Origin: Hafnia alvei
GTDB taxonomy: Bacteria > Pseudomonadota > Gammaproteobacteria > Enterobacterales > Enterobacteriaceae
Reading direction: 5' to 3'
Length of the DNA stretch: 64,000 nt
Assembly: GCF_900095695.1 (NCBI RefSeq)
Contig: NZ_FMIQ01000006.1
Location: 62,001-126,000 of the forward strand
Under the pieces are notes generated by a model. It saw only the letters and a program-made list of their open reading frames with translations. It was not told where the DNA came from and did not search any database. A program made the position numbers and the translations under genes. This document shows, piece after piece, positions 1-64,000 of this stretch (its first letter is position 1; every line of letters begins with the position of its first letter).

Positions 1-209
1 AATGACATATCTGATAGTTTCCCACCACGAGGAGCAGGGAAGACACTGTTATTGTCTTTAAAGCATTGTAAATCCTTTAATAGGGTAACAGCAGTATCAG
101 ACAGTGGTATACGGTGTTCTTTTCCGGCCTTCATTCTATCTCCGGGCATACGGTACAGCATAAAGTGTCGGATTTCTTCGGAGGTATCAAGACATCCCCG
201 AATGGTTTT
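1..209 (-). pseudogene. integrase (tyrosine recombinase) C-terminal fragment
   Basis: Reading the minus strand from 209 down to the window edge gives an open frame with the hallmark P4-type integrase stretches RMKAGKEHRIPLS and VFPAPRGGKLSDM. These lie in the catalytic half of phage and island integrases. The frame is closed upstream by TAA at 210-212, so the N-terminal part is gone. The segment just before RMKAG fits the family poorly, which suggests an internal deletion. The C-terminal end lies beyond the window. No start codon or ribosome site was found. It is most likely a relic of the element that brought, or sat next to, the glutamate-fermentation genes. No tRNA or attachment site is visible here. 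Confidence 0.75.
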
Positions 210-297
210 TTATAACATATTGTTTATTAATGAAAAAATTAACTATTGCTTATATTTTCGAGCATTATTTGGCGGACTACTCCTCCGCCAAAATTCG

Positions 298-326
298 AAG
301 GCCACGCTTTTAAGCGTGGCCTTTTT
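298..326. terminator. rho-independent terminator, probably bidirectional
   Basis: An 8-bp GC-rich stem (GGCCACGC / GCGTGGCC) with a TTTTAA loop is followed by five T on the plus strand. It lies about 50 bp past the stop of the minus-strand glutaminase and fits as its terminator. The T-run is better on the plus strand. A second small hairpin (GGCGGA / TCCGCC) lies at 271-289. Confidence 0.7.
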
Positions 327-376
327 GCTTTGGTATTTTGCTAACCCAAATGCGTTATCTCATGAGGGAAAGCCCC

Positions 377-1435
377 CTAGCGAAACACATTCGCCTGGGT
401 TGCATGGGCGATGTACTCAATGGCTTCCTGCGCGCGCACGCTATTTCCTTCTTTATCCAGCGGCGGTGAATAGACCGCAACCGCATATTTGCCCGGAACG
501 ACGGCAAAAATTCCGCCGCCAACGCCGCTTTTTGCTGGGATCCCCACGTTATACAGCCACTGGCCCGAGCCGTCGTACAGGCCCGCAATCGCCATTTCAG
601 CCAGAATCTTTGGCACATTCTCCTCGGCGATAAGACGCTTACCGCTATAAGGTGACTGCCCATGATTGGCAAGCGTCGCGCCCATTTTAGCCAAGTCGAG
701 GGTAGAGGCATCCACGGAGCATTGGCGGGTATAAAGATCAACGGCTTCACGTGGATTGCTATACAGCCTACCGTACGACTGCATCAGCAAAGCGAGTGCC
801 TGATTATGCTGATTGGTTTCTGATTCAGACTGATACACTTCTTGATTAACGTGCAGCTGATTATCGGCAAAGGCATTCAAATTACCCATAATCTGCTCCC
901 ATTTGGCCTCAGCGTTCTTGGCGTTAAGCAAACTCACCGAGCTTATAGCCCCCGCATTCACCAGCGGATTTTGTGGGCGTTCTGGACGCAGTTCAACGGC
1001 TAAACCTGAATTAAAGGGAAGGCCGGTCGCATTCGCCCCCAGCTTATTCAGCGTCTGCTTTTGCCCTTGCTGTTCCATTGCCAGCGCCAGAGTAAATACT
1101 TTGGTAAGCGATTCGAGTGGAAAAAGTGCGTCTTTATTGCCTGCGGAAAAAATCTGCCCATCCACGGTGGCGACAACGATGGCGTAATTATCAGGACTAT
1201 ATTTCGCCAAGGCGGGAATGTAGTCGGCTACGTCACCACGTTTGTCATTTTTAAATTGCGTGTAGGCATTCTGCACTATGGCTGAATAGTTGGTGGTCGA
1301 AGGTTCGGCATTCGGCGCCGTTTTTGCGTAGCCAGTTCCCATCAAACACACGGTGATAAAAAAGGCTGAAATAACCTTATTTTTCATAAGTATTTTGGTT
1401 TGCATAAGTGATTTGGTTTTCATAAGCGTTTTCAT
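377..1435 (-). CDS. glsA: glutaminase, exported, serine-dependent
   Basis: Hydrolyses glutamine to glutamate and ammonia. The 352-residue protein has the glutaminase/beta-lactamase-like fold signature ESLTK (Ser-x-x-Lys nucleophile and base), the segment NPLVNAGAI and the glycine-rich KSGVGGG near the C-terminus. It starts with a signal peptide (hydrophobic ISAFFITVCLMGTGYA), so the enzyme should act in the periplasm. Start 1435 is chosen because TTAGGAAA lies 6-9 bases upstream. Three further in-frame Met codons (residues 5, 11, 17) lack a ribosome site. The N-terminus is built from near-identical 18-bp repeats that lengthen the positive n-region. In context it would supply glutamate to the symporter and the glutamate mutase pathway. 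The function call is firm. Confidence 0.93.
   Translation of the reverse strand: MKTLMKTKSLMQTKILMKNKVISAFFITVCLMGTGYAKTAPNAEPSTTNYSAIVQNAYTQFKNDKRGDVADYIPALAKYSPDNYAIVVATVDGQIFSAGNKDALFPLESLTKVFTLALAMEQQGQKQTLNKLGANATGLPFNSGLAVELRPERPQNPLVNAGAISSVSLLNAKNAEAKWEQIMGNLNAFADNQLHVNQEVYQSESETNQHNQALALLMQSYGRLYSNPREAVDLYTRQCSVDASTLDLAKMGATLANHGQSPYSGKRLIAEENVPKILAEMAIAGLYDGSGQWLYNVGIPAKSGVGGGIFAVVPGKYAVAVYSPPLDKEGNSVRAQEAIEYIAHATQANVFR
1387..1435 (-). repeat. short tandem repeat in the glutaminase signal-peptide n-region
   Basis: The first 16 codons are made of units coding M-K/Q-T-K-S/I-L (ATG-AAA/CAA-ACC-AAA-.-CTT). There are two 18-bp copies plus one shortened 12-bp copy, each starting with ATG. 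The repeat keeps frame, so changes in copy number would lengthen or shorten the signal-peptide n-region without breaking the gene. Confidence 0.7.
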
Positions 1436-1479
1436 ATCAGTTTCCTAACAGGCTGAACTGCTGCGGGACGGTAAGGCAG

Positions 1480-1513
1480 GAAAAGGGAAACATACACCGC
1501 GGCATGTCTCCCT
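1480..1513 (-). terminator. terminator after the symporter gene
   Basis: Arms AGGGAAACAT (1484-1493) and ATGTCTCCCT (1504-1513) pair at 9 of 10 positions. On the minus strand the hairpin is followed by TTTT. It lies just past the symporter stop at 1536 and before the glutaminase start at 1435, so it may end or attenuate read-through into the glutaminase gene. Confidence 0.55.
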
Positions 1514-1535
1514 TGAGGTAATGACAAATGAAATG

Positions 1536-2852
1536 TTATTTGGCTTCAGCTTCAATGATGAATTGCTCTGAAGGCTGGCTATCATCCACCATACTGTCGA
1601 GGCTCCTAGCGGTTCCGTGGCAGCCTTCGCCGTAATGTTCACCTTCCCAACGACCGACTAAAGCGGCACCGACGGCATTACTCATCACGTTAGTGGCTGA
1701 ACGTCCCATATCGAGGAAAGGATCGACGCCCATCAGCAGAATCAAGCCCGCTTCAGGGATATTAAACTGGCTCAACGTGGCTGCGATAACCACCAGCGAG
1801 GCTCTTGGAACACCCGCCATACCTTTTGATGTCAGCATTAAAATCAGCAGCATCGTAATTTGCTCGCCCATGCCAAGATGGATATTGCAGGCTTGGGCAA
1901 TAAAGATAACGGCAAACGAGCAGTAGGCCATTGAACCTACTAGGTTAAATGAATACCCAATCGGCAACACGAAGCTGGCAATTTTGTTGCTGACGCCAAA
2001 TTTTTCCAACGCTTCTAACGTACCAGGGAAGGCCGCTTCAGAACTTGAGGTGGTGAATGCCAGTAGGGCTGGCTCAGAAATACCTTTGATCAGTCGCAGG
2101 GTACAGCGGCCAATCAGCAATACTGAACAGCCAATCAGAATCACCCACAGGCCGGCCAGCGTGAAGTAAAACTCGCCCATGAAGATCCCGGCGCTTACTA
2201 ATACCCCAAGACCGCGCTCTGAGATCATCGCAGAGATGGCGGCGAATACGGTTAGAGGCGCGAAAAGCATGACGTAGCCCGTGAGTTTCAGCATCAGATG
2301 CGCTAACGAATCAAGCACGGAGACGATCGGCTGGGCTTTATCGCCGATGGCGGAAAGGCTGATCCCCATAAAGATAGAGAACACCACGATCTGAAGGATT
2401 TCATTACGCGCCATCGCGTCAACGATGCTGGTTGGGATCGCGTGAGCAATGAACACTTTCGCCGAGAACGGTACCGGCTCAATGCCATCAACGACACCTG
2501 CGCCCGCGGCGACAAAGTTGATACCATCACCAGGTCTCAGCAGATTCACCACGACCAGACCCAGTAAAATGGAGATGAACGCCGCGCAGATAAACAAAAA
2601 TAGCGTCTTAGAAAAAACACGCCCTAAGGTTTTGGCATCGCCCATTTTCGCGATCCCGACCACCAGCGTTGAAATGATTAACGGTGCAATAATCATTTTG
2701 ATTAAACGCAGGAAAATATCGGTAAAAATAGAGATCTCGGAGGCGTAGGATTTGGCGAATTCTTGGCTACAGAACTCGTTTATTAAAAAACCAGCAATAA
2801 CACCTATTATCAGACCCAATATGATCATTGTGGTTAGGTTTTTCGATTTCAT
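1536..2852 (-). CDS. dicarboxylate/amino acid:cation symporter (DAACS family, GltP/DctA-like)
   Basis: Integral inner-membrane carrier importing glutamate or C4-dicarboxylates with protons or sodium. The 438-residue protein has the family landmarks in order: RLIKMIIAPLIISTLVVGIA in the N-terminal membrane part, the re-entrant loop TSSSEAAFP, the segment PIGYSFN, GMAGVPRAS, and the substrate-site motif DPFLDMGRSATNV. About eight hydrophobic helices are visible. Its place between a glutaminase and a glutamate mutase operon argues for glutamate as substrate, but the sequence alone does not separate glutamate, aspartate and C4-dicarboxylates. It has its own upstream gap (2853-3128), so it is probably transcribed separately from the mutase operon, which has a terminator at 3063-3103. 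Confidence 0.9.
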   Translation of the reverse strand: MKSKNLTTMIILGLIIGVIAGFLINEFCSQEFAKSYASEISIFTDIFLRLIKMIIAPLIISTLVVGIAKMGDAKTLGRVFSKTLFLFICAAFISILLGLVVVNLLRPGDGINFVAAGAGVVDGIEPVPFSAKVFIAHAIPTSIVDAMARNEILQIVVFSIFMGISLSAIGDKAQPIVSVLDSLAHLMLKLTGYVMLFAPLTVFAAISAMISERGLGVLVSAGIFMGEFYFTLAGLWVILIGCSVLLIGRCTLRLIKGISEPALLAFTTSSSEAAFPGTLEALEKFGVSNKIASFVLPIGYSFNLVGSMAYCSFAVIFIAQACNIHLGMGEQITMLLILMLTSKGMAGVPRASLVVIAATLSQFNIPEAGLILLMGVDPFLDMGRSATNVMSNAVGAALVGRWEGEHYGEGCHGTARSLDSMVDDSQPSEQFIIEAEAK

Positions 2853-3062
2853 AATGATTCCATTTATAAGTAGGGTAGTATCATTTCTCTAACGTTATTT
2901 AATAACGGAGCTGATGTTGTGCTTCATTGAATGAAATTTTTACCCACGGCATATTTGTGTATTAAATATTTCCTCTTTATTGCCAAGTCATGGTGCAAAG
3001 TTGTGTTGTAAAGTTATGCTGCTAAAAAATGCCGTAAAGAAAAACAGTACTTTCAGGGTAAA
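2853..3062 (-). promoter_or_regulatory. intergenic leader of the symporter gene
   Basis: About 210 bp of AT-rich non-coding DNA between the operon terminator and the symporter start. It must hold the symporter promoter if the terminator works. No convincing operator was recognised. Confidence 0.3.
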
Positions 3063-3103
3063 ACGGTGCAAAGCACAGCGAACGACGGAGCGCTTCGCAC
3101 CGT
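3059..3103 (-). terminator. terminator of the glutamate mutase operon
   Basis: A 12-bp stem with one mismatch (ACGGTGCAAAGC at 3063-3074 with GCTTCGCACCGT at 3092-3103) is followed by TTTT on the minus strand. It lies 26 bp past the DUF4387 stop. Confidence 0.75.
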
Positions 3104-3128
3104 GTGTTTCAGTTTGATATTTAAAAAG

Positions 3129-3446
3129 CTAAACCGCGAATTCAAGTTTTAACAGCGGTGCGTGCTGCTGAGCGCCATAGACGTCGGTATCGCCTACGGA
3201 ACCAGACACAATGCTGCGAGGCATTACCACCTTAACGGCATTCGCCGGGTCGAACCACACAATGCGATGAACTGATTTCGGATCTATTTTATAAATCTGA
3301 GCAATCAGCTCTTTTTTAAATTGTCCTGATTCTTTGATGTGGGAATATGTTTTTTTATCCTTAAATAAAATATCCAACACTAATTCATAAGGACCCGCAT
3401 TTTTAGATCTGACCACATGAGCCAACTCTAGGATTGATTGTTTCAT
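3129..3446 (-). CDS. DUF4387 protein, partner of the AtuA-like protein
   Basis: A 105-residue soluble protein matching, from memory, the DUF4387 family of unknown function. No known catalytic motif is visible. Its ATG overlaps the stop of the AtuA-like gene (ATGA), so the two are translationally coupled and probably made in equal amounts. DUF4387 also occurs as the C-terminal part of longer AtuA proteins, so this pair looks like a split version of one enzyme. It is the last gene of the glutamate mutase operon. A role in handling mesaconate or citramalate is inferred only from that position. Confidence 0.75.
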   Translation of the reverse strand: MKQSILELAHVVRSKNAGPYELVLDILFKDKKTYSHIKESGQFKKELIAQIYKIDPKSVHRIVWFDPANAVKVVMPRSIVSGSVGDTDVYGAQQHAPLLKLEFAV

Positions 3447-4816
3447 GCGATCGCTCCTTCAGGCGTCACGTTTTCTAAACGGAACTTAAATTTAATCTCA
3501 GGCGTATATTCCATTAAATGATAAATGGAGAATTCATACACCACGCCGCCTTTAATATCTGACGGAGAGAATGGGAACGCTAAATTACCCGCGGTTGCAA
3601 TTCGGCCTGAATAGCCATAATGCAGCAGGGTGGAGCGGGCGAGAGAGCAAATACTGTCGGCCATCGCCTGAGTAGGCGCCACGACGTCGAGTAAAATCCC
3701 CAGCTCATAAGAGGTGGTATTCGGCTCGGGCTCCATCTTGCCCATAACGCCATTTTTGCCGTAAAGATTGAAATTCAGCTTCACCGCGTCTGGAGCGATG
3801 CTCAAGTTCTTCTCTACGCTTTGACGCACTTCCACCAAGATATCGTCAATGTTGGCAATCATGATTGGATCACGGGTTCCGGCAATACTGAGCGTGCGAT
3901 AGCCCACAGGGCGAGCGCCTTCCAGCTTCACGGTATAAGGTGTTTCTTCATGTACCGAACCGGTCACACGGACTTGGCCATTGCCAGCATCTTTAAACTG
4001 ACAGGCTTTCAGGTTCAACACTCCGCCAGGACCCGGCAAGAAATAAGGATCTGATTTCTCATACAGCGTATGCGCCGCCGCAGAGGTCTCGGTAAACTGA
4101 CGTTTTTTGTTGAACGCTTTCAGGGTAAACCCGCTTTCGTCCAAAATGCCCATGGCGCAATCAGACCCTGATCCCGGCGTGGCCGCGATGGCCGCACACT
4201 CCAGTATTTTGCCGCAGTGCAACGCCAAACCTTCGTCGAATCCTTGCATGATAGGCAGGGCTGCAAAGCAGGCAGGATCGTAGGCTCGACCACCTAGCAC
4301 CACCTGCGCACCCGCCGCCAGCGCTTCTTGGAACGGCTCGATACCCATTTGCGCCACGATATAGGTGGTTGCATCGATGGCTTCGTGGGTCAGTTCAGGA
4401 ACAAAATCCAGCGCGGTAATTTTTCCGGCGTCGAGTGCTGCGTGAACGACCGCCTTATCCACGTCGGCAGGGATCACTGCCATGGTAAACTCGAGCGCTT
4501 CTTCTTTGGCAATCTCAAGAATGATTTGGCGACACCACTCAAGGTGAGGCGCGGCACCAGAACCCCCTGCGGTGCCAATCACCACCGGAATATTGTGCTG
4601 AACACCGGCGGTGATCATATAGCGCAAATCACGCTTGACCCCTGCGCGGTCGGTGAAGGCTTTGCCTGCGCCGAGATAATGTGGACCCGGATCGGAAGAA
4701 CCCGCGTCAACGGCGATCAAATCGGGAGATTCCTCCATCGCCAACATAAAGCTTTCTTCTGGGAACCCGTATCCCAGAATGGCGGTTGGCGACAAGATCT
4801 TAAACGTTTTAGACAT
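3443..4816 (-). CDS. AtuA-like protein (DUF1446)
   Basis: A 457-residue protein of the acyclic-terpene-utilisation AtuA family (DUF1446), whose biochemical reaction is unknown to me. Visible landmarks are the N-terminal AVDAGSSDPGPHYLG, the glycine-rich GTAGGSGAAPHLEW, and GGRAYDPA near residue 175. The gene starts one base past the stop of the methylaspartase gene and overlaps the next gene by 4 bp, so it is an integral member of the operon. Methylaspartase makes mesaconate, and the known next steps are hydration to citramalate and cleavage to acetate and pyruvate. No citramalate lyase is in the window, so this pair is a candidate for a downstream or alternative step. That role is inference. 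Confidence 0.8.
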   Translation of the reverse strand: MSKTFKILSPTAILGYGFPEESFMLAMEESPDLIAVDAGSSDPGPHYLGAGKAFTDRAGVKRDLRYMITAGVQHNIPVVIGTAGGSGAAPHLEWCRQIILEIAKEEALEFTMAVIPADVDKAVVHAALDAGKITALDFVPELTHEAIDATTYIVAQMGIEPFQEALAAGAQVVLGGRAYDPACFAALPIMQGFDEGLALHCGKILECAAIAATPGSGSDCAMGILDESGFTLKAFNKKRQFTETSAAAHTLYEKSDPYFLPGPGGVLNLKACQFKDAGNGQVRVTGSVHEETPYTVKLEGARPVGYRTLSIAGTRDPIMIANIDDILVEVRQSVEKNLSIAPDAVKLNFNLYGKNGVMGKMEPEPNTTSYELGILLDVVAPTQAMADSICSLARSTLLHYGYSGRIATAGNLAFPFSPSDIKGGVVYEFSIYHLMEYTPEIKFKFRLENVTPEGAIA

Positions 4817-4817
4817 G

Positions 4818-6062
4818 TTAGTTCGCCTTTGTATTCAACTGAGCGAGAGTACGCGACATCTCGTTAAATACGATATTCATCCCTTCATCAAAGCCCATCC
4901 CCGGCTTGATCAGCATACGCATTGGGCGCGAGGCGATGGCAACGTGCACACAGGTGCGGGCGCTAACGTCGGTTTCGTTACAGGTACCGCCCTGATAAGC
5001 CTCCATGCCTTTTTTATTACAGTAAAGAACGGCGTCGACGATGTTATGGATACTGCCCAGATCTGGCGTTTTAATCTGAACCATATGGCAGCTGCCGGCG
5101 TCGGTAAAATCGATGATGTCCTGATAGGTATTGCACCATTCATCAGCCACGATTTTGACCTTAGAGCCCAGCTTTTTAAGGTGATGGGTGATCTCGGTTA
5201 ACAGACGGATCTGATCGGGTTTGTTACCGGCGTCAACTGGACCTTCAATGTACAGTTCCAGATCGCCCGCTTGCTCTTGCAGGCTGGCAATATATTCCGC
5301 ACAGCGGATCGGATCTTTATCAAAAATCAGACCGATGGTGCCGTAAACGTCAATATGCAGATTCGGTTTATAGTTAGGATCGACGCGCAGATCGGCAATG
5401 CGCTTTGCCAGCCAGCTCACATACTCACGCAGCTTCTCACCGTTGCGGCCCAGTTTTTCATCCACGTTGTTAATCAGGCCGTGAGGCAGCACGTCAACGC
5501 CTTTCACGATCATTTTGTCGACGGCGATGTAGCGATCGTCACCGCTCTGGCCAAACAGAGGGATAGATTTGGCGATCACCGGCAGATGCCATTCGTCGCA
5601 GACAACTTCGGCTTTTAAACGACCGGTGGCTAACGCGGTTGCGTCCAGTAACGCCTGTGACAGACCATAGCGGATCGCCGTATGCAGCTGTTTGCCTTCA
5701 ATGGTCACGTCGTCAAAGAAGCGGGCGTTAAGCAAAAACTCATCTACGCTGCGGCCTTCAAGCAGCGGCTTAATGTGTTTTTCCAAGAACGGAACAAAGT
5801 TGGCAGCCACAAACAGCGGATCGCGACCGCCAGCGCCAGAGTATTGCACCGCCGCACAGTCACCCACGGCCACCGCGCCATTTTCTAAAATTAATTGGAT
5901 AGAAACGCATTCACCGGCCTGACGGATCGAGGTAAATCCTGGCGTGACCGGCTTCCCTTTATAGATAAACCCATCTAACTGAGCGCCATTTTTAATCGCC
6001 TGCTGATCGTCAAAATAGAAGGATGAATTGCCAGCGGTAAAGAGTGCGTGTTTGATTTTCAT
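4818..6062 (-). CDS. mal: methylaspartate ammonia-lyase
   Basis: Removes ammonia from (2S,3S)-3-methylaspartate to give mesaconate, the second step of the methylaspartate route. The 414-residue length is normal for this enolase-superfamily enzyme. Landmarks are GDCAAVQYSGAGGRDP near residue 70, the catalytic-lysine region with KIVADEWCNTYQD in the barrel, and MVQIKTPDLG near residue 330. The start ATG shares a base with the stop of glmE (TAATG), the usual arrangement for coupled genes. It lies directly between glmE and the AtuA-like gene. Confidence 0.95.
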   Translation of the reverse strand: MKIKHALFTAGNSSFYFDDQQAIKNGAQLDGFIYKGKPVTPGFTSIRQAGECVSIQLILENGAVAVGDCAAVQYSGAGGRDPLFVAANFVPFLEKHIKPLLEGRSVDEFLLNARFFDDVTIEGKQLHTAIRYGLSQALLDATALATGRLKAEVVCDEWHLPVIAKSIPLFGQSGDDRYIAVDKMIVKGVDVLPHGLINNVDEKLGRNGEKLREYVSWLAKRIADLRVDPNYKPNLHIDVYGTIGLIFDKDPIRCAEYIASLQEQAGDLELYIEGPVDAGNKPDQIRLLTEITHHLKKLGSKVKIVADEWCNTYQDIIDFTDAGSCHMVQIKTPDLGSIHNIVDAVLYCNKKGMEAYQGGTCNETDVSARTCVHVAIASRPMRMLIKPGMGFDEGMNIVFNEMSRTLAQLNTKAN

Positions 6063-7507
6063 TATGGTCTTCCTATTAATTTGCTATGGGATACAGCGTT
6101 AATATCATCAATGATCATTTGGAAAGAGGGCTCGCGGCCTTCTTCCTTGGCGCGTTCGGCAACAAAGTCGTGGTGCAGCGTCAAAACGTCTTTAGGCAAC
6201 GGCACTGAGCCCGGATCGAATACGCGGATCGCCCCGTTGTTGTCGCGGATCGGCAGCATTTTTCCTGAGTTGCAGGTGGCTGGCGCAAACGGCACATCCA
6301 GTACACCGGCTTCAAAGGCGCGTACGGTGCCGATTGCGATGTCGCCATTGCCCAGCTCCAGCACTTTGTTCATCACGGCACGCACTTCACGCTTGATAAG
6401 CTCCACTTCGCGATCGACTTCTAGGCACGGCGGGAATTTCTGATCGCGAACCATATTCAGCATCTGATTAGAGGCGCGTAGCCCTTGCCCATTAGCTTCT
6501 GCGGTTGGAATGCCATAAGCCTCATGCGGGCTCTTGGTAATCACCTTAGTGGCGCCAGCCATACCGGCAACCGCAGCACCCCACGAGATAACCGCGAATG
6601 CGCGGGACTCATCCTCAGGGAAACCGCCCATCCACTGATGGAAAACGGTGCTCAGCTCATAATTCTCATAGCCGTTGGCACGGAAATATTCATGAGACAG
6701 ATCGCGCAGTGATTTAATGGCGGCAATGTCTTGCACGATGTTACCGACCTGACCGTAGCCGACGGTAATAGAGCGAACGCCTTGCTCCAGCGCGAGCAGC
6801 CCTTCAATGATGGCCACCGCATGGGAAACAAACGGTGGGATCAGCGTGCCGGTCAGTGGGCCGAAAGGCTCTCGGTTGATCCGAATACCGTGCTCTTCAT
6901 ACACGCCGATCAAGCGGTCGCAGTACTGCCAATCACGGATGGATTTTTCGAGCGTGACGCGCTTAGCGTACGGAATGTTGTAGGAGATACCGCCGCCTTC
7001 GTAGCTGGTAAATCCGCTGGCCATCGCAATCTCGGCTAACAGGCGAGCATCGGGCGTGCCATGACGGATCTGCAGGGGCTTGTCGAGTGATTCGGTAATG
7101 CCGCGGCAGGCTTTTACGCCGTGGTTGACGACCGGCAGACCGTTAAGCTTTGACGTTCCTGCTTCAATGGATTTCTGAATGCCGATGGCGGCTTCTTCAT
7201 AACGATTCAGACGGGTATAAGCATCAATCGTGGTGGGCAGCAGATCGCAGTCTTTTTGCAGCGTTTTGAGCAGCGCAATATGCTCTTCAATTAACGCCAC
7301 CCCCGCACGTGGCTGGCTGAGCGTAATACCTTGGTTGTCGGCTTCAAACAGTGCCTTGGCAAAGTTTTTGGATTCAGGAATTGTTTGCTGGTATTTGACG
7401 CAGTCCTCAAATTTTTCAACATCCTTTCCGGTATGCCAAGTTTGTAAAACACCGGCACGCTCGGTCATAAAATCGTCTAACGTAATTTTTTTGTTTCGAA
7501 GTTCCAT
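6062..7507 (-). CDS. glmE: glutamate mutase, epsilon (catalytic) subunit
   Basis: Large subunit of adenosylcobalamin-dependent glutamate mutase, which interconverts L-glutamate and 3-methylaspartate. Conserved stretches include QPRAGVALI, RHGTPDARLLAE, the glycine-rich EGGGISYNIPYAK, NREPFGPLTGTL and VFHQWMGGFPEDES. Start 7507 is preferred over the ATG at 7510: TTGGAG sits 5 bases before the 7507 codon but only 2 before 7510, and known MutE proteins begin with MEL. The protein is 481 residues, a normal length. It lies between the reactivase glmL and mal in the operon. The gene is also called mutE. Confidence 0.95.
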   Translation of the reverse strand: MELRNKKITLDDFMTERAGVLQTWHTGKDVEKFEDCVKYQQTIPESKNFAKALFEADNQGITLSQPRAGVALIEEHIALLKTLQKDCDLLPTTIDAYTRLNRYEEAAIGIQKSIEAGTSKLNGLPVVNHGVKACRGITESLDKPLQIRHGTPDARLLAEIAMASGFTSYEGGGISYNIPYAKRVTLEKSIRDWQYCDRLIGVYEEHGIRINREPFGPLTGTLIPPFVSHAVAIIEGLLALEQGVRSITVGYGQVGNIVQDIAAIKSLRDLSHEYFRANGYENYELSTVFHQWMGGFPEDESRAFAVISWGAAVAGMAGATKVITKSPHEAYGIPTAEANGQGLRASNQMLNMVRDQKFPPCLEVDREVELIKREVRAVMNKVLELGNGDIAIGTVRAFEAGVLDVPFAPATCNSGKMLPIRDNNGAIRVFDPGSVPLPKDVLTLHHDFVAERAKEEGREPSFQMIIDDINAVSHSKLIGRP

Positions 7508-7521
7508 CATGACTCCAATTT

Positions 7522-8913
7522 TTACTTGTTCAAAATACGAACGCTAGTCTGGGCGGCAGCTTTAGGAAAGCGACGAGCGACATTGGCGAGTAGCGGAAGT
7601 AAACCCTGTGTATCTCGGTAATATTCAAACTGACTAGGCAGCAGCACTTGCTTGCCGTTGTCGTCCAGATCGCGATATTTCAACCAGTGGTGAATATCAA
7701 AATCATTGGCGCGCGAGAGCCAGCCACCGGTGCCGATCACTTTTCTGATCGGATTGAGATCTCGGCCCACTTGCAGGTCGACATTTCCGGCGCAGGTGCA
7801 GACCTGTACTTTTTTGCCCGCGTGGCGTTCGGCTGCATAACCCACACAGATCCCCGCCAGCAGTTGATCAAAGACGCGTTCTTCATCGGTACGTGGCAGA
7901 TAGCCCGGATGAGCCACCAGATGCTTCAGGTAATGATGAAAGGCCGCAATTTTGCTTTCTTGATGAGAAAAATAATGAGCAATCAGCGGTGCTCCGGTTT
8001 CACCTGCCGTGATGGCTGAAACTCGCATCCCCAGATCGCCTTCTACCGTGCGTTTGACGATGGGCTCTGGTAGCCCATGCATAACGGTATCCGGTGCCAG
8101 ACTGTTCTGGTTCGCCGAGTAAATATCGGTCGTGGCGCCGCCCATATCGAGAAGCATGAAGGTTTCCCATCCCACGACGTGCCGGCGGATCTGCTCCACC
8201 AGTTCGAAAACGGAGTAGGGGGTCGGTAAAGGTTCTTCGCCGGTTTGCTCGACAATGACGTCTAGCCCTTTACCCTTAACGATTTTATGCAGGAAAATAT
8301 CGCAAATAGCGCTGCGAGCACCCAATGGACTCGGGTTATCCAGGCTTGGTAAAACGTTATCGACGATGGTTAAATCCTTATCGCCGAGCAGATCTTGAAT
8401 CTCATCTTGCAGGTCGCGATTACCCGCATAAATAATGGCGCATTCGAGATTAGATTTGGCCAACAGCTTGGCGTTAGCTAAACCATGCACGCAGTCACCG
8501 CCGTCGGTGCCTCCGGTAAACAGCAAAATATCGGGCGGCGTGGTCTCTAAAGCACGCAGATCTGCTTTGTTCAGGTTATAAGCAAAATGCTGTGAAACCT
8601 TTGCTCCGGCAGAATGCGCCGTGACCTTCGCCGACTCTAACGTAATGCTGGGCACCAGACCGATGGCGGCAACGGCCAGTCCACCTTTGGCCGACGAGGA
8701 ATAATCGAGTTTGATTTTTCCCGACGCCAAGAGCGGACGTGCATCGTCAACGTTGAGGATTTTATTCAGAACGGTAAAAAATCCCTCAGCCAGATGGTGC
8801 GGTGTTGTTGGAGATAATGCACAGTTCTTGACTTCAATATGGTCATTATCTCCCACCTCGAACACTGCTCCTTTCGTCCACGTGGAGCCGATATCGATAG
8901 AGACGTTGATCAT
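7522..8913 (-). CDS. glmL: glutamate mutase reactivase, MutL/GlmL
   Basis: An ATPase of the Hsp70/actin/sugar-kinase fold that exchanges damaged cobalamin on glutamate mutase. The 463-residue protein has phosphate-binding loop 1, DIGSTWTKG, at residues 7-15, and loop 2, [11 protein letters not shown], around residue 255. A further glycine-rich stretch, [10 protein letters not shown], lies near residue 130. It overlaps the end of glmS by an ATGA junction. The order glmS-glmL-glmE-mal matches the clostridial cluster as known from the literature. It is not the DNA-repair MutL. Confidence 0.93.
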
Positions 8914-9356
8914 TGCACGCCCTCTGCAACACGTTCGTTTTGCATGACGGGCTCAATGTCTTTTCTCATCAGCGAGCAAACCAGCTCCAGATCCGTATCA
9001 GGGGCGAAGACCCGGTTAAAGCCCATCCCTTTAAACTTGGCTTCGATATCGCAAAAGTCATGTTTACCGATAACCAGATTACCGCCCACATAGAGCAGAA
9101 TGTCGCCGATGCCGCGCTCGATGCAGTTTTCCCGCATGCCGATGCAGTCCACTTCACCGTGCCCATAAATAGAGGAAACGACGATAGCCTGCGCGCCGGT
9201 TTCAATGGCCGCATCAATATACTCATCTTGGCTAACCATCACGCCGAGATTAATGACGTTGAAATCGTGCATGGTGAATACGCGATCTAATACTTTGTTA
9301 CCAACAGCATGGCAATCAGCACCGATGACGCCAATAACAATTGTTGGATTTTGCAT
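8910..9356 (-). CDS. glmS: glutamate mutase, sigma (cobalamin-binding) subunit
   Basis: Small subunit that binds adenosylcobalamin base-off through its histidine. The signature D-x-H-x-x-G is Asp14-His16-Gly19. Further B12-domain landmarks are SSIYGHGE and [10 protein letters not shown]. The frame stays open to 9446, but the ATG at 9356 is taken as the start: GAGGG sits 9 bases before it, and the resulting 148 residues fit the family (about 137). It is the first gene of the operon. The long leader upstream carries a perfect FNR box. The name is not to be confused with glucosamine synthase GlmS. Confidence 0.93.
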
Positions 9357-9750
9357 GTTAATAAGCCCTCTATTTAGATAACGGTCCATATTTAGCTTGG
9401 TGACTGGAAAGTTAATGCCATGATCAAAATCATGATTGAAACTCACCAGAGGTTATTTTTTGTGACATGCTGCATATAAAGTGTTGGCGATAACGCGACG
9501 ATAAAAATTCAAAAAAAACCGCTGAATATTTGTTCATTACAATGTGCTTTTTGCGCCAATCAAACACAATTGATATCTCGTCAGGAGTTCTTGAAAAATA
9601 AATAAATTATTATTTAAAAATAAAAAAATTAAATAAAATCGTTCAATAACATGGTGTTATGTGTTTATTGCTTTTTGTGAAAATACATAACCCCCCGCTA
9701 GGGTGCTAAATGATTATCCATTTTTGTGATCTACTTAGTATTTAGTGGAG

Positions 9751-9766
9751 TGTGACCTTTGTCATA
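9751..9766. promoter_or_regulatory. CRP-like site
   Basis: TGTGA-CCTTTG-TCATA matches the CRP consensus TGTGA-N6-TCACA at 9 of 10 conserved bases. It lies about 90 bp closer to glmS than the FNR-type site, which would fit catabolite control of a glutamate-degrading operon. Confidence 0.45.
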
Positions 9767-9847
9767 TTTATGGGGTGTTTTTATAATTTCAAAAAAATAA
9801 GAAAATTAAAAAGGTAAGCGTAAATTTGCCACCCGTGAATAAATACC

Positions 9848-9863
9848 ATTGATAATTATCAAT
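9848..9863. promoter_or_regulatory. FNR box (perfect palindrome)
   Basis: ATTGATAATTATCAAT is a perfect 16-bp palindrome that contains the exact FNR consensus TTGAT-N4-ATCAA at 9849-9862. It lies upstream of glmS on the minus strand. FNR is the oxygen-sensing activator of anaerobic genes in enteric bacteria, and the methylaspartate route is a fermentation, so activation is the likely effect. The presumed -10 element about 30 bp further in is weak, as is common for FNR-activated promoters. Confidence 0.65.
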
Positions 9864-10012
9864 GCGTCACCTCGCAATACTGATAAGACCATACTGCGTG
9901 AAATTTTAAACCAGAGATCATTCCTGTTTAAATAACACCTAAATTTAACCACTTCATTTAAAGAATGAAGGGTATAAATGAGATGCAGTCACTTGCTATT
10001 TAGATATCGTCG

Positions 10013-10873
10013 CTAAAGTACGCCACCGGCAACGGTTTTAACGACATGAATTCTCGGGTAGCTTTCAGCTATTTTTCGCTGCTGTAATGCACTGACTATT
10101 TTGTCGATATCATGTTTACGCCGATCGCAGAGTAAGCCAACGATGCTCCCGCTGTGGGCCACATTCAAACCATAAAGTCCCCAATGTTCGACCAAATCGC
10201 GCAGCTGGTTAAATTCAGGTTTGGGTAATAAAGATTCACTGGCAATCGCACTAAGCGTGGTTGCTTCGCCAAGGCGATAATAACAGCGGCGATGGTTGGC
10301 AAGGTGAAACTGGATCAGGGCATTTTCTAAATTTTGCGCCTGATTGAGTAACAGCGCCTGGCGATCTCTACGGTGAAACTCTTCGGTAATGACGCGCTGC
10401 GGGCTTTCTAGCAGCACAATATCCAGCGTAGGCAGCCACGGAAAATGCTGCTGGGTTTGCGCTGTCTGATGGTCAAAAAGCGTGAGGCTTTTAAAGATGG
10501 TGCTGTCCGTTGGCTCAATGGCAACACAAAGTACAGCCAGCTGTTCGGGGCTTAGCGAACGGTTAAGCAAACGCGCAGTAGCCACTGCCGTGGCGGCGAT
10601 ATCTGCGGTGCTGCTCGCTAAACCTTTGGCTACTGGAATGGTTGAGTCAAACTCAATGCGCAGACTTTCAGCTAGCCGTGGCGATTCACCGAGAAAGGAC
10701 AATACCTGCTGAAGCATTTGCCGCATTCGCGGGCGCTCTTGCGGACCCGGTTTTCCTTCATTCACGTAAACGGTGCTATACCAGTTGATAGGGCAGGAGA
10801 TCAGCTTTTCCCCTCCCACCATCCACCCCTGCAGTAGTTCACCACAAGAGGCCGGACAGGATGCTTCAGCCAT
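10013..10873 (-). CDS. pduX: L-threonine kinase PduX
   Basis: Phosphorylates L-threonine, the precursor of the aminopropanol linker of cobalamin. The 286-residue protein is a GHMP kinase with the PduX start pattern CPASCGELLQGW and the ATP loop PVAKGLASSTAD at residues 80-91. A C-terminal glycine/alanine-rich stretch (NVAHSGSIVG) is also typical. It lies 87 bp downstream of cobA on the same strand and away from the main corrinoid operon, which starts on the other side of cobA. CobD, which uses its product, is not in the window. Confidence 0.9.
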   Translation of the reverse strand: MAEASCPASCGELLQGWMVGGEKLISCPINWYSTVYVNEGKPGPQERPRMRQMLQQVLSFLGESPRLAESLRIEFDSTIPVAKGLASSTADIAATAVATARLLNRSLSPEQLAVLCVAIEPTDSTIFKSLTLFDHQTAQTQQHFPWLPTLDIVLLESPQRVITEEFHRRDRQALLLNQAQNLENALIQFHLANHRRCYYRLGEATTLSAIASESLLPKPEFNQLRDLVEHWGLYGLNVAHSGSIVGLLCDRRKHDIDKIVSALQQRKIAESYPRIHVVKTVAGGVL

Positions 10874-10960
10874 AAATCACACCTTGATGCCGATGGTTAA
10901 CAGTCTGTTCGCAAGGCTAAACAGATTTTATTTTGCCAGTTTCACGTCGGATGTTGTTGG

Positions 10961-11743
10961 CTATACCGCCTGCAGCAATAATTCTTGGCTGATATCAACT
11001 TGGCTGGAAGCAAATGACAGAATTTCGCTGAGATTGACCACTTGGCCGATAACCAGTAACGCAGGTGCATGCAGATTTTTACGCTGAATTTCATCCTTGA
11101 GGGTGGTTAAGGTGCCTTTCGCCATCTGCTGTTTCTGCTGGCTGGCGTACATAACGGCCGCCGCAGGCGTATCGGGAGATTTACCGGCATCGATCAGCAA
11201 CTGGCAAATCTCCTCTTGTCGGGTCATCCCCATAAGCACAATCAGCGTGCCTTCCAACTGTGCCAGCGCCTGCCAATTTTGCGGTTCGTTGCCTTGACAC
11301 ATATGACCCGTCACTACGTGAAAACTGGAGGCATAGTCACGATGCGTTACGGGGATACCTGCATAGGCTAACCCGCCGATAGACGAGCTGATCCCCGGAA
11401 TAATCTCGAAAGGGATCCCACAATGCGCCAGACTTTCTGCTTCCTCGCCGCCGCGCCCAAAAACATACGGGTCGCCCCCTTTTAGGCGAACGACATTTTT
11501 TCCCATGAGGGCATGATCAATGAGGATTTGGTTGATATTCTCTTGAGGGATCGGATGATTATTAGGTTTTTTCCCAACGTTAATAATTTGACAATTCGAC
11601 GCAGCCTGCGCAATCAGATCAAGATTAACTAAACGATCGTGGACAATAACGTCAGCCTCACGAATAGCGATTAATCCTTTAACCGTGATGAGTGATGCAT
11701 CTCCTGGTCCAGCTCCCACTAGTAAAACTTTTCCTTTCCTCAT
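10961..11743 (-). CDS. cobA: uroporphyrinogen-III C-methyltransferase (SUMT)
   Basis: Methylates uroporphyrinogen III at C2 and C7 with two S-adenosylmethionines to give precorrin-2, the entry to corrinoid and siroheme synthesis. The 260-residue protein has the SUMT landmarks VGAGPGD at residues 7-13, GKKPNNHPIPQ, RLKGGDPYVFGRGGEE, and the substrate loop IPGISSS followed by PVTHRDYASS. It lacks the CysG N-terminal dehydrogenase/chelatase part, so it is a stand-alone SUMT dedicated to cobalamin. It is transcribed divergently from cbiD. Confidence 0.93.
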   Translation of the reverse strand: MRKGKVLLVGAGPGDASLITVKGLIAIREADVIVHDRLVNLDLIAQAASNCQIINVGKKPNNHPIPQENINQILIDHALMGKNVVRLKGGDPYVFGRGGEEAESLAHCGIPFEIIPGISSSIGGLAYAGIPVTHRDYASSFHVVTGHMCQGNEPQNWQALAQLEGTLIVLMGMTRQEEICQLLIDAGKSPDTPAAAVMYASQQKQQMAKGTLTTLKDEIQRKNLHAPALLVIGQVVNLSEILSFASSQVDISQELLLQAV

Positions 11744-12477
11744 TAGACAAACCTTTATGGCTAAAACTTATGGCTGAAGTTTCGGGTAATTAAAATTACC
11801 GCTAGATTTATAATTATATAAATTTTCATGGGTCTTACTGATGCGACGCTATTATTAATGACTAAAAAAAATATATGTTTGACGCCGCTCGCAATATTTA
11901 ATCATTTTACGGAATGATCTCTTTATATTATTTGAGGTTCTTGATTTTTGTTTATATCTCGTTGAAGTTAATAGTTAATTTATTTACTGTTCATTTAGTT
12001 TTTAAGGTTTTATGAGTAAAGTAATTACTTTGCAAACTGGGTATTTAAATCTGCTATGTCCTCGGCTATGTTTTTGTTTTATAAATTTTGATTTTTTGTG
12101 GCAATTAATGAACTTTAATTATTATTAAGATGCTGGTCACAAAAAAAACCAATTGCTATGTTTGTAAATATGAAAGTGTGTATTTTAAATACCGAGATTT
12201 AAATGGCTCTTAATATGCAATAAAAATACGCTTTCTATATATATTACGCTGCAATTTTATTGGCGTGTGTCAGCGTGTTTTTTAACTAATTTGTTAAATT
12301 AAATGTTAAGTTAATTAATTGTTACCACCTTTTATTTACATGGAAAATACAACCAGGGTGTTTGACGAAATAAAAATAAAGGGTGTAAAGCGAAAACGTC
12401 GAAACCAAAAAATCGAAACATAAAACATATAAATGAGCCAGTGGTGTTTGTGCACCGTGATAAGCCGAGGGTATTCA
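11744..12477. promoter_or_regulatory. divergent promoter region between cobA and cbiD
   Basis: About 730 bp of strikingly AT-rich non-coding DNA. It must hold the promoters for cobA/pduX on one side and the cbi operon on the other. No cobalamin riboswitch, FNR box or clear activator site was recognised by eye, and no trace of cbiA, cbiB, cbiC or the regulator pocR was found. Confidence 0.4.
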
Positions 12478-13620
12478 ATGATGGAGAGGCATAAAGGAAG
12501 AACCTTGCACAAAGGCTATACCACTGGGTCATGTGCCACGGCGGCGGCACGTATCGCGGCTTTGATGATCCTGCGTCAGCAGATTATTGAACAAATTTCG
12601 CTTACCACATCCGCTGGCGTCACGCTGTTCTTATCGGTAGAGCATCCTTTGATCGAGGGACAGCAAGCCACAGCGGCAATATGCACCGACGGTGGTGACG
12701 ATATCGATGCCACCCACGACATGCTGATCTATGCGCGGGTCAGTTTGAACAACAGCGGCGTTATTACGATTGACGGCGGTGAAGGCATTGGGCGCATCAC
12801 TCGCGCAGGGCTAGGGCTATACGTGGGAACCGCGGCCATTCACAAAACGTCGCGCCAAATGATTGAATTGGCGGTTCGTGAGGTGATTGGCTCTGGTCGA
12901 GGTGCGGATATTGTTATTTTTGCCCCAGAGGGGGAAAAGCGCGCGTGCAAAACCTACAACGTGCATTTGGGGATCGAAGGTGGAATTTCCATCATCGGCG
13001 CTAGCGATAGTGTAAACCCGATGTCGGAAGAGAGCTGGAAACGCGCTCTGGCGATTGAGCTGGAGACCAAACGAGCCCAGGGCTTAGAGCAGATCATTTT
13101 AGTTCCCAGCAATGACGAAGAGTGCTTGATTGCAGAACACCTCACCGCCTGTGGGCATCACGCGGTGGTGATGAGCAACTTCGTTGGCTACATGCTGCAA
13201 GAGTGTGTGCGGCTGGGATTTCGCCATGTGGTTCTGGTCGGTTATGCCGGAAAGCTGGTCAAGATAGCCGCGGGTATTTTCCATACCCATAGCCACGTTG
13301 CCGATTGCGGTAGGGAAGTGCTGATCGCCAATTTGGCATTGCTCGGTGCGCCTTTTGAATTGCTGTACGCAGTAGAGCAGTGCGCCACCACAGAGGCCGC
13401 CATCGACCTGATTAACAAGCGCGGTTGGCAAAACGTTTTTGAATTAATAGCCAAAAAAATCTGCCAACGCATCGATGAGATGTTGCGGTTTTCGCATAAC
13501 CGCCCGGTATGTGACGCCATCTTATTTTCTTTAGACAACCCTATGCTGGGTGCAAATCGCCCCGTCAATGACATCTTGGCTGACTTCTCACGGCGTTTCC
13601 CCGCAGACGTAACGGCATGA
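12478..13620 (+). CDS. cbiD: cobalt-precorrin-5B C1-methyltransferase CbiD
   Basis: Adds the C1 methyl group in the anaerobic corrin pathway. The frame is open from 12433, but ATG 12478 is taken because GAGGG lies 6 bases before it and the product (380 residues) then matches CbiD length. A second ATG follows directly at 12481. Landmarks are [13 protein letters not shown] near the N-terminus, [14 protein letters not shown] around residue 100, [11 protein letters not shown], and the [13 protein letters not shown] segment. It is the first gene of the plus-strand operon, a position held by cbiA in Salmonella. cbiE, which normally follows it, is missing. Confidence 0.93.
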
Positions 13621-13642
13621 GAACCCATGAGGAGCCGTGTTG

Positions 13643-14212
13643 ATGAAAGATGAATTATTTATCCGCGAGCGCGGTGTGCCAATGACGAAAGAGGCGGTGA
13701 GATTACTCGCGCTAGAAAGGCTCGAGCTGGCTGAGGCTCGCCGTTTTGTCGACGTGGGCGCGGGAACGGGCAGCATAAGTTTAGAGGCCGCTCTACGTTA
13801 TCCGGATCTAGACGTCATCGCCATTGAACGTAACGTGGATGCGCTGGATCTCATCGCGATAAATAGCCAACGCTTTGGCTGCGGCAATCTGCGCATTTTG
13901 GCCGGTACCGCGCCGATGGCATTAAACGAGAGGGTTGATGCCGTCTTCATTGGCGGCAGCGGCGGAATGCTGCGGGAGCTGATTGACTGGGCGCTGGAGC
14001 GCTTAACGCCGGATGGCCGTTTAGTGATGAGCTTCATTTTATTAGAAAACCTCTCACTGGCACTTTCCTATCTGCAGCAGCGATCGGTCGCAGACCTCGA
14101 TTGCCGTGAGATTCAGGTGAATACGCTAACGCCGCTGGGACAAGGTCACTATTTCAAACCAAATAATTTCTCTTACCTCATTTCTTGCCGCAAGGAGAAG
14201 GGCTGTGCCTGA
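13643..14212 (+). CDS. cbiT: cobalt-precorrin-6B/7 C15-methyltransferase CbiT
   Basis: Methylates C15 and decarboxylates the C12 side chain of the corrin precursor. The 189-residue protein starts MKDELF, as other CbiT proteins do. GAGGAG lies 8 bases before ATG 13643, so the earlier GTG/TTG codons at 13637-13642 are not used. The S-adenosylmethionine site [14 protein letters not shown] and FIGGSGGML are clear. It is a stand-alone CbiT, not a CbiE-CbiT (CobL) fusion, and no cbiE is present between it and cbiD. Its end overlaps cbiF by 8 bp. Confidence 0.93.
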
Positions 14213-14978
14213 ACGTTTTGATACCCAAAAAGTATGGTTTGTTGGTGCCGGACCCGGTGATAAATCGCTGATAACCCTCAAAGGCTACCGACTGTTGCAA
14301 CAGGCGCAGGTGGTGATTTATGCCGGATCTCTGATCAATACCGAACTGCTGGAATATTGCCCAGCCGAGGCACAATGCCATGACAGCGCAGGGCTCACCT
14401 TAGAACAAATAACCAACCTAATGCTGGCGGGCGTTAGCGCCGGAAAGCTGGTGGTGCGTTTACAGACCGGCGATCTCTCTTTGTATGGATCTATTCGTGA
14501 ACAGGGCGAGGTGCTGAGCCAACACGGGGTTGGCTTTGTCTCAGTGCCGGGCGTCAGCTCATTTTTAGGCGCCGCCGCTCAGCTTGGCGTGGAGTATACC
14601 GTACCCGAGATCGCGCAAAGTCTGATTATCACGCGCATTGAAGGGCGCACGCCGATGCCGCCGAAGGAAACGCTTCAGGCTTTTGCACGTCACCAAACGT
14701 CGATGGCGATTTTCCTTTCTGTGCAAAACATTAGCGGCGTTGTCAGCCAGCTGTTTGCGGGAGGTTATCCCCTCGATACGCCGGTGGCGGTGGTCTACAA
14801 AGCCACTTGGGCAGACAGCCAAACCGTGCGCGGCACGCTGGCCGATATCTCAGAGAAGGTCAATAACGCCGGGATTGGCAAAACGGCGCTGATCTTAGTC
14901 GGCGCTTTTCTCGGTGACCAGTTCCACTATTCAAAACTCTACGATGCCGATTTCAGCCACGAATATCGTCAGGCTTAA
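14205..14978 (+). CDS. cbiF: cobalt-precorrin-4 C11-methyltransferase CbiF
   Basis: Methylates C11 of cobalt-precorrin-4. It starts with GTG at 14205 inside the end of cbiT, with AAGGAG a few bases before. The 257-residue protein has [29 protein letters not shown] and the IPGV-like loop [12 protein letters not shown] followed by LGVEYTVPE. It closely follows the Salmonella enzyme along its length. The next gene should be cbiG, but cbiH follows after only 36 bp. Confidence 0.93.
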
Positions 14979-15014
14979 CAGCATGATCCTCATGATGACA
15001 GGAGTAACAACGGC

Positions 15015-15740
15015 ATGTTGAGCGTAATAGGCATAGGTCCGGGCAGCGAAGCGATGATGACCCAAGAAGCTATCGCTGCCTTGCAAGAGGCCGATATCGT
15101 GGTGGGGTACAAAACCTACACCCATTTAGTCAAAAAGTGGACCGCCGACAAAGAGGTGATCAAAACCGGCATGTGCAAAGAGATCGAACGCTGCCAGATA
15201 GCTATCGATCTTGCCGAGCAGGGAAAAAATGTTGCCATGGTATGCAGCGGTGATGCCGGCATTTATGGCATGGCGGGTCTAATTTTGGAACTTGTCAGCA
15301 AACAACGCCGGAATGTCCAAGTGCGCGTGGTTTCCGGCATCACGGCCAGTATCGCCAGCGCCGCGCTGCTCGGAGCGCCGCTGATGCATGATTTTTGCCA
15401 TATCAGCCTCAGTGATTTACTCACCCCGTGGCCGGTGATTGAGAAACGAATTATCGCCGCGGCGCAGGCCGATTTCGTCATCTGTTTCTATAACCCCCGC
15501 AGCCACGGGCGCGAGGGGCATCTCGCCAAGGCTTTTGAGCTGATGACGCCGTGGAAAACGGATACCACTCCGGTGGGGGTCGTGAAGGCAGCAGGACGGA
15601 AAAAGCAGGAGAAATGGGTCACTACCTTTAGCCAAATGGATTTCTCACAGGTGGATATGACCAGTCTGGTGATCGTCGGCAATCAGTCAACCTATCTGAG
15701 TGATGGATTGATGATTACGCCGCGCGGGTACGTTATCTAG
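15015..15740 (+). CDS. cbiH: cobalt-precorrin-3 C17-methyltransferase CbiH
   Basis: Ring-contracting C17 methyltransferase of the anaerobic pathway. The 241-residue protein starts MLSVIGIGPGS behind a CAGGAG ribosome site. It contains VVGYKTYTHL, CSGDAGIYGMAG and APLMHDFCHISLSDLLTPW, all typical of CbiH, and DFVICFYNPRS. It has no CbiG domain fused to either end. cbiG is absent between it and cbiF, and cbiJ and cbiK are absent after it. Confidence 0.93.
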   Translation: MLSVIGIGPGSEAMMTQEAIAALQEADIVVGYKTYTHLVKKWTADKEVIKTGMCKEIERCQIAIDLAEQGKNVAMVCSGDAGIYGMAGLILELVSKQRRNVQVRVVSGITASIASAALLGAPLMHDFCHISLSDLLTPWPVIEKRIIAAAQADFVICFYNPRSHGREGHLAKAFELMTPWKTDTTPVGVVKAAGRKKQEKWVTTFSQMDFSQVDMTSLVIVGNQSTYLSDGLMITPRGYVI

Positions 15741-15797
15741 CGCGGCGCAGGTTGTTATCAAGATGAACAGACACCCGCTAAAAAAGGACATCTCTTA

Positions 15798-15881
15798 TGA
15801 AACCAATAAGTTCGGTTATGCACGCGCGGCGCTACCAGCCCGTTGCACTGACGCAACGTTGTGCGGCGGTGGCGTTATGAC
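15798..15881 (+). CDS. small leader ORF coupled to cbiL
   Basis: A 27-codon frame, ATG at 15798 to TGA at 15879-15881, whose stop overlaps the cbiL start (ATGA). AGGA lies 8 bases before its ATG. The peptide is basic in the middle (HARRYQP) and small-residue-rich at its end. I do not recognise it. It occupies the spot where cbiJ and cbiK lie in Salmonella, so it could be a leftover of a deleted gene or a short coupling ORF that delivers ribosomes to cbiL, which has no good ribosome site of its own. Confidence 0.35.
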
Positions 15882-16590
15882 CGGCAAGCTATACGCCATC
15901 GGCGTCGGCCCCGGCGCAAGCGATCTGATTACCGTTCGCGGGGCGCGCACGCTTGCGCAGCTTGATGTGCTCTACACCCCTGCAGGGAAAGCCGATGCGC
16001 AGAGTTTAGCGCACCGCATTGTGGCCGAGTACCTCTCCCCAAACACCGAAATACGCACCTATCACTTCCTGATGAAAGCCGAACAGGCGCGAAAAGAGGC
16101 GGTTTGGGATCGGGTTGCCGACGCCATGCAGCGAGAAGTCGCGCAGGGCAAACAGGTTGGGTTTATCACGCTGGGCGACGCCATGCTTTTTAGCACCTGG
16201 GTATCACTGCTGGCGCGTATTGGACACCAACCGTGGCTGGAGATTATTCCCGGCGTGACGTCTTTCGCCGCGATTGCCGCCAGCAGCGCGATGCCGCTGG
16301 CGATGGAGAATCAAACGCTGGCCGTACTCTCGTGCACGTCGCCGGAAAACGAGCTGGAACAGGCTTTACGCACCCATGACTGCGTGGTGCTGATGAAGGT
16401 GTATGGCCGCTTCACCACGATACGTACTTTACTCGGGCGAATGGGGTTACTCGACCACGCCATCATGATGTCTGACGCCACGCTGCCCACACAGCAATGC
16501 TGGTATCACCTTGATGAGTGCGACCGACAGCTCGAACTGCCTTATTTTTCAACCATCTTAGTGAATAAAAATTGGAATGCTTCGAGGTAA
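15877..16590 (+). CDS. cbiL: cobalt-precorrin-2 C20-methyltransferase CbiL
   Basis: Adds the C20 methyl group to cobalt-precorrin-2. The frame is open from 15763, but the protein proper starts at ATG 15877 with MTGKLYAIGVGPGASDLITVRGA-type sequence, giving 237 residues as in the family. Other landmarks are FITLGDAMLFSTW and IPGVTSFAAIAA. The ATG lies in the overlap with a 27-codon upstream ORF. The upstream extension of the frame does not resemble a methyltransferase. cbiM starts 3 bp after its stop. Confidence 0.9.
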   Translation: MTGKLYAIGVGPGASDLITVRGARTLAQLDVLYTPAGKADAQSLAHRIVAEYLSPNTEIRTYHFLMKAEQARKEAVWDRVADAMQREVAQGKQVGFITLGDAMLFSTWVSLLARIGHQPWLEIIPGVTSFAAIAASSAMPLAMENQTLAVLSCTSPENELEQALRTHDCVVLMKVYGRFTTIRTLLGRMGLLDHAIMMSDATLPTQQCWYHLDECDRQLELPYFSTILVNKNWNASR

Positions 16591-16593
16591 GTC

Positions 16594-17331
16594 ATGCAAA
16601 AGAGCTTAGAGAAATTTTCACTAACCGGCTTTGTCATTGCGGTGTTGTTGATTTTAGCGCCCCAAGAGGCGTTCGCGATGCACATCATGGAAGGCTTCTT
16701 ACCGCCGATGTGGGCCATTGGCTGGTGGTTGATTTTCCTGCCATTTTTAGCGGCCGGAATAGTTCGGCTACGCCATATTGTGCAACAAGACAGTAACCAA
16801 AAGGTCCTGTTGGCGCTGTGCTGCGCCTTTATCTTTGTGCTGTCGGCGCTAAAAATCCCTTCTGTTACAGGCAGCTGCTCACATCCAACCGGCGTTGCGC
16901 TGGCGGTGATCCTATTTGGCCCGTCGGTGGTTGCCGTGATGGGCGCCATTGTTCTGCTGTTCCAAGCGCTGATGCTGGCACACGGCGGAGTCACCACGCT
17001 GGGCGCAAACGCCATGTCGATGGCGGTCATTGGCCCGATGGTGGGATATCTCATCTGGCGAATTTCATGCAAAGCGGGGCTGCGCAAAGACGTGGGCGTT
17101 TTCCTCTGTGCCTTCTTTGCCGATCTTGTGACCTACGCGGTGACTTCGATTCAGTTAGGCGTAGCGTTCCCCGATCCGCAGCTAGGCATGACGGCGGCGA
17201 TATTGAAATTTATGGGGATCTTCTGCTTCACGCAGGTTCCGATTGCCATCGCTGAAGGCCTGTTAACCGTTCTTATCTATGACCAGTTGGTGAAAAGACG
17301 CTTAGTCCACGCATGGAGTTTCTCACAATGA
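16594..17331 (+). CDS. cbiM: cobalt ECF transporter, substrate-binding membrane subunit CbiM
   Basis: Metal-binding subunit of the CbiMNQO energy-coupling-factor cobalt importer. The 245-residue protein has a cleavable signal sequence ending in EAFA; the mature N-terminus is MHIMEGFLPP, whose histidine and amino terminus bind cobalt in this family. The conserved SALKIPSVTGSCSHPTG, GGVTTLGANAMSM and LGVAFPDP segments follow. About six membrane helices are visible. It is followed by cbiN with an ATGA overlap. Confidence 0.95.
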   Translation: MQKSLEKFSLTGFVIAVLLILAPQEAFAMHIMEGFLPPMWAIGWWLIFLPFLAAGIVRLRHIVQQDSNQKVLLALCCAFIFVLSALKIPSVTGSCSHPTGVALAVILFGPSVVAVMGAIVLLFQALMLAHGGVTTLGANAMSMAVIGPMVGYLIWRISCKAGLRKDVGVFLCAFFADLVTYAVTSIQLGVAFPDPQLGMTAAILKFMGIFCFTQVPIAIAEGLLTVLIYDQLVKRRLVHAWSFSQ

Positions 17332-17609
17332 AGAGAACATACATCTTGATCGCGTTGGTGATTGCATTATTTATCATGCCGTTTTTTATCGATCACGGCG
17401 GGGAATATGGCGGCTCAGACGATCAGGCCGAAGCACAAATCTTACAGATTGCCCCGCACTATCAGCCTTGGTTTGAGTCGATTTATGAACCGGCAAGCGG
17501 CGAGATTGAAAGCCTGCTTTTCACCTTACAAGGGTGTCTGGGAACGGCGGTGATCTTCTACGTCTTGGGCTATTACCGTCGTGGCCGCAACGAAAATGCT
17601 GAATCTTGA
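17328..17609 (+). CDS. cbiN: cobalt transporter subunit CbiN
   Basis: Small accessory subunit (93 residues) of the cobalt importer with a membrane helix at each end and a periplasmic loop carrying DHGGEYGGSD and YEPASGEIESLLFTLQG. The start is ATG 17328, overlapping the cbiM stop, with GGAG upstream; the frame extends five codons further but lacks reason to. CbiN contacts CbiM and is needed for loading. Confidence 0.93.
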   Translation: MKRTYILIALVIALFIMPFFIDHGGEYGGSDDQAEAQILQIAPHYQPWFESIYEPASGEIESLLFTLQGCLGTAVIFYVLGYYRRGRNENAES

Positions 17610-18273
17610 AACTCTGAGCTATCAGAGCCGCTGGTGCCATAAAGATCCGCGCATCAAGTTCGCGATGTACGTGGTGTTTATGGCACTAGCCATGGTTTTA
17701 CCGCCGTTAGGGCAGATTGGCGTGCTGTGTGGACTGGCTGTTCTGACCTGCTATTTATTGCATATTAGCGTGCTCCGCTACCTGAAATGGCTGCTGATCC
17801 CCATTGGTTTTCTGTGCGTAGGCGTTCTCGCGATAGTGCTAACGGGGACGCAGCATCCAGAAACGCTGCTGTGGGGGTATCCGGTCGCAGGCTATTGGTG
17901 GGGAATTGATGCCTTAGGCATACAGACCGCTAATCAGACGTTCTGGCGCAGCCTCGCGTCATTGGCCGCCACCTTTTGGTTCATGTTGAACATGCCGTTT
18001 GAACAGCTGATTAAGCTGCTGAAGTTTTGCCGCGTGCCGCATCTGTTAATTGAACAAATATTGCTGACGTGGCGGTTCATTTTCATTTTTGTTGAAGAGG
18101 CGGCGGCGATCCACAACGCTCAGACGCTGCGCTTTGGTTACTGCTCTTTGGGAAGCAGCTATCGGTCTTTGGCCATGCTGGTTTCGATGCTGTTTTCTCG
18201 CGTGCTGAGCCGCTACCAGCAAATGTCTGTGGCGCTCGAACTCAAGCTTTATCAGGGTGATTTTCATCTATGA
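17596..18273 (+). CDS. cbiQ: cobalt transporter transmembrane subunit CbiQ
   Basis: The T-component that links CbiM to the ATPase. ATG 17596 is preferred to the earlier GTG because CbiQ proteins start shortly before the L-S-Y-Q-S-R-W motif seen here. The 225-residue protein has several hydrophobic helices and the two coupling motifs in the C-terminal half, around NAQTLRFGYCSL and a Tyr-Gln-rich SRYQQMSVALELKLYQGDF end. It overlaps cbiN by 14 bp and cbiO by 4 bp. Confidence 0.92.
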   Translation: MLNLETLSYQSRWCHKDPRIKFAMYVVFMALAMVLPPLGQIGVLCGLAVLTCYLLHISVLRYLKWLLIPIGFLCVGVLAIVLTGTQHPETLLWGYPVAGYWWGIDALGIQTANQTFWRSLASLAATFWFMLNMPFEQLIKLLKFCRVPHLLIEQILLTWRFIFIFVEEAAAIHNAQTLRFGYCSLGSSYRSLAMLVSMLFSRVLSRYQQMSVALELKLYQGDFHL

Positions 18274-19121
18274 GTATGCAAACGGACACCAAACCTCATA
18301 TCGACGGTGGATTAGCCACGCGCACGCTGTGTTTTAGCTATCAAGATAAGCCGGTTTTAAAGCACCTAACGTTAGATTTTAGCCACTTCAACGTCACCGG
18401 CATTATCGGCGCGAACGGCAGTGGAAAATCAACGCTGTTTATGAATCTCTCCGGTATTTATCAGCCCCAAGAGGGCGAGGTGTGGTGGGACGATGAGCCG
18501 TTGGTCTACAGCAAAAAGGGCCTTCGAGCGCTACGCCAAAGCGTGGTGACGGTGTTTCAAGATCCTGACCAGCAGATTTTCTACAGCGATGTAGAAAATG
18601 ATATTGCCTTCAGCCTGCGCAATCTGGGTATTGAGGAAGCGGAGATTAAGCGCCGTACCGACTGGGCTTTGCGCTTGGTTGACGCTCAACATTTTCGCCA
18701 TACGCCGGTTCAATGCTTGAGCTTCGGGCAGAAAAAAAGGGTGGCAATTGCCGGAGCGCTGGTCATGCAATCGGACTATTTACTCTTGGATGAACCGACT
18801 GCCGGACTCGATCCGTCGGGGCGACGCAAGATGTTGGAGATCATTGAGCAGATCGTGGCGCAGGGCAAACGCATCATTATTTCGAGCCACGATATCGATC
18901 TCATCTATCAAATCTGTGACGGACTGTACCTACTATCGGATGGCGAAGTGCTGAGTTCCGGCTCGCCGCAGGAGGTTTTGGTGAATAAAACGCTGCTGGA
19001 AAGTGCGGGTTTAGAACAGCCTTGGCTGGTGAAACTGCACTGCGAGGCGGGTTTGCCGCTGTGCAAAACCGAACAGGAAATGATTGCGGTGCTGCGGCAC
19101 TGGAAGGAGAAACAAGAATGA
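18270..19121 (+). CDS. cbiO: cobalt transporter ATP-binding subunit CbiO
   Basis: ABC ATPase that powers the cobalt importer. In the 283-residue protein the Walker A loop GANGSGKS is at about residues 47-54, the Q-loop follows in [10 protein letters not shown], the signature is LSFGQKKR, and Walker B plus D-loop read [14 protein letters not shown]. The switch histidine is in ISSHDID. It starts in the ATGA overlap with cbiQ and ends in one with cbiP. Confidence 0.95.
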
Positions 19122-20653
19122 GCATTTCACTCATGGTTCAGGGTACCGCCTCCGACGTGGGAAAGAGCGTTTTAGTTGCCGGATTTTGCCGGATTTTTAT
19201 GCAGGATGGCTATCGCTGTAAACCGTTCAAATCGCAGAATATGGCGTTGAATTCAGGGATTACCGCGCAGGGCGATGAAATGGGCCGAGCGCAGATTTTT
19301 CAGGCGCAGGCGGCGGGAGTTGCGCCCGATGTACGGATGAATCCGGTGCTGCTCAAGCCGACGAGCGATCGCAAAGCGCAGGTTATTGTGATGGGAAAAG
19401 TCGCCTGTCACATGGATGCCGTGGAATACCACCACTATAAACCTCAGCTACAGCAGCAGATTCGAACCGTCTATCAACAGCTGGCGAGCGAATCCGACAT
19501 CATGGTGCTGGAAGGGGCGGGCAGCCCGGCAGAAATCAATCTGCGCGATCGAGACATTGTGAATATGGGCATGGCTGAGGCCGCTGGCGCACCGGTATTG
19601 CTGGTGGCAGATATCGACCGTGGCGGAGTATTTGCTTCTATTTATGGCACCTTAGCGTTGCTCAAACCGGAAGAAAGGGCGCGAGTTATTGGCGTCATCA
19701 TCAATAAATTTCGCGGTGATATCACGCTGTTGCAGCCCGGCATTAAGCAAATTGAAGCGCTGACTCAGGTTCCGGTTCTCGGCGTTCTACCTTGGTTATC
19801 GCTGGATCTGGAAGATGAAGACGGCGTGGCGCTGCAGGTCGGGAAATATTCCTCCGCCAAAGAAGCCGATCTCGACGTGGTGGTGATTCAGTTTCCGCAC
19901 ATCGCCAACTTCACCGATTTTAATCCGCTCTCGGTGCAGCCAGATGTGCGCCTGCGCTACGCCGTCGACCCACAGGAAATCATGGGCGCGGATCTGATTA
20001 TCTTGCCGGGCAGCAAAAATACGCTCGGCGATCTTAGTTGGCTAAAAGCGAAAAGGCTGGATCGCGCGATTAAAAAAGCCCACGGCGCAGGCACCGCAAT
20101 TATGGGGATCTGCGGTGGTTATCAAATGCTGGGTAATCAGATTTTCGATGAGGTGGAGTCGGGCCTAAGCCATATGTGCGGTTTAGGTTTGCTGGACGTG
20201 GATACCTGTTTTGAACCGAGTAAAAAAACCGCGCAGGTGGCTGGCGTTTCAGGCTCCCACCTTAACGGTCTGTTAGCTCAATGCTGTGACCAACCCCTGA
20301 CGGGCTACGAAATCCATATGGGGGTTTCCACGCTGGGTGAAAATGCCCGTCCGTTTGCGCATATGCAGGTTAAGAATGGTCAGGCGCAGCAGTGGCTCGA
20401 CGGGGCGCTAAATCACGATGGCAGCGTAGCAGGCAGCTATTTGCATGGCCTGTTTGAACAAAATCGGTTCACCCGATCGCTGCTTAATCAGCTAAGGCAG
20501 AAAAAAGGTCTGACGCCGCTAGACAGCGAAAACTTTGACTATGCGCATCACAAAGAGACGCAGTTTGACGCGTTGGCATCCAACATGCGGGTGCATTTGG
20601 ATATCGACCGCATCTATGCCTTGATGCGCCAGCATCAGGAACCACAGCGATGA
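19118..20653 (+). CDS. cbiP: cobyric acid synthase CbiP
   Basis: Amidates four side chains (b, d, e, g) of adenosylcobyrinic acid a,c-diamide using glutamine. Start ATG 19118 overlaps the cbiO stop and is preceded by GGAAGGAG, giving 511 residues, normal for CbiP. It has the N-terminal P-loop-like [14 protein letters not shown] and [10 protein letters not shown], and a C-terminal class I glutaminase domain with the nucleophile in GICGGYQML and the His in SYLHGLFE. Its substrate is made by CbiA and an adenosyltransferase; CbiA is not encoded in the window, BtuR is. Confidence 0.95.
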
Positions 20654-20678
20654 GTCAGGCTTGCAGGAGCAACATCTA

Positions 20679-21437
20679 ATGACGCTAACGATGTTCTGGG
20701 CCACGGTGCAATTCATTACTCGTTTGCCGGTGCCAAGCCGCTGGGCGCAGGGGGTAGATTTTCAGCAATACGGGCGTGGCGTTCCAGCATTTCCCATCGT
20801 GGGGCTGATGGTGGGAATGCTAGCCGCTGCGGTTTCGCTGGCTATCAGCCAATCAGGCGGCGGTATTTTTATTGGCGCGTTGGGTTACGTGTTTGCGTTG
20901 ACGTTGCTGACCGGCGGTTTTCATCTGGATGGATTAGCCGACACCTGCGATGGCATTTTCTCTGCCCGCCAACGCGAGCGAATGCTGGAAATTATGCGAG
21001 ATAGCCGGCTTGGAACCTACGGAGGCCTCGCGCTGATTTTCTGCGTGGTAACGAAAACGCTGGCGGTGGTGTCGCTTTCCGATTCATCGCCATGGGTATT
21101 ATTCGGCTTTTTAAGCTGCGCCTGCGTGGCGGGGCGAACCGCGATGGTATTGGTGATGTATGGGCAGCGCTACGCCCGCCAAGGCGACGGCATGGGCAAT
21201 ATTTATATCGGTAAAATATCGCGTTTTGAGGCAGCGACGACGTTAGTCATCGGCTGTTTGCTGGTGGCAATACTGGGCGGTCGTCAGGCGCTGGCGGCGA
21301 TGGCGATCACTTTCGTGGCTATTTACGCGCTGGCGGGTTATTTCCGCCATCACCTCGGTGGGCAAACCGGAGACACGCTGGGCGCAGCAGAAGAGATGGG
21401 CGAAATGATTTTCCTGTTAGCGCTGCTTTGGGTTTAG
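20679..21437 (+). CDS. cobS: adenosylcobinamide-GDP ribazoletransferase CobS
   Basis: Membrane enzyme joining adenosylcobinamide-GDP to alpha-ribazole. Start ATG 20679 has CAGGAG 9 bases upstream. The 252-residue protein contains FITRLPVP near the N-terminus, the metal-binding GGFHLDGLADTCDG, EIMRDSRLGTYG and the late HHLGGQTGDTLGA. Several membrane helices are visible. cobU, which makes its GDP-activated substrate and normally precedes it, is missing between cbiP and cobS. Confidence 0.94.
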   Translation: MTLTMFWATVQFITRLPVPSRWAQGVDFQQYGRGVPAFPIVGLMVGMLAAAVSLAISQSGGGIFIGALGYVFALTLLTGGFHLDGLADTCDGIFSARQRERMLEIMRDSRLGTYGGLALIFCVVTKTLAVVSLSDSSPWVLFGFLSCACVAGRTAMVLVMYGQRYARQGDGMGNIYIGKISRFEAATTLVIGCLLVAILGGRQALAAMAITFVAIYALAGYFRHHLGGQTGDTLGAAEEMGEMIFLLALLWV

Positions 21438-21465
21438 CACCACCACAACACCGGATAATAACCTG

Positions 21466-21689
21466 CGCCTTATGCGTAATGTCGTTCACTTAAGCCCGAT
21501 TTTAGGGGGAACACACCGATGGGGTCGTAGCGGCGTAAGCCGCCGACAACTTTGCCTGGAGCAAAGTTGAACAACGCGGAAGCGTTGCCCTTTAGGGAGG
21601 AACACATGGATGTGTTCCGTAACCGCCCCGCGGTGTGGTAGACCCGTGTATCTCGATCTTTTAAACGAATCGGTATTACGCCTTATGCG
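21466..21689. mobile_element. MITE-like hairpin element between cobS and cobT
   Basis: An 11-bp direct repeat, CGCCTTATGCG, occurs at 21466-21476 and 21679-21689 and looks like a target-site duplication. Just inside it, imperfect inverted ends (TAATGTCGTTCACTTAAG and the complement of CTTTTAAACGAATCGGTATTA) face each other. The interior (about 21523-21640) is an array of perfect hairpins with tiny loops: GCGGC/GCCGC, AACTTTGC/GCAAAGTT, AACGC/GCGTT and GGAACACA/TGTGTTCC. It codes for nothing. It differs from ERIC and REP sequences I know. Its RNA could fold strongly between cobS and cobT. Confidence 0.55.
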
Positions 21690-21709
21690 CCACCATAACG
21701 AGAAAAAGC

Positions 21710-22774
21710 ATGAACACATTGGACTCTATTATTCAAATGATCCGTCCCTTAGATCAGGGAAAAATGGCGCAGGCTGCGGGATATGTGGATGCGTTAGCCA
21801 AACCACCGGGAAGTCTGGGGCGCTTGGAGCAGCTGTCGATCCAGCTGTCAGGCATGTCGGGGATTGCGGATTTAGCCAATCTCAACAAAGAGATTATCGT
21901 GATGTGCGCCGATCACGGCGTGTTTGAGGAAGGGGTTGCCGTAACGCCTAAAAATGTCACGGCGATCCAGGCTCGAAACATGCAAAAGGGGCTTACCGGG
22001 GTGTGCGCGCTGGCCAAAAGTAGCAATACGCACGTGCTGCCGATCGATATTGGTATTGATGCCGATCCTATCGCCGATCTGCGTTCGCTGAAGCTGGCGC
22101 GCGGCTGTGGAAATATCGCTCGCGGGCCAGCAATGAGCTATCAGCAGGCAGAACAGTTGTTGATAGCCAGCGCAAATCTGGTGCAGGAGCGCGTGGCGCA
22201 GGGGATCTCGATCTTTGGCGTCGGCGAATTGGGCATTGCCAATACCACGCCGGCGTCGGCCATGATCAGCGTGCTGACCGACACCGACCCTCATGACGTC
22301 GTCGGTATCGGCGCGAACCTTCCACTGGCGCGAGTGGCACATAAAGAAAGCGTTGTGCGGCGGGCCATCGACGTTAATCAACCGCGTGCCGATGATGCCG
22401 TAGATGTGCTGGCTAAAATCGGTGGCTTTGATTTAGTCGGGATGACCGGGGTGATCCTTGGCGCCGCCGCCGCCGGAGTACCGGTGGTGCTGGATGGTTT
22501 TCTCTCTTATGCGTCGGCGCTTGCCGCGTACCGTCTGGCGCCACAGGTGCGAGATTACTGCATTCCCTCTCATTTTTCGGCTGAAAAAGGGGCAGGGGTG
22601 GCGCTGAAGCATCTCGACCTTGTTCCGTATTTATATCTGGATCTGCGTTTGGGGGAAGGCAGCGGCGCCGCAGTGGCTATGTCAGTGATTAGCGCCGCCT
22701 GCGCCATGTATTGCGATATGGGCCAGCAAACGAGCAGTGGTTTTACTTTGCCGCCGTCGCCGTTACGTAACTGA
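21710..22774 (+). CDS. cobT: nicotinate-nucleotide-dimethylbenzimidazole phosphoribosyltransferase CobT
   Basis: Makes alpha-ribazole phosphate, the lower-ligand precursor of cobalamin. The 354-residue protein has KPPGSLGRLEQL, MCADHGVFEEGV, GVGELGIANTTPASA and the catalytic-region SAEKGAGVAL near the C-terminus. It is separated from cobS by a hairpin-rich insertion but is on the same strand. No terminator follows it, so transcription may run into the LysR gene 32 bp downstream. Confidence 0.94.
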   Translation: MNTLDSIIQMIRPLDQGKMAQAAGYVDALAKPPGSLGRLEQLSIQLSGMSGIADLANLNKEIIVMCADHGVFEEGVAVTPKNVTAIQARNMQKGLTGVCALAKSSNTHVLPIDIGIDADPIADLRSLKLARGCGNIARGPAMSYQQAEQLLIASANLVQERVAQGISIFGVGELGIANTTPASAMISVLTDTDPHDVVGIGANLPLARVAHKESVVRRAIDVNQPRADDAVDVLAKIGGFDLVGMTGVILGAAAAGVPVVLDGFLSYASALAAYRLAPQVRDYCIPSHFSAEKGAGVALKHLDLVPYLYLDLRLGEGSGAAVAMSVISAACAMYCDMGQQTSSGFTLPPSPLRN

Positions 22775-22806
22775 TTTTTAAATTATGAATTAATGGGTGT
22801 ATCAAA

Positions 22807-23730
22807 ATGCGCTGTAAAATTCCTAAGACCGATCTATTAGTGACGTTTGAAGCCGTGGCTCAGTATGAAAGCTACACGCGTGCTGCAGAGAAATTAGCGT
22901 TAACACAGAGTGCGGTATTCCGTCAGATAACCGCATTAGAAGAATTTCTTAACGTGTCTTTATTCCATCATGTGCGTAAGCGCATTTTTCTTAACGACGC
23001 AGGCCGTTATTATCTCGACCTCGTCAGAGATACGTTAGAGCAGATGGAGCGTGATACACAAAGTATTATGTCTTATCAGTCTACCCAGCAGATTTTAGAA
23101 TTAGCGGTGACGCCGACGTTTAGCACGCACTGGCTTATTCCTAACCTCAGTGACTTTCATGAAAATAATCCAGAGATAGTGCTTAACTTAATTGCGTTAA
23201 CCACACCGGCTGATTTTTTAAATCTACGCTATGACGCCGTGATTATGCGAGAAGACTTCTGTAGCCCCTGGGCCGAAAATGAACATTTATTTGAAGAGGA
23301 ATTAGTTCCGGTCTGTAGCCGAATGCTGTGGCGTGATGATAAAGAAGTGATGCGCGCAGACCAGTTACTGGATGAGTATAGGCTATTACATCAGACTACA
23401 CGTCTAGATTCGTGGCACGACTGGTTTGCGTTATCTGGCGTGAGTAGCCCGCAGGTGCGCATGGGGCCTCGCTTCGATCTGCTCTCTATGCTGATTTCTG
23501 CGGTGCGTTCTAATTTAGGCGTGGCGCTGCTGCCGCGCTTTGCGATTCATAAAGATCTTGAAAATGGCGATATGGTGATCCCGTGTGATTTACCGATGAG
23601 TACAGGTAATCACTTTATTTTAACCTATAAAGAAGGCAAACGAGGATTACGTAGTTTGCAGAAGTTTAGCCACTGGGTTCATGAAAAATCAAAGGATGAA
23701 GAGTTAAAGAAAACACGTATTCACGGTTAA
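22807..23730 (+). CDS. LysR-family transcriptional regulator
   Basis: A 307-residue DNA-binding regulator. The N-terminal winged helix-turn-helix (about residues 5-63) has TRAAEKLALTQSAVFRQITALEE, here cited as the motif A-A-E-x-L-x-x-T-Q-S-A-x-x-x-Q-I, followed by a linker helix and a LysR substrate-binding domain. It lies between the corrinoid operon and the fumarase gene. The inverted repeat at 23740-23824, just behind it and before the fumarase gene, is a plausible binding site. The target pathway (glutamate fermentation, mesaconate) is inferred from location only. Confidence 0.9.
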   Translation: MRCKIPKTDLLVTFEAVAQYESYTRAAEKLALTQSAVFRQITALEEFLNVSLFHHVRKRIFLNDAGRYYLDLVRDTLEQMERDTQSIMSYQSTQQILELAVTPTFSTHWLIPNLSDFHENNPEIVLNLIALTTPADFLNLRYDAVIMREDFCSPWAENEHLFEEELVPVCSRMLWRDDKEVMRADQLLDEYRLLHQTTRLDSWHDWFALSGVSSPQVRMGPRFDLLSMLISAVRSNLGVALLPRFAIHKDLENGDMVIPCDLPMSTGNHFILTYKEGKRGLRSLQKFSHWVHEKSKDEELKKTRIHG

Positions 23731-23739
23731 GCATTATAT

Positions 23740-23824
23740 GTTGAAAATTGAACATTTGATTTTTAATTTAATAAAATAATAATTGGAACTGCTTTTATAT
23801 TTTCAATTTTCAACCAATCTTTTT
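23740..23824. promoter_or_regulatory. widely spaced perfect inverted repeat before the fumarase gene
   Basis: GTTGAAAATTGAA (23740-23752) recurs as its exact complement TTCAATTTTCAAC (23812-23824). The arm centres are 72 bp apart, about seven helical turns, in an AT-rich gap that should hold the fumarase promoter. It could be a two-site operator for the adjacent LysR protein. Confidence 0.45.
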
Positions 23825-23885
23825 TGTTGCGCCCATGGCTAGCAAGAACGCTTTGCCACTTTTTTCAATTTATTGAGTAAAAATA

Positions 23886-25532
23886 ATGCATAAAAATGAT
23901 TTTTTTTACCAAGAGATATTTCCTCTTTCTGAAGACGAAACGGAATATTACCTACTTACCGATAAATACGTTTCTACCTTCACGATTAATGGCAAGGAAG
24001 TGCTTAAAATAGAACCCGAGGCGTTAACGCTGGTTTCTCAACAGGCGTTTCATGATGCATCATTTTTCCTACGCCCCGCGCATCAGCAGCAGGTAGCGGC
24101 TATTTTGCAAGATCCACAGGCCAGTGAAAACGATAAATATGTCGCTTTACAACTCCTGCGTAATTCTGAAATCTCGGCCAAAGGCATTTTGCCCAACTGC
24201 CAAGATACGGGAACATCAACGATTGTTGCAAAGAAAGGCCAGTATGTTTGGACCGATACTGACGACGTTGAAGCGCTGTCGCGCGGCATTTTTAACACTT
24301 TCCGCCAAGACAATTTGCGCTATTCACAAAATGCGGCGTTGGATATGTACAACGAAGTGAATACCGCGACCAACCTGCCTGGGCAAATTGATATTTTTGC
24401 CACCACGGGCGCACAGTATTCATTCTTGTTCGTGAATAAAGGCGGCGGCTCAGCCAACAAAGCCGCGCTGTATCAGGAAACTAAAGCCATTCTTGAGCCG
24501 GAAAAACTAAAAGCATTTCTGATCGAAAAAATGAAAAGTTTGGGCACGGCAGCCTGCCCGCCGTATCACATAGCCTTTGTGATTGGGGGCTTATCGGCGG
24601 AACAAACGCTAAAAACCGCCAAGTTGGCCTCAACCAAATATTTCGATGCGCTGCCGGTGAGCGGCAATGAATATGGTCAGGCATTCCGCGATACGCACTT
24701 AGAACAGAGCTTGCTTGAGGCATCACGCGAGTTTGGCTTGGGGGCGCAGTTTGGCGGCAAATATTTTGCGCATGATGTGCGTGTGATTCGTTTGCCACGT
24801 CATGGTGGATCTTGCCCGATTGGCATGGCGATATCGTGCTCGTCCGATCGTAATATCAAAGCAAAAATCAATAAACAGGGGATCTGGCTGGAAAAATTAG
24901 AGCGCCATCCCGAACGCCTGATCCCGCAGGCGATGCGCCAGCAGCAAGAAGGGCAGGTGGTCAATATTGACCTCAGCCGCCCGATGGCGGAGATCCAGCT
25001 AGAGCTTTCACGCTATCCGGTTTCTACGCGTGTGTCGCTCAACGGGCCGTTGATTGTGGCGCGTGACATCGTGCATGCCAAGCTCAAAGAGCGCTTAGAA
25101 CGGGGTGAACCGCTGCCGCAATACATGAAAGATCACCCCGTGTACTATGCGGGGCCGGCAAAAAAACCGGACGAGCATGTGTCAGGTTCCATGGGGCCAA
25201 CCACCGGTGGGCGAATGGATAGCTACGTTGAACTTTTCCAATCTCACGGCGGAAGTTTAGTGATGCTCGCCAAAGGCAACCGTAGCCAGCAGGTAACCGA
25301 CGCCTGCGCCCAGCATGGGGGCTTTTATCTGGGCAGTATTGGCGGCTCGGCGGCAATTCTGGCGCAGGAATATATTGAAAGCTTGGAGTGCCTTGAGTAT
25401 CCCGAACTGGGCATGGAAGCGGTGTGGAAAATGAACGTCAAAAACTTCCCTGCGTTTATTTTGGTCGATGACAAAGGCCACTCATTCTTCGACCAGATTC
25501 AAATGAAGGCATGTGCAGGCTGTCAGAAATAG
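23886..25532 (+). CDS. class I fumarase, probable mesaconase
   Basis: Iron-sulfur hydratase of the FumA/FumB/FumD type; reversibly hydrates fumarate, and members of this class also hydrate mesaconate to citramalate. The 548-residue protein has the cluster-binding cysteines in [10 protein letters not shown] (Cys105), TAACPPYH (about 224) and GSCPIGMA (about 318), and the C-terminal [13 protein letters not shown] and ACAGCQK typical of class I. E. coli O157:H7 FumD, described as a mesaconase, lies in a comparable glutamate mutase cluster (from memory). Mesaconate is what Mal produces here, so a mesaconase role is likely, but the sequence alone does not exclude an ordinary fumarase. Confidence 0.9.
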
Positions 25533-25549
25533 CCAACAGGAGCATCGTC

Positions 25550-26140
25550 ATGAGTGAGGAACGCTATCAACAACGTCAACAACAGCTCAAAGAGCGCGTT
25601 GAACAGCGGGTTGCGGCAGCCACGAAACGCGGTGGGATCGTGATTGTTTTTACCGGTAATGGCAAAGGCAAAACCTCGGCGGCGTTCGGTACAGCGGCAC
25701 GGGCAATCGGTCACGGCATGAAGGTGGGCGTGGTGCAATTTATCAAAGGAGAGTGGGAGAGCGGCGAGCGAAATCTACTCGAACGCGCCGGGGCTGAGTT
25801 TCATATTATGGCAACCGGTTTTACCTGGAATACCCAAGATAAGCTGTCGGATACCCAGGCTGCGGTGACGGCGTGGGAACAAGGCAAGCGCATGCTGGCC
25901 GATCCCACCTATGGGCTGGTTATCTTAGACGAACTGACCTACATGCTGACCTATGGCTATTTGCCACTCAATGAGGTGTTAACCGCGCTAGAAAATCGAC
26001 CTGCTCAACAAAATGTGGTGATCACAGGAAGAGCCTGCCACCGTGAAATCATTGCGTTGGCAGATACGGTCAGTGAAATGCGGCCGGTGAAACACGCCTT
26101 TGACAGCGGTATTCAGGCACAGGCAGGTATTGATTGGTAA
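25550..26140 (+). CDS. btuR: cob(I)alamin adenosyltransferase BtuR
   Basis: Attaches the adenosyl group to cobalamin or its precursors, making the cofactor form used by glutamate mutase. The start is ATG 25550 behind CAGGAG; a longer frame from 25511 overlaps the fumarase gene and is not used. The resulting 196 residues equal the E. coli length. The nucleotide loop TGNGKGKTSA is at about residues 35-44, followed by VVQFIKG and LDELTYML. It starts 17 bp after the fumarase stop, so the two are one transcript. Confidence 0.94.
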   Translation: MSEERYQQRQQQLKERVEQRVAAATKRGGIVIVFTGNGKGKTSAAFGTAARAIGHGMKVGVVQFIKGEWESGERNLLERAGAEFHIMATGFTWNTQDKLSDTQAAVTAWEQGKRMLADPTYGLVILDELTYMLTYGYLPLNEVLTALENRPAQQNVVITGRACHREIIALADTVSEMRPVKHAFDSGIQAQAGIDW

Positions 26141-26160
26141 TGCACGTTGAAAACGTCAGT

Positions 26161-26190
26161 AAAAGGCCACGCCGCTGGGCGTAGCCTTTT
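26161..26190. terminator. terminator after btuR
   Basis: AAAAGGCCACGCC and GGCGTAGCCTTTT form an 11-bp stem with one mismatch and a GCTG loop, ending in TTTT. It closes the fumarase-btuR transcript. Confidence 0.75.
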
Positions 26191-26440
26191 GCTGGCTATT
26201 AGAATCTTATTCCATTGAAATGGATTTCGCCGTGCAGGCAAAGTAGTGCGTCGCCCCCGCCAAAAAGAAATGTTCAAATTTTCCCCGCTTTGGCTACACA
26301 GTGACTATAGTCAATGTATGGCACGGCAATAAAGCAAGAGATTGGTTTGCTATCCCGCCTTGAAGCTGCTTGGCCTAGACTTTTCTTATAGTTTTGTTTA
26401 TTCCCAAGAACTTTCTAAATAGTATTAAATTTTGTTTTTT

Positions 26441-26611
26441 ATGGATGAAAAAAATAAATCCCTAACGCTTAGCATTGTTAATGTTGAGCAATTTATGCAT
26501 GCAATTTATAAGGCTATTAACTTTTTAATTGTAAATCAATTAGATGCATTTTATTGGCAAGAATCAAAGATAGATTATGACGATCAATTGAGCGATTTTG
26601 ATTGGTTGTGA
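26441..26611 (+). CDS. possible small protein, 56 residues
   Basis: An ATG-to-TGA frame of 57 codons. The product has a polar start, a hydrophobic middle (AIYKAINFLIV) and an acidic tail (DYDDQLSDFDW). The composition looks protein-like, but there is no purine-rich ribosome site before the ATG, only a T-run, and I recognise no family. Its end overlaps the ATTGAT repeat cluster. It may be chance. Confidence 0.25.
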   Translation: MDEKNKSLTLSIVNVEQFMHAIYKAINFLIVNQLDAFYWQESKIDYDDQLSDFDWL

Positions 26612-26672
26612 TTGATGCTGACGATCAATAGATCAGATTTGATCGAAATTGATTATCGAAATACCCATTGAT
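26582..26672. repeat. cluster of ATTGAT/ATCAAT words
   Basis: Seven TTGAT or ATCAA words occur in 91 bp (about 26583, 26598, 26612, 26624, 26639, 26649, 26668). Two of them form an inverted pair, ATTGAT-N7-ATCAAT, at 26611-26629. The spacing differs from the FNR consensus. They end about 80 bp before the start of the regulator gene and look like an operator array. Confidence 0.4.
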
Positions 26673-26749
26673 AGAATGGGTGAATATTCTATCTTGTTAA
26701 TGCGGTGTTGAGTGAATGCTTCGCTGAAGCACCCTGCTAGGGGGACATC

Positions 26750-27394
26750 ATGGATGACATATTCTTATTCAGTCGCTCGCACATCATGCAGTCGGCTATC
26801 GCGAACATCACAGGATGTCGTTCAGCTTCTTCTCGAAACAGCCCCAACTTCAAGTTTCAAAATCCCATCCAAACTGCCGTAGCGGTGCTGATCATTCGGC
26901 CTAAACTACTGCTGGTTGATACGGTATTAACCTGCGACAGTGATATTCAGTATCTACTGCAGCGCTTGGCGGATGAGAGCTATCGCAGCCGTATCGTTCT
27001 GATCGTTGACAATAAAGACGCTCAGCTAGCGCGCCGCTACCCGCAAGATTTTCCTGAACTCAACATATCGTGCATCGGCAACCTACAAGCGCTATCTGAC
27101 ATCATTCAGAGCAGCTCACACGGGTATTTGGTGAATACGCTGTCTTCGCAAATTTATCTTGGCTTGCAAAAGCATATCTCCAATAAATTTGCGGCGTTAT
27201 TGATGGACTGGGATGCGGCATGTTCGCAGGCGAAGCATAAGGGCAACGACTACAAAAACATTTTAAACAGACGCTCTTATCTCAAGAAGAAGCTGGGGCT
27301 CAAGAACAAAACAGAGATTGATCTTCTGATTGGCATGCTAAAAGAGCCCAATCGTCCCAATGAAACCGCTTCTCCTCTGCGTCAAAGCATTTAG
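26750..27394 (+). CDS. putative LuxR/RcsA-like regulator
   Basis: A 214-residue protein I do not recognise with certainty. Its C-terminal segment NRRSYLKKKLGLKNKTEID resembles the recognition end of LuxR-type (GerE) helix-turn-helix domains, as in RcsA and BglJ, which also have divergent N-terminal domains. The N-terminal part contains LLVDTVLTCDSDIQYLL and IVLIVDNKD, loosely receiver-like. A GGGGG run lies 5 bases before the ATG. It is the only regulator next to the type VI secretion locus, and an RcsAB-like site lies between the two, so control of that locus is a reasonable guess. Confidence 0.5.
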   Translation: MDDIFLFSRSHIMQSAIANITGCRSASSRNSPNFKFQNPIQTAVAVLIIRPKLLLVDTVLTCDSDIQYLLQRLADESYRSRIVLIVDNKDAQLARRYPQDFPELNISCIGNLQALSDIIQSSSHGYLVNTLSSQIYLGLQKHISNKFAALLMDWDAACSQAKHKGNDYKNILNRRSYLKKKLGLKNKTEIDLLIGMLKEPNRPNETASPLRQSI

Positions 27395-27441
27395 ACGCTA
27401 AGCCACTGCGCATTATGTCAATCGCAGCAACCTGAGATATC

Positions 27442-27470
27442 AGCCTCGCCGACCGCGGGGCTATTTTTTT
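27442..27470 (+). terminator. terminator after the regulator gene
   Basis: AGCCTCG (27442-27448) pairs with CGGGGCT (27456-27462, one G-T pair), followed by a run of seven T. It isolates the regulator gene from the secretion locus. Confidence 0.75.
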
Positions 27471-28008
27471 GCCTCAAATTTTAATCTGCCTATTTTTTGA
27501 TCTCTATTTTATCCCGCGCTTTGATGCATTTTATTTACTTCTAAGCTAAATATGCCAAACCCAGTGAAAAGGTCGCTATATGGGTCTGCAAACGGCGAAA
27601 GGTTATATAAATGACTTATCGATAATTCATAAGGTTGATATATACATCAGACATAAACGGAGAATACTCCTCTCAAGTAGAGTATTTCGGATTATCTGTA
27701 CGGACAGCATGAAAACTCCTATTTTTAAACGTAGGCTAAATGGTTTGTAATTATTTATCACAGTTCTGTAAATAGTGGCAGATCTGCCGATTTATATGGA
27801 CATATTGGTTATCTTCATCGAATTTAAACAAAGTCATTAATGCCGTTGACACTATTGATTTTGCCCATTCTATTCTGTTTTTATATTTTCATAGCAAAGT
27901 TCCTAGTGTGGCCTGATAACCATTTCTTCGTTCTCGCTATAGAGGAAATATCTTATTTTTACATTCTAATAAATGACTAGGATTAAGCCTGAGGCGATAT
28001 GCCTTAAA

Positions 28009-28038
28009 CCCTTGCAGCGCAAGGGGTATTGCTTTTTC
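28009..28038 (+). terminator. terminator-like hairpin upstream of tssB
   Basis: CCCTTGC-AGC-GCAAGGG is a perfect 7-bp stem with a 3-base loop, followed after seven bases by TTTTT. No gene ends nearby, so it may attenuate a leader transcript of the secretion operon or end a small RNA. Confidence 0.45.
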
Positions 28039-28041
28039 TCG

Positions 28042-28055
28042 TAAGAAATATCTTA
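28042..28055. promoter_or_regulatory. RcsAB-box-like palindrome
   Basis: TAAGAAATATCTTA lies in the larger inverted repeat GTAAGA-AATA-TCTTAC. It matches the recalled RcsAB consensus TAAGAATATTCCTA at its conserved ends. It is about 300 bp before tssB. Confidence 0.35.
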
Positions 28056-28351
28056 CATTTCAACTAGATGATCTATGTCACAAAACGATCTTTTCGTTAC
28101 ATCCTGTAACAGTTAACCATTTCTTAATAGACGCTAAAACTTCTTAAACTCAGCCACGAGTATTTTGCTTACTCACCTTTCCTTATTAATTAAATATGTA
28201 CTAGAAATACTAAATATCGCCAATCGATGAACGTTTTGACTACGCCGTTTATTCGCAATTAATCCACCTGTCAACGGTGCTTTAATTTAAGGCAGGGAAT
28301 GTTTGTCACGACTGGCAGTTATCCTTAATTTTCAGTTGTAAGGGACAGTAA

Positions 28352-28852
28352 ATGGCTTCATCAAGTTTCCAAAATGAAGTACCCAAGGCTCGCGTCAATA
28401 TCAAATTGGATTTGCATACCGGTGGAGCTCAGAAGAAAGTTGAACTGCCGCTGAAATTACTGGTAATGGGCGACTACAGCAACGGTAAAGAACAACGTCC
28501 ACTTTCAGAACGTAGCAAAATCGATATTAATAAAAATAACTTCAATAGCGTACTGGGTGAATTCCAGCCAAGTATTAAAATGGCGGTTCCAGATACCTTG
28601 GCCGGTGACGGCACAGATACCGCGGTATCTCTAACTTTCAACGATATGAAAGATTTCGAACCTGAACAGGTAGCTCGCCAGATCCCTCAGCTACGTGCTC
28701 TGCTCGCCATGCGCAACCTGCTACGCGATCTCAAATCAAACCTGCTCGACAACGCAACGTTCCGCCGTGAACTCGAAAATATTCTCAAAGACGACGCTTT
28801 GAGCGATGAACTGCGCGCGGAATTGGCGGCATTAGCGCCGCAAGACTGTTAA
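28352..28852 (+). CDS. tssB: T6SS contractile sheath small subunit TssB
   Basis: Forms the contractile sheath with TssC. The 166-residue protein begins with the typical FQNEVPKARVNIKLDL and has LPLKLLVMGDYS and a C-terminal acidic helix region. GTAAGGGACAG lies just before the ATG. It heads the secretion operon, 31 bp ahead of tssC. Confidence 0.95.
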   Translation: MASSSFQNEVPKARVNIKLDLHTGGAQKKVELPLKLLVMGDYSNGKEQRPLSERSKIDINKNNFNSVLGEFQPSIKMAVPDTLAGDGTDTAVSLTFNDMKDFEPEQVARQIPQLRALLAMRNLLRDLKSNLLDNATFRRELENILKDDALSDELRAELAALAPQDC

Positions 28853-28883
28853 TCACCGGGTTGGATAAGAGAAGGAAATGCTG

Positions 28884-30431
28884 ATGTCTGTACAGGAAAA
28901 AAATGCGCAGGGTAATGCTACCGCTGTGCTGGAAAATGAAGCGCCTATCATGCAGGGCGTTTATGCGTCGCTGTTTGAAAAAATCAATCTCAGCCCGGTC
29001 TCATCGCTGACCGGTATTGAAATCTTCCAAAATAACGAAGGGCTAGCAGAAACCTCCGCCGACGAGCGTGTTACCGCCGCCGTGAGCGTGTTTTTAGATC
29101 TGCTGAAGCAGTCGGCGCAAAAAGTCGAAAAACTGGATAAAACCCTATTGGATGGCCATATTGCCGCATTGGATGCTCAGATTAGCAGTCAGCTAGATGC
29201 CGTGATGCACCACCCTGATTTCCAGCGCGTGGAATCCACATGGCGCGGTGTTAAGTCGCTGATTGACCAAACTGATTTCCGCCAGAACGTTCGTATTGAG
29301 CTGCTGGACGTAAGCAAAGATCATCTGGCGCAAGATTTTGAAGACGCCCCTGAAATTGCGCAAAGCGGCCTGTATTCCCATACCTACATTCAGGAATACG
29401 ACACCCCAGGCGGTGAGCCGATTGCAGCCACTATCTCAAACTATGAGTTTGGTCGTGGCCCGCAGGATATCGCTTTGCTGCGCAATATCTCCAAAGTAGC
29501 CGCCGCTGCGCATATGCCGTTCATTGGTTCCGTTGGGCCAGCGTTCTTCGGCAAAGACACTATGGAAGAAGTGGCTGCTATCAAAGATATCGGTAACTAC
29601 TTCGACCGTGCAGAGTACCTGAAGTGGAAATCTTTCCGTGAAAGCGACGATGCGCGCTACATCGGTTTGACGATGCCGCGCGTATTAGGCCGCTTGCCAT
29701 ATGGTCCAGACACCATCCCTGTGCGTAGTTTTAACTACGTGGAAGAGGTGAAGGGCCCGGATCACGAGAAATATCTGTGGACCAACGCCTCGTTTGCGTT
29801 CGCAGCCAACATGGTGAAAAGCTTCATCAACAACGGCTGGTGTGTGCAAATCCGTGGCCCACAGGCCGGCGGTGCCGTCACCGATCTGCCGATTCATCTC
29901 TACGATTTGGGCACCGGCAATCAGGTGAAAATCCCGTCAGAAGTGATGATCCCAGAAACCCGCGAGTTTGAATTCGCTAACTTGGGCTTTATCCCGCTGT
30001 CGTACTACAAAAACCGCGACTATGCGTGCTTCTTCTCGGCGAACTCCACCCAGAAACCGGCGTTGTATGAAACCCACGATGCTACGGCGAACAGCCGCAT
30101 CAACGCGCGTCTGCCATACATCTTCCTGCTGTCGCGTATTGCGCACTATCTGAAACTGATCCAGCGCGAAAATATCGGTACCACCAAAGACCGCCGTTTG
30201 CTGGAGCTTGAGCTAAACAACTGGATCCGTGGATTGGTGACTGAAATGACCGATCCGGCAGATGATTTGCAGGCCTCTCATCCGCTGCGCGATGCCAAAG
30301 TGACCGTTGAAGATATCGACGATAACCCTGGTTTCTTCCGCGTGAAGCTGTTTGCTGTTCCGCATTTCCAAGTTGAAGGAATGGATGTGAACCTGTCTCT
30401 GGTTTCGCAGATGCCTAAAGCCAAAGCCTAA
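28884..30431 (+). CDS. tssC: T6SS contractile sheath large subunit TssC
   Basis: Large sheath subunit, 515 residues. ATG 28884 is taken as the start: AAGGA sits 7 bases before it, while the ATG at 28878 is too close. Landmarks are the DFQRVESTWRGVKSLI-like early segment, EFGRGPQDIALLRN-type core, the W-K-S-F-R region, and GFIPLSYYKNRDYACFF toward the C-terminus, with a final VEGMDVNLSLVSQMP. Together with TssB it builds the tube that propels Hcp. Confidence 0.96.
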   Translation: MSVQEKNAQGNATAVLENEAPIMQGVYASLFEKINLSPVSSLTGIEIFQNNEGLAETSADERVTAAVSVFLDLLKQSAQKVEKLDKTLLDGHIAALDAQISSQLDAVMHHPDFQRVESTWRGVKSLIDQTDFRQNVRIELLDVSKDHLAQDFEDAPEIAQSGLYSHTYIQEYDTPGGEPIAATISNYEFGRGPQDIALLRNISKVAAAAHMPFIGSVGPAFFGKDTMEEVAAIKDIGNYFDRAEYLKWKSFRESDDARYIGLTMPRVLGRLPYGPDTIPVRSFNYVEEVKGPDHEKYLWTNASFAFAANMVKSFINNGWCVQIRGPQAGGAVTDLPIHLYDLGTGNQVKIPSEVMIPETREFEFANLGFIPLSYYKNRDYACFFSANSTQKPALYETHDATANSRINARLPYIFLLSRIAHYLKLIQRENIGTTKDRRLLELELNNWIRGLVTEMTDPADDLQASHPLRDAKVTVEDIDDNPGFFRVKLFAVPHFQVEGMDVNLSLVSQMPKAKA

Positions 30432-30449
30432 TCGGGACCGAGCGCAAAG

Positions 30450-31799
30450 ATGAAAATTGACCGTCCGTTATGGGCTGCAGGGACATTACTGTCTCCGCAG
30501 CAGTTCCAACAGCAGGCACGCTGGGAGGCTTACACCAATGAGTGTATTGCTCATCTGGCGCTGGTTCACCCTTGGGGGATCTTGGCTGCTGAGTTCGACA
30601 AGGACGCATTACGGCTGGGCAAACTGAAAGCGGATCGCATTAGCGTCCGCTTTCAGGACGGTACGCTGCTAGACAGTGAACGAGCAGATCTTTTGCCACC
30701 TGCGCTGGATTTAGCGCAGGTGTTACCTGCCGACGCACAAAGCGCTACGCTGCTGCTGGCGCTGCCGCTGGAACACGCCAACGGCGGTAACTGCCTACCG
30801 ACGGATGCCAAAGCCGATCGCCCGATTCGTTACCGTCAGGATTGGACTTCAGTGCAGGACATTTTTGGTAACGATACCGAGTCCATGGCGGTGGTGCGTT
30901 ATGCGCTTACGCTGCGTCTGGATGGTGATGAAAACGGTGACTACCTAACGTGTCCCGCCGTGCGGTTAGTTCGCGACGTGCAGGGCGTTTGGGGCGTCGA
31001 TCCACAGTTTGTACCACCACTGCTTCAGTTCGGCGCGCACGCTGCGCTGCTCAGCTACTTGGATCGTCTATTAACCCAGCTACATGCCAAACGCACACGT
31101 CTGATGGGCATGCGCCGTGAAAGTAATCAGCGGATGGCCGATTTTGCCGTCGCCGATGTGTCGCTGTTTTGGTTGCTCAATGCGCTGAACAGCTATCAGC
31201 CGGTGCTGAATGATTTCCTCACCCATCCGGCGTTACATCCCGAACTGGTTTACCGCGAACTGGTGAAGCTGGCCGGCGCGTTGCTCACTTTTTCGTTAGA
31301 GCACGATATGGATGCTATTCCAGCCTATGACCACGCGCGTTTAGGCTCAGTATTCCCGCCGTTGTTCAGCCTGATTAGCACGTTGCTGGAAGCCAGCCTG
31401 CCGTCACGCGTGATCGCCCTCGAACTGGAAAAGGTCCGTCCAAACCAGTGGCAGGCCGCGTTAAACGACGCTCGTCTGCGCGAAGAGGCAGATTTCTATC
31501 TTTCGGTACGCTCTGCGCTGCCGGCTCATCTGCTGCAAACCCAGTTCCCGCTGCTGTGCAAAGTGGGCGCGCCGGATGACGTCAATAACTTGATCAACGT
31601 TGCCCTTAACGGCGTTCCGCTTATTCCACTCAGCCATGTTCCTGCGGCCATTCCATTACGTCTGGAAAATCAGTATTTCGCTTTGGATCTCAAACATCCA
31701 ACGGCGACGGCGATGTTGGCTTCTGGCGTGTGCGCGTTTTACGTACCGGGAACCTTATCGGATGTGCAACTTGAACTGTATGCGGTGCTGAGAGCATGA
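30450..31799 (+). CDS. tssK: T6SS baseplate protein TssK
   Basis: Baseplate adaptor joining the wedge complex to the TssJLM membrane complex. The 449-residue protein begins with a PLWAAGTLLSPQQFQQQARW segment characteristic of TssK and keeps the FAVADVSLFWLLNALNSY region in its middle. It lies between tssC and tssL and overlaps tssL by 4 bp (ATGA). Confidence 0.93.
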   Translation: MKIDRPLWAAGTLLSPQQFQQQARWEAYTNECIAHLALVHPWGILAAEFDKDALRLGKLKADRISVRFQDGTLLDSERADLLPPALDLAQVLPADAQSATLLLALPLEHANGGNCLPTDAKADRPIRYRQDWTSVQDIFGNDTESMAVVRYALTLRLDGDENGDYLTCPAVRLVRDVQGVWGVDPQFVPPLLQFGAHAALLSYLDRLLTQLHAKRTRLMGMRRESNQRMADFAVADVSLFWLLNALNSYQPVLNDFLTHPALHPELVYRELVKLAGALLTFSLEHDMDAIPAYDHARLGSVFPPLFSLISTLLEASLPSRVIALELEKVRPNQWQAALNDARLREEADFYLSVRSALPAHLLQTQFPLLCKVGAPDDVNNLINVALNGVPLIPLSHVPAAIPLRLENQYFALDLKHPTATAMLASGVCAFYVPGTLSDVQLELYAVLRA

Positions 31800-32455
31800 G
31801 TAAAAAGAGTGTGATTGATATCGACGACCTGCTGCAAGACACCTGGCTGCTGGTGGTCCAACTGCGTCAAGGGGTTCCGGTCGAGCATGGACAAACCCTT
31901 TGGCAGCACTGCACGAAAAATATCGAACGTACCGAACAGACTTTGAAAGAAGCGGGCATGCATCAGAGTGCCATCGATCATATTCGTTACGCCCAGTGTG
32001 CTTTGCTGGATGAAACGGTGCTGGGGCGTCCCCAAGACGATGGCTACTCTGCCTGGCACTCGATGCCGCTGCAGGCCCACTTCTTTCAAACCCTACAGGC
32101 GGGTGAACTGCTCTATCAACGCATGCGTGAAGTGCTGCGTGAGCCTGCGCCAAACATGGCCGTGCTGACCTGTTTTCACCGTGTGTTGATGCTGGGGTTT
32201 CGCGGCGTCTATGGCGAAAACGATACGCCGGAGCGTCAGCAGCTGGTGGCTGAACTTAGCCAGCGCGTAGCGCCGCTGGACGTTGATCAAAGCGCACCGC
32301 TGCTGGTCAACGCCGCGGCTTCGCGTCGTTACCGCTGGCTGCACTCGCGCTGGGTTCATGTTGTTGCTGCGGTGGTGATTCTGGCCGGTGTTTGGTGGGG
32401 CTTCCATAGCTATCTCACGACGCTGGTTACCACGCTGCTACCCGCTAAGCCATAA
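31796..32455 (+). CDS. tssL: T6SS membrane complex protein TssL (DotU-like)
   Basis: Cytoplasmic-domain component of the inner-membrane complex. The 219-residue protein has the DotU pattern AQCALLDETVLG, ALLGFRGVYG-like LGFRGVYGE, and one C-terminal membrane helix (about residues 183-203). It lacks a peptidoglycan-binding domain. The next gene encodes an OmpA-type domain that could supply it in trans. Confidence 0.93.
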   Translation: MSKKSVIDIDDLLQDTWLLVVQLRQGVPVEHGQTLWQHCTKNIERTEQTLKEAGMHQSAIDHIRYAQCALLDETVLGRPQDDGYSAWHSMPLQAHFFQTLQAGELLYQRMREVLREPAPNMAVLTCFHRVLMLGFRGVYGENDTPERQQLVAELSQRVAPLDVDQSAPLLVNAAASRRYRWLHSRWVHVVAAVVILAGVWWGFHSYLTTLVTTLLPAKP

Positions 32456-32467
32456 AGGGACGATGAC

Positions 32468-34177
32468 ATGAGTACCACCTACAAGCGCGCCTTATGGACA
32501 TGGGGCGGATTGCTCGCGCTGTTACTGTGTCTGGTTTGGCTGCCGCTGACGCTGTTGGGACAAATTATCGCCATCGTGATTGTCTTGCTGGTGGTGGTTA
32601 TCGGTTGGCGACGCGCAGGGCGTGTTGATGTTCATGTGATGGAAGCTACCGCTGATTTACCGCCGGAGCATTTCCGTCATCCGGTGGTGGTGGTGTGCGG
32701 CGACGGCGTTGATGCGCTGTTTGGCAACGCTAGCGTACGGGAAACCCCGCAGGGCTGTTATCTGCGTTTACCCCCCGATCTACGCTTGGTGGATTTTGTT
32801 GATTCTATGCTGGCGCAGCGCGCGGGCTGGAGTGAACAAATCAGCATCTTGCGGGTGATTAACCCACAGCAGCAAAGCGATGCCGCCGTGCTGGCTGGGC
32901 AAATGCGCGAGTTTTGCTATCAGGTTTCACGCGTCAGCAAGCTGTGTGGCCGAGACACGCCGGTACTGTTCACCAGCTATTTGGCGATCGCCAATTCGCA
33001 TCAGCCCGATGAACTGTGGTTTGAGTGGCTGGCAGGGCAGGCGGAAAGCAGCGTTGGCATTGGCCGTTCGGCCCCGCGAGCGCTGGCTGACTGGCTGGCG
33101 GCAAATCGTAGCGATGAAGACGAAACGCAGCGCGCCGAACGCTTCCAGTGCGCGGTTACGCTAAAAAGCTGGCGTGAATGGATGGCTGAATTTGTTTTAC
33201 CACACTGCCAGCGTCAGGAGCATTCGGCTCCGGCCTGCCGACCGGTGGCGATCGCACTCTCGCCGATTGCGGCACTGCCAGTAACGCTGGGCAATAACTC
33301 ACTTTGGCAGCAGTGGCTGGAAAGTAAAACCACGCTCGGCGATGGCGCGAAGGGCGAAACGACCCACGCTGAAACGAGCGGCGGATTGGCTTTCCCCGAT
33401 CGCTTACTACGCCTGTTACCTCAGCAGTCGGGGTTTACGCCGCTGCGCCGCACGCAGGCATGGGGCATCGGCCTCTTTACGCTGGCAGCGGTTGCCGCCT
33501 TAGGCAGCTCCGCGTGGCATAACCGCCAACTTTTGCGGCAGGTAAGTGACGATATCCAGCGCTACAGCGCGATTCGTATGACCGACTACATGGCGAAAAA
33601 ACACGCGGTTGACGTGCTGATCCAAGACGCAGTGCTGTTGGATAACAACTATCGGCAGGGTGTTCCGCTGCGCATGGGGCTAGGTTTGTATCCGGGTGAG
33701 CGCTTGCGCCAGCCGTTACTGGCAACGATTGCCACCTATTTGCCACCGCCGCCGGAAAAAGTGCAGGAAAAAGCCAAGGTGGTGATCCCCAAAGCGGTGC
33801 GCTTAGACAGCCTGTCGCTGTTTGATACCAACAGCGCGAAGCTAAAAGCGGGTTCCACCAAGGTGTTGGTCAGTGCGCTAGTCGACATCAAAGCGCAGCC
33901 GGGCTGGCTGATTGTGATCGCCGGACATACCGATTCCACCGGTAATCCACAGCGCAATGTCACGCTCTCCCAAGCACGCGCCGAAGCGGTACGCGATTGG
34001 ATGCGCAGCATGGGTGATATTCCGATGACCTGTTTTGCGGTGCAGGGATATGGCGCGAGTCAGCCCATTGCCAGCAATGAAACCGACGCTGGCCGTGCGG
34101 CTAATCGACGGGTAGATATTCGTCTGGTGCCAGAGGCGGGAGCCTGCAAGCTGCCCGCCAAGGCATCAGATTTTTAA
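32468..34177 (+). CDS. T6SS-associated OmpA-domain membrane protein
   Basis: A 569-residue protein with two membrane helices at the start (about residues 14-47), a cytoplasmic middle, a third helix near 330, and a C-terminal OmpA-like peptidoglycan-binding domain. That domain shows GHTDSTG, NVTLSQARAEAV and ANRRVDI. It probably anchors the secretion complex to the cell wall next to the short TssL, as TagL does in other systems. The layout differs from TagL in having a long middle part, and I am not sure of the precise name. Confidence 0.8.
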   Translation: MSTTYKRALWTWGGLLALLLCLVWLPLTLLGQIIAIVIVLLVVVIGWRRAGRVDVHVMEATADLPPEHFRHPVVVVCGDGVDALFGNASVRETPQGCYLRLPPDLRLVDFVDSMLAQRAGWSEQISILRVINPQQQSDAAVLAGQMREFCYQVSRVSKLCGRDTPVLFTSYLAIANSHQPDELWFEWLAGQAESSVGIGRSAPRALADWLAANRSDEDETQRAERFQCAVTLKSWREWMAEFVLPHCQRQEHSAPACRPVAIALSPIAALPVTLGNNSLWQQWLESKTTLGDGAKGETTHAETSGGLAFPDRLLRLLPQQSGFTPLRRTQAWGIGLFTLAAVAALGSSAWHNRQLLRQVSDDIQRYSAIRMTDYMAKKHAVDVLIQDAVLLDNNYRQGVPLRMGLGLYPGERLRQPLLATIATYLPPPPEKVQEKAKVVIPKAVRLDSLSLFDTNSAKLKAGSTKVLVSALVDIKAQPGWLIVIAGHTDSTGNPQRNVTLSQARAEAVRDWMRSMGDIPMTCFAVQGYGASQPIASNETDAGRAANRRVDIRLVPEAGACKLPAKASDF

Positions 34178-34207
34178 CCAGCCGCCAGTGTGGCGGCTTA
34201 CAACAGC

Positions 34208-34240
34208 GTACTTATCAGTACCCCAAGTACCGATAAGTAC
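34208..34240 (+). promoter_or_regulatory. hairpin in the leader of hcp
   Basis: GTACTTATCAGTAC and GTACCGATAAGTAC form a stem of 13 pairs with one mismatch around a CCCAA loop, 24 bp before the hcp start. No T-run follows. It may be a processing or stabilising structure that lets hcp mRNA accumulate above the rest of the operon. Confidence 0.45.
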
Positions 34241-34264
34241 CTCCCCAGTAACAAGGAGTTTTAC

Positions 34265-34756
34265 ATGGCAATTCCAGCATATCTGTGGCTGAAAGACGAC
34301 GGCGGCGCAGACATTAAAGGTTCAGTAGACGTACAAAAACGTGAAGGCAGCATCGAAATGGTGGCGCTGGAACACTCTCTGTACATCCCTACCGACAACA
34401 ACACCGGCAAACTGACCGGTACTCGTATCCATACTCCTCTGGTCTTCACCAAAGAAGTGGACGCGTCTAGCCCTTATCTCTACAAAGCCGTGACTTCTGG
34501 CCAGACCCTGAAGTCTGCCGAAATCAAATGGTACAAGATCGATGACGCGGGTCAAGAAGTGGAATACTTCAACACCAAGCTCGAAAACGTCAAAGTCGTG
34601 AAAGTTGCGCCAAAAATGTGGGATATCAAAGACCCATCGAAAGAAAAACACAACCATCTGGAAGAGATTGAGTTCCGTTACGAGAAGATCACTTGGACCT
34701 TCAAAGACGGCAACATCATTCATTCTGACTCTTGGAATGAGCGCGCTTCAGCGTAA
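34265..34756 (+). CDS. hcp: T6SS tube protein Hcp
   Basis: Forms the hexameric rings of the secreted inner tube. The start is ATG 34265 behind AAGGAG; a longer frame upstream runs through the hairpin and is rejected. The 163-residue protein begins AIPAYLWLKDDGGADIKG, keeps EGSIEMVALEHS and ends in a typical ITWTFKDGNIIHSDSW. A strong terminator follows, so it can be expressed as an extra abundant short transcript. Confidence 0.96.
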   Translation: MAIPAYLWLKDDGGADIKGSVDVQKREGSIEMVALEHSLYIPTDNNTGKLTGTRIHTPLVFTKEVDASSPYLYKAVTSGQTLKSAEIKWYKIDDAGQEVEYFNTKLENVKVVKVAPKMWDIKDPSKEKHNHLEEIEFRYEKITWTFKDGNIIHSDSWNERASA

Positions 34757-34762
34757 TACCAC

Positions 34763-34798
34763 AGGCAGACGAGAAATCGTCTGCCTTTTCGTTTTTCT
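34763..34798 (+). terminator. strong terminator after hcp
   Basis: A perfect 10-bp stem, AGGCAGACGA / TCGTCTGCCT, with a GAAA tetraloop, followed by TTTTCGTTTTT. It separates hcp from clpV; clpV needs read-through or its own promoter in 34799-34963. Confidence 0.88.
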
Positions 34799-34963
34799 GC
34801 TCAGTGCCAAAACGGTCTTGTTCGGACGCTGAGCACAACAACGAACGGGTTTAACACAATTTAATTTGATGACCTTATGGGCCTTGGCTTCCGAGTATGG
34901 AAAACGGCTATGGGCGGTAGCGTGCCTAATAAGGCAATGGGCATAAACGGGAGAGAGAATGTA

Positions 34964-37717
34964 ATGGGAAATAATTCAGCAAGCTTACTGCGTCGGTTAA
35001 ATCCATATTGTGCTCAGGCGCTTGCCGCCGCCGCCACCTTATGCCAAACCCGCGCCCATGCGGAAATCACGGTAGAACACTGGCTGCTCAAGCTGTTAGA
35101 GCAGGGTGAGGGTGACATTACGGTGATCGCTCGCCGCTACGAATGGGACATGGACGGCCTATGGCAGGGGCTGCTGAATCATTTAGACAGTCTTCCGCAT
35201 ACCATTCAGGGAAAACCGCAGCTCTCCGACAAGCTCCAACAGCTGATCAAAAATGCGTGGTTAGACGCGTCGTTGCAGGAAAACACCGACGCCGTGCGTT
35301 CTGCACATCTGCTCGCTGCGCTGATTAATAAACCTAATTTACTGGCGACGGACGCCGTGTGGCCGCTGCTGAGTATCAGCACCACGCAGCTCTCCCGTTT
35401 GCTACCGCTGCTTGATGCCCAGTCGGAAGAACGTCCTGAGCTGCAAACTGGGCTGCAACACCCGCAGCCACATTCTGAACCGCAGCTAACGTCTAATGCT
35501 GAATCGGCCTCGGGTCAACCCAACGCCAGCGGCGTTTCGCCGATGCAGGAAGCGCATCTGGCGGTGCTCAACAAGTTCACCCTCGACGTCACCGAAAAAG
35601 CGCGTTCTGGCAGCATCGACCCGGTATTTGGCCGCGATATGGAAATTCGCCAGATGGTCGATATTCTTTCGCGCCGCCGCAAAAATAACCCGATTCTGGT
35701 GGGCGAACCCGGCGTGGGCAAAACCGCGCTGGTGGAAGGTTTAGCGCTACGTATCGCCGAAGGCAATGTGCCCGATAGCTTAAAAACCGTGAGCGTACGC
35801 ACGCTGGATCTCGGTTTGCTACAGGCAGGCGCAGGCGTGAAAGGTGAATTCGAACAGCGACTGAAAAACGTCATCGAAGCGGTACAGCAAGCGCCCGAAC
35901 CGGTTCTGCTGTTTATCGACGAAGCACACACCATTATCGGCGCGGGTAATCAGGCCGGTGGCGCAGATGCCGCTAACCTGCTGAAACCGGCGCTGGCACG
36001 CGGCGAGCTGCGCACCATTGCGGCTACCACCTGGTCTGAATACAAACAGTATTTCGAACGTGACGCCGCGTTAGAACGCCGTTTCCAGATGGTCAAAGTC
36101 GACGAGCCCGACGATGAGATGGCGTGCCTGATGCTGCGCGGCTTGAAAGAGCGCTACGCCACCCACCACGGCGTGCATATCCAAGATGCGGCGGTGAAAG
36201 CGGCGGTCACGCTGTCGCGCCGTTATATCACCGGACGACAACTGCCGGACAAAGGCGTGGATTTACTGGATACCGCCAGCGCCCGCGTGCGTATGAGCTT
36301 GGATACCGTGCCTGAACAGCTCACCCAGATTAACGCTCAGTTAGCATCGCTGGAGATGGAGAAACTGGCTATCGAGCAAGATTTGGTGCTCAGCAGCGGC
36401 GCCGACAGCGAACGACTTGGCACGATTGAAAAACTGAGCGCCGAATTGCTCAGCCAACAGGCGCAGCTCGATGCCCAATATCAGCAAGAGCGTGAGCTCA
36501 CCCAAACGCTGCTGGAGGTGCGCCAAGACCTCAGCCGCCAGTCCGAACGTGCCGCTATTCAACAGCAACTGAGTGCAATTCAGGGCAATCAGCCGCTGCT
36601 TTCTCTCGACGTTGACGTGCGCACCGTGGCGAACGTGATCGCCGACTGGACGGGCGTGCCGCTGGGCAGCCTGTTGAAAGATGAACAAACCAGCCTGCTT
36701 CAGTTAGAAGATCAGCTGGGCGAACGCGTTATTGGCCAACCGGCTGCGTTAGGCGCGCTGGCGCAGCGGTTACGCGCCGCTAAAACCGGTTTAACCTCGG
36801 AGAACGGCCCGCTCGGCGTATTCCTGCTGGTTGGCCCGAGCGGCGTGGGCAAAACCGAGAGCGCATTGGCGCTGGCCGATGACCTGTTCGGCGGCGAAAA
36901 ATCGCTGATCACGATTAATATGTCCGAGTATCAAGAGGCGCACACCGTTTCCCAGCTTAAAGGCTCACCTCCGGGCTACGTGGGTTATGGTCAGGGCGGG
37001 ATTTTGACCGAGGCGGTACGCAAGCGACCATACAGCGTAGTGCTACTCGACGAAGTTGAGAAGGCGCATCGCGACGTTTTAAACCTGTTCTATCAGGTAT
37101 TCGATCGTGGCTTTATGCGCGACGGCGAAGGGCGCGAGATCGACTTCCGCAATACCGTGATTTTAATGACCGCCAACTTGGGCAGCGATCAGCTGATGGC
37201 GCTGTTAGAACAACAGCCAGAGGCCTCGGACGGTATGCTGCAAGAGCTGCTGCGCCCGATCCTGCGCGATCATTTCCAGCCAGCCTTGCTCGCCCGTTTC
37301 CAGACGCTGATTTATCGCCCGCTAGACGCCGTGGCGCTCCGCCGCATTGTGGCCATCAAATTAGGGCAGGTGGCAAAACGTCTTCAGCGTCATTACGGAC
37401 TGACTTGCCACATCGAAGAAAGCCTGATGGACACGCTGGTCGAGGCCTGCCTGCTGCCGGATACCGGCGCGCGCAATATCGACAGCCTGCTCAATCAGCA
37501 GATCTTACCGGTGCTTTCTCAGCAGCTATTACAGCGTTTAGCGCAGCAGCGAAAACCGAACCGCCTGACGTTGGGTTACAGCGACGAAGACGGCATTACG
37601 CTGGACTTTGGTGACGAAGAGCGCGGTGATGAACTGAACGCTGACGAAAAGAACGCTGACAAAAAGAACGCTAACTCAGACGGCGCGATAACCGCCGAAG
37701 CGAGGGTGACATGTTAA
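34964..37717 (+). CDS. clpV: T6SS sheath-recycling AAA+ ATPase ClpV/TssH
   Basis: Disassembles contracted TssBC sheaths. ATG 34964 (917 residues) is preferred: a GGGAGAGAG run lies before it and the ClpV N-domain begins right after with SLLRRLNPYCAQALAAAA. The longer frame from 34877 adds an unlikely 29 residues. Two AAA+ modules carry GEPGVGKT and GPSGVGKT, with Walker B FIDEAHT and VLLDEVEKAH, and a coiled-coil between. The last 30 residues hold a small repeat (NADEKNADKKNA). The stop overlaps the vgrG start by 7 bp. Confidence 0.95.
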   Translation: MGNNSASLLRRLNPYCAQALAAAATLCQTRAHAEITVEHWLLKLLEQGEGDITVIARRYEWDMDGLWQGLLNHLDSLPHTIQGKPQLSDKLQQLIKNAWLDASLQENTDAVRSAHLLAALINKPNLLATDAVWPLLSISTTQLSRLLPLLDAQSEERPELQTGLQHPQPHSEPQLTSNAESASGQPNASGVSPMQEAHLAVLNKFTLDVTEKARSGSIDPVFGRDMEIRQMVDILSRRRKNNPILVGEPGVGKTALVEGLALRIAEGNVPDSLKTVSVRTLDLGLLQAGAGVKGEFEQRLKNVIEAVQQAPEPVLLFIDEAHTIIGAGNQAGGADAANLLKPALARGELRTIAATTWSEYKQYFERDAALERRFQMVKVDEPDDEMACLMLRGLKERYATHHGVHIQDAAVKAAVTLSRRYITGRQLPDKGVDLLDTASARVRMSLDTVPEQLTQINAQLASLEMEKLAIEQDLVLSSGADSERLGTIEKLSAELLSQQAQLDAQYQQERELTQTLLEVRQDLSRQSERAAIQQQLSAIQGNQPLLSLDVDVRTVANVIADWTGVPLGSLLKDEQTSLLQLEDQLGERVIGQPAALGALAQRLRAAKTGLTSENGPLGVFLLVGPSGVGKTESALALADDLFGGEKSLITINMSEYQEAHTVSQLKGSPPGYVGYGQGGILTEAVRKRPYSVVLLDEVEKAHRDVLNLFYQVFDRGFMRDGEGREIDFRNTVILMTANLGSDQLMALLEQQPEASDGMLQELLRPILRDHFQPALLARFQTLIYRPLDAVALRRIVAIKLGQVAKRLQRHYGLTCHIEESLMDTLVEACLLPDTGARNIDSLLNQQILPVLSQQLLQRLAQQRKPNRLTLGYSDEDGITLDFGDEERGDELNADEKNADKKNANSDGAITAEARVTC

Positions 37718-40098
37718 ATACTGCGGCTCAACTGATGTTCGACCACAGCCACCATGTGCTGAAGGTCTGGGACAACACGGCTCCGCTGGACGTGCTGGCG
37801 TTCACTGGCGAAGAGCATCTCAGCCAGCCTTATCGCTACACCATCGAATTCACCAGCTCGGCCAAAGACATCCAGCCCGCGCAGATGCTGATGCAGGACG
37901 CCACGTTCACCCTGAACGCCACGCCGAATGTGCTGGCCTCTTCTTTGTCGATGACGCCGCCGGTTATGCAGCCGCTGCGCACGGTGCACGGGGTGATCCA
38001 GCGCTTCAAGCGTCTGTCTACTTCCCGTGACGAAAGCCGCTACGAAGTGACCTTGGTTCCGCGCTTGGCGCTGCTGGCGAAAAGCCATCAGCACGCGATT
38101 TACCAAAACCTTTCGGTGCCGGAGATCGTAGAAAAGATCCTGCGCGATCGCCACGGTTTCAAAGGGCAAGATTTCCTGTTCACGCTGGCGCACACCTATC
38201 CAAAACGTGAACTGGTGATGCAGTACGGCGAAAACGATCTGCAATTTATCAGCCGCCTGCTGGCCGAAATCGGCATCTGGTTCCGCTTCACCGCTGACCC
38301 TAAACTTAATATCGACGTTGTGGAATTCTATGACGATCAACAGCATTACCAGTTCGGCACCAGCCTGCCGCTGCGTAATCCGTCGGGCATGAATGACGTT
38401 GGCGTTGAATCGGTATGGGGATTAACCAGCGCTCATCAGGTGGTTGAAAACCGCGTTACCACCAGAGACTACAACTACCGCCAAGCCCAATCGTGGATGG
38501 ATGGCGACGTTGACGTCACCCGCGGCGACACAACCACCTACGGCGAAGCCTATCACTACGCGGATAATTATCTGGCGGCGGGCGACAAAAACAGCCCGCA
38601 GTCTGATCCTGAGAGCGGCGCGTTCTATGCGCGCCTGCGTCATGAACGCTATCTGAATCAACAGACCCTGCTGCACGGCTTCACCACTTCGGCGGCGCTG
38701 TCGCCAGGGCAAGAGCTCAAAGTGGATGGCGATGCGCCCGAGGCGTTCCGCCAAGGCGCGGTGATCGTGGCAATCCGCAGCAAAGCGCGCCGTGACCAAA
38801 GTTACGAAGTTGAATTCACCGCCATCCCGTATTCTGAAAACGTCTGTTTCCGCCCCGAGCCCAGCGCCAAGCCGGTGATGGCGGGCACCATTCCGGCCCG
38901 CGTCACCAGCACCGTGGTGAATGACACCTACAGCCACATCGACAAAGATGGCCGCTACCGCGTGTCGTTTGATTTTGACCGCGACGAATGGCAGGCCGGC
39001 TGCGAAAGCCTATGGGTGCGCCAAGCGCGCCCGTATGCCGGTGATACCTACGGGCTACACGCACCGCTGCTGGCGGGCACCGAAGTGGCGATTGCGTTCG
39101 AAGAGGGCAACCCCGACCGACCGTACATCGCCTACGCGCTGCACGACTCCAAACACGGCGACCACGTCACGCTGCAAAACTACAAACGCAACGTGCTACG
39201 CACCCCCGCCAACAACAAACTGCGCCTCGACGACGAACGCGGTAAAGAGCACATCAAACTCAGCACCGAATACGGCGGCAAAACCCAGCTCAACCTCGGC
39301 CATTTGGTCGACAGCCAAAAACAGCAACGCGGCGAAGGCTTCGAACTGCGCACCGACGACTGGGGCGCGATAAGGGCGGGCAAGGGAATTTTCATCAGCG
39401 CCGACGGCCAGCCAAAGGCGGGTGGGAAGGTGTTGGAGATGGATCAGGCGGTAAGCTTGATCAAGGGAGCCATAAGCCAAATGACGGATTGGGGAACCAT
39501 CACCCAGTCCCATCACAATTTACAGCCTGAAAGCGAGAGTTTAAAAAACTATCTGACACAAGCAACGCAGCTAACCGGTGCGGCACTTCTGATGAGTGCA
39601 CCACAGGGAATAGGTGCCGTCAGTCCAGAAACCGTGATGCTACAAAGCGGCAAAGCGCTCTATCTGCAAAGCCAAGGAGAGATAAACTTAGCGAGCGCAC
39701 AGCGTATTTCTGCAAATTCAAGTCAGGCAATATCGCTATTGGCTCAGCAGGAAGGTATGCGTTTAGTTTCAGGTAAAGGCGCATTAACCATTGAATCCCA
39801 TGCTGATACGATGGCCTTAACCGCACTGAAAGACGTTACCATACAGTCGGTGCAAGGGCATCTACAGTTGACTGCAAAAAACGGTATCACCATTGGCTGC
39901 GGCGGGGCTTATATTCGTTTAACGCCACAGGGTGAGATTGAGATTCACGGGCCAAGCCGTTTAAGTTTGAAAGGCACACACGTTTGGGATACGCCTGCGA
40001 GTGAGGATTTTCCTCTGCCTGAGCTCCCTCAATCGGTGTGCAAAGAGTGTTTGAAAAAGGCGCAGGAAGAAGCTGCCGGATTTGTATTGCGTCAATAG
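37711..40098 (+). CDS. vgrG: T6SS spike protein VgrG/TssI
   Basis: Trimeric puncturing spike at the tip of the tube, with gp27-like, gp5-like and DUF2345 needle regions. The 795-residue protein keeps the standard core, for example EFTSSAKDI early, a gp5-like segment around VRQARPYAGDTYGLHAPLLAGTEV (cited by its parts) and NPDRPYIAYALHDS. After about 39,440 the base composition becomes clearly more AT-rich and the C-terminal part (DUF2345 plus a tail with CKECLKKAQEE) differs in style. The tail is probably the docking site for the effector complex encoded directly downstream. Confidence 0.94.
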   Translation: MLNTAAQLMFDHSHHVLKVWDNTAPLDVLAFTGEEHLSQPYRYTIEFTSSAKDIQPAQMLMQDATFTLNATPNVLASSLSMTPPVMQPLRTVHGVIQRFKRLSTSRDESRYEVTLVPRLALLAKSHQHAIYQNLSVPEIVEKILRDRHGFKGQDFLFTLAHTYPKRELVMQYGENDLQFISRLLAEIGIWFRFTADPKLNIDVVEFYDDQQHYQFGTSLPLRNPSGMNDVGVESVWGLTSAHQVVENRVTTRDYNYRQAQSWMDGDVDVTRGDTTTYGEAYHYADNYLAAGDKNSPQSDPESGAFYARLRHERYLNQQTLLHGFTTSAALSPGQELKVDGDAPEAFRQGAVIVAIRSKARRDQSYEVEFTAIPYSENVCFRPEPSAKPVMAGTIPARVTSTVVNDTYSHIDKDGRYRVSFDFDRDEWQAGCESLWVRQARPYAGDTYGLHAPLLAGTEVAIAFEEGNPDRPYIAYALHDSKHGDHVTLQNYKRNVLRTPANNKLRLDDERGKEHIKLSTEYGGKTQLNLGHLVDSQKQQRGEGFELRTDDWGAIRAGKGIFISADGQPKAGGKVLEMDQAVSLIKGAISQMTDWGTITQSHHNLQPESESLKNYLTQATQLTGAALLMSAPQGIGAVSPETVMLQSGKALYLQSQGEINLASAQRISANSSQAISLLAQQEGMRLVSGKGALTIESHADTMALTALKDVTIQSVQGHLQLTAKNGITIGCGGAYIRLTPQGEIEIHGPSRLSLKGTHVWDTPASEDFPLPELPQSVCKECLKKAQEEAAGFVLRQ

Positions 40099-40111
40099 AA
40101 GGAACGAAAAC

Positions 40112-40873
40112 GTGAGTGAAAAACGCCAGCTTTGGCTGTCTCAAATCGAAAAAGTGTGTACGACGACGGATTTAAACTATATCGATATTCTTGTCGATCA
40201 GGCTGCTTGGCAGCAGCCCATAGTCTCGTCCTTGCAGCGTATGCAACCAGAAATAAAATGGTTTTCGTTATTCGATGATACGCCCGAAGAGGGGCTGCTT
40301 GAACAAGCCCCTTTGCTTATGCGCGTTCAACTGGATATATGGCAGCATAAAGCATGGCTGTCTGAGCTAATGGAACATTTCTCTGGAACCCCAAGACTGT
40401 TAATGCTGGTTTCACCACTCTCTTTTGATCTGTTGTGCGAGCATTTGAAAAAAATATCCGTCGCTAAATGGGGGGAACAATTTGGCCTGTTGCGTTTTTA
40501 TGATACCCGCGTATTTCCTCTTTTAGTAACGGATGTTTTTAATCTTGAACAAAAGAAACGGCTAACGGATATTGCCCTTTTTTGGAGCTGGATGGATAGG
40601 GATAAATCACCTGTTTGGCTGGCTGGCAGTTTTAATCCAGAAGTGAATTTTGTCATGAGTGATTTTGAGATATCTCTGGATGATAATCAGTTTGAGAGAA
40701 TTGCCTGTATGAGTGATGCCGAAAATATTGCCAGCTCAGAACGGTTTCGCAATAACGCCTTTTCCAAGGAACATAATTTCTCCCATTACTATCGTGTGGC
40801 AGTGCGCATAACCGAACAAGGTTTTCTTGGCGATATTGCTGATTTTATCGAGCAGCACCATTTAGAGTGCTAA
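40112..40873 (+). CDS. DUF4123 effector adaptor/chaperone
   Basis: Adaptor that loads an effector onto VgrG. The 253-residue protein fits DUF4123 (Tap/TEC) in size, in its position right after vgrG, and in features such as LMRVQLD, LVSPLSFDLL, FGLLRFYDTRVFP and the late HYYRVAVRITEQGFL. The start is GTG 40112, with AAGGA 8 bases upstream; the ATG at 40082 lies inside vgrG without a ribosome site. Its client is presumably the Tle1 phospholipase encoded behind the immunity genes. Confidence 0.85.
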   Translation: MSEKRQLWLSQIEKVCTTTDLNYIDILVDQAAWQQPIVSSLQRMQPEIKWFSLFDDTPEEGLLEQAPLLMRVQLDIWQHKAWLSELMEHFSGTPRLLMLVSPLSFDLLCEHLKKISVAKWGEQFGLLRFYDTRVFPLLVTDVFNLEQKKRLTDIALFWSWMDRDKSPVWLAGSFNPEVNFVMSDFEISLDDNQFERIACMSDAENIASSERFRNNAFSKEHNFSHYYRVAVRITEQGFLGDIADFIEQHHLEC

Positions 40874-40907
40874 TACTCACTCATCTTTACAACAAGGACG
40901 TTATAAA

Positions 40908-41405
40908 ATGAAAAAAACGATAGTGGTAAGAAATATGGTCATGCTTGCCACATTATTAACCTCAGGGACGGTGGTTTCTGGTGAAAGCTCCAGTGGCGCA
41001 AATTTAACCGGAGTGAACCATACCCAAAAGGGAATTAGCAGTTTTATGGTCAATGATTATAGGGGGCAAATGGGCGGGTATAGCTGTTGTGTAATGCTTC
41101 CTGATCAATGGCGGCCGGGTCTAAAAGTAGAAGTTAAATGGATGTCAGACCCCAATCCCAACGAGAAACTACCACCACTGGGTACTGATGAATACAGAAC
41201 CTCTTACGCGAAACATGCTGCTAACTATAAAAATCATAGTGAGGTAATAGATATACCTAAATATAACCAAGCATGTGATTTAGTTATTCATTTTTTACCT
41301 TGCGATCAAGTTAAAGCAACGGCGATATGTTCCGTATATGGTAGAGAGGACTACCCAATAAAAGAACCATTGAATATGCCGGAGCCGAAAAAATGTCCGA
41401 GATAA
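40908..41405 (+). CDS. DUF3304 immunity protein, copy 1 (Tli1-like)
   Basis: A 165-residue exported protein of the DUF3304 type, the family (from memory) of immunity proteins against Tle1 phospholipases. It has an N-terminal signal sequence but, unlike the next three copies, no lipobox cysteine (TLLTSGTVVSGES), so it is probably soluble in the periplasm. The mature part shares GVNHTQKGIS, CCVMLPDQWRPG, HFLPCD and YPIKEPLNMPEPKKCPR with its neighbours. Its middle (PPLGTDEYR) resembles copy 4, not copies 2 and 3. It is the most diverged copy. Confidence 0.82.
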   Translation: MKKTIVVRNMVMLATLLTSGTVVSGESSSGANLTGVNHTQKGISSFMVNDYRGQMGGYSCCVMLPDQWRPGLKVEVKWMSDPNPNEKLPPLGTDEYRTSYAKHAANYKNHSEVIDIPKYNQACDLVIHFLPCDQVKATAICSVYGREDYPIKEPLNMPEPKKCPR

Positions 41406-41486
41406 ATATCATGCGTACCATTATGACTATTTATTAAAATGTGGAGTAAATAACCATAATGGTGCTAATCCAAATAGGAGAGGGTG

Positions 41487-41996
41487 ATGAATAAAACATT
41501 AAGGAATTGCGGTGGCATGCTGGTGCTGTTGACGCTATTGACGACCGGTTGCTCATTCGCCAGTGACGATGATATGACCGGTGGGGACTTAAGAGGGATG
41601 AATCATACTAGGCAAGAAGTTTCTCGGTTTTCAGTAAATGGATATGGAGGCTTAGTAGGAGGGAACACGTGTTGTATCTTATTGCCAGATAAATGGCGTC
41701 CTGGAATGAAGATTCAAGTAAAATGGAAATCAGTTGATACTAAGAATATTGATTTCCCTGGTTATGGCGATGAGAAAAAGTTTCAAGAATGGAAACAGAA
41801 AATTTCTGCTCACTCCGTCAATAAATTAGCTGTAGTTGATGTCCCTCAATATGGCGCTAAACGATGCGGTTTAACAGTCCATTTTTTACCTTGTGACAAA
41901 GTTAAAGTCACAACATCATGCTGGGGATATGGTAGCCCCGAATATCCAATAAAAGAACCACTGAATATGCCGGAGCCGAAAACATGTCCGAGATAA
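41487..41996 (+). CDS. DUF3304 immunity lipoprotein, copy 2 (Tli1-like)
   Basis: A 169-residue lipoprotein. The signal peptide ends in LLTTGC with serine next, which predicts the outer membrane. The start is ATG 41487, behind GGAGAGGG; a GTG codon directly before it is not needed. The mature protein has GGNTCCILLPDKWRPG and HFLPCDKVKVTTSCWGYG, with four or more cysteines likely in disulfides. The middle reads VDTKNIDFPGYGDEKKF and is nearly identical to copy 3. It should neutralise the Tle1 effector arriving in the periplasm. Confidence 0.83.
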   Translation: MNKTLRNCGGMLVLLTLLTTGCSFASDDDMTGGDLRGMNHTRQEVSRFSVNGYGGLVGGNTCCILLPDKWRPGMKIQVKWKSVDTKNIDFPGYGDEKKFQEWKQKISAHSVNKLAVVDVPQYGAKRCGLTVHFLPCDKVKVTTSCWGYGSPEYPIKEPLNMPEPKTCPR

Positions 41997-42077
41997 ATAT
42001 CATGCGTACCATTATGACTATTTATTAAAATGTGGAGTAAATAACCATAATGGTGCTAATCCAAACAGGAGAGGGTA

Positions 42078-42587
42078 ATGAATAAAACATTAAGGAATTG
42101 CGGTGGTGTACTGGTGCTTCTGGCGCAGTTGACAACGGGCTGCTCATTCGCCAGTGACGATGATGTGACCGGTGGGAATTTAAGAGGTGTAAATCATACT
42201 AGACAGGAAGTTTCTCGGTTTTCAGTAAATGGATATGGAGGTTTAGTGGGAGGAAATACTTGCTGTATTTTATTACCAGATAAATGGCGTCCTGGAATGA
42301 AGGTTCAAGTAAAATGGAAATCAGTTGATACTAAGAATATTGATTTCCCTGGTTATGGTGATGAGAAAAAGTTTCAAGAATGGAAACAGAAAATTTCTGC
42401 TCACTCCGTCAATAAATTAGCTGTAGTTGATGTCCCTCAATATGGCGCTAAACGATGCGGTTTAACAGTCCATTTTTTACCTTGTGACACAGTTAAAGTC
42501 ACAACGTCATGCTGGGGATATGGTAGCCCCGAATATCCAATAAAAGAACCACTGAATATGCCGGAGCCAAAAACATGTCCGAGATAA
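42078..42587 (+). CDS. DUF3304 immunity lipoprotein, copy 3 (Tli1-like)
   Basis: A 169-residue lipoprotein, almost the same as copy 2: only a handful of residues differ, mainly in the signal peptide (LAQLTTGC), one at the kinase-like spot CDTVKV, and a few neutral changes. It lies exactly 591 bp after copy 2, so the two arose by recent tandem duplication. Signal peptide, cysteine pattern and the YPIKEPLNMPEPKTCPR end are as in copy 2. Confidence 0.83.
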   Translation: MNKTLRNCGGVLVLLAQLTTGCSFASDDDVTGGNLRGVNHTRQEVSRFSVNGYGGLVGGNTCCILLPDKWRPGMKVQVKWKSVDTKNIDFPGYGDEKKFQEWKQKISAHSVNKLAVVDVPQYGAKRCGLTVHFLPCDTVKVTTSCWGYGSPEYPIKEPLNMPEPKTCPR

Positions 42588-42668
42588 ATATCATGCGTAC
42601 CATTATGACTATTTATTAAAATGTGGAGTAAATAACCATAATGGTGCTAATCCAAACAGGAGAGGGTA

Positions 42669-43175
42669 ATGAATAAAACATTAAGGAATTGCGGTGGTGT
42701 ACTGGTGCTTCTGGCGCTGTTGACAACGGGCTGCTCATTCGCCAGTGACGATGATATGACCGGTGGAAATTTAAGGGGGGTAAATCATACAAAACAGGGA
42801 ATAACTCGATTTTCAGTAAATGGTTACGGCGGTTTTGTTGGAGGAAATACATGTTGTGTTTTGTTACCTAATAAATGGAATCCGGGTATGAGTGCGGTGG
42901 TTAAATGGAGTGTAGATCCAAAACCATATGAACGATTACCGCCTTTAGGAACGGACGAGTATAGGAAGGCTTATGCGGAGCATGCATCGCGTTATACAAG
43001 TCATAGTGCGATGGTTCAGATACCGAAATATGGCGAAAAAAGGTGTGGGCTAACAGTGCATTTTTTGCCCTGCAATAACGTTAAAGTCACAACATCATGC
43101 TGGGGATATGGTAGTCCTGAGTATCCAATAAAAGAACCATTGAATATGCCGGAGCCGAAAACATGTCCGAGATAA
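42669..43175 (+). CDS. DUF3304 immunity lipoprotein, copy 4 (Tli1-like)
   Basis: A 168-residue lipoprotein (LLTTGC). Its first third and its last 30 residues match copies 2 and 3, but the middle (VDPKPYERLPPLGTDEYRKAY) belongs to the copy-1 type. It overlaps the effector start by 13 bp, so it is the copy physically coupled to Tle1 and probably the cognate immunity protein. The mosaic suggests gene conversion between copies. Confidence 0.84.
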   Translation: MNKTLRNCGGVLVLLALLTTGCSFASDDDMTGGNLRGVNHTKQGITRFSVNGYGGFVGGNTCCVLLPNKWNPGMSAVVKWSVDPKPYERLPPLGTDEYRKAYAEHASRYTSHSAMVQIPKYGEKRCGLTVHFLPCNNVKVTTSCWGYGSPEYPIKEPLNMPEPKTCPR

Positions 43176-45502
43176 ATAAAAGTGCAGCGTGGGCTCCACC
43201 ATTATTTCCGGTTACAGGACGACTACCTGTAACTAAACTTCAGGTTGAAGATAATTATCTTAAGCAAAAAAAAGAAGAGAAAAAATATTTGCTTGAGTGC
43301 AATCAGTCATCAGATAAAAAAAATGGCTTTTCCTGTAAGCATAGTTTGCATATCAGTCTGTTTTTTGATGGCACAGGAAATAATGACGAAAATGATTCAA
43401 AAGCTAATCCAGTGCACCCGACTAATATTGCTAAGTTGTATCATGCCTCAATACAAGCTGGTGCGGCAGAAGGATACCACTCGTATTATATGCCCGGAGT
43501 TGGAACGCCATTTCCCAAAATTGGTGAACTAGATTATTCAAGTTCAGGATTGGCATTCGCATCCGGGGGAGAAGATAGAATTAACTGGGCATTGATGATG
43601 TTAGTTGATGCCCTCACATTTGCAGCTACTAAGCAAAGATTCGATGACTCCATTGCTAAGCAGAAAATTGCTGATATGCGTGCACATTGGCCGCTTACCG
43701 GCGAGGTGAATCGCCGCAACGTGCTTAATAATTTGTTAGAGTCACTTCGAAGTGAAATCAATACAGCAACCCCTAAAATATTGGAGGTTAAACTGTTCGT
43801 CTATGGCTTTTCTCGCGGGGCGGCGGAAGCACGCACATTTGTAAATTGGCTAAGCGAAATATTTACAACTCCGAAGGGCGCTGAGCTGCCGGAGCAAACT
43901 ATTTTAGGATTGCCGCTTAGCATCGAGTTTCTCGGTATTTTGGATACCGTACCCTCAGTGGGTATTGCACACGTTGCGCCTTTTGCCGCAGGGCATATGG
44001 GCTGGGCGGATGGTACCCAGCAACTGCCTGATGAAAAAAAATATCCTGGGTATGTGAAATGCTGCCAACACTTCGTGGCCGCCCATGAGCAGCGCTTAAG
44101 CTTCCCCCTCGATACTATTCGCAGGCCAAATGGCACATACCCGAGCTATGCAAAAGAGGTTATATACCCGGGTATGCACTCGGATATCGGCGGTGGGTAT
44201 CCTAAGGGAGATCAGGGTAAGTCTCTGGGGGGAGATGGTGAATTACTATCGCAAATCATATTACATGATATGTATGCGGCCGCTTTTGAGGCAGGGGCAC
44301 CTTTATTAGTCCCTGAGGAAGTGGTACCCGATGCGCTTAAATCTATGCAGCCTAGTAGAAATATCCCCAATGAAGTTAAAAATGAATTCGATTTTAGCCA
44401 AACAACGATTAAGCGGTTCAACGCATGGCGTGAAACTATCCTTGCCGAACAAGAAACGCAGCAGAGTGGTGAAACCAAAACTGTATTGGGCTATGAGCCT
44501 CATCTATTAAGCCATTCGCTTGAAACCAAGATTGCGGAGCAGATGGGGTGGATCACCGCGTGGCGTATTGGGCGTTATGCACGCGGTAGCTATCAGGTGC
44601 AGGGCTTTTATACAAATGCCACGCAGTGGGATGATGAGAAGCAGAAAGCCGCAAAGAAAAAGTATATAGCTGATGTCAAGGGTATTAAAAACGACCGAGA
44701 AATGGCCAGAAAATATCCAGATAACCCTGAGTTTCAGGGTGATAAAGATAAGCAAGGTATTCCAAGTTTTGAACCCACTCTGGATAAACAGCAGCTACGC
44801 GAAGCCGCCCGTGAGTTTGAACACGATTATTACGATTGGAATCGTGAGCAAAATAGCGTGGCACAGGTGATCCTCGATACGATCCCAAAATATGCCATAT
44901 ACCTCATTAATAGCGATGATGTGCAAGTTGAATACAACGAGATGAAAGCGGCTGGTAACAGCCTGTATTCCAAACTGTTTATCGATCGACTGGGAAGCGT
45001 GACTAAAGATCCGCAAATGGCCTTGGTTTGTGCGCTATATGATGAGCAAATTCACGACTCACGCGCGTGGTTTATGCACTATGAATTAGATTCACGTGAA
45101 ATGTGGGCAGGCTATTTTCGCTATCGCATGATCTACAGCGGTAGTGAAGGTAATAAAGATCTGTCGCTGATAGCCGTTGCAGGCAAAGTTGTTGGTACGG
45201 CAACGTTGGTCGGTGGCGTGATTTATACGGTGAAGCAGAAAAACGTACAGAACGTGCTCGGTGGCGTGGCGGGAACCATCGGTGTGATGTCGGCAGAGTA
45301 TAAAATTGTCGATTTAGCAACCGGATTGGATGTGCCACTGCTCCCGAATGCGATGGAACTGCTTGCGCCGACCAAAGATATTGGTGCACTTGCCAGCAGC
45401 CAAAAACAGCAGGCGATAGGCGCTCAGCACAATCAGAGAATGGATTATCTGAGCAGCTACCTCGGCATTGATGAACCCAGTGATGTGACTAAAGTGGCAT
45501 AG
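43163..45502 (+). CDS. tle1: T6SS phospholipase effector Tle1 (DUF2235)
   Basis: Antibacterial lipase delivered to the target periplasm, where it cleaves membrane phospholipids. The 779-residue protein has the DUF2235 opening LFFDGTGNN (about residues 66-74) and the nucleophile elbow GFSRG with Ser217, in the extended Tle1 form YGFSRGAAEAR. A later conserved histidine/aspartate region includes GMHSDIGGGYPKG. Near the C-terminus are hydrophobic glycine-rich segments (AVAGKVVGTATLVGGVIY) that could insert in membranes. It follows four immunity genes and precedes PAAR; upstream DUF4123 and VgrG form its delivery set. The lipase call is firm; the substrate is by family. Confidence 0.92.
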   Translation: MSEINKSAAWAPPLFPVTGRLPVTKLQVEDNYLKQKKEEKKYLLECNQSSDKKNGFSCKHSLHISLFFDGTGNNDENDSKANPVHPTNIAKLYHASIQAGAAEGYHSYYMPGVGTPFPKIGELDYSSSGLAFASGGEDRINWALMMLVDALTFAATKQRFDDSIAKQKIADMRAHWPLTGEVNRRNVLNNLLESLRSEINTATPKILEVKLFVYGFSRGAAEARTFVNWLSEIFTTPKGAELPEQTILGLPLSIEFLGILDTVPSVGIAHVAPFAAGHMGWADGTQQLPDEKKYPGYVKCCQHFVAAHEQRLSFPLDTIRRPNGTYPSYAKEVIYPGMHSDIGGGYPKGDQGKSLGGDGELLSQIILHDMYAAAFEAGAPLLVPEEVVPDALKSMQPSRNIPNEVKNEFDFSQTTIKRFNAWRETILAEQETQQSGETKTVLGYEPHLLSHSLETKIAEQMGWITAWRIGRYARGSYQVQGFYTNATQWDDEKQKAAKKKYIADVKGIKNDREMARKYPDNPEFQGDKDKQGIPSFEPTLDKQQLREAAREFEHDYYDWNREQNSVAQVILDTIPKYAIYLINSDDVQVEYNEMKAAGNSLYSKLFIDRLGSVTKDPQMALVCALYDEQIHDSRAWFMHYELDSREMWAGYFRYRMIYSGSEGNKDLSLIAVAGKVVGTATLVGGVIYTVKQKNVQNVLGGVAGTIGVMSAEYKIVDLATGLDVPLLPNAMELLAPTKDIGALASSQKQQAIGAQHNQRMDYLSSYLGIDEPSDVTKVA

Positions 45503-45511
45503 GGGGGTGAA

Positions 45512-45769
45512 ATGAAAAAGGTGATTCGTGTGGGTGACACCTTGAAAGAATATGGTGGCAAAGTGACGGGCGGCAGTTATAACGCCTTTGGCAAGCCGAT
45601 ATCCTGCGTGGGTGACAGCGCAGTATGTAATAAACATGGCGCAACCCGCATTGCTCAAGGCGCATCGGGCAGCACGATTAATGGAAAGGCCGTAGCGTTG
45701 GACGGCCACCGTTGCGAATGTGGTTGTACGCTGGTTAGCTCGTTGGCTCAGATGGATATTGCACCATGA
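45512..45769 (+). CDS. PAAR-repeat spike tip protein
   Basis: An 85-residue PAAR protein that sharpens the VgrG tip. It has VIRVGDTLKEYGGKVTGGS, the metal-binding cysteine/histidine pattern (C-V-G-D...C-N-K-H-G) and GHRCECGC. It lies directly behind Tle1 and overlaps the next gene by 4 bp (ATGA). Confidence 0.93.
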   Translation: MKKVIRVGDTLKEYGGKVTGGSYNAFGKPISCVGDSAVCNKHGATRIAQGASGSTINGKAVALDGHRCECGCTLVSSLAQMDIAP

Positions 45770-46896
45770 AATTCCCGCCAGAATACCCCGATTATATCAC
45801 TCCTGGGCCTATTGGTTGGCGACGATGGGGCATATTGCTCGCTGCTATTTGGTTAATCGGTTCGTTTCTGGCACTACTTCTACGCTCAACAGAGCAAGCT
45901 CCCTCCGGTTTGGCCTTTTGGTTCTTCATCATAGGTTTTCCTACTTTATTTTGGGCACTTGCACTTGCTATCCGCTACCTACTGCTACAGATTGGATTGA
46001 AGAATCGCAGCAGCTATCAGCAGGTTGTTGAACAAGAGCAAAATGATTGGTGGCAAGAACGTTCTCTAGGTATTGCCATTGAAAAGGTTTACTTAATAGG
46101 CCCATTAGGTGACGAGCAATCGTTATATTCTGGAATAATGACAGGGGGAACACCTCCTCCCAATAATCCAACGTTGTTATCTCTACGTTATCCACTGTTA
46201 TTAAATATGCCAATGGTACGAGAACAGGGTTTAGCACGCCATTTGGCTCAGCAGTTGATTAATAGTCCAGAAATAAAATCACGATGGCAAAGCCTTGCTT
46301 ATGTTAGTTGGTTCGGCGATGAGGCAAGTTTTCAGGTATTTATTGAGACAATAAAGTCTGCGGTCAATAATATTTCATTTGTACGATTAGATTTAAAGTG
46401 CATTGATGATATAGACCACGTTATTGATGTTTTCCAGCAGAGTGTCGATGCTAATAAATGGATGCTTTGTGCAGGCACTTATAGTTTATCTCAATCTGCT
46501 GACGCTATTCCTGCGGGAGAGGCTGGTTTTGCTTGGATAGCGAGCCAAGCAGGTAAAGCCCTATTACATCGTGCTGAGGAAATGGATGTTGCATCGGATG
46601 TAGAGGCTGGTATAGCTGCTCGTCACCTAGAACGCTATGCCCATTTGGATGATATGCCAGAATGTTGCCTCGCTATGGACCAGAAAAGTATGGCTGAATT
46701 TCAGCCTGGAGGATGGTCGGCCATTGAACATATTCTTACCCCTTATTGGGGGGCGCTAGGTGAAATATCTCCTTATATAGCGATATCAATGTCGCTTCTT
46801 CACACGCTAGATATACAGCAGCCTTGTGGCTGGATGAGTCAGTGTACAGAAAATAAAATGGTTATTGGAGTGACCGTTCCTTATGGCAACCGATAA
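45766..46896 (+). CDS. unknown T6SS-associated membrane protein
   Basis: A 376-residue protein I cannot assign to a named family. It has two N-terminal membrane helices (about residues 22-43 and 50-74), then a cytoplasmic or periplasmic domain of about 300 residues with no known motif. A recognisable feature is a repeated pattern of short acidic loops, such as LDLKCIDDIDHVIDVF. It sits between PAAR and tssM, overlapping both (4 and 14 bp), so it is co-translated with the membrane-complex protein. It shares the AT-rich composition of the effector module, not that of the core genes, and may travel with the module. Confidence 0.7.
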   Translation: MKFPPEYPDYITPGPIGWRRWGILLAAIWLIGSFLALLLRSTEQAPSGLAFWFFIIGFPTLFWALALAIRYLLLQIGLKNRSSYQQVVEQEQNDWWQERSLGIAIEKVYLIGPLGDEQSLYSGIMTGGTPPPNNPTLLSLRYPLLLNMPMVREQGLARHLAQQLINSPEIKSRWQSLAYVSWFGDEASFQVFIETIKSAVNNISFVRLDLKCIDDIDHVIDVFQQSVDANKWMLCAGTYSLSQSADAIPAGEAGFAWIASQAGKALLHRAEEMDVASDVEAGIAARHLERYAHLDDMPECCLAMDQKSMAEFQPGGWSAIEHILTPYWGALGEISPYIAISMSLLHTLDIQQPCGWMSQCTENKMVIGVTVPYGNR

Positions 46897-49800
46897 AAAA
46901 GATAATCCGAGCTCGTTGGTGCGTTTAGTTATAGGTTATTTAATCGTTATTTTCCTATTAGTGGTTATTGGCATCTTTCTATATTTATTTGTTGGACCCT
47001 ATTTTAAATTTCCAGAATTATCTTTGCCAACGTTATTATTATGGGGTGTAGGGTGCTGGTTTATACTGAGTTGGTTTTGTCCCTTGTTTATTTTTATTTG
47101 GGATAAGCTTGCCCGTTCGCGTGTTTTGTCAGATATAAAAACGAAAAAAAGTGTAGAGACAAAAAAAGAGGGTGATTGGGTGCAACTCATCACCCACCTC
47201 CGCGCCCGCCACGGCCTCCTATGGCGCAATAAAATTCGCATCCTGCTAGTCGTTGGCGAAAACACGGCGGCGGAAGCTATCGCGCCGGGGTTAACCACCC
47301 AGCAATGGCTGGAGGGGCAGGGCACATTATTGCTGTGGGGCGGTGGTGTGCAGGCGGAGCCGGATGAGGCGTGGCTGTTGGGGCTGCGTAAGCTGCGCCG
47401 TCGCCGTCCGTTGGATGGCGTGGTGTGGGTGATGAATGAGCAGCAGAGCGCGCAGGCTGGCGTTATCGATCAGGGCTGCCGTCAGCTGCAAAAACGTGGG
47501 CAGATTTTAAAGCAGCAGGCACCGGTTTATCTGTGGCAGGTGTGTGACAGCGCGTGGCAGCAGGACGACCGGATTACCCAGCCGGTGGGGTGTTTGTTCC
47601 CCGAGAAAAACTCGCCGGAGAAACTGGCCGCCAGTTTACAGAAGCTGGTCGCGCCGCTGCGTCAGCGCGGTATGACGCAGGTGTTGTTGAAAAACAGCCA
47701 TGACTTTTTATTACGTTTGGCAAATCGTTTAGAGCGTAAGGGCATCGCTCATTGGCAGCAGGCGCTAACGCCGATGCTGCGCGAATATGCGTCGGCGCTG
47801 TCGCTGCGTGGGCTAATGTTCAGTTTGCCGCTGGCGGCCAAATCCGGCGTTGCTCAGCACGGCTGGCTGCCGGATGCGGCGTGGCAGGGCGTGTTGAACG
47901 ATCGCGCAGTGCGTGGCCGTCGGGTGGGGGTCTCTTGGGAGCAGAGCGCTTATTATGCCGTGATGGCGCTGGCGCTGCTGTGGTTCGCGGGCAGTATTCT
48001 GTCGTTTTTCACCAACCGTTCACAGATTGCCACGGTGCGCGATCAGGTTGATTTGTTGAATAAATCCAATGCTAAACCGATGGAACAGCTGGTTGCGCTA
48101 CAGCTGTTTGGCAATACGCTCGGTCAGCTGCAGTATCGGGCCGCGCATACGGTGCCGTGGTATCAACAGTTTGGATTAAGCCAAAATGACGCGCTAGAAG
48201 GCGCGCTGTGGCCACATTACGACGCGGCCAGTCTGCGGTTGATTCGCGAGCAGGCCGCCGCCGAGCTGCATCGTAACCTGAGTGAAATGGCCGCGCTGCC
48301 GCCCGATAGCCCTAAGCGCGCCAAGCTGGCACGCGCCGGATACGACAGCCTGAAAGCCTATTTGATGATGGCGAATCCAGACAAAGCCGATGCCGAATTT
48401 CTTACACGCGTGCTGAGCGCCAATGAGCCAACGCGCACCGGCGTTGCCCCTGGCCTGTGGCGGGGAATTGCGCCAAGCCTGTGGACGTTTTATGCCGAAA
48501 ATCTACCCGCTCATCCTGAGTGGCGGATTAAGCCTGATACCGCGCTGGTGGCGCAGGTTCGGCAGGTGTTGCTCAATCAGATTGGGCAGCGTAACGCCGA
48601 AGCCACGCTGTATCAAAACATGTTGCAGTCCGTCGCGCAAAACTACGCGGATATGGGGCTGGCGCAGATGGTGGGTGATACCGATGCGCAGTCGCTGTTT
48701 ACCACCGATCAGGTGGTGCCGGGGATGTTTACGCGCCAGGCGTGGGACGGTCAGGTGCAGAAAGCCATCGACGATGCGGTGTCGTCGCGGCGTGAAGAGA
48801 TCGACTGGGTGCTGAGCGATAACAAACATCCCGCTTCGGCGGATGTCTCTCCTGACGCGCTCAAAGCGCGCCTCACCGAGCGTTACTTCACCGATTTCAG
48901 CGGCGCGTGGCTGGATTTCTTAAACAGCCTGCACTGGAAGAAAGCGCAGAATTTATCTGATGTGACCGACCAACTTACCCTGATGAGCGATGTGCGCCAG
49001 TCTCCGCTGATCGCTTTGTTAAATACGTTGGCCTATCAGGGACAAACCGGACAGCGCGGCGAAGCGCTATCGGATTCGTTAATGAAATCGGCGCAAAACC
49101 TGCTGCATAAAGAGAAAGCGCCGGTGATCGATCAGCGCGTCAGCGGGCCAACGGGGCCGCTGGATAGCACCTTCGGGCCTTTGCTTTCGTTGATGGGCAA
49201 GGGCGCTACCACGAACGGCGTGATGAATGCTGATAGTTCGCTGAGCCTACAAACCTTTTTAACTCGCGTTACGCGGGTGCGGCTGAAGCTGCAACAGGTG
49301 GCGAACGCGTCCGATCCGCAGCAGATGACGCAGCAAATGGCGCAGACGGTGTTTCAAGGTAAAACGGTCGATCTGACGGAAACGCAGGATTACGGCAGCC
49401 TGATGGCGGCCAGTCTGGGCGAAGAATGGAGCGGTTTTGGCCGTGAAATGTTTGTGCAGCCGCTGACTCAGGCTTGGCAAACGGTGCTGCAACCTTCTGC
49501 CGCCAGCCTAAATACCCAATGGCAAACCTCGATTGTGGCGAATTGGAACAGCGCCTTTGCTGGACGCTATCCGTTTGCCAATAGCGGTAACGACGCTTCT
49601 CTGCCGATGCTTGGCCAGTTTATTCGCGCGAACTCTGGGCGAATCGAACAGTTCCTCACGCGTCAGCTGGCGGGCGTGCTGCACAAAGAGGGCAACACGT
49701 GGGTGCCGGATCAAATCAACAGTCAGGGGCTTCAGTTTAATCCTGAGTTTTTACAGGCCATCAACCAGCTAAGCCAGCTGGCAGACGTGCTGTTCACCGA

Positions 49801-50260
49801 CGGCAGCCAAGGCGTGCACTTTGAGCTGCGCGCCCAGCCTGCCCGCAACGTGGTGGAAACCAATCTGGCTATTGACGGCCAACGTCTGCGCTATTTCAAC
49901 CAAATGGAAAGCTGGCAGAGCTTCAATTGGCCGGGCGCCACCTACCAGCCGGGCGTGATGCTGACGTGGACCAGCGTTAACGGCGGCGCTCGCCTGTTCG
50001 GCGACTATCAGGGCAGTTGGGGGCTAATCCATTGGCTAGAAAAAGCCAAAGTCACCAAGCTGGATGAAAGCAGCTACCGCTTAGCGCTGGATACGCCGGA
50101 CGGCCTCACGCTGTCGTGGATCCTGCGCACTCAACTGGGCAGCGGCCCGCTGGCATTGCTTAAACTGCGTGGGTTCAGTTTGCCGAGCAAAATTTTTGTG
50201 GTGAACGCGGGCGCGTCAGATGCGATGGTCAGTAATAACAGCGTGTTGGGGGAGGAGTAA
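46883..50260 (+). CDS. tssM: T6SS membrane complex protein TssM (IcmF-like)
   Basis: The large inner-membrane subunit of the TssJLM complex. The 1125-residue protein has two N-terminal membrane helices (about residues 13-35 and 45-67), a cytoplasmic domain, a third helix near 355-373 (YAVMALALLWFAGSIL), and the long periplasmic IcmF part that binds TssJ. A Walker A is absent, as in TssM proteins of some systems. The first 280 bp are AT-rich like the upstream effector module, and at about 47,180 the composition switches to the GC-rich core type. Confidence 0.93.
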   Translation: MATDKKDNPSSLVRLVIGYLIVIFLLVVIGIFLYLFVGPYFKFPELSLPTLLLWGVGCWFILSWFCPLFIFIWDKLARSRVLSDIKTKKSVETKKEGDWVQLITHLRARHGLLWRNKIRILLVVGENTAAEAIAPGLTTQQWLEGQGTLLLWGGGVQAEPDEAWLLGLRKLRRRRPLDGVVWVMNEQQSAQAGVIDQGCRQLQKRGQILKQQAPVYLWQVCDSAWQQDDRITQPVGCLFPEKNSPEKLAASLQKLVAPLRQRGMTQVLLKNSHDFLLRLANRLERKGIAHWQQALTPMLREYASALSLRGLMFSLPLAAKSGVAQHGWLPDAAWQGVLNDRAVRGRRVGVSWEQSAYYAVMALALLWFAGSILSFFTNRSQIATVRDQVDLLNKSNAKPMEQLVALQLFGNTLGQLQYRAAHTVPWYQQFGLSQNDALEGALWPHYDAASLRLIREQAAAELHRNLSEMAALPPDSPKRAKLARAGYDSLKAYLMMANPDKADAEFLTRVLSANEPTRTGVAPGLWRGIAPSLWTFYAENLPAHPEWRIKPDTALVAQVRQVLLNQIGQRNAEATLYQNMLQSVAQNYADMGLAQMVGDTDAQSLFTTDQVVPGMFTRQAWDGQVQKAIDDAVSSRREEIDWVLSDNKHPASADVSPDALKARLTERYFTDFSGAWLDFLNSLHWKKAQNLSDVTDQLTLMSDVRQSPLIALLNTLAYQGQTGQRGEALSDSLMKSAQNLLHKEKAPVIDQRVSGPTGPLDSTFGPLLSLMGKGATTNGVMNADSSLSLQTFLTRVTRVRLKLQQVANASDPQQMTQQMAQTVFQGKTVDLTETQDYGSLMAASLGEEWSGFGREMFVQPLTQAWQTVLQPSAASLNTQWQTSIVANWNSAFAGRYPFANSGNDASLPMLGQFIRANSGRIEQFLTRQLAGVLHKEGNTWVPDQINSQGLQFNPEFLQAINQLSQLADVLFTDGSQGVHFELRAQPARNVVETNLAIDGQRLRYFNQMESWQSFNWPGATYQPGVMLTWTSVNGGARLFGDYQGSWGLIHWLEKAKVTKLDESSYRLALDTPDGLTLSWILRTQLGSGPLALLKLRGFSLPSKIFVVNAGASDAMVSNNSVLGEE

Positions 50261-50281
50261 TTTAGGATGGTGTTTGTCAGG

Positions 50282-50560
50282 TGGAGAATAGAAAAAGAAT
50301 AAATACAGCTCGTGAAGATGATAGAGAAGACTACTCACGTAAAATCGAATAGGAACAAGGTTAGAAATTTTATTGCTGATGTCAGATTATTTTCATCCAT
50401 CTAGTCTTCTGGATTTTTACGATATGTTTTTGGGGAAATATTGGTAAGACCCTGACTATTGTTAACTATCTCTGGTGAAGGGCCTGCAAGGTCCATACAA
50501 ACCCGTTTATAAACATGACTATGATGGATATTTTTATAAATCTATGCCGTACACGGATAT
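50282..50560 (+). pseudogene. decayed copy of an FGE-sulfatase-like gene
   Basis: Stretches match the next gene at DNA level: GAGAATAGAAAAAGAATAAA near 50284 and the following GAAGATGATAGAGAAGACTA copy the segment near 51130-51180, and later pieces copy TACGATATG, GACCCTGACTATTGTTA and the TATGATGGATATTTTTATAA end. Frameshifts, stops and deletions break it. It is a remnant of a third family member placed directly before the two intact ones. Confidence 0.8.
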
Positions 50561-50565
50561 GCGTA

Positions 50566-51537
50566 ATGAAAAAAATAGGGATAACAGGTTTCTTATCTTT
50601 TGCCGTCGTCATCCTCAGTGGCTGCGATCAAACAGCAGCCAATACTGAGGCCGATAATAGCCGTGAAGCAGAGCTGAATACTATTATTAATAAAGTAAAA
50701 TCAGAGCTGGTTTACGTTAAAGGCGGTGAGTTTTTGATGGGGGATTTTGGTGAGCAATATGGTAAAGAGCATTTGCCCTATGACGCGAATCCAGACAGTA
50801 AACCACTGCATAAAGTGGAGCTAACGGGCTACTCGATCAGCAAATTCAAAGTGGATAATACAGAATATAAGTTTTACTTGGACTACAATAATCTTCCGGG
50901 AAGAGTGGTTAATGGTGGAGTGAGAACTAAGACTCGTTGGGAAGAGAAGAACGGTATAGCCAACGGACCTGCACACGTTGACTGGTATGAGGCCGAATCT
51001 TATTGCCAATGGATAGCTAAGGTAACTAAGCTACCATTTTCATTGCCAACGGAAGCACAGTGGGAATACGCCGCACGTAACCGCGGACAGTATGTAATAG
51101 CGCCTACAAATGACGGAACAATACAGATTGAGAATAGAAAAGGAATTAATGTTGCTAGTGAAGATGATCGGGAAGACTACTCCCGTAAAATAGGCTCAAG
51201 TTTAGGAATATTATCACCGATGCCAGGTGATTTTCGTCCGCCTAATCCATTGGGTATTTACGATATGGCCGGAAATGGTTGGGAGTGGGTAAAAGATTGG
51301 TACGACCCTGACTATTATAAATCATCGCCAGTGAAAGATCCTCAAGGTCCAGATAAGCCAGTATATAAAGATGATGATGATGGCTATTTTTATAAGTCAA
51401 TGCGTAGCTATGATTATTCAGGACCTGGACGCGGGTTAACCGTTGTTCGGTATAAAGCAGATCCTAAAAGCAGAGATTATTTACCTAGCGATAAAACCGC
51501 CCGCTGTGTGGTGAATAGCCCTGAGCCGATAAAATAA
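50566..51537 (+). CDS. FGE-sulfatase (SUMF1)-domain lipoprotein, copy 1
   Basis: A 323-residue lipoprotein (lipobox ILSGC) with a formylglycine-generating-enzyme-like fold: VKGGEFLMGDFG early, LPTEAQWEYAAR, and GIYDMAGNGWEW near residue 240. Such domains in secretion loci are usually not enzymes but binding folds. ATG 50566 starts the signal peptide; the frame is open 17 codons further but these belong to the decayed copy. Tandem copies next to a T6SS resemble immunity-gene arrays, so a protective role against a lost or distant effector is plausible but unproven. Confidence 0.75.
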   Translation: MKKIGITGFLSFAVVILSGCDQTAANTEADNSREAELNTIINKVKSELVYVKGGEFLMGDFGEQYGKEHLPYDANPDSKPLHKVELTGYSISKFKVDNTEYKFYLDYNNLPGRVVNGGVRTKTRWEEKNGIANGPAHVDWYEAESYCQWIAKVTKLPFSLPTEAQWEYAARNRGQYVIAPTNDGTIQIENRKGINVASEDDREDYSRKIGSSLGILSPMPGDFRPPNPLGIYDMAGNGWEWVKDWYDPDYYKSSPVKDPQGPDKPVYKDDDDGYFYKSMRSYDYSGPGRGLTVVRYKADPKSRDYLPSDKTARCVVNSPEPIK

Positions 51538-51559
51538 AGGCTGAGTAAGGATTAGTGAA

Positions 51560-52528
51560 ATGAAAAAAATAAGGATAGCAGGTTTCTTATCTTTTGCCAT
51601 CGTCATCCTCAGTGGCTGCGATCAAACAGCAGCCAACACGAAGGCGGACAATAGCCGTGAAGCAGAGCTGAATACTATTATTAATAAAGTAAAATCAGAA
51701 CTGGTTTATGTTAAAGGTGGCGAGTTTAATATGGGGGATTTTGGTGAGCAATATGGCAAAGAGCATTTGCCCTATGATGCTAAACCAGATAGCAAACCAC
51801 TTCATAAGGTTGAATTGAACAGTTATTCAATAAGCAAATTCAAAGTGAATAATAGTGAGTATAAGATCTACCTTAGCTTTATTGGCTCTGGTGGTAGGGA
51901 AATCCCAGAATCCTCAGGTCTGAAAGAAATGTGGGAAGAGTATAGTAGTATGGATAATACACCTGCGCACGTTGATTGGCATGAGGCCGATGCATACTGT
52001 CAGTGGTTAGCCAAAGTAACAAAGCTACCATTTTCACTGCTCACGGAAGCACAGTGGGAATATGCTGCGCGTAACCGCGGACAGTATGTAATAGCGCCCA
52101 CAAATGACGGAACAATACAGATTGAGAATAGAAAAGGAATTAATGTTGCTAGTGAAGTTGATAGGGAAGACTACTCCCGTAAAATAGGCTCAAGTTTAGG
52201 AATATTATCGCCGATGCCCGGTGATTTTCGTCCGCCTAATCCATTGGGTATTTACGATATGGCAGGAAATGGCTGGGAGTGGATAAAAGACTGGTACGAT
52301 CCTGATTATTATTCGTACTCTCCAATAAATAATCCTCAAGGTCCTAATAAACCGATATTTAAAGGTAGCAGTGGTGATTATGAGAAAGTCATGCGAGGTC
52401 AGGATTTTTCTGGTCCAGGGCGTGGATTAACGGTTATTCGATATCATGCAGATCCAAATACTAAAAATTATATCCCATTGGATAAAACGGTTCGTTGCGT
52501 GGTGAATAGTCCTGAGCCAGTAAAATAA
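51560..52528 (+). CDS. FGE-sulfatase (SUMF1)-domain lipoprotein, copy 2
   Basis: A 322-residue lipoprotein closely related to copy 1: the signal peptide, the first 80 residues and a long central block (from NRGQYVIAPTNDG to PNPLGIYDMAG) are virtually identical, while two segments differ (about residues 95-125, NSEYKIYLSFIGSGG, and the C-terminal SYSPINNPQGP). The divergence is confined to two patches, as expected for proteins that recognise different partners. Lipobox ILSGC. Confidence 0.76.
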   Translation: MKKIRIAGFLSFAIVILSGCDQTAANTKADNSREAELNTIINKVKSELVYVKGGEFNMGDFGEQYGKEHLPYDAKPDSKPLHKVELNSYSISKFKVNNSEYKIYLSFIGSGGREIPESSGLKEMWEEYSSMDNTPAHVDWHEADAYCQWLAKVTKLPFSLLTEAQWEYAARNRGQYVIAPTNDGTIQIENRKGINVASEVDREDYSRKIGSSLGILSPMPGDFRPPNPLGIYDMAGNGWEWIKDWYDPDYYSYSPINNPQGPNKPIFKGSSGDYEKVMRGQDFSGPGRGLTVIRYHADPNTKNYIPLDKTVRCVVNSPEPVK

Positions 52529-52541
52529 ATTTAATTAAAAA

Positions 52542-52967
52542 ATGAAACATAAAAAAAGAAGAAGGCGCAGAGTTATCGAAGCAGATAATCTTATTGCTGA
52601 GAAATGCATGCTGGCTTTTTTTGTAATAGTGCTGACTCTATCTGCTGTTTTTTTACCGTACTTTATATATCGTGATTATCAATATATATTTGTATATAAA
52701 CGCACGACTGGTTATGTGGTTGATAGTAAAAGAATCTGTCCGGCTATATATCACCATACTAATTCAGGGGTATCACGATGTACTCAATATAAGCCTGTGG
52801 TTGAGTATGTTGACGATAAAGGCGTAAGGCATGAGTTCACATCAGGCTTTTCAAGTATGCAAACTCAAATGAACTACTCAGGAAAGGTTACTGTTCTTTA
52901 TACTGATGACGATGACACCATATTTGATATATTTAATATAATCACACCCGTCGTTTTTTCTTTATAG
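52542..52967 (+). CDS. DUF3592-type membrane protein
   Basis: A 141-residue protein: very basic start (KKRRRRRV), two close hydrophobic stretches (about residues 23-47), then an extracytoplasmic beta-rich domain with a YKRTTGYVVDSKR-like opening and two cysteines. It resembles DUF3592 proteins. It lies 13 bp behind the second FGE-like lipoprotein. Function unknown; perhaps another immunity-type accessory gene. Confidence 0.55.
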   Translation: MKHKKRRRRRVIEADNLIAEKCMLAFFVIVLTLSAVFLPYFIYRDYQYIFVYKRTTGYVVDSKRICPAIYHHTNSGVSRCTQYKPVVEYVDDKGVRHEFTSGFSSMQTQMNYSGKVTVLYTDDDDTIFDIFNIITPVVFSL

Positions 52968-53030
52968 CAGGTCGTTTTAGTTTTCATGCGGTTTGGGCGT
53001 TGGGGAATTTTTTTAGATATAGAGAGATTA

Positions 53031-53135
53031 ATGATGCAAAGCGTCGTTCGCGTAGGAGATGAAATATCTCATGGTGGCGTTGTTCTTAGCGGTGCCAGAG
53101 GTCTCACTTTTATGGGGAAATCTGTCGCCTGTTAA
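53031..53135 (+). pseudogene. truncated PAAR protein
   Basis: A frame of 34 codons opening with VVRVGDEISHGGVVLSGA and LTFMGKSVAC, the first third of a PAAR domain, and then a stop. The metal-binding histidine and cysteines that follow in intact PAAR proteins are missing. It is the broken start of a second PAAR gene, perhaps a PAAR-effector fusion lost by deletion. Confidence 0.75.
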
Positions 53136-53143
53136 ATAAGTTT

Positions 53144-53362
53144 TTGCTGAGCAGGTGTTTGCACAGTTTGATCTTGGTAAGTCATCAAAATGCAGACGAT
53201 GAAAATAACTTCTCGTCGATAAAGTTGAATGATGAAGGTTTTACGGTTGAACAAGTACCTTTTAGCAATTATGCAGAAGAAACAATAACGAGAGTTTTTA
53301 AGCTGGATGGAAATAAAGTAATTATTGAACCGAAAGATATTATACGAGGTATGTTAAAGTGA
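53144..53362 (+). pseudogene. possible C-terminal remnant behind the truncated PAAR
   Basis: A 72-codon open frame with no ATG start; only a TTG opens it. It reads polar sequence such as LNDEGFTVEQVPFSNYAEE and VIIEPKDIIRG and ends in a GTGA overlap with the next gene. That coupling suggests it once was a gene end, possibly the tail of the PAAR protein after an internal deletion. I do not recognise the family. Confidence 0.4.
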
Positions 53363-54354
53363 AAAACCGTAAAGCCTCGAAAGAATTCATTGATTTTGAT
53401 AAAACTAAACAAGAAAAAGAATCTTCTCTCGTTGAGGTTGGCATAAAGGAAAAAAACATGCTGCTTCATCCTGAAGAAAGACAAATAATAAGTAGAGAAA
53501 TTGGAGAGCTAAAAGAAAAAATAAAAGCCATGGATAATATCCTTTCTACTGAGCCAGTTGCACCAGACCTACCACCTAGAGCGCCATTAATTAAAGTGGC
53601 TGGAGTGCTAGAGGAGTTTAGTGTATTGAAAGTTATCGGATATTTTTCTGATTCAGAGTATGATTTGGAGCGGTTCAGAACACAAGAGAAGAAAGATCTA
53701 GCCGGGGGACTCCTACTTGCAATTGCGGGTAATGTTGCAGGGTCTGCAGTTACAAGTATGAGTAGTACTCGAAAAAACGACGCTTGTGATTTTATTCAAG
53801 GAAAAATAAATGGGAAAAATTTTCAAGGATGGTTAGGTAAGACGAACGCTAGTGTTGGTGATTATGTAGAGATGGCTGTGGTAGACAAAGGAAACTCTTT
53901 TATTGTTTATGCGATTGCTATTCCTGATTTATGTACGATCAGTATAACGCCAAGGTGTGATATGGGGAGATGGGGGGCATTAAAAGATGGCTTTAATTTC
54001 TCAATATGGTTTTTTTCTATTTTTATTTTCATTGTTTCTGCATCAATGTTTATTTTTTCAGATGTGTCTTTTTTATTTGTATTGAAATCAATCCTTATCC
54101 CGGTTGTTATATTTATCGCTATATTTCTTGCTGTTTCAATATCAATGGTTAGATCGCCTAATTCGACAGTTTTATTAGCTGAGGATATTTTTGAAACTCT
54201 TGACATGCCAATGGTTACACATGTTAATTTAAAACATATCACGAAAAAAAGGCTAAGAAAAATAAAAAGTGGTAAATATACTATGGGTCATATTAAAAAT
54301 CGGATTCTGCCCGACTCATGGTATTTTGTAGATTATTTATATTATTATAAATAA
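53359..54354 (+). CDS. unknown T6SS-linked membrane protein, paralogue A
   Basis: A 331-residue protein starting at GTG 53359. Order: charged coiled-coil (about 5-65), a proline linker (PDLPPRAPL), a conserved domain with IGYFSDSEYD, LAIAGNVAGSAVTS, FQGWLGKTN and VGDYVEMA, two membrane helices (about 212-231 and 240-264), and a basic C-terminal part ending in a tyrosine-rich tail (VDYLYYYK). Two further copies follow. I recall such proteins labelled putative T6SS effectors, without a known activity. An effector, immunity or membrane-stress role cannot be decided here. Confidence 0.6.
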   Translation: MKNRKASKEFIDFDKTKQEKESSLVEVGIKEKNMLLHPEERQIISREIGELKEKIKAMDNILSTEPVAPDLPPRAPLIKVAGVLEEFSVLKVIGYFSDSEYDLERFRTQEKKDLAGGLLLAIAGNVAGSAVTSMSSTRKNDACDFIQGKINGKNFQGWLGKTNASVGDYVEMAVVDKGNSFIVYAIAIPDLCTISITPRCDMGRWGALKDGFNFSIWFFSIFIFIVSASMFIFSDVSFLFVLKSILIPVVIFIAIFLAVSISMVRSPNSTVLLAEDIFETLDMPMVTHVNLKHITKKRLRKIKSGKYTMGHIKNRILPDSWYFVDYLYYYK

Positions 54355-54506
54355 TCTATCTAACTCTAATAGTGTGAGTCAAGTGTGTTTGGGGATTTTC
54401 CTGATGAGAATCTAAAAAATACAATGCTTTTACTTCCAGTGAGTAACAGAAACGAAAAATATAAAGAACAATCCGTTTCTCTTGGGGGCGCATTATGAGG
54501 TGTTAT

Positions 54507-55483
54507 ATGAATAATAGAGATGAGTATATTTCATTCGAATATTTAAAGAGTATTAAAAATGACTTGGAAACATCCATTGAAGTAAATTCAAAATGGGTTT
54601 CTGAGAATGAGAATAATAGAGATGAGTGCATTAATGTCTTAAAGGAAAATGAAGAATCGCATAAGGAAATTTCACGACTAGATGAGATCATATTGCGTGA
54701 GCCAATCCCTTCGGAGTTGCCACCACAGAAATCATTAATAAAAATTAGTGGTATTTTAGATGATGTTAATATTGTTAAATGTATCGGTTATTTTCAAGAG
54801 CAAGAGTACAACTCCGAAGCGTTTAAAAATCACGAAATGAACGAACAAGTCGGTGCATTGCTACTTTCAATTATCGGAAATGTAGCCGGCTCTGCAGTGA
54901 CTTCACAAAGTAAAGTCAGAATGAAAGACTATTGTGATTATATTAGTGGAAAAATAAATGGTAGAGAGTTCCGTGGTTGGCTTGGAAAAACAAATCTTCA
55001 TGTCGGTGATTATGTTGAGATGGCCGCTGTTGAAGAAAATAACGAGTTTGTTGTTTATGCTATTGCGAAGCCTGAGAATAGAACTATTAGTATAATACCT
55101 CGGTGTTCTCAAGGGCTCGATGCTTACATAAAAAACACGAGGCGATATATACGAATTTTCAACGCCATCCCATTTTTATTTATGAGCCTCGGTCCTTTGT
55201 TTTACGGTGGAAGCTTAAAAATACTCCTGTTTCTAGTTTTATTATATGCTTTATTAGATCCTGTTGCATATGCAATTAGCAGTAGGCTTGAAAGAAAAAA
55301 CCGAAGAAAAATTATGTCCTAGCTGGGTTGATATTTGAGGCTTTAGGTTTCAAGAACCCGACAGAAGTGGACTTGATTAAAATTACTAAGAAAAAATTGA
55401 AGTCTAAGGACATGTCGGTTAAAAAAAATGATCCCACTTGGCCGGATAGAGAATGTGTTATGAATTATTATTATTACTATTGA
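54507..55483 (+). pseudogene. unknown T6SS-linked membrane protein, paralogue B, frameshifted
   Basis: Second copy of the family. ATG 54507 has GAGG six bases upstream; ATG 54495 is possible. The first frame ends at 55322. By comparison with copy C, one base is missing near 55,300 (a C in an AAAACCC-like run), and the downstream frame continues the family sequence to TGA 55481-55483, including LIFEALGF, VDLIKITKKKL and the end NYYYYY. All family blocks (GNVAGSAVTSQS, RGWLGKTN, VGDYVEMA) are present. It is either a recent inactivation, a slippage-switchable gene, or a sequencing error in an A-rich run. Confidence 0.65.
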
Positions 55484-55511
55484 TATAAGTGTTTGTAGGA
55501 TAAACAGTAGC

Positions 55512-56494
55512 ATGAGTCTTAGCAAAAAAAATGATAATTATATTAACTTCGAAGATTTAGAATTACAACTTAGTGGACTGCATATTGATATTGGTGTAAA
55601 GAAAAAAGAATTAAAAGAGCACCAGAAGAGCGCAAGGAAATTGAAGCACAGATTGAAAAAATATTAAAAGAAGACATTCCAGAGGTTGAGGCTTTAATTG
55701 CCACTAGACCCCCTGCTCCAGAGTTACCTCCCCGAAAGCCATTGATGAAGGTGGTTGGTATTGTGGAGGAAATTGATGTTATGAAAGTCGTTGGTTATTT
55801 TCAAGAGCGAGAATATGATCCGGAAGCGTTTGCTAAGCATGAAGAGAATGAACAGGTAGGTGCCTTGATTTTAGCTATGATCGGTAATACTGCAGGTTCT
55901 GCGGTTACGTCGCAAAGCACGGAACGGATGGGAGATTATTGCGACTTTGTTCGCGGCAAGATAAATGGTAATCCCTTTTATGGCTGGCTAGGGAAAACCA
56001 ATATTCAAGTCGGTGATTATGTCGAAATGGCCGCAATGGAAAAAAATGGGGAGTACGTAATTTATGCTGTTACTCATCCAGATAGAAGAACTATCAGTGT
56101 CACACCCAACTGTGATCAGGGACTAGATGGCTATATTAGAAGTTGTAGGTTGTATGTCCGGTTTGTTATCTCATTTATTATCCTTCTCTTTTTCATTCCG
56201 CTAGCTTGGAATGGCGACCTAACCTTAAGAATACTGATGTATATGGTGTTATTTTGGATTGTCGCTGAGCCAATAATTTATTTTATTAGCGATAGATTGG
56301 AAAGGAAAAACCCGAAACAGAATTATGTCCTAGCTGGATTGATATTCGAGGCTTTAGGCTTCAAGGAGCCGACAGAAGTGGACTTAATTAAAATAACGAA
56401 GAAAAAACTAAAGTCTAAAGAGATGCCTTCGAAGCAAAATGAGCCGGATTGGCCGGATAGGGAATGTACGGTTAATTACTACTATTACTATTAA
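55512..56494 (+). pseudogene. unknown T6SS-linked membrane protein, paralogue C, frameshifted
   Basis: Third copy. The natural start ATG 55512 reads YINFEDLELQL, but the frame breaks near 55,616 in an A-rich run. The family sequence (APEERKEIEAQIEK, then PELPPRKPLMKVVG) continues in another frame to TAA at 56494. The part from 55742 onward is open for 250 codons, with GNTAGSAVTSQS, YGWLGKTN, VGDYVEMA, two membrane helices and the tyrosine-rich end NYYYYY. A shortened protein from 55742 is possible but would lack the coiled-coil. Confidence 0.65.
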
Positions 56495-56764
56495 TTACTT
56501 ATAGACTAAAGCCTATTTTTAAACAGAAGATTAAATAGGGGTGTATGTATTCTATATGTTGAAATGGCTATTATTTAATAAAGTGTACCTTGGGCTGTTA
56601 GCTGCTTTTATAGTTCGTTGGTAGTCTGTTTTAATTAGGGGTGGTAATGGTTTGAGACTGGATTAAAGTAAGGCACTCCTCCATTTAATATAAGTGCTTT
56701 AAATTTAACCATAATTTCATTTTTTATTTTTCCTAACTATTATTAGTAAGGGGCGTCCACTGAG

Positions 56765-57811
56765 ATGGATTACGATGGTTTAATTATTAATTATAAATGG
56801 CGCATAGAGCAGACACTCACTCAAAATGAACGAGATCACCAACTTAAGCAAGGTGTAGTTCTTGATTTAAATAGCCAACGTATCGCGGATGATTTGTCGG
56901 TCATCCGCTTAACTTCTGGCTATATGGAGTTAGTCGATAAATATTATCAATTCAAGGGAATATTGACCAGTGTGATGTTGAGTCTGTTTATATTATCGAT
57001 ATGGGCAATCTTTGCTTTTTGGGGGGAGGCAATAATAGATATTGTCATGCATGGATTTAATAATGGAACAGTTTATTATGTTTTTAGTTTTATTGCTGGA
57101 GGCGGTTTTTTAATATTTTTATTAGTTTCCTTTTTTATGTTAAAAAAAGAAAGCTTTGCTAGGACTCATTACCCAATTCGTTTTGATCGTAAAAATAAGT
57201 TGGTACATGTCTTTAGTTTAGAGAGTGAGATATACAGTGTAAAATGGGATGATATATTTTTTACAACAGGGGATGTTTTAGCGCATAAACACACAAAAAG
57301 AAGAAATTACGATATTCGCGGACATGTTCTTGATAAAGATGGTAAGACCGTACTAAAAACGTTTGGTTTAGCAGCCTCGACCTCAAATCATGTTGCGCTG
57401 CATCGTTATTGGGAATTTATACGTCGTTATATGGAAGAAGGCCCCGAGGCTGTTGCTGACATTATTAAACTTTGTCCACCGGTGGAAAAGAAACGTGAGG
57501 GGATTTTTTTCGGCTATTGGTATGCATTAACGGTGTATTACGGAGCGCCACTTGTCGTTATGCCCATAATGATGGTGTTGGCTCTTATTGCTTGGCCTGG
57601 GCGAGTTTTTGCTATGTATACCAGCAGACGTCCTTTTTGGACACCAGAAGTTGAGGCTGCTTGTGTTATAGACCCAAACGATCCGTTCGATATGAGTGCG
57701 GCCGATAATCCAAAATCTATAGCCCTTTGGATGTTGGGAATGGATAAATCGCATCGTTGTATTGATAAAATGCGGGCAAGGAAAATGAAAGCTCTTGAAC
57801 GTAAAGATTAA
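56765..57811 (+). CDS. DUF6708-type membrane protein
   Basis: A 348-residue protein with two membrane helices near residues 73-95 and 105-127, a central domain with HYPIRFDRKNKLVHVF and VKWDDIFF, a further helix pair around 255-285, and a C-terminal soluble tail. It resembles the DUF6708 group, found (from memory) near type VI secretion genes; function unknown. It is preceded by 270 bp of non-coding AT-rich DNA and is the last gene of the accessory block before tssA. Confidence 0.6.
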   Translation: MDYDGLIINYKWRIEQTLTQNERDHQLKQGVVLDLNSQRIADDLSVIRLTSGYMELVDKYYQFKGILTSVMLSLFILSIWAIFAFWGEAIIDIVMHGFNNGTVYYVFSFIAGGGFLIFLLVSFFMLKKESFARTHYPIRFDRKNKLVHVFSLESEIYSVKWDDIFFTTGDVLAHKHTKRRNYDIRGHVLDKDGKTVLKTFGLAASTSNHVALHRYWEFIRRYMEEGPEAVADIIKLCPPVEKKREGIFFGYWYALTVYYGAPLVVMPIMMVLALIAWPGRVFAMYTSRRPFWTPEVEAACVIDPNDPFDMSAADNPKSIALWMLGMDKSHRCIDKMRARKMKALERKD

Positions 57812-57973
57812 ATTTAAAGTATGTAAATCGCCAGTTTTATAAATAGCACATTTTTTATTTAGACCCTTTTGCAGTTGCATGTTAAACCCCATCAAAAATA
57901 CACGACCTTTCGTTATCGAATATTAAGTTAACTTACCGAAGTAAAATTATAACTCTATGCTGGAGAATGAATA

Positions 57974-59566
57974 ATGCTACAGGGATTAATCGCCGCCAGC
58001 ATGAACGGGCGCGATGCTTTGGCATTGGCGGGCGAGCAGGTGGCGCTGTGGGACAAATGGCTGTTACCGATTAGCGCCGATGCGCCTGCGGGGGAAGACC
58101 CGGGCTACGACGATGATTTTCAGCGCATGCGTGAAGAGGTTAACCGCCTGTCGGGCGCTGATACCGATCTTATCTGTCAGTTAGCCGAAAAGCTGTTGAC
58201 CGCCGTGTGCAAAGACGTGCGGGTGGCGACCTATTACCTTTGGGCGCGGCTGCATCGCGATGGAGAAACCGGGCTTGCCGATGGCTTAACGCTGCTGGCG
58301 GGCGTGGTGTCTCGCTTTAGCGATACGGTGTTACCGCTGCGTGCGCATAGCCGCAAGGTGGCGATGGAGTGGCTGACCAGCAGCAAAGTGCTGGATAGCC
58401 TGTCGCGTTATCCGGAAGTGGTGAAAGCCGACGTGGAGCGCACGGTGGCCGCGTTGGCGCTGTTGGACAGCGCAATGCAGGTGTGGCCAGAGGAAGAACG
58501 TCCTTCGCTCGGCGGACTTTATTCGGCGCTGGATGCACGTTTAGCGCAGGCGGGCGGTCTAGACGCCGTAGTGCCGCAGAACAGCGCGCCAGCGGGGCAA
58601 AAGGAAGAGGCGGGATCGACGCTGGGCTTACCCACGCTCAAGCAGATCCAATCAGGACGTGATTTGCTCGATCAGGCGCGAGAACTGGCGCGTTACCTGC
58701 GCGATCAGCCGCAGGGCTGGCTGTCGAGCAGTCGGCTGATGAAAAGCCTGCGTTGGGATACGGTGCATCAGTTGCCGCCGCAGGATGCCTCGGGGAATAC
58801 GCGCTTAACGCCGCCGCGGGCCGACAACCGCGCCCAGCTTAAACGCCTGTATATGCAACAAAGTTGGAATGAGTTGCTGGAACAGGTTGAGCGTATGTAT
58901 GCCGAAGGCGTGAATCATTTTTGGCTCGATTTGCAGTGGTATGCCTGCCAAAGCCTGAGCAAACAAGGCCATCCTTATGACGCGTGGGGCGATATCGTGA
59001 AACGCGATTTGGGCATGTTTTTAGAGCGGTTGCCGGGTTTGGAAGAGATGACCTACAACGACGGCACACCGTTTGCCGATGAGGTGACCCGCGATTGGAT
59101 CACTCAGCACGTGAGCGGCAATCAAGAGCAGTGGGCTGCGCCGCCGGCGTCGACTCAGCCTCAGGGCGACGACGACGTGTTGGCGCTGGAAGGTGAAGCG
59201 TTGGCACAGGCCGATAGCGATGGCGTTGAAGCCGCGCTGACGTGGCTAAGCACCCGCTCGGGTATCCATACCCCGCGTAATCGCTGGCTGTTGCGGCTGT
59301 TGATGGCGCGTATTGCTGAGCAGTACGGTAAAAATGAGATGGCGCTGCATCTGTTAACCGAGCTGGATATTAACCCGTCCCAGCTGACGCTAGCGGAATG
59401 GGAGCCGGCACTGAGTTTCGAGGTGAAAGCCCGTCTGCTGAAACTGCTACGGTTGAAATCGCAGCGCAATGATAGCGATAAAGCGGCGCTGGCACGGCGT
59501 ATGGAAACCTTGTTAGCCGGGTTGGTGAACATCGATCCGGTGAGAGCCGCCGTGCTGTGTGGCTGA
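57974..59566 (+). CDS. tssA: T6SS cap/baseplate protein TssA
   Basis: Directs tube and sheath growth. The 530-residue protein begins with the ImpA N-domain pattern PISADAPAGEDPGYDDDF, followed by LSRYPEVVKADV-type helices, and has a long helical C-terminal (VasJ-like) domain. GGAG lies before the ATG 57974. Base composition returns to the GC-rich core type here, after the AT-rich block. Confidence 0.92.
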   Translation: MLQGLIAASMNGRDALALAGEQVALWDKWLLPISADAPAGEDPGYDDDFQRMREEVNRLSGADTDLICQLAEKLLTAVCKDVRVATYYLWARLHRDGETGLADGLTLLAGVVSRFSDTVLPLRAHSRKVAMEWLTSSKVLDSLSRYPEVVKADVERTVAALALLDSAMQVWPEEERPSLGGLYSALDARLAQAGGLDAVVPQNSAPAGQKEEAGSTLGLPTLKQIQSGRDLLDQARELARYLRDQPQGWLSSSRLMKSLRWDTVHQLPPQDASGNTRLTPPRADNRAQLKRLYMQQSWNELLEQVERMYAEGVNHFWLDLQWYACQSLSKQGHPYDAWGDIVKRDLGMFLERLPGLEEMTYNDGTPFADEVTRDWITQHVSGNQEQWAAPPASTQPQGDDDVLALEGEALAQADSDGVEAALTWLSTRSGIHTPRNRWLLRLLMARIAEQYGKNEMALHLLTELDINPSQLTLAEWEPALSFEVKARLLKLLRLKSQRNDSDKAALARRMETLLAGLVNIDPVRAAVLCG

Positions 59567-59643
59567 TACTGCCGCAGACAATGGCCTGATTTTGGTTTTA
59601 CCTCCCCCTATTTTTTAACCTTTCTCATGAGAACACAATTCGC

Positions 59644-61407
59644 ATGGATGATTTAACTCTGCGCTATTTTGAAGCAGAAATGCGCTATCTGCGTGAAGCA
59701 GGTAAAGAATTTGCCGAAGCGCATCCTGACCGCGCGGCCATGCTTAATCTGGATAAGGTGGGCGCGCGCGATCCCTACGTGGAACGTCTGTTTGAAGGCT
59801 TTGCCTTCTTGATGGGGCGACTGCGCGAAAAGCTGGATGACGATTTGCCAGAACTCACCGAAGGGTTAGTGAGTCTGCTGTGGCCGCATTATTTGCGCAC
59901 AATTCCGTCGCTTTCTATCGTGGAGCTCTCGCCGGACTGGTCGCAGATGAAACACAGCGAGCGCGTGGCTCGCGGTTTTGAGGTGATGTCGCAGCCGGTG
60001 GGGCAGCAGAAAACCCGCTGCCACTATAGCACGACGCAGGATCTCGATCTGCTGCCGTTGAATTTATCTCAGGTGGGGCTGAGCACTGAGCCGGACGGTC
60101 GTTCGGTGATCCGCTTCCGCTTTGAATGCAGCGAATTGGCCGACTGGGCACAAGTCGATCTTAGCCGTGTACCGCTTTATTTGAACGCGGATAGTCCGGT
60201 GGCGAGCGCGCTGCATCAGGCGTTAACGCTGCAAACACAGGCCATGTACCTGCGTTTACCGGAACGGGCCGAGCGTCAGCGTATCGACGGCTATTTTTCG
60301 CCGCTGGGGTTTGGCGAGCAGGACGGTCTGTGGCCGAAAGGGGAAAGTGCCTTTAGCGGCTATCAGCTGTTGTTGGAGTTTTTCACCTTCCGGCAGAAAT
60401 TCATGTTTGTGGGATTGAACGGGCTGGATCAGCTTGAACTGCCTGCTGAATTGCCGTGGTTTGAGATCGAGGTTGTGCTGAACGAGCTGTGGCCGTACGA
60501 CATGCCGTTTGACGCTGAAAACCTGCGTTTGCACTGTGTTCCCGTGATTAATCTCTTCCCGCTAGAGGCTGACCCGCTGCGCCTTTCGCCGCTGGAGACC
60601 GACTATTTGCTGCGTCCGATGCGCTTGCAGGATGGACACACTGAGATCTATTCGGTCGACAGCGTGGTCTCGTCGAAACACACCGGACATCAAACCTACG
60701 TGCCTTTCAGCAGCTTCCGACATAAAGGCGGCATGATGCGCTACGACGCGCCGGAGCGTTATTTCCATACCCGAGTGAAACGCGGTGCTTCTGGGCTGCA
60801 CGATACGTGGCTGATCCTCGGCGGCGAAGCGTTCGACAGCGATAAGCTGCTCGCGGAAGAAAACCTGTCGCTGAGCCTGACCGGTACCAACGGTCAACTG
60901 CCGCGTAAGGCGCTGCAAAGCACGCTGTTGGATACGGTGGTGCAGTCGACACAAACCAAACTGTCGGTGCGAAATCTGTGCGCGCCAACCATGCCGTGCT
61001 ATCCGCCGACGCGCGATCGTTTTCACTGGCGGGTATTAAGCCACCTTGGTTCGAACTTCTTGCCGATGATGGATAACGCCGAAGTGCTGCGCGGCACGCT
61101 TTCGCTGTATGACTGGACGGGCGATGAACTTAACCGCCGTCGCTTAGCGGCGATTGTTGACGTGAAACATCATCTGATCCAGCGCTTTGAAAAAGGCTTT
61201 TTGCTGCGCGGCGTGGATATTGAAGTCACGCTGGACAGCAATGGTTTTTCCGGCGAGGGGGATATCAGCCTGTTTGGTGAAATGCTCAGCCGCTTCTTTG
61301 CGCTGTATGCCGATATTCATCTGTTTAACCAGCTTACGTTGATACTGCAACCTTCAGGGAAATGTCTGCAATGGAAAGAGAATCACAGTCAGCGCATTCC
61401 GGGCTAA
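59644..61407 (+). CDS. tssF: T6SS baseplate protein TssF
   Basis: Baseplate wedge protein, 587 residues. The N-terminus is diagnostic: LRYFEAEMRYLREAGKEFAE, then YVERLFEGFAFL and LWPHYLRTIPSLSIVEL further on (cited in parts). It precedes tssG and overlaps it by more than 30 bp. Confidence 0.95.
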   Translation: MDDLTLRYFEAEMRYLREAGKEFAEAHPDRAAMLNLDKVGARDPYVERLFEGFAFLMGRLREKLDDDLPELTEGLVSLLWPHYLRTIPSLSIVELSPDWSQMKHSERVARGFEVMSQPVGQQKTRCHYSTTQDLDLLPLNLSQVGLSTEPDGRSVIRFRFECSELADWAQVDLSRVPLYLNADSPVASALHQALTLQTQAMYLRLPERAERQRIDGYFSPLGFGEQDGLWPKGESAFSGYQLLLEFFTFRQKFMFVGLNGLDQLELPAELPWFEIEVVLNELWPYDMPFDAENLRLHCVPVINLFPLEADPLRLSPLETDYLLRPMRLQDGHTEIYSVDSVVSSKHTGHQTYVPFSSFRHKGGMMRYDAPERYFHTRVKRGASGLHDTWLILGGEAFDSDKLLAEENLSLSLTGTNGQLPRKALQSTLLDTVVQSTQTKLSVRNLCAPTMPCYPPTRDRFHWRVLSHLGSNFLPMMDNAEVLRGTLSLYDWTGDELNRRRLAAIVDVKHHLIQRFEKGFLLRGVDIEVTLDSNGFSGEGDISLFGEMLSRFFALYADIHLFNQLTLILQPSGKCLQWKENHSQRIPG

Positions 61408-62456
61408 TGGCAGCGCTGCAAGGGCGCATGTCGGAGGTTAACGTCTATCGCTTTTGTCAGCTGCTGGAGCGGGTAGCGCCAGAAAGACCGGCGCTGGGCA
61501 GTACCGCCAGCCCGCATGACGATCCGGTGCGTTTTCATCCTCATCCCGGTATGGGATTTCCCGTCAGTGAATTGAAATCGCTGGAAAGTGATGAGTTTCA
61601 TCCCGAGCGTCCACCGACGGTGCGTACTACGTTTTTGGGGCTATACGGCGTTGATTCACCGCTGCCGACTTCATACCTCGACGATATTGCGCAGAGGCGA
61701 GAAGGACATGAGGCGCTGGAAGCGTTTCTGGATATCTTCAATCACCGCATTTTTACTCAGTTTTATCGTATTTGGCGCAAGTATTCCTATCCGGCCACGT
61801 TTCAAACGGGCGGAACGGATGAAACCTCGCAGTGCCTATTGGGGCTGATTGGTTTGGGGATACCCGGTACCTCTTCACATATTGCCACGCCGGTATCGCG
61901 GTTTTTGGCGCTGCTGAGCGTGATGCGCTTACCCACGCGCACCGCCGAAGGGGTGATGGCGTTAGTGAGACTGCTGGCGCCGAAAACCACGGCGGTGGTC
62001 ACGCCGCACGATCGCCAGCAAATTGTGCTCAAACAGCCGGCCGGACTGGGGCAAACGCAGCGGGTTAATTTGTCGCAGCGTGCCGTATTGGGCGCAACCG
62101 GCACCGATGTGAATACCCAACTGTTGCTCACGCTGCACACCACGGATTTGAACGAGGCGAAAGGCTGGCTGCCGGGGGGGCAACTGCACACCGATTTGAT
62201 GGTTTTACTGCGGGTTTATCTAGGATGGCGCTGCAATGCACGGCTGAAGCTGGTGCTGCCGACCACCATGTTGCCGCCGCCGGTACTCGGTAAAACGCCG
62301 ATTCAGCTTGGTTTAACCGGTTTGTTAGGCCTGCATGCCGCCGCTCCTGCGGCTTTAGCGTTACCCAACGAGATCACGGTTAACTTGGGGCATTATCAAG
62401 GATTACAGCCGAATACGGCGAACAGAGAGGTTAAGCATGTCAATTTTCGCTTCTAA
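61371..62456 (+). CDS. tssG: T6SS baseplate protein TssG
   Basis: Partner of TssF in the wedge. ATG 61371 (361 residues) is chosen because AGGGA lies 10 bases before it; ATG 61362 is too close to the same site but not excluded. Landmarks are VYRFCQLLERVAP, FHPHPGMGFPVSEL, GVDSPLPTSYLDD and FLDIFNHRIFTQFYRIW. Its end overlaps tssJ by 20 bp. Confidence 0.93.
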   Translation: MERESQSAHSGLMAALQGRMSEVNVYRFCQLLERVAPERPALGSTASPHDDPVRFHPHPGMGFPVSELKSLESDEFHPERPPTVRTTFLGLYGVDSPLPTSYLDDIAQRREGHEALEAFLDIFNHRIFTQFYRIWRKYSYPATFQTGGTDETSQCLLGLIGLGIPGTSSHIATPVSRFLALLSVMRLPTRTAEGVMALVRLLAPKTTAVVTPHDRQQIVLKQPAGLGQTQRVNLSQRAVLGATGTDVNTQLLLTLHTTDLNEAKGWLPGGQLHTDLMVLLRVYLGWRCNARLKLVLPTTMLPPPVLGKTPIQLGLTGLLGLHAAAPAALALPNEITVNLGHYQGLQPNTANREVKHVNFRF

Positions 62457-62985
62457 GCCCCGTACATTGCAGGCGACAGCGATGGCGTTGTCCGTGTTGT
62501 TGCTCGCAGGTTGCGGCTTGACGCAGAGCGTCGCAGACGGTACAGCATCGGTGACTAAATCGATATTTTACAAAAAGATAAAAACGCTGCATCTGGATTT
62601 CAGCGCCCGCGAGGCGCTTAACACCGACGCGAAGGATATGAGTGCGCTGTCTGTGCCGACGCTGGTACGGGTTTATCAATTGCGTGATAGCAAAGCGTTC
62701 GAACAGCTGGATTATCAAAGCCTGCTGGTAGACGGCGATGCAAGCCTTAAAGCGGATTTGCTCAGCGAGCGTGAAGTGGTGGTGAAACCGGGCACCGGCG
62801 CGTCGTTGAATATGCCGATGGAAAAAGACGCCAAGTTTGTGGCGGTTGTTGGGTTATTCCGTATGCCGGATATGCAGAAAAATAGCTGGCGGTTGGTTAT
62901 CGACCGCGAGGATTTGTTGCCCGATGATCCACGAATTATCGAGCTGAGAAATAACGCCCTTAGCCTTAAACCGGTGAAGGATTAG
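62437..62985 (+). CDS. tssJ: T6SS outer-membrane lipoprotein TssJ
   Basis: Lipoprotein that anchors TssM to the outer membrane. The 182-residue protein has a signal peptide ending in LLLAGC and a beta-sandwich domain with LVRVYQLRD, a TssJ hallmark, and LRMPDM-like FRMPDMQ near residue 148. It starts within the end of tssG. Confidence 0.93.
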   Translation: MSIFASKPRTLQATAMALSVLLLAGCGLTQSVADGTASVTKSIFYKKIKTLHLDFSAREALNTDAKDMSALSVPTLVRVYQLRDSKAFEQLDYQSLLVDGDASLKADLLSEREVVVKPGTGASLNMPMEKDAKFVAVVGLFRMPDMQKNSWRLVIDREDLLPDDPRIIELRNNALSLKPVKD

Positions 62986-62988
62986 GCC

Positions 62989-63426
62989 ATGACCTCTCAA
63001 AATCCTTCATTGTATGAAATGCTGACGCTGAACTTTGGCGGCGAGCTGGATTTGCAGCGGGTGAGCGAGCGTGACCAGGTGATTTTATCGGTGCTCGATA
63101 ACATGCAGCGCATTCTTAATAGCCGCGCTGGCACCTTGGCGCATTTACCCGACTATGGCCTGCCCGATATGAGCCAGATCCTACAAGGCATGCCGGGCTC
63201 AGCGCATGGATTGCTTTCGCTGCTGTCGGCGACGTTATTAAAGTATGAACCGCGCCTTGAAAGCCTGTCGATTACGCTGCTGCCCCAAACGCGCAGCGGT
63301 CATTTGGAATACACCCTCGAGGCTCAGTTAAAAGAACTGGGTCTGGTGCGCTTCGGCACGGAGTTTGCGCCCGAGGGTAAAGTATTGGTGCGCCATCTCA
63401 AACAGCAGCAGTTTGTTTCCGCTTAG
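62989..63426 (+). CDS. tssE: T6SS baseplate protein TssE
   Basis: gp25-like baseplate protein that seeds sheath polymerisation. The 145-residue protein contains SVLDNMQRILNSRAG, HLPDYGLPDM and the conserved YEPRLESLSITLL. It begins 3 bp after the tssJ stop. Confidence 0.94.
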   Translation: MTSQNPSLYEMLTLNFGGELDLQRVSERDQVILSVLDNMQRILNSRAGTLAHLPDYGLPDMSQILQGMPGSAHGLLSLLSATLLKYEPRLESLSITLLPQTRSGHLEYTLEAQLKELGLVRFGTEFAPEGKVLVRHLKQQQFVSA

Positions 63427-63459
63427 TTTTTCTTTCTTTTTACGGAGCTTCACTTACGC

Positions 63460-64000
63460 ATGGCTTCTTTCTCCGAACAACATTTACGTACCGGCGGCGA
63501 TCCGCGCACGCTGAGCGAATTTACCGCACTGCGCGATGAGCTGAGTAAGCTTACGCACCCTGCGCGTCCTGACGTCGATTGGCAAAAAGTGGAGCAGCTG
63601 TGTCTGGGACTTTTTCGCCAAAACGGGGTTGAGCTGCAAACGACCGCTTATTACACGCTGGCACGCGCGCATCGTGCGGGATTGGCGGGCATTGAAGAGG
63701 GGTTGGTGCTTGTCGATGGATTATTGACGCATCAGTGGCCGGTGTTTTGGCCCGCGCAAACCCATGCGCGCATGGAAATTCTGGGTTGGCTCGCCACGCG
63801 CCTGCAGCAACTGCTGCGTGGCTATGTGTTTAAGTATGGTGACTTGCCGATTATTTATCGCACCGAAACGCTGCTGGAACACCTGAGCGAAGTGCTGGCG
63901 CGTTTGGAGCTGAAGCATCTTAGCCAGTTAGATGGGTTATATCATCTGATGCATAACACCGCGCTTCGGTTGGAAAGTTTAGACGGCGATAATGCGATAC
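63460..64000 (+). CDS. vasL: VasL-like T6SS protein (ImpA N-domain), partial
   Basis: Starts at ATG 63460 (GGAG 12 bases before) and runs off the window end. The visible 180 residues contain a TssA/VasL ImpA-type N-domain: GGDPRTLSEFTALRDEL, DWQKVEQLCLGLF and VLVDGLLTHQWPVFWP. In other systems VasL is a longer membrane-anchored TssA relative that keeps the distal end. The C-terminal part is outside the window, so TssA-type variants cannot be excluded. Confidence 0.8.
   Translation, partial: MASFSEQHLRTGGDPRTLSEFTALRDELSKLTHPARPDVDWQKVEQLCLGLFRQNGVELQTTAYYTLARAHRAGLAGIEEGLVLVDGLLTHQWPVFWPAQTHARMEILGWLATRLQQLLRGYVFKYGDLPIIYRTETLLEHLSEVLARLELKHLSQLDGLYHLMHNTALRLESLDGDNAI

Follow-up and report, generated by a model that had tools for sequence, protein, structure and literature searches.

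A probable two-chain citramalate lyase (CmlAB) encoded directly after methylaspartate ammonia-lyase in a glutamate fermentation operon of Hafnia alvei

For Enterobacteriaceae, Kronen et al. (2015; PMC4682846) described a glutamate-fermentation cluster with FumD, in which a DUF1446 gene follows the methylaspartate ammonia-lyase gene mal. As far as the accessible text of that paper goes, about 27% of the E. coli strains carry the cluster, Dictyoglomus thermophilum likewise has a DUF1446 gene following mal, and the fate of citramalate was called unclear. According to the same text, citramalate lyase activity was undetectable in extracts of E. coli O157:H7 with high citrate lyase, and likewise in O157:H7 extracts rich in isocitrate lyase or methylcitrate-pathway activity. 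Two PDB entries, 9erq and 9evf, carry a two-chain enzyme named by its depositors citramalate lyase subunit A (cmlA) and subunit B (cmlB), with the alternative names 'acyclic terpene utilization AtuA family protein' and 'DUF4387 domain-containing protein'. Entry 9evf, released 2025-10-08, bears the title 'Citramalate lyase - ADP - pyruvate complex', from which the assignment of pyruvate and ADP to CmlAB comes. No paper on CmlAB was found in the open-licence literature searched, and its function therefore rests on the depositors' name and on the tests of gene context given below. Relatives of AtuA have been described as lyases (PMC4847356; PMC12016498); the available text gives the lyase role of AtuA itself as tentative (PMC4847356), labels the ThnQS result as unpublished, and assigns LiuE a part in acyclic terpene catabolism by a reference title (both PMC12016498). 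By these descriptions, AtuA and ThnQS would cleave at a tertiary hydroxyl as CmlAB would, but unlike CmlAB on CoA-ester substrates.

Here, we analyzed a window of Hafnia alvei DNA, meaning the whole stretch of 64,000 nucleotides under study, by ORF and profile scans. The following features are of interest:

377..1435, minus strand: glutaminase A (PF04960; NF009020 and TIGR03814 above cut-off)
1536..2852, minus strand: sodium:dicarboxylate-family symporter (PF00375, 358 bits)
3129..3446, minus strand: cmlB, probable citramalate lyase small chain, 105 aa (DUF4387, PF14330, 131.7 bits, cut-off 27)
3443..4816, minus strand: cmlA, probable citramalate lyase large chain, 457 aa (AtuA, PF07287, 71.8 bits, cut-off 22.8)
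4818..6062, minus strand: mal, methylaspartate ammonia-lyase (TIGR01502, 540.6 bits, cut-off 286)
6062..7510, minus strand: glmE, methylaspartate (glutamate) mutase subunit E (TIGR01503, 802 bits, cut-off 390)
7522..8913, minus strand: glmL, mutase accessory protein (NF040745, 493.9 bits, cut-off 475)
8910..9446, minus strand: glmS, mutase B12-binding subunit (NF002612 and TIGR01501 above cut-off)
22807..23730, plus strand: LysR-family regulator (PF00126 and PF03466)
23886..25532, plus strand: class I fumarase, probable mesaconase, FumD-like (PF05681 and PF05683)
25511..26140, plus strand: ATP:corrinoid adenosyltransferase (PF02572)

On the minus strand, glmS-glmL-glmE-mal-AtuA-DUF4387 form a head-to-tail row, the first four genes all scoring above an NCBIfam cut-off, with a gap of 1 base between mal and the AtuA gene and an overlap of 4 bases between the AtuA and DUF4387 genes. 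ORF coordinates and Pfam and NCBIfam matches thereby confirm the operon layout given in a preliminary description of this DNA. Because the family match in the glmS ORF begins only at residue 31-34, the true glmS start is probably internal to the called ORF. The pair directly follows mal, as described before, but it need not be the end of the operon, since the symporter, for which a role in glutamate uptake is inferred, and the glutaminase follow on the same strand. No terminator-like site on the minus strand was found from 3129 to 2852, but this carries little weight, as the scan has a yield lower than on shuffled sequence. The probable mesaconase proposed earlier for the window is a class I fumarase by Pfam; it scores below the cut-offs of the NCBIfam equivalogs and is 84-86% identical to Yersinia homologs located near glm. 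The adenosyltransferase gene beside it would provide the mutase cofactor, and cobalamin-biosynthesis genes were also detected on the plus strand farther along the window. Despite these genes and the B12-dependent mutase, an Rfam search of window positions 1-64000 at gathering thresholds gave no match, hence no cobalamin riboswitch was found.

Glutamate mutase, mal, the DUF1446 (AtuA) gene, gltP, fumD, cobA, LysR, glsA, and SumT are common to the window and the cluster of Kronen et al., as far as the latter is given in the accessible text. On a Salmonella plasmid, the same genes form a single row that runs onward through the symporter, glsA, fumarase, and cobO. Among complete E. coli genomes, 1076 of 5426 match the window operon, and in 552 the match spans at least 80% of its length.

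Searched against PDB sequences (phmmer, E ≤ 1), the large chain gave a single match, 9erq_A, with 824.9 bits over residues 1-455 of 457 and 80% identity. The small chain matched 9erq_B with 153.7 bits over residues 1-103 of 105 (67% identity over 103 residues), the one further match being at chance level. 9erq_A shows 100% identity to Klebsiella michiganensis CmlA (L054), and 9erq_B, where it aligns, 98% identity to CmlB of the same locus, in which cmlAB stands after mal with a fumarase gene downstream. AlphaFold models were built from the window and the fetched loci (pLDDT 88.9 and 91.5). The CmlA model matched 9evf_A with a TM score of 0.94 and Z of 51.7, and the CmlB model matched 9evf_B with a TM score of 0.97, while Foldseek searches with both chain models returned nothing besides 9evf at E ≤ 0.001. 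In a second structure search, a small-domain resemblance with Z up to 9.1 was seen for CmlA residues ~303-427, which we do not read as kinship. Hence, the window's pair is like the enzyme of 9erq and 9evf in both chains, in predicted fold, in its place after mal, and in having a fumarase gene nearby; it differs in sequence to the extent given above and in the fumarase gene, which lies ~19 kb from cmlA on the opposite strand.

From these matches we conclude, with a probability of roughly 0.93, that the pair is CmlA and CmlB, a two-chain citramalate lyase without a CitD, CitE, or CitF part; PF07287 and PF14330 are its only domains, and the CitD, CitE, and CitF chains are not present. The Clostridia citramalate lyase of the CitDEF type resembles CmlAB in the proposed reaction and in its neighborhood to mal, but has no domain in common with the window's pair. 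The pair is thus orthologous to an enzyme that already has a name, and its cluster has been described before. The preliminary description had seen a gap at this point, with no citramalate lyase in the window and the pair as a candidate for an undescribed step on mesaconate or citramalate. If the pair is citramalate lyase, the gap is therefore filled by the pair itself: citramalate is very probably the substrate, and the step cannot be called undescribed, as 9erq and 9evf already carry its enzyme. The earlier suggestion of one enzyme in two chains agrees with the nearly full-length matches of both proteins to subunits A and B.

In the proposed pathway, glutamate would be converted to 3-methylaspartate by GlmES with B12, GlmL keeping the mutase active, 3-methylaspartate to mesaconate by Mal, mesaconate to (S)-citramalate by the FumD-like mesaconase, and (S)-citramalate to pyruvate and acetate by CmlAB. 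Sequence, predicted fold, and gene context are the evidence obtained here for CmlAB as the enzyme of the last step, the chemistry of which would be a retro-aldol cut beside a tertiary carbinol. The reaction proposed for AtuA and that reported for ThnQS would be described by this cut as well, and in all three the leaving carbon would be the one bearing the free carboxylate.

To characterize the surroundings of mal in other genomes, a query of three rows led by the window's Mal was used, and loci were typed by tblastn with proteins of the window, of its genome, and of L026. The loci are the best 80 of at least 576 relatives with one genome per species, so that the following shares are not frequencies. 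Among these best 80 of at least 576, cmlA is the next gene after mal in 50, and 48 of these 50 also have cmlB, the remaining two loci ending 1510 and 880 bases beyond mal. Within the same set of 80, citF occurs in 16 loci, a CaiB-type CoA transferase with a citE-like gene in 5, and cml together with citF, as searched by tblastn, in none. The other nine comprise one locus with citDE at a contig edge, one with a CoA transferase only, one with a citE-like gene only, and six with none of these. Nearly all cml loci contain glmE (49 of 50), and a fumarase hit was obtained in 32. Enterobacterales contribute 21 of the cml loci; 29 lie outside this order, three of them Pseudomonadota by name and others from Spirochaetota, Bacillota, Planctomycetota, Acidobacteriota, Lentisphaerota, Latescibacterota, and Riflebacteria. 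Also, a replicon of Prevotella nigrescens (Bacteroidota) carries glmSLE-mal-cmlAB together with a two-part fumarase.

Two side observations concern these loci. The third arrangement after mal, the CaiB-type CoA transferase with the citE-like gene (L068, L074, L077, L084, and L087), was seen in Marinobacter, Ruegeria, Cochlodiniinecator, Gamma proteobacterium IMCC1989, and Glaciecola. Furthermore, an uncharacterised protein of ~320 aa with a P-loop motif and a weak tRNA_SAD match (L078, 12962-13915; ortholog in L146, 11141-12193) is encoded in 24 of the 29 non-enterobacterial and none of the 21 enterobacterial cml loci, and in 11 of 16 citF, none of six caiB, and one of eight other loci; it had no match in the window's genome in a search without positive control.

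The plain retro-aldol cut does not account for the ADP in the title of 9evf. This ADP may be a co-substrate or an effector, or it may mimic the ADP moiety of CoA, the last being conceivable because CoA esters are given as the substrates of AtuA and ThnQS. We regard it as possible, though with clearly less than even confidence, that CmlAB is nucleotide-dependent: ATP would phosphorylate the citramalate carboxylate, the acyl phosphate would yield acetyl phosphate and pyruvate, and acetate kinase would regain ATP. The joint naming of ADP and pyruvate in the 9evf title speaks for such a reaction, as do glycines 81, 84, and 87, which are conserved in glm-linked and other large chains; however, ADP may have been added as a ligand, or act as an effector or CoA mimic, and no ATP-binding fold was identified, the structure searches having given nothing beyond 9evf and the one small domain described above. 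Further large-chain residues, namely R177, D180, K203, E206, C207, H249, Y252, E253, K297, E299, and D316, are conserved in ≥95% of the glm-linked chains (30 sequences) and ≥90% of the others (14 sequences), the fused L135 being omitted. In the small chain, 20 positions are invariant in 29 sequences, including R13-S14-K15-N16, D88, Y90, Q93, Q94, and H95.

More remote relatives were found beyond the mal loci. The core of AtuA is homologous to CmlA (hhalign probability of 97% against a 599-aa AtuA), but its partner domain is AtuA_ferredoxin (PF23544), fused or encoded by the next gene, where the window's pair has DUF4387. Single-sequence comparisons gave no signal of homology between these two partner domains. 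The AtuA operon of L151 contains acyl-CoA carboxylase and hydratase genes, and the window's pair has no such neighbors. In a sample of 299 Pseudomonadota genomes, DUF4387 was present in 19 and glmE in 4, with both in only one, that of the window, so that the family is not exclusively linked to glutamate: 18 of the 19 DUF4387 genomes lack glmE. As to mal itself, 25 of the 299 genomes scored above the MAAL_C cut-off, more than 300 bits being reached in 5; the other 20 were taken as enolase-superfamily relatives. The link to methylaspartate enzymes assumed in the preliminary description consequently does not hold for the broad family, but it does for close relatives of the pair, which stand directly after mal in the 50 loci counted above.

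From the 18 other DUF4387 genomes, 15 stretches were retrieved, and in all 15 an AtuA gene is directly beside DUF4387, in one case fused to it. Fused proteins, mentioned in the preliminary description, do exist (L135, 693 aa, a true AtuA-DUF4387 fusion) but are rare here. A second candidate, L128, was rejected as two genes, its AtuA match at 4504-5856 lying in the frame 4492-5862 and its DUF4387 match at 5886-6170 in the frame 4479-6194. Neighbors of the pairs outside glm clusters, as far as scanned, include TctA, TctB, TctC, CitMHS, and 2HCT transporters, aconitase-family proteins, LysR and sigma-54 regulators, and CoA transferases, besides TonB receptors, ABC and MFS transporters, a radical SAM protein, and others without evident link. 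Because these neighbors vary and the large chains are 32-55% identical to that of the window, the family name by itself does not fix citramalate as the substrate. A single clade of glm-linked CmlA was not obtained either: the tree (midpoint root, long branches flagged) needs two changes, because L130 and L140-L142, from one genus without glmE, branch among the glm-linked sequences. This genus (f36/g74; L130, L140, L141, and L142) has a CmlAB pair with a large chain of 53-55% identity, and its genomes gave no match to glmE; the pair of L130 has CoA transferases and two citE-like stretches beside it.

Distant pairs beside citrate-type transporters and aconitase-like genes, together with the CoA esters given for AtuA and ThnQS in the accessible descriptions, could be taken to mean that the true substrate of the window's pair is a related tertiary-hydroxy acid or its CoA ester, with citramalate as a mere side substrate. 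We hold this to be very improbable in view of the fixed place after mal in 50 of the 80 loci (best 80 of at least 576), the fumarase neighbor in two contexts without glm genes, and the PDB name.

One of these two contexts is the Klebsiella pneumoniae plasmid pHNLC3 (L143, 7952-17048), where LysR, AtuA, DUF4387, dehydrogenase, and fumarase genes lie together and glutamate mutase is missing. Two aldehyde dehydrogenases flank two alcohol-type dehydrogenases in this row, by which a branched C5 alcohol is possibly oxidized to mesaconate. Twelve Klebsiella plasmid records, pHNLC3 and 11 others, encode an AtuA protein at least 99% identical to that of pHNLC3, and the same 12 also hold its fumarase at 99% identity or more. 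The plasmid is typed as conjugative and carries blaCTX-M-24 and fosA3 nearby. The other context is plasmid NZ_HG938357.1 of Neorhizobium galegae HAMBI 1141 (L144, 1730-12201), with AtuA (57% identity to the window's), DUF4387, and class I fumarase at the end of a gene row and no glutamate mutase in the context. Genes for a ferredoxin reductase, an aldehyde dehydrogenase, a class III aminotransferase, a ferredoxin, an arginase-family protein, a P450, and an SDR precede the pair. Galega officinalis, host of Neorhizobium galegae, makes galegine (3-methylbut-2-enylguanidine). For this reason, the row is a candidate galegine degradation pathway via mesaconate and citramalate, in which galegine would be converted to prenylamine, 3-methylcrotonate, mesaconate, citramalate, and finally pyruvate and acetate.

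A lyase elsewhere in the genome was a further point of the preliminary description, and another contig of the window's genome holds a complete-looking citC-D-E-F-X-G cluster, accompanied by DpiBA and a DASS transporter. That this CitDEF citrate lyase cleaves citramalate while the pair does something else is nevertheless very unlikely, since the cluster lies on another contig in what is a citrate-fermentation setting, no cleavage of citramalate was detected with the citrate lyase of E. coli O157:H7 according to the accessible text (PMC4682846), the PDB enzyme that the pair matches bears the name citramalate lyase, and CitF had no match in 20 of the 29 non-enterobacterial cml genomes, which are mostly MAGs of unstated completeness, in which an absent gene may mean an absent contig. 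One more of these genomes gave a weak CitF match under the cut-off; the search detected CitF in five of five citF genomes used as control. As a counter-point to the CmlAB assignment, CitF was strongly matched in the remaining 8 of the 29, and the window's genome carries it too. A CitDEF or citramalyl-CoA route as the step of the operon was rejected, as the profile scan found no CitDEF genes in it, no CaiB-type transferase with citramalyl-CoA lyase stands beside mal in the window, and the lone RipC/Ccl match in the window's genome was below the cut-off and is the citE gene.

With the pair assigned as CmlAB by the PDB match, the step of enterobacterial glutamate fermentation that was left open in 2015, as the accessible text has it, both for the DUF1446 gene and for what becomes of citramalate, would be closed. 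CmlAB takes the place of CitDEF beside mal in bacteria from many phyla. For annotation, a name becomes available for AtuA/DUF4387 pairs located beside mal or a mesaconase gene; with 18 of 19 DUF4387 genomes in the Pseudomonadota sample lacking glmE, it should not be given to every pair. More speculatively, and in our view rather doubtful, the AtuA core and a partner of ~100 aa, DUF4387 or AtuA_ferredoxin as second chain or fused, might constitute one C-C lyase superfamily that cuts tertiary-hydroxy acids beside a free carboxylate. The nucleotide would then be a true co-substrate, ATP giving an acyl phosphate where other lyases use a CoA or ACP thioester. If so, CmlAB would be the branch for glutamate and mesaconate, AtuA that for terpenes, and ThnQS that for PAH. 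Copies near citrate-type transporters or aconitase-like genes would be lyases for citrate-like acids, a role that is possible for the AtuA-DUF4387 pairs of L136, near a CitMHS transporter, a 2-hydroxyacid dehydrogenase, and an aconitase-family protein, and of L132, near aconitase large and C-terminal domains.
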